From the NCBI GenBank assembly GCA_030620115.1, contig JAUXFG010000131.1, forward strand, positions 1-10,753: a stretch of 10,753 nucleotides of DNA, given 5' to 3'. Position 1 is the stretch's first letter. Every line of letters begins with the position of its first letter. Below are positions 1-10,753 of the stretch, piece by piece. Made by a program: the position numbers and the translations under genes. Source of the DNA: Candidatus Fermentibacterota bacterium. Its GTDB lineage: Bacteria; JAFGKV01. The notes under the pieces were generated by a model, which saw only the letters and a program-made list of their open reading frames with translations, searched no databases and had not been told where the DNA came from.

Positions 1-164
1 AGCGAGAAGGGCAAGAGCTAGTGAAGGGGGGAAGAAGAGAAAGGAATCTCAGACAATGGCGGGATGTTTCATTCTCTCGTTTTACGATCTCGGCCTATCG
101 CTACGGCTCACGATAGGAATATGGAATCCCGTAGAGAGATTCCGGAACCGTGGCGCCACCCTCA

Positions 165-238
165 GTCATTGCGAGGAGGGTAGCGACGAAGCAATCTCAT
201 CCGCCCATTGAGATCGCCGCGCTGTCGCTCGCGATGAC
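165..238. repeat. Palindromic interspersed repeat (MITE/REP-like, GTCATTGCGAG type)
   Basis: GTCATTGCGAG at 165-175 pairs with CTCGCGATGAC at 228-238 with one mismatch. Inside, AGCGAC pairs with GTCGCT and GCAATCTCA pairs with TGAGATCGC, so the whole 74 bp can fold into one long imperfect hairpin. The GTCATTGCGAG...GAAGCAATCTC pattern is a widespread non-coding repeat type in many bacterial genomes (my recollection of the pattern; no search was run). It is non-coding and probably non-autonomous. Confidence 0.75.
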
Positions 239-246
239 CCCCGGGA

Positions 247-318
247 CCTCAGTCATTGCAAGGAGGGTTCCGAAAGCGTAAAGCACTTCCCGGCCTGTCC
301 TGAAACATCCTGCAATGG
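247..318. repeat. Second, decayed copy of the GTCATTGC-type repeat
   Basis: The first 21 bases (247-267) match the start of the preceding element (160-180) at 20 of 21 positions, offset by 87 bp. After that the copies diverge, although a weak closing arm (TCCTGCAATGG near 308-318) can still be seen. The two copies lie as direct repeats. The right boundary is approximate. Confidence 0.5.
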
Positions 319-386
319 CCGTAAGCCAAGATTGATCGTGAACGAGCGATACAATTGGAGCTAAATGAAACCGAATGAGAACTGAG

Positions 387-491
387 ATGATTAAGGACAA
401 TATAGATCAGATCATAACAAGTAGTGGTCTGAGGCCAGAACAAGAGGAGTTATGCGATAACAGAAGCGTGAAGGATATGGCGAACTATTAG
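387..491 (+). CDS. Possible 34-residue small ORF in AT-rich region
   Basis: An ATG at 387 opens a 34-codon frame (start MIKDNIDQII, end SVKDMANY) closed by TAG at 489-491. Its composition is charged and protein-like, and it lies in a stretch that is AT-rich compared with its neighbours. There is no strong Shine-Dalgarno sequence and no family I recognise. It may be a remnant of an older gene or chance. It could also be part of the untranslated leader of the toxin-antitoxin pair 100 bp downstream. Confidence 0.15.
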   Translation: MIKDNIDQIITSSGLRPEQEELCDNRSVKDMANY

Positions 492-590
492 AAGAGCCGG
501 AATTAGCCCCCGTTTTGAATTAGACATATGAAAGGATGAATGAAAGGAATTATATATGGAATTATATGAATTAGATAGAGGTATTACATA

Positions 591-881
591 GTGGAGGATC
601 AATCCCGCATAGTGCGCGGGATTGAGGGCCAAGTCATCCGGCTGACCAGTGCCGGTGAGCGGCTTCTGGTGACCGATCGAGGTGTGGTCGTGGCAGAGCT
701 AAGAGAACCCGGAGCAACCGATGTGGCGCCAGGCCTCCCCCCGGGTCTCGCGAAGCTCGTAGAGCAGAAGCGTGTGTCTCTAGGGGCGACAAACGCTCCA
801 GGATTGTATCCCCGTCTCTTGCCGCTCCTGCCGGAGGGAGAGGCATCTGCTCTCCTTGACGAAGAGCGCGGCGATCATTGA
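591..881 (+). CDS. Type II antitoxin, Phd/YefM-like (partner of VapC-type toxin)
   Basis: A 96-residue protein likely to bind and neutralise the PIN toxin encoded directly downstream, and to autoregulate the pair. The diagnostic part is the AGERLLVTDRGVVVAEL stretch (residues about 21-37), which matches the conserved V/L-T-D-R-G-x-x-V-A-x-L strand region of Phd/YefM-type antitoxins. The C-terminal half (about 40-96) is the probable toxin-binding tail. The start is GTG at 591, supported by AGAGG at 577-581, nine bases upstream. The first 20 residues have about the usual spacing to the AGE motif but lack the expected R-E-L-K/N type helix, so the DNA-binding end is atypical or worn. The stop overlaps the toxin ATG by one base (TGATG), indicating translational coupling. 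Family assignment is fairly secure, subfamily is not. Confidence 0.8.
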   Translation: MEDQSRIVRGIEGQVIRLTSAGERLLVTDRGVVVAELREPGATDVAPGLPPGLAKLVEQKRVSLGATNAPGLYPRLLPLLPEGEASALLDEERGDH

Positions 882-1306
882 TGCTCTACGCTGAGTCCTC
901 AGCAGTCGTTGCGTGGTTGCTGGGGGAGCCACACCAGGATGTGGTTCGCGAAGCGTTGGCCAGCGCGGAACTGGTGCTGGCGTCGGACTTGGCCCTTGTG
1001 GAGTGCGATCGAGTTCTAATCCGCGCCACCATCGATGGGAGGATTACCAAGGGCCAAGCTGCAGACCGCCGGGTCTTGCTGAACAAAGCTGCCTTCCACT
1101 GGGGCATCCTGCACATGGACAATGAAATCTTGGGGCGGGCTCGACGTCCGTTCCCGATTGAGCCCCCGCGAACACTGGATGCCCTTCATCTGTCGTGTGC
1201 GATTGTAGCCCGATCGACGCTTCCCGGCTTGAGCGTTCTTAGCCTGGATGAACGCGTTCGAACAAACGCACTGCGACTCGGCTTCGATCTCCTCCCGCTT
1301 GATTGA
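881..1306 (+). CDS. vapC: VapC-type PIN-domain ribonuclease toxin
   Basis: A 141-residue PIN-domain protein, the usual length for VapC. Such toxins are Mg/Mn-dependent endoribonucleases that cleave tRNA or rRNA when freed from their antitoxin. The four acidic positions expected of the active site can be placed: E5 in LYAESSAVV, E41 in LVECDRVL, D100 in RTLDALHL and D123 in LSLDERV. The first is normally Asp (LD-T/S-SA); here it is Glu, a conservative but noteworthy change. The ending (VRTNALRLGFDLLPLD) matches the usual A-x-x-L-G-hydrophobic finish. I chose the ATG at 881, which overlaps the antitoxin stop by one base; a TTG lies one codon earlier (878). Cotranscribed with the antitoxin. No domain is missing. 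Confidence 0.92.
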   Translation: MLYAESSAVVAWLLGEPHQDVVREALASAELVLASDLALVECDRVLIRATIDGRITKGQAADRRVLLNKAAFHWGILHMDNEILGRARRPFPIEPPRTLDALHLSCAIVARSTLPGLSVLSLDERVRTNALRLGFDLLPLD

Positions 1307-1901
1307 CACGCGTGGCGGGCGAAGCTCATGCAAAGGCCGAACCACAGATTGCACCGATTTGGAAAGGAGATTGAGGCGATTGGGGAATTTGGGGAACACG
1401 GATTGCATGGATTGAAAGAGGGGGATTGTCTCTCACGGAGATCATAGAGGAAAGGGGTTGATTTCTTGGCCTCTCCTGGCGAGATTTCAAGCGCTAGGAT
1501 CTAAGTCTGGCGCGCGCCGGCCCATTCCGGCCCATTGAAGATGAACGCGACTGTTTGTGGCTCAGAGGTCCGCCAAATCTGCGATGGGTGAATCGGCGTT
1601 TCAGATGGATGTCAGTTTTGAGGTCCGCAGCAGGCTGAGGAGCGAGGCCATGGAGAGAAATGCTGACCGAATAGATCAGACAAAGGGCGATATGGAGCGG
1701 GGTTTCCATGATTGGGAAACCACAGATTCCACAGATTGGGAGAGGAGATTGGGGGATTGATTGCGTGGATTCCCCTGATTGCACTTTATAGATTGACAGA
1801 TTCCACATTCTTTCCCCATTCCAGCAATTCAGCAATTCCCCCGCCGCTCCCCCAGATTGCACTTTATAGATTGACAGATTACACATTCCCCCCCCCTCCT
1901 C
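1307..1901. other. Long intergenic region filled with short degenerate repeats
   Basis: No gene supported. Two copies of an ACCACAGATT...GGAGATTG repeat lie at 1340-1373 and 1719-1751, in a wider field of GATT-rich words. The stretch 1509-1518 is a perfect GGCGCGCGCC palindrome, followed by a tandem CCGGCCCATT doublet (1517-1536). About 1540-1705 is non-repetitive and has open frames on both strands, but none has a convincing start, composition or family. The right end holds two direct CAGATT-type repeats (listed separately) running straight into the dehydratase start. Confidence 0.65.
1777..1880. repeat. Pair of 26-bp identical direct repeats (CAGATT family)
   Basis: The words at 1777-1802 and 1855-1880 are identical over 26 bases (GATTGCACTTTATAG followed by ATTGACAGATT), 78 bp apart start to start. 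Each is followed by a C-rich tail (ACATTC then TTTCCCC or CCCCCCCCC). The same consensus, in either orientation and more degenerate, recurs at 3932-3979, 6647-6680, 6882-6921, 7006-7049, 7559-7604 and 7922-7972. Confidence 0.85.
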
Positions 1902-3815
1902 ATGCTTTATCTTCGTAATCGTCATCTCTTCTTGATCGACCTTGTGGTCCTGCCTGCGGCAGCGCTATTGGCCTTTGTCCTGCGATTGAATGCGGTGGAG
2001 TTTCTGGATTATTGGCGCGGATTCCTGGTCTTCACGTGCGTGGCCGTGCCTCTGAAGCTGGTCGTCTTCCACTGGGCTGGCCTGTACAACCGGATGTGGC
2101 GATATGCCAGTATCGACGAGCTTGTGTTGATCGCGGGTGGAGCTGCGGGAGGCTCACTCCTCTCCGCTGCAATCCTGTTTGGCGTTATTCTCCCCCTTGC
2201 GGGGCATATTGGGATTCCGCGTTCTATCCCATTTATCGACGGACTCTTGACCATGCTCGTAATCGGTGGCCCACGATTCGCCATCCGGATGGCATGGCGC
2301 AGTAGACACCGAGAATCCCTTGGAAGACGAGGAGATACAGAGAAGCGAGTTCTCATCATAGGAGCCGGAGATGCCGGCGCTATTGTGGTCAGGGAGCTGC
2401 ACGCAAGTCCGCAGACGGGTCTTACGCCGGTGGGTTTCATTGATGACGACAAGGAAAAACACGGGATCCATGTTTACGGGGTTTTGGTCCACGGCGGTCG
2501 CGAGAGTCTCGCGAGGATCGCTCATGAGCTTCATGTGGACGAGGTGATCATCGCTATGCCTTCCGCTCCGGGGACGGTGATCCGCGAAATCTTGAGCATC
2601 TGTTCTGATGTCGGCGTGCCTGCGAGAACGGTCCCGGGGTTGTTCGATATCATCTCCGGAGAGCTGAGCGTCAATCAAATCCGGGAAGTGGATATCGAGG
2701 ATCTGCTCAGGCGCAAGCCGGTCAAGATCGATGTCGTGGCTGTGCAGGAGCTGCTGCGAGGCCGTCGTGTACTTGTCACTGGCGGCGGCGGTTCCATAGG
2801 GGGCGAGTTGTGCCGCCAGATCACCCTGGCGGGGCCGGAGCAGCTAATTGTGCTTGGTCATGGCGAGAACAGTGTGTTCACCATCTATTCAGAATTGGTG
2901 AAGGAGACGACTTGCCCGTTGTTTTCGGTCATCGCGGATATACGCGATTACAAGTGTCTCGAGCGCATATTCGCTACGTTTCGTCCTGAGCTGGTTTTCC
3001 ACGCCGCGGCCCACAAACACGTGCCCCTGATGGAAGCGAATGCTTGCGAGGCCATCACTAACAACATCTTGGGAACACGAAACCTGGTACGGATCGCAAA
3101 ACGCACCAGCGTCAACCATTTCCTCCTCATTTCCACTGACAAGGCAGTCAATCCTTCCAGTGTCATGGGCGTCACCAAGCGGATTGCCGAGCTTATCGTT
3201 CATAACGCAGGCAGCTCTGACGAGGCCCGTTTTGCCGCCGTGCGGTTCGGCAATGTCTTAGGAAGCCGCGGCAGCGTGGTCAACATCTTCAAGCAGCAGA
3301 TATCCGACGGGGGTCCTGTCACCGTTACCAGTCCTGAGATGAAACGCTACTTCATGACCATTCCGGAGGCGGTCCAGCTAGTGCTCCAGGCGGCCGTGCT
3401 CTGCAACGGGGGTGAGGTTTTTGTTTTGGACATGGGAGAACCGGTCGCCATCGTTGATTTGGCCACCGACTTGATTAGGCTATCAGGATTCAAGCCTCTT
3501 GTGAGACCTCAGACTCCGCATGACGAACTAGGGCCCGCTGAGGATGACTGGGACATCGAGGTGGTATTCTCCGGGGTGCGGCCCGGAGAGAAGCTGTTTG
3601 AAGAGCTATTCCTGGAGGGGGAGAACCATCGCCGCACCAACCACGAGAAAATCCTCGTCGCCCTCAATGGGGAAGCAACAAATAGCCTCAATCAGAATCT
3701 CGACGCGCAAGTCGATCAGCTCATAGAATTGGCACAGAGCGGCGACGAGGCCGGGGTGAGGAGAATGCTCAGGGAGATCGTTCCAGAGTATCAGCCTGCG
3801 GGCGAGAGCCGATGA
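1902..3815 (+). CDS. Membrane-bound nucleotide-sugar 4,6-dehydratase (CapD/WbpM/PglF type)
   Basis: A 637-residue full-length polysaccharide biosynthesis protein. Residues about 8-125 hold several hydrophobic membrane segments (for example 11-28, 40-58, 74-100, 111-122). Residues 148-270 form a first Rossmann-like domain with GAGDAG at 154-159. The catalytic SDR domain starts near 285 with TGGGGSIG at 293-300. AAAHKHVPLME (368-378), STDKAVNP (411-418) and VMGVTKR (421-427) follow. As in the WbpM/PglF group, Met422 stands where ordinary SDRs have Tyr, with Lys426. SGVRPGEKLFEEL (557-569) is the typical C-terminal signature. Known family members convert UDP-GlcNAc to the UDP-4-keto-6-deoxy sugar at the inner membrane, the step before the aminotransferase found at 5324. 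The start fits the family N-terminus, but there is no Shine-Dalgarno sequence: nine C's and CCTCCT precede the ATG. The stop TGA (3813-3815) lies at the edge of an AGCTG-rich repeat. Confidence 0.96.
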   Translation: MLYLRNRHLFLIDLVVLPAAALLAFVLRLNAVEFLDYWRGFLVFTCVAVPLKLVVFHWAGLYNRMWRYASIDELVLIAGGAAGGSLLSAAILFGVILPLAGHIGIPRSIPFIDGLLTMLVIGGPRFAIRMAWRSRHRESLGRRGDTEKRVLIIGAGDAGAIVVRELHASPQTGLTPVGFIDDDKEKHGIHVYGVLVHGGRESLARIAHELHVDEVIIAMPSAPGTVIREILSICSDVGVPARTVPGLFDIISGELSVNQIREVDIEDLLRRKPVKIDVVAVQELLRGRRVLVTGGGGSIGGELCRQITLAGPEQLIVLGHGENSVFTIYSELVKETTCPLFSVIADIRDYKCLERIFATFRPELVFHAAAHKHVPLMEANACEAITNNILGTRNLVRIAKRTSVNHFLLISTDKAVNPSSVMGVTKRIAELIVHNAGSSDEARFAAVRFGNVLGSRGSVVNIFKQQISDGGPVTVTSPEMKRYFMTIPEAVQLVLQAAVLCNGGEVFVLDMGEPVAIVDLATDLIRLSGFKPLVRPQTPHDELGPAEDDWDIEVVFSGVRPGEKLFEELFLEGENHRRTNHEKILVALNGEATNSLNQNLDAQVDQLIELAQSGDEAGVRRMLREIVPEYQPAGESR

Positions 3816-4099
3816 GCTGTTGAGCTGATAAGCTGTTGAGCAGGAATGGGGAGAGAAGGAGGAGATGCCGGAATGTTTGATTGCTTGAGTGGAAAAGGAT
3901 GGGGAATTGCGGGAATGCGCGGAGGGGGGAAGAATCTGGAATCTGGCAATCTAGAAAGTACAATCTGGAATCTGGGGGATCGGGAAGAAGCTGGTGAGCG
4001 GGAGAGTGTGTAGACGGGGAGTCTCCCGGTAGACCATTTGACTCTGGTTCATGGCGAGGCTTTTCATATTGCCAATGGGGGGCGATTCTTCTGCTCACG
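3811..4099. repeat. Mosaic of short intergenic repeats after the dehydratase
   Basis: No gene. In order: an AGCTG-type repeat (GATGAGCTGTTGAGCTGATA and onward, 3811-3840) that contains the stop codon of the preceding gene; a TTGATTGCTTGAGTGGAAAA unit near 3877-3896 that recurs near 7634-7654; an AATCTG-type unit at 3932-3979; and another short AGCTG-like piece near 3985. The same unit types occur in different order after other genes of this window. Confidence 0.7.
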
Positions 4100-4299
4100 T
4101 AACCCGGACTTCTAACCGGCTTTTGTGGCGAAGCTGCCGAGATGGTTCTGGCTGCGAGGCTTGCGGCAGAGGACCCCGCAGGCGTATCCTCTGTCCGCCA
4201 GCTGGCGGATCGAGGAGGCTGATGGAGTCCGCAGCCGGCGGAAAGCAGGCAGTGCCATATCGGCTGCTGCAGCCGAAAGTTGGTGAGAAGTTCGGGTTA
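4100..4299. mobile_element. MITE-like element, copy 1 (about 200 bp, terminal inverted repeats)
   Basis: The left end TAACCCGGACTTCTAACC (4100-4117) and right end GGTGAGAAGTTCGGGTTA (4282-4299) are inverted repeats with two mismatches in 18. Between them are blocks shared with copy 2 (5088-5301) in the same order and orientation: GCCGAGATGGTTCTG, a 25-base identical block at 4169-4193, GGAGGCTGA-GGAG, and the last about 50 bases. At two interior positions copy 1 carries TCCGCC...GGCGGA palindromic modules (4194-4209, 4228-4242) where copy 2 has different sequence. It has no coding capacity. I found no clear target-site duplication for this copy. Confidence 0.75.
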
Positions 4300-4381
4300 G
4301 CATCCATCCTTTCAGACTATCTCCATATTAGAGGAGGTTCATGATGAAATGCGTCGCCGAGTCGGGCCGACGAGATCAGTC

Positions 4382-4410
4382 TTGACAGGCTGATGATAAT
4401 ACGGTATAGT
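4382..4410 (+). promoter_or_regulatory. Sigma-70-type promoter of the AbrB/PIN toxin-antitoxin cassette
   Basis: TTGACA at 4382-4387 is a perfect -35 box. TATAGT at 4405-4410 is a good -10 box, and the spacing is exactly 17 bp. Transcription would start near 4417, leaving a leader of about 39 bases before the antitoxin ATG. It lies inside the interval bounded by the two MITE-like elements, so the cassette carries its own promoter. Confidence 0.8.
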
Positions 4411-4416
4411 TGAATT

Positions 4417-4437
4417 GCTGAAATGCAGTATTTCGGC
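4417..4437. promoter_or_regulatory. Inverted repeat, candidate operator of the cassette
   Basis: GCTGAAAT (4417-4424) and ATTTCGGC (4430-4437) are inverted arms of 8 bases with one mismatch, separated by 5 bases, located at the predicted transcription start. AbrB/MazE-type antitoxins commonly repress their own promoters by binding such palindromes, so this is a plausible operator. The binding itself is inferred. Confidence 0.45.
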
Positions 4438-4455
4438 TTTCCTGGAGGAAGCGAC

Positions 4456-4692
4456 ATGCCAACCACGATACAGATCAATGAACGGGGTAATCTCACTCTG
4501 CCGAAAGCAATGCGCAAGGCTTTGGGCATTGACAAGGGTGGGGTGATGATAGCCATTCTGTCGGCAGACGGAGTTGTTCTCAAACCGGCCATGTCCTTTC
4601 CAATCGAGATCTACACAAGTGAGCGCGTGGCTGAATTTGACAATGCAGATGAAGAACTTCGTCGGCATCTCAAGCGAAAGGCGAAATGCTGA
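4456..4692 (+). CDS. AbrB/MazE-like (SpoVT-AbrB domain) antitoxin
   Basis: A 78-residue antitoxin for the PIN toxin that starts immediately after it. Residues 4-45 form the swapped-hairpin DNA-binding domain: TTIQINERGNLTLPKAMRKALGI is the classic AbrB pattern (x-I-x-x-x-G-x-x-x-L/I-P-K-x-x-R-x-x-L-G-I), followed by the second strand pair IAILSADGVVLKPA. The tail (about 50-78, IEIYTSERVAEFDNADEELR and a basic end) is the typical acidic-then-basic toxin-binding helix. I chose ATG 4456 because GGAGG (4444-4448) sits 7 bases upstream and the domain begins there; an earlier in-frame ATG at 4423 would add 11 residues and lacks a ribosome site. The stop TGA is followed without a gap by the toxin ATG. 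Expression probably comes from the promoter at 4382-4410. Confidence 0.93.
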   Translation: MPTTIQINERGNLTLPKAMRKALGIDKGGVMIAILSADGVVLKPAMSFPIEIYTSERVAEFDNADEELRRHLKRKAKC

Positions 4693-5094
4693 ATGCGCGT
4701 GTTCTTGGATGCCAACATTCTCTTTTCGGCGAGCGCGAAGCAAAGCGCCACACGGCAGCTACTCGATAGGCTGTTGGTGCATACGGAAGTGTTGATCAAC
4801 GCTCATGTGCTGGAAGAAGCGCGGAGGAGCTTGTTGAAAAAACGCCCAGAGCAAGTACATGAGCTGCGAGGTTTGCAGAGTCACATGACGATGACCGGGG
4901 CATTTGCCTCAGATCACCTCGTCGACTTGCCAGAGGAGGATGTGCCCGTTCTTGCCGCTGCCGTTGGCGCCAGATGTACTCATCTATGGACCAGCGATAA
5001 GCGCCATTTCGGCCAATTCTACGGCAAACTCATACGCGGCGTTAAGGTTGTCTCGAGCATCATGCTCTTAGAGGAGTTGATGGAACTGGGTTAG
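4693..5094 (+). CDS. PIN-domain toxin (COG1569-like), 3' end rewritten by element insertion
   Basis: A 133-residue PIN-family toxin, a predicted metal-dependent ribonuclease. Acidic active-site positions are visible: D6 in VFLDANILFSA, E41/E42 in HVLEEARRSL, D83 in LPEEDVPVLAAAV and D102 in WTSDKRHFG. The arrangement VLEEARR...LP-x-x-D-x-P-V-L-A-A-A...T-S-D-K-R-H-F-G is that of the putative toxin PIN family. Translation is coupled to the antitoxin (TGA then ATG with no gap). The last codons are odd: GAA CTG GGT TAG, where the GGTTAG belongs to the left end of the inverted-repeat element at 5088. Joining across the GAACT direct repeats that flank the element would replace the terminal Gly with TRERSVA and a TAA at 5329-5331. 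The catalytic core is untouched, so the toxin is probably still active. Confidence 0.92.
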   Translation: MRVFLDANILFSASAKQSATRQLLDRLLVHTEVLINAHVLEEARRSLLKKRPEQVHELRGLQSHMTMTGAFASDHLVDLPEEDVPVLAAAVGARCTHLWTSDKRHFGQFYGKLIRGVKVVSSIMLLEELMELG

Positions 5095-5306
5095 CCCGGA
5101 CTTCTCACCGGGTTTCGAAGCGAAACGGCCGAGATGGTTCTGAATGCGAGGCTTGCGAATGAGGACCCCGCAGGCGTATCCTCTGCGAGGAGCCTGTGCT
5201 GAGCGTCAGCGAAGTATCTGGAGGCTGACGGAGCGTAACGAAGCAGGCAGTACCATATCGACTGCTGCAGCCGAAAGCTGGTGAGAAGTTCGGGCTAACC
5301 CGAACT
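5083..5306. mobile_element. MITE-like element, copy 2 (5088-5301) with 5-bp direct repeats
   Basis: The outer 22 bases at each end (5088-5109 and 5280-5301) are inverted repeats with one mismatch; the core is TTAGCCCGGACTTCTCACC against GGTGAGAAGTTCGGGCTAA. The bases immediately outside are GAACT on both sides (5083-5087 and 5302-5306), as expected for a 5-bp target-site duplication. The interior is collinear with copy 1 (4100-4299), including an identical 25-base block (5161-5185). The middle differs and carries GAGCG...CGAAG modules (5201-5214, 5231-5243). It has no coding capacity, so it would need a transposase supplied elsewhere. The left end provides the stop codon of the PIN toxin. The right end lies 22 bp before the aminotransferase start. 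Confidence 0.78.
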
Positions 5307-5323
5307 GACGAGGGAGCGTTCTG

Positions 5324-6664
5324 TTGCGTAAAGAGTTTCTACCATTCTCGCTACCAACCATCGGTGATGAAGAGATTGCCGAGGTGGTGGATACCCTGAA
5401 ATCAGGGTGGATCACTACCGGCCCGAAAGCCAAGCTGTTCGAAGAACGATTTGCTCGTTACGTGGGATCGGGCCAGGCCCTGGCGGTGAGTTCATGCACC
5501 GCGGGCCTTCATCTTGCCATGACGGTTCTGGGAATCGGCCCCAAGGACGAGGTCATTGTTCCAAGCATGACATTCTGTTCCACGATCAACGAGATCGTTC
5601 ATCTTGGTGCACGGCCTGTCATGGTTGAGATCAATGATGATTTCAATATCTCTCCCCACGCTATTCAAGCAGCCATCAGTCCGCGAACCAAAGCAATCTT
5701 GCCCGTCCATTACGGTGGGCAAGCATGTGACCTCGAAGCCATCTATGCCATCGCGGCAAGGCATAGCTTGGCCATTGTCGAGGATGCCGCGCATGCGGTG
5801 GGCGCCGAATACAGAGGCGTGAAGATCGGCTCCGATGCGCTTGGGGAGAAAGCAGGCAGAGGACAGAGGGAAGATGTCATTGGTGATCAGTCATTGGTCA
5901 TGAGCGAAGCCCGACGAAGTCACGCAGGGCGCGGGCAAGGAATTGCCCCCGCATCTCCCAATTCAGAATTAAGAATTGAGAACTCAACATTGAGAAAACC
6001 GTTCCCTCATGTCACGGTTTTCTCGTTCTATGCCAACAAGAATATGACCACCGGTGAGGGAGGAATGATCACCACGGTTGATGAGGGCCTCATGGAGGAT
6101 ATGAGGGTTTTGTCACTGCATGGCATGAGCCGCGACGCATGGAAGCGCCATGCCGGTACCGGTTCTTGGTACTACGAGGTGGTTTCCCCGGGGTACAAGT
6201 ACAATATCAGCGATATCCTTGCCGCTTTGGGCATCCATCAGATCGAGAAGCTGGATGGTTTCATTGAGTCACGTACTCGGATCGCAAAGAGGTATGATAA
6301 GGCGTTTGCAGGCATGCCCGAGATGGAAACGCCGATTGTGCACAAAGACCGAAAGCATGCCTATCACCTCTATGTGATCCGTCTAAACCTTGACCGGCTC
6401 ACAATTGACCGAGCGCAGTTCATCGAAGAACTCCGAGCCCGTAACATCGGCTCCAGCGTTCATTTCGTCCCCGTCCACATGCACCCATTCTACAAAGAAC
6501 GATACGGCTACAATTCTGGCGATTTTTCGACAACTGAGTCGCTCTATCAACAGATCATCTCCCTCCCCCTCTTCCCCCGCATGACCAATCAAGACATGGA
6601 CGACGTCATCGCCGCAGTAAAAGACATCGTAGCTAAGAAGAATGTGGAATCTGGGAATTTATAA
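5324..6664 (+). CDS. DegT/DnrJ/EryC1/StrS (ArnB-type) sugar aminotransferase with internal insertion
   Basis: A PLP-dependent nucleotide-sugar aminotransferase that should transaminate the 4-keto sugar made by the dehydratase at 1902. Typical family features are GWITTGPK (28-35), SSCTAGLHLA (56-65), DEVIVPSMTF (75-84), VEDAAHAVGAEY (152-163, Asp154 pairing with the PLP ring nitrogen) and FSFYANKNMTTGEGG (233-247) with the Schiff-base Lys239. HFVPVH (380-385) and the SLPLFPRM ending region follow. The start is TTG 5324 with GAGGGAG (5310-5316) seven bases upstream. At 446 residues it is longer than the usual 370-390. The excess is one block of roughly 57 residues (171-228) between KIGS and HVTVFSFY, where relatives have only a few residues; it reads like translated intergenic repeat. 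The last residues (VESGNL) come from an AATCTG-type repeat. Substrate (PglE-, PseC- or ArnB-like) cannot be decided here. Confidence 0.95.
   Translation: MRKEFLPFSLPTIGDEEIAEVVDTLKSGWITTGPKAKLFEERFARYVGSGQALAVSSCTAGLHLAMTVLGIGPKDEVIVPSMTFCSTINEIVHLGARPVMVEINDDFNISPHAIQAAISPRTKAILPVHYGGQACDLEAIYAIAARHSLAIVEDAAHAVGAEYRGVKIGSDALGEKAGRGQREDVIGDQSLVMSEARRSHAGRGQGIAPASPNSELRIENSTLRKPFPHVTVFSFYANKNMTTGEGGMITTVDEGLMEDMRVLSLHGMSRDAWKRHAGTGSWYYEVVSPGYKYNISDILAALGIHQIEKLDGFIESRTRIAKRYDKAFAGMPEMETPIVHKDRKHAYHLYVIRLNLDRLTIDRAQFIEELRARNIGSSVHFVPVHMHPFYKERYGYNSGDFSTTESLYQQIISLPLFPRMTNQDMDDVIAAVKDIVAKKNVESGNL
5834..6010 (+). repeat. Repeat-like in-frame insertion inside the aminotransferase gene
   Basis: About 177 bp with no counterpart in the family. 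It contains two tandem 14-bp units (GTCATTGGTGATCA at 5876-5889, GTCATTGGTCATGA at 5890-5903), a GAGCG...CGAAG module (5902-5919) like those in MITE copy 2, and ATTCAGAATTAAGAATTGAG (5961-5980), which looks like intergenic repeat rather than coding DNA. It keeps the frame open and contains no stop. The encoded segment is polar and low in hydrophobic residues, as expected of a surface loop. The boundaries are set by protein conservation and are accurate to a few codons. Confidence 0.65.
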
Positions 6665-7093
6665 TCTGTCAATCTGGGGAGAGGCGGGAGCTCTCACAGA
6701 GGGCACTGAGGTTTTGAACGGAATTCTGAGGAGGGAATTCCGTTCAAGAACGCCCTCTGGGTGGAACAAATGACCCGGTAGTGGCGAGCATCAGAACCTG
6801 GCCATAGCGATCGGCGCGTGATGCCGGGGATAGGCCCTTTGTGGGGTGATATCGAGGATTTTTCGTCGATATGAGTAATATCCAGATTGCACTTTGCAGA
6901 TTAGCAGATTGAAGATCCCCCACTCCTCTGTGCCTCTGTGAGCTCTGTGAGAGATCCTTCTTCTCCCTTCCGGCTTATCAGCTTACCAGCTTCCGCCCCT
7001 CTCTTCCCCAGATTCCAGATTCGAGATTGACAGATTTCACATTCCCCCTCCCTCTCTCCCCTTTCCAAGACCCCCAAGGCGGAGTATTTTCGT
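6665..7093. other. Intergenic region: hairpin plus repeat mosaic
   Basis: No gene. It begins with the tail of an AATCTG-type repeat (6647-6680) that contains the preceding stop codon, then a strong hairpin (6698-6758, separate entry). A unique stretch follows, with a smaller stem ATATCGA/TCGATAT (6849-6855 with 6866-6872). Then come a CAGATT-type unit (6882-6921), a CTCTGTG-type unit (6923-6957), a reverse AGCTG-type unit (6971-6995) and another CAGATT-type unit with C-rich tail (7006-7049). Confidence 0.65.
6698..6758. terminator. Strong nested hairpin after the aminotransferase (terminator-like or structural)
   Basis: TTGAACGGAATTC (6714-6726) and GAATTCCGTTCAA (6735-6747) are perfect 13-base arms around an 8-base loop. 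Outside them AGAGGGC (6698-6704) pairs perfectly with GCCCTCT (6752-6758). It starts 34 bases after the stop codon. No T-run follows, so it is not a classic intrinsic terminator; it may protect a 3' end or be a small palindromic element. Confidence 0.55.
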
Positions 7094-7573
7094 ATGTTCA
7101 TAATGATCTCAGATTCTCTTGGAGTGAAGCAAATGCCTTTTGGGGAATTGGTAGACTATATCGGGCAATACACCGCCCAGCTCATTACGTTGGGCGCATT
7201 GATCATTGGCTTTGTGTTGGGCGTGATGTTTGCCCGATCACGAATCAAGTGGCAACTCGAGGGCGAGCTGCAGGAAGCCCAGGATGGTTTGGAATGGGAG
7301 AGGGCCAATTCTGTGAAGCTCCTCCAGCAAGCCGAGGCGAAGATCAAAGAACTCGCCGCGGAAGCATCCGACGAATCCTCTGACATGGAGAACGAACAGA
7401 TCAGGCTTCTCCGCAAAGAACTACAGCGTCTCTATCAGGTTCTCCAGAAATCCTGGTTGGCCGAAACCCACTCCTGCCAACGCATCCAGCAACTGGAAGC
7501 CCGCATCTCCGTGCTCACGAAACAGCTCAAGCCTAGTCCTCAGACTGAGCTTGAGCTTGAATCTAGAATCTAG
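7094..7573 (+). CDS. Small membrane-anchored coiled-coil protein, function unknown
   Basis: A 159-residue protein I do not recognise by family. After a short N-terminus there is one hydrophobic segment (about residues 31-46, LITLGALIIGFVLGVMFARS) with a glycine-spaced pattern. A long, charged, Glu/Gln/Lys/Leu-rich helical region (about 50-150) with coiled-coil character follows (ELQEAQDGLEWERA, IRLLRKELQRLYQVL, RIQQLEARISVLTKQL). The layout resembles YhcB/ZapG-type (DUF1043) anchored coiled coils, but I see no decisive motif. ATG 7094 has GGAG ten bases before it. A second start at 7133 (MPFGELVDYI) has GGAGTGA eight bases upstream and is equally credible, giving 146 residues. The last residues (LELESRI) and the stop are made by an AATCTAG-type repeat. 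It lies on the same strand as the sugar genes, about 430 bp downstream, and may be independent. Confidence 0.7.
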   Translation: MFIMISDSLGVKQMPFGELVDYIGQYTAQLITLGALIIGFVLGVMFARSRIKWQLEGELQEAQDGLEWERANSVKLLQQAEAKIKELAAEASDESSDMENEQIRLLRKELQRLYQVLQKSWLAETHSCQRIQQLEARISVLTKQLKPSPQTELELESRI

Positions 7574-7732
7574 AATCTAAAATCTAGAATCTGTCAATCT
7601 GGCGGAGGTGGGAGGAATTGTTAGATTGCGAATTGCTGGATTGCTTGAATGGAAAAAGGGAGGTGAGCTGATGAGCTGGGATGGGAAGAATCTGGGATAA
7701 AGAATGTGATCTCTGTCTCCTACCCGTGGAAA
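7559..7732. repeat. Repeat mosaic between convergent genes
   Basis: GAATCTAGAATCTAGAATCT and onward (7559-7604) is an AATCTG-type unit with a locally duplicated GAATCTA word; it contains the preceding gene's stop (7571-7573). Next come an ATTGCTTGAATGGAAAA unit (about 7634-7654) resembling 3877-3896, a GTGAGCTGATGAGCTGG unit (near 7663) resembling the AGCTG-type repeat at 3811, and a last GAATCTGGGAT piece. No gene or clear terminator is seen. Confidence 0.7.
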
Positions 7733-7911
7733 TCACTCTCGTCTATTGCGTGGATTTCTCAGTGAGATCCTTGATGCCGTGAATATGGCAAGAAGCTCGG
7801 CGCATTCATTCATCAGCTCTTGGCGGTCTTCCTGGTCTCCGATGCCAGCATCATCGCAATGATACTGAGCGCAAACTCTCGGGTTCGTTTTTCCAATTCC
7901 GATCGGTCCAT
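7733..7911 (-). pseudogene. Degraded four-helix-bundle protein (S23/IVS-type) gene
   Basis: On the minus strand an ATG at 7911 opens MDRSELEKRTREFALSIIAM, which matches the typical N-terminus of the four-helix-bundle family related to 23S rRNA intervening-sequence proteins (E-L-x-x-R-T-x-x-F-A-L-x-I-I). The frame stops at 7813-7815 after 32 codons. In another frame of the same strand the text ELMNECAELLAIFTASRISL (about 7750-7812) matches the family's usual C-terminus (x-E-x-x-E-L-x-A-I-F-x-A-S) and ends at 7733. A normal member has about 120 residues, so about 60-70 central codons are missing and the halves are out of frame. This is a remnant with no expected product. The recognition is from memory of the family pattern. 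Confidence 0.7.
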
Positions 7912-7921
7912 CTCTTTTCCC

Positions 7922-7972
7922 CCAGATTACAGATTCCATATTGTCAGATTTTAGATTCTAGATTCCCCCCCC
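7922..7972. repeat. CAGATT/AATCTG-type repeat overlapping the 3' end of the kinase gene
   Basis: It reads CAGATTACAGATTCCATATT, then GTCAGATTTTAGATTCTAGATT and eight C's on the plus strand, the same consensus and C-rich tail as the copy just before the dehydratase (1855-1900). On the minus strand it encodes the last residues (GGESRI) and the stop of the Wzc-like kinase. Confidence 0.75.
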
Positions 7973-10194
7973 TCCTCTTCCGCTTCAGATAGTCTCTTGC
8001 GCCTACGGGAGTAGCGGTACTTGTAGGAATAGGCAGAGTAGTAGTAGTAATACTTGCCGTAGTGGCCCTCTGGTTTGAGTCCGTTGAGGACGGTGCCCAA
8101 GAACATCCCTCCAGTCTGTGCGAGCAATTTCATGGCGGTCTCCACCGCCTTGTCGGGTGTCTTGCCGGCGCGAACCACGAAGGCGATCGCGTCAACCTTC
8201 GACGCCAGGACCGCGGTATCAGCAGCCAAGAGCACAGGGGGCGTGTCGAAGACTATGTAGTCGAACTGTTCCCGCAGCTCTTGGAAAACCTCGTCTGTAT
8301 GTGATGAACTGAGCACGTCTGCCGGACTTGGTGGGATGGTGCCACTGGCGATACAGGAGAGACCATCGATCTGCGTCTGGAAAATCGCCTCCTCTATTTC
8401 GCTCTTGAAGACCACGAGATCAGTAAATCCGGGCTTCCGCGCTCGCTCAAACACGGAGTGGAGAACGGGCGCACGGAGGTCGGCATCCACCAGCAGTGTC
8501 TTGTGCCCGGCCTGTGCAAGGGAGACTGCAAGATTCACCGCAACAGTGGATTTGCCCTCGTTCGGCTCTGAGGAGGTAACCAGAATCGTTGAGAAAGGAC
8601 GAGTTGCTGAGGCGAACAGCATATTGGTCCGAAGCACACGAAATGCCTCAGCGCCTGAAGACGAAGGCTTTGCGTGGGTCATAAGATGGGAGGTGATGGG
8701 GTTCTTTTTCCACCTCGATTCCTTGGGCAAGATCGGTATCGTTCCTAGAATAGGATATCCCCGCCGCTCCAAGTCATCCGGCGTGCGAAGCGATGAATCG
8801 AAGTACTCCACGGCAAAGGCTACTCCCAGAGCGAGCACTAAGGCGACAACAAGACCCATGCTCAGGTCTTTTCGCCTCTGTGGCTTGATCTTGCCGGCAT
8901 ATTGCGCCCGGTCGACAATCCGTACGGAGGAAATCTTCCCCGCCTCTTGAATCCTTGCCTCCTCATAGCGCGACGAGAGCATTGCATAGACCTGTCGGTC
9001 GGTTTCTACATCTCTGGTAAGCTTGGCATAGGTCCGTTCCACCTCGGGCAAGCGCCTCAGTTTGGCTCGGTGATCCAACGCAGCCGCCTCGAGGATTCTC
9101 TTTCTGGCGGTGAGCGTGGTAAGATCGATCTCGAGCTCGAGCGCCAGGTTCCACAGCTCCTTGAGCCTTCCCACCGGCTCGATGAAGCCTTCTCCCTCCA
9201 AGAGCTTCTGCGATTCCTGGGCCAACTTGCTGCGGACTTCTGATATCTGCGCGTTCAGCTTCTGCATGTGATCGGATGTGTCGGGATAGCCCTGCATGAG
9301 CAGATTCGCCCGATCCACTTCAAGATGATCAAGCGTCGCCTTGAAGCTGGCGACGAGTGGCGAAGCGATGTTCTCCAGCTTGCCTGTCATGCCTTCGCCC
9401 TCTTTGTCGATCATGCTTTTCACATGCGTGAACTGAGCCTGAATTCCCTCCAACTCGGTTTCGGCTTGGGCCAGGGCAACGGCGAGATTGGACTGCCGGC
9501 TTATGAGCGCCTGGGTTTCCGCGCTGAGATTAACGAAACGCTTCTCCTTCTTGAACTGCTGCAATCCCATTTCGGCGATATCCAATCGCCTCCCCACCAC
9601 ATTCAGTTGCTCTTCGATAAATCCTCGCACGGAAGAGACATCCTTGCGACTCATTTCGAGATCGTACTTCTCGTACACATCCGCATAGAGATTCGTGAGG
9701 ATGACCGCAAGCCTCGGGGATACCGTGGCAACACTAAGCCGGATCATGTCCGTATCCTTCACGGGTTGCGCCCCAAACCCCGCGATCCCCAGAATCTGTC
9801 CTGGAGTATATGTAATGGTGTCATCCGCTGTTATGACAGTCAGATATGATAGCAGGGAGTCAGGGAAGCTCTCAATAATTCGTGACTTGACTTGACGACT
9901 TGCCAATAGCATCATTCTATTGGCGACATGAGTGTCGCGATAATACCAGCTCGGAGTAAAATCACCCACGACATCGAGTCTGCTACTCTGTTCGATCATC
10001 AACGTTGCTGATGCTTGATAGACTGGTGTAACACGGAATGTTCTGAACGCAGCCACGGCGAGTACAATGATGGCAATCCCCAAGATCAGCCACTTGCGGC
10101 GCCACAAGGCATACATATAGTGCACGAGATCGATGCCTTCCGGCTCGAGATACATCTGCCCGTTCGGGACTGGCTGTTCAATGGGTTCGGTCAT
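7951..10194 (-). CDS. wzc: Wzc-like polysaccharide co-polymerase / bacterial tyrosine autokinase
   Basis: A 747-residue inner-membrane protein controlling chain length and export of a surface polysaccharide. The Wzz domain runs from about 18, with TM1 at 34-50. A large periplasmic region rich in coiled coil follows (about 185-420). TM2 is at 446-464, preceded by the usual proline-containing stretch (IKPQRRKDL, 436-444). The cytoplasmic kinase has Walker A SSEPNEGKST (541-550), Walker A' LLVDADLR (567-574) and Walker B YIVFDTPP (646-653). The tail has ten tyrosines between 712 and 728 (GKYYYYYSAYSYKYRY), the autophosphorylation cluster. All parts are present, so it is a full-length single-chain BY-kinase of the proteobacterial type. 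ATG 10194 has AGAGG upstream at a suitable distance. The last codons (EEEGGESRI) are encoded by an intergenic-type repeat and include a run of eight G's. Its upstream neighbour on the same strand is a Wza-like exporter. Confidence 0.96.
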   Translation of the reverse strand: MTEPIEQPVPNGQMYLEPEGIDLVHYMYALWRRKWLILGIAIIVLAVAAFRTFRVTPVYQASATLMIEQSSRLDVVGDFTPSWYYRDTHVANRMMLLASRQVKSRIIESFPDSLLSYLTVITADDTITYTPGQILGIAGFGAQPVKDTDMIRLSVATVSPRLAVILTNLYADVYEKYDLEMSRKDVSSVRGFIEEQLNVVGRRLDIAEMGLQQFKKEKRFVNLSAETQALISRQSNLAVALAQAETELEGIQAQFTHVKSMIDKEGEGMTGKLENIASPLVASFKATLDHLEVDRANLLMQGYPDTSDHMQKLNAQISEVRSKLAQESQKLLEGEGFIEPVGRLKELWNLALELEIDLTTLTARKRILEAAALDHRAKLRRLPEVERTYAKLTRDVETDRQVYAMLSSRYEEARIQEAGKISSVRIVDRAQYAGKIKPQRRKDLSMGLVVALVLALGVAFAVEYFDSSLRTPDDLERRGYPILGTIPILPKESRWKKNPITSHLMTHAKPSSSGAEAFRVLRTNMLFASATRPFSTILVTSSEPNEGKSTVAVNLAVSLAQAGHKTLLVDADLRAPVLHSVFERARKPGFTDLVVFKSEIEEAIFQTQIDGLSCIASGTIPPSPADVLSSSHTDEVFQELREQFDYIVFDTPPVLLAADTAVLASKVDAIAFVVRAGKTPDKAVETAMKLLAQTGGMFLGTVLNGLKPEGHYGKYYYYYSAYSYKYRYSRRRKRLSEAEEEGGESRI

Positions 10195-10326
10195 ATGAGG
10201 CCTCTGTTCTGTCGGTGTAGGCGTTCAAGGGGTGTCAGGACTAGGAAGGAGGGCGTACGCACGCTGAATAGCCTGGAGAGAATATTCGAGCAGGAACTTC
10301 CAGCACAGATCGACGATGGGTCCTCA

Positions 10327-10391
10327 CCCGCATATCTCACTTCCGCGTCCGCCGCGGGACAGCAGCGACGAGAGCCGGCGAGAAATGTGGG
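10327..10391. repeat. Inverted-repeat unit with ends resembling the MITE-like elements
   Basis: CCCGCATATCTCAC (10327-10340) pairs with GCGAGAAATGTGGG (10378-10391) with three mismatches in 14. The pattern CCCG-N-A-N-N-TCTCAC...G-N-GAGAA-N-T-N-GGG is close to the ends of the elements at 4100 and 5088, but the unit is only about 65 bp. It may be a distant relative or a shortened copy. Confidence 0.4.
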
Positions 10392-10404
10392 CTCTCCGAT
10401 GTAG

Positions 10405-10424
10405 GGGCATGGCATGCCATGCCC
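10405..10424. repeat. Perfect 20-bp palindrome
   Basis: GGGCATGGCATGCCATGCCC is its own reverse complement over all 20 bases. It could be an operator, a structural element in the transcript between the exporter and kinase genes, or part of a palindromic interspersed repeat. The nearby module at 10432 favours the last. Confidence 0.7.
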
Positions 10425-10431
10425 TCCCGAG

Positions 10432-10453
10432 GTCCGCCAGCCGGCGGATCGAG
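10432..10453. repeat. Dispersed TCCGCCAG-YGGCGGATCGAG module
   Basis: This 22-base word matches 4193-4214 inside MITE copy 1 at 21 of 22 positions (CCGG in place of CTGG at the centre). A third, slightly shortened form lies at 4227-4242. The core is a palindrome, so it is a small interspersed module that can sit inside other repeats. Confidence 0.65.
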
Positions 10454-10570
10454 TCCTACGTACTGCGCGGGATTCGCACTCCAGATGTGATGAAGATGGG
10501 ATGTCAAGGTGTGAAGCTATTTCTGTGCGAACCCGGATGATGTGCAGGTTTTTCTGTACGAACCCTTACG

Positions 10571-10753
10571 TTATTTATAGTACCTGGAGACGGTATAGGC
10601 AAGATTGAGAAAGACGGCAAGACTCGACACAAGGGTCAAGGTTTCACTGAATCGAGGCCAGAACGAACGGCGGATGATCACCACGTCTCCTGGCGAGAGT
10701 GAGAGTGTTTCCCCTACCTCTATCATCTCATTTAGATTGATTCTCTCCAGGCG
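10571..10753 (-). CDS. C-terminus of SLBB/Wza-like polysaccharide export protein (cut by window edge)
   Basis: Sixty codons and a TAA stop (10571-10573) of a minus-strand gene entering from the right edge. The sequence has NEMIEVGETLSLSPGDVVIIRRSFW, in which the L-x-P-G-D-V-V-x-x-x pattern is typical of the last SLBB/export domain. It is followed by a hydrophobic stretch (LTLVSSLAVFLNLAYT) and the end YYK. This fits polysaccharide biosynthesis/export proteins that form the outer-membrane or periplasmic exit for capsule and exopolysaccharide, usually encoded next to a Wzc kinase as here. The N-terminus and most of the protein lie outside the window, so size and lipoprotein status cannot be judged. 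Confidence 0.85.
   Translation of the reverse strand, partial: RLERINLNEMIEVGETLSLSPGDVVIIRRSFWPRFSETLTLVSSLAVFLNLAYTVSRYYK

What the first reader, a model, noticed from the sequence alone, without database searches (positions are those of the whole stretch)
5083..5331. Inverted-repeat element inserted in the 3' end of a PIN toxin, supplying its stop codon
Seen directly: 22-bp terminal inverted repeats with one mismatch at 5088-5109 and 5280-5301, with GAACT immediately outside each end. The toxin's last codons are GAA CTG GGT TAG, and the final GGT TAG needs element bases. Removing the element plus one GAACT gives GAA CTG ACG AGG GAG CGT TCT GTT GCG TAA, a 139-residue toxin whose end would overlap the aminotransferase TTG start by 8 bases. 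The element therefore seems to have rewritten a toxin C-terminus and separated it from the next gene. The insertion history is an inference.
Basis: partly seen in the sequence, partly recalled or inferred. Interest (0 to 1): 0.8.

Follow-up and report, generated by a model that had tools for sequence, protein, structure and literature searches.

The report
Mobile hairpin repeat beside toxin stop
A common non-coding mobile hairpin, one of roughly 160 in this genome, sits exactly at the stop codon of a bacterial toxin-antitoxin gene, and relatives show that the protein's end was kept rather than rewritten, so this is an ordinary insertion.

Summary
The inverted-repeat element is real. 22-bp ends with one mismatch lie at 5088-5109 and 5280-5301, with GAACT outside each. 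The toxin stop TAG (5092-5094) lies on the element's edge. The element belongs to a 50-360 bp, transposase-less hairpin (MITE-like) family with 320 copies of its end sequence in the genome and none in a reversed control.

The insertion story does not hold. Across 78 collected copies the shared boundary is TA on each side, usually within YTAR. GAACT is unique to this copy, about what chance gives. A copy nested in a repeat with known empty versions doubles only TA or GTAG. Toxin homologues without the element end at the same place: 33 of 42 are within four residues, and the nearest relative's remnant has its stop at the identical codon. None has a TRERSVA-like tail or a DegT neighbour.

I conclude that the element landed in the toxin's existing stop codon. 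Host TA plus the element's first base (G or A) spells a stop, so the protein was preserved; a hypE copy shows the same (ends PRIC). Stop codons are hit no more often than other YTAR sites. Pneumococcal BOX repeats behave similarly. The sister genus's capD-DegT locus has neither toxin pair nor elements.

The parts
5094..5295 (+). MITE-like hairpin element, family core R-CCCG...CGGG-Y, 202 bp
   Evidence: family alignment and flank statistics; fold
5092..5093 (.). left TA, inferred host target copy; with G5094 forms the toxin stop TAG
   Evidence: TA on the left in 66 of 78 copies
5296..5297 (.). right TA, inferred host target copy, followed by A
   Evidence: TA on the right in 66 of 78 copies, on both sides in 56
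5083..5087 (+).
   Evidence: 1 of 78 copies has a 5-bp same-offset repeat, 0.6 expected after shuffling
5302..5306 (+).
   Evidence: as above
4102..4297 (+). second copy of the same element family, same orientation, upstream of the toxin-antitoxin pair, flanked by TA 4100-4101 and 4298-4299
   Evidence: (77% identity)
4382..4410 (+). sigma-70-like promoter of the toxin-antitoxin pair (TTGACA-17-TATAGT), consensus match only
4456..4692 (+). MazE/AbrB-type antitoxin
   Evidence: Pfam PF04014
4693..5094 (+). PIN-domain toxin, 133 aa
   Evidence: PIN families at E about 1e-4, just under the cut-offs; 67 homologous loci, 66 with an AbrB-type neighbour
5310..5316 (+). GAGGGAG, likely ribosome-binding site of the DegT gene, retained outside the element
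   Evidence: sequence; inference
5324..6664 (+). DegT/DnrJ/EryC1 aminotransferase, TTG start
   Evidence: Pfam PF01041; orthologue in G002

Best explanation
The element is one of roughly 160 copies of a transposase-less, hairpin-forming element (MITE-like) moved in trans by an unidentified transposase into YTAR sites with duplication of TA. Here it inserted into the TA of the toxin's own stop codon. Because the element begins with G or A, TA plus that base is TAG or TAA, so the stop was regenerated at the same codon and the toxin kept its natural C-terminus. What changed is the DNA between the toxin and the aminotransferase gene, now about 200 bp longer and able to form a long hairpin in the transcript. 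Shown: the family, its ends, the TA boundary, and unchanged toxin length among homologues. Inferred: that this copy duplicated TA, the trans-acting transposase, and any effect of the hairpin on expression.
For: Family size and ends. TA at both boundaries in 56 of 78 copies and in nearly all copies with perfect ends; no recurring longer repeat. Nested copy L016 against five empty host repeats: only GTAG, containing TA, is doubled. Toxin ends: 33 of 42 homologues lie within 4 residues of the window's end, the closest homologue (57%) is 3 residues shorter, and the sister-genus remnant L037 stops at the identical codon. Parallel case: hypE (L003) ends PRIC directly before the element's TAG, exactly where four solved HypE chains end. 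Peptidase M16, PhoU and EutN genes ending on an element edge also match solved homologues over nearly their whole length. The right-hand TA is followed by A, also a stop triplet. Hairpin fold.
Against: No orthologous DNA-level empty site exists: the sister genus lacks the toxin pair at this locus. GGG/CCC next to the ends and the GAACT(G) repeat are unexplained by the TA model except as chance (my estimate roughly 1-5% per copy). Position-wise matches between the outer tetranucleotides are slightly above shuffles (P 0.01-0.05), so a 4-bp duplication in some copies is not excluded. The L037 homologue is a truncated remnant. No transposase with matching ends was found.
Confidence: 0.85

Rival explanations
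1. One reading: insertion with a 5-bp GAACT duplication cut off a 139-residue toxin that overlapped the aminotransferase start, giving it a new C-terminus.
For: GAACT lies on both sides of this copy, and 5 of 42 homologues have tails as long as the model needs.
Against: No other copy has a 5-bp repeat at equal offset of this kind and 0.6 copies are expected by chance. Homologues mostly end where the window's toxin ends. None has the tail or a DegT neighbour. The longer frame would run through the DegT ribosome-binding site (inference).
Confidence: 0.06
2. The toxin-antitoxin pair and the two flanking element copies (about 4100-5298) arrived together as one composite unit bounded by the outermost inverted ends.
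For: Two same-family copies flank the pair in the same orientation. The orthologous capD-DegT locus in the sister genus lacks the pair and both copies.
Against: Element copies are abundant and often cluster around unrelated genes. The two copies here are only 77% identical. No second copy of the composite was found. The sister locus carries other DNA in the interval, so loss is equally possible.
Confidence: 0.1
3. The element is a host-recruited 3' hairpin that shields the toxin mRNA or limits read-through into the aminotransferase gene.
For: Long stable hairpin directly after the stop; same arrangement after several other genes.
Against: No T-run terminator at the element. Insertion at stops is no more frequent than for background YTAR sites (7 of 69 against 25 of 178). 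The covariation term of the consensus fold is nil.
Confidence: 0.1

Closest known systems
RUP of Streptococcus pneumoniae (thought to be mobilised by IS630-Spn1)
   Same: Short, non-autonomous, about a hundred copies, inverted ends, TA target (PMC2229807)
   Different: Unrelated sequence as far as known; here no IS630-type (PF13358) transposase was found in the genome
BOX elements of Streptococcus pneumoniae
   Same: Supply the stop codon of 36 annotated genes without strong evidence of truncation (PMC3049150); they also cluster and nest
   Different: BOX has a modular boxA/B/C architecture; ends and target differ
Correia elements / NEMIS of Neisseria and Nezha of cyanobacteria
   Same: Short hairpin MITEs with inverted ends (PMC2229807, PMC3049150); TA target from own knowledge
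   Different: No sequence relation tested; different hosts
QMITE2 of Coxiella burnetii
   Same: MITE at the 3' end of a gene (enhC) that alters or abuts the stop (PMC5896051)
   Different: That insertion extends the protein by 33 residues in one strain; here the length is kept

Membership tests
MITE (miniature inverted-repeat transposable element) | Short, no transposase gene, inverted terminal repeats | tested here: met
   78 collected copies with paired ends, nearly all 50-360 bp; this copy about 202 bp
MITE (miniature inverted-repeat transposable element) | Many dispersed copies in one genome | tested here: met
   320 end matches, 0 in control; not found in the relatives searched apart from short partial matches in one
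MITE (miniature inverted-repeat transposable element) | Target-site duplication | tested here: met
   TA both sides in 56 of 78 copies; one nested copy with empty versions. The extent, 2 or 4 bp, is not fully fixed
MITE (miniature inverted-repeat transposable element) | Ends match an autonomous transposon in the host | tested here: inconclusive
   No PF13358 or PF13586 match; PF01609 and weak PF13701 hits without matching paired ends; assembly incomplete and not all end copies fetched
IS630/Tc1-mariner-derived MITE | IS630-type transposase partner in the genome | tested here: not met
   No PF13358 match in the genome
IS630/Tc1-mariner-derived MITE | TA target duplication | tested here: met
AbrB/MazE-PIN toxin-antitoxin pair (host module) | AbrB/MazE-type antitoxin followed by PIN toxin | tested here: met
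   PF04014 above cut-off; PIN families at E about 1e-4, just below cut-offs; 66 of 67 homologous loci encode both

The most novel reading that the evidence does not exclude
The family evolves by exchanging whole hairpin arms for tiny dispersed palindromes (TCCCGCGTCGGACGCGGGA, TCCGCCAGCTGGCGGA) that replace, rather than simply interrupt, existing stem-loops at several fixed positions, so that the mobile hairpin is a mosaic of interchangeable palindromic cassettes moved by an unknown mechanism.
Probability: 0.3. Interest if true: 0.45.

Novelty: new member of a known kind. Interest (0 to 1): 0.25.

Why it matters
It gives a clear example of how a mobile element with a YTAR/TA target and a purine first base can land in stop codons without harm, because the stop is rebuilt. 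That matters for annotation: a stop codon lying inside a repeat is not by itself evidence that the gene's end was rewritten. The biology is otherwise ordinary and has a published parallel in pneumococcal BOX repeats.

Tried and rejected
(1) 5-bp GAACT duplication: not a family feature. (2) 4-bp YTAR duplication: 17 of 78 equal tetranucleotides against 11 expected and only 6 of 26 copies with perfect ends, so not the main rule, but not excluded for some copies. (3) Preference for stop codons: not found. (4) Autonomous partner: searches for PF13358, PF01609, PF13586 and PF13701 in the genome and a search for paired ends 0.45-3.5 kb apart in the fetched loci gave no transposase with these ends. 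(5) Family in other genomes: 59 relatives searched, only short partial matches in one distant genome, G007; no exact end pattern in viral contigs. (6) TIR-like strings near other PIN loci (L075, L115): two loci at up to 2 mismatches, about the number expected by chance by my own estimate.

Full report
Observation. The 220-nt stretch folds into one long hairpin of -112.3 kcal/mol, z -7.8.

What it is. A DNA search of the window's own genome (4.1 Mb, 296 contigs, unnamed) gave 52 matches, including a second copy in this same window at 4100-4299, upstream of the antitoxin. The end pattern YTARCCCGRACTTCTCACC occurs 320 times with at most one mismatch, and never in the reversed control. Two ends per copy gives roughly 160 copies. 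It was not found in 59 relatives, including both other genomes of the same family, apart from short partial matches in one distant genome, nor in viral contigs. Copies run from about 50 to over 360 bp, carry no transposase gene, and are palindromic throughout. This is a MITE-like family.

Where the element ends. I collected 78 distinct copies with paired ends. Going outward from CCCG, the next base is a purine, then A, then T, then usually a pyrimidine; beyond that there is no conservation. TA stands on both sides in 56 of 78 copies. A direct repeat of 5 bp at equal offset occurs in one copy of 78, this one, with 0.6 expected when left and right flanks are paired at random. Copy L016 is inserted into another repeat of which five empty versions are in hand; only GTAG, containing TA, is doubled. 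Equal tetranucleotides (a 4-bp duplication) occur in 17 of 78 copies against 11 expected (P 0.035) and in only 6 of the 26 copies with perfect ends. So TA, in a YTAR context, is the best reading, and a 4-bp duplication in some copies stays open.

Was the toxin rewritten? A scan of 84,980 species genomes gave 67 loci encoding a relative, the best 57% identical; 66 of the 67 also encode an AbrB-type antitoxin. Of 42 aligned homologues, 33 end within four residues of the window's toxin, five are as long as the 139-residue model or longer, and none has a TRERSVA-like tail. None of the 67 loci has DegT beside it. In the sister genus (G002) a truncated remnant is 57% identical over residues 69-133 and stops at the identical codon, with no element after it. 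The C-terminus was therefore most likely kept.

How it works. If TA is the host's duplicated target and the element starts with G or A, then TA plus the first element base is TAG or TAA whatever the site. An insertion into the TA of a stop codon rebuilds that stop. In this copy the triplet at the right-hand TA (TAA, 5296-5298) is also a stop, as the model expects. The same is seen at other genes. The hypE gene of L003 ends in PRIC followed directly by the element's TAG, exactly where four solved HypE chains end; in HypE the terminal Cys is the functional residue (own knowledge). An M16 peptidase, a PhoU and a EutN-type protein also end on an element edge and match solved homologues over nearly their full length. 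This is tolerance, not targeting: 7 of 69 elements lie at stops of called genes against 25 of 178 background YTAR sites outside genes, Fisher P 0.53.

The locus. In G002 the same gene order exists, capD, DegT, a YhcB-like gene and wzc, at about 54% protein identity for the first two, with neither the toxin pair nor any element. So the pair and both element copies were gained here or lost there. They may have arrived as a composite, but element copies are common and cluster around unrelated genes, so I give that 0.1. The DegT gene keeps a likely ribosome-binding site (GAGGGAG, 5310-5316) outside the element, and the toxin pair has its own promoter-like site at 4382-4410.

Comparison with what is known. 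RUP (PMC2229807) is the nearest kind: short, non-autonomous, TA-targeting. BOX repeats supply the stop codon of 36 pneumococcal genes with no strong evidence of truncation (PMC3049150), which is the closest precedent for the stop codon. QMITE2 in Coxiella shows the opposite outcome, an extension (PMC5896051). The transposase that moves this family was not found: PF13358 and PF13586 are absent, PF01609 gives eight matches without paired ends, and PF13701 only a weak sub-threshold match. I therefore do not file it under IS630.

Verdict. A real, ordinary new MITE-like family; insertion into a stop codon that kept the protein. Interest 0.25.

Noticed in passing
5846-6012: The DegT aminotransferase has an in-frame insert of about 50 residues between GSDALG and TVFSFYANKN that is absent from its sister-genus orthologue (matches 2-176 and 229-439 nearly abut). 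The insert DNA has only three short partial matches elsewhere in the genome, two of them near contig ends.
   Followed up: partly
L003, L017, L020, L021, L023, L026, L027, L028, L044, L056: Two tiny palindromes, TCCCGCGTCGGACGCGGGA and TCCGCCAGCTGGCGGA, replace stem-loops at several fixed positions inside different element copies; in the fetched loci 29 and 14 copies lie inside elements and 4 and 6 outside.
   Followed up: partly
591-1306: A second toxin-antitoxin-like pair (small gene without a Pfam match plus PIN toxin, PF01850) lies on the other side of capD in the same 10.7-kb window.
   Followed up: no
L025 1319, L047 2742, L152 991: Three element-in-element nests share the same insertion point inside the host copy (GAATG/GCTTGCG), suggesting that a nested composite was itself copied.
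   Followed up: no
L178 1549: This copy is flanked by a 6-bp direct repeat GCAAAT at offset 6, probably chance.
   Followed up: no
1-211: An ORF at the window start contains SHCEEGSDEAIS, a string that I remember from dispersed bacterial repeats.
   Followed up: no
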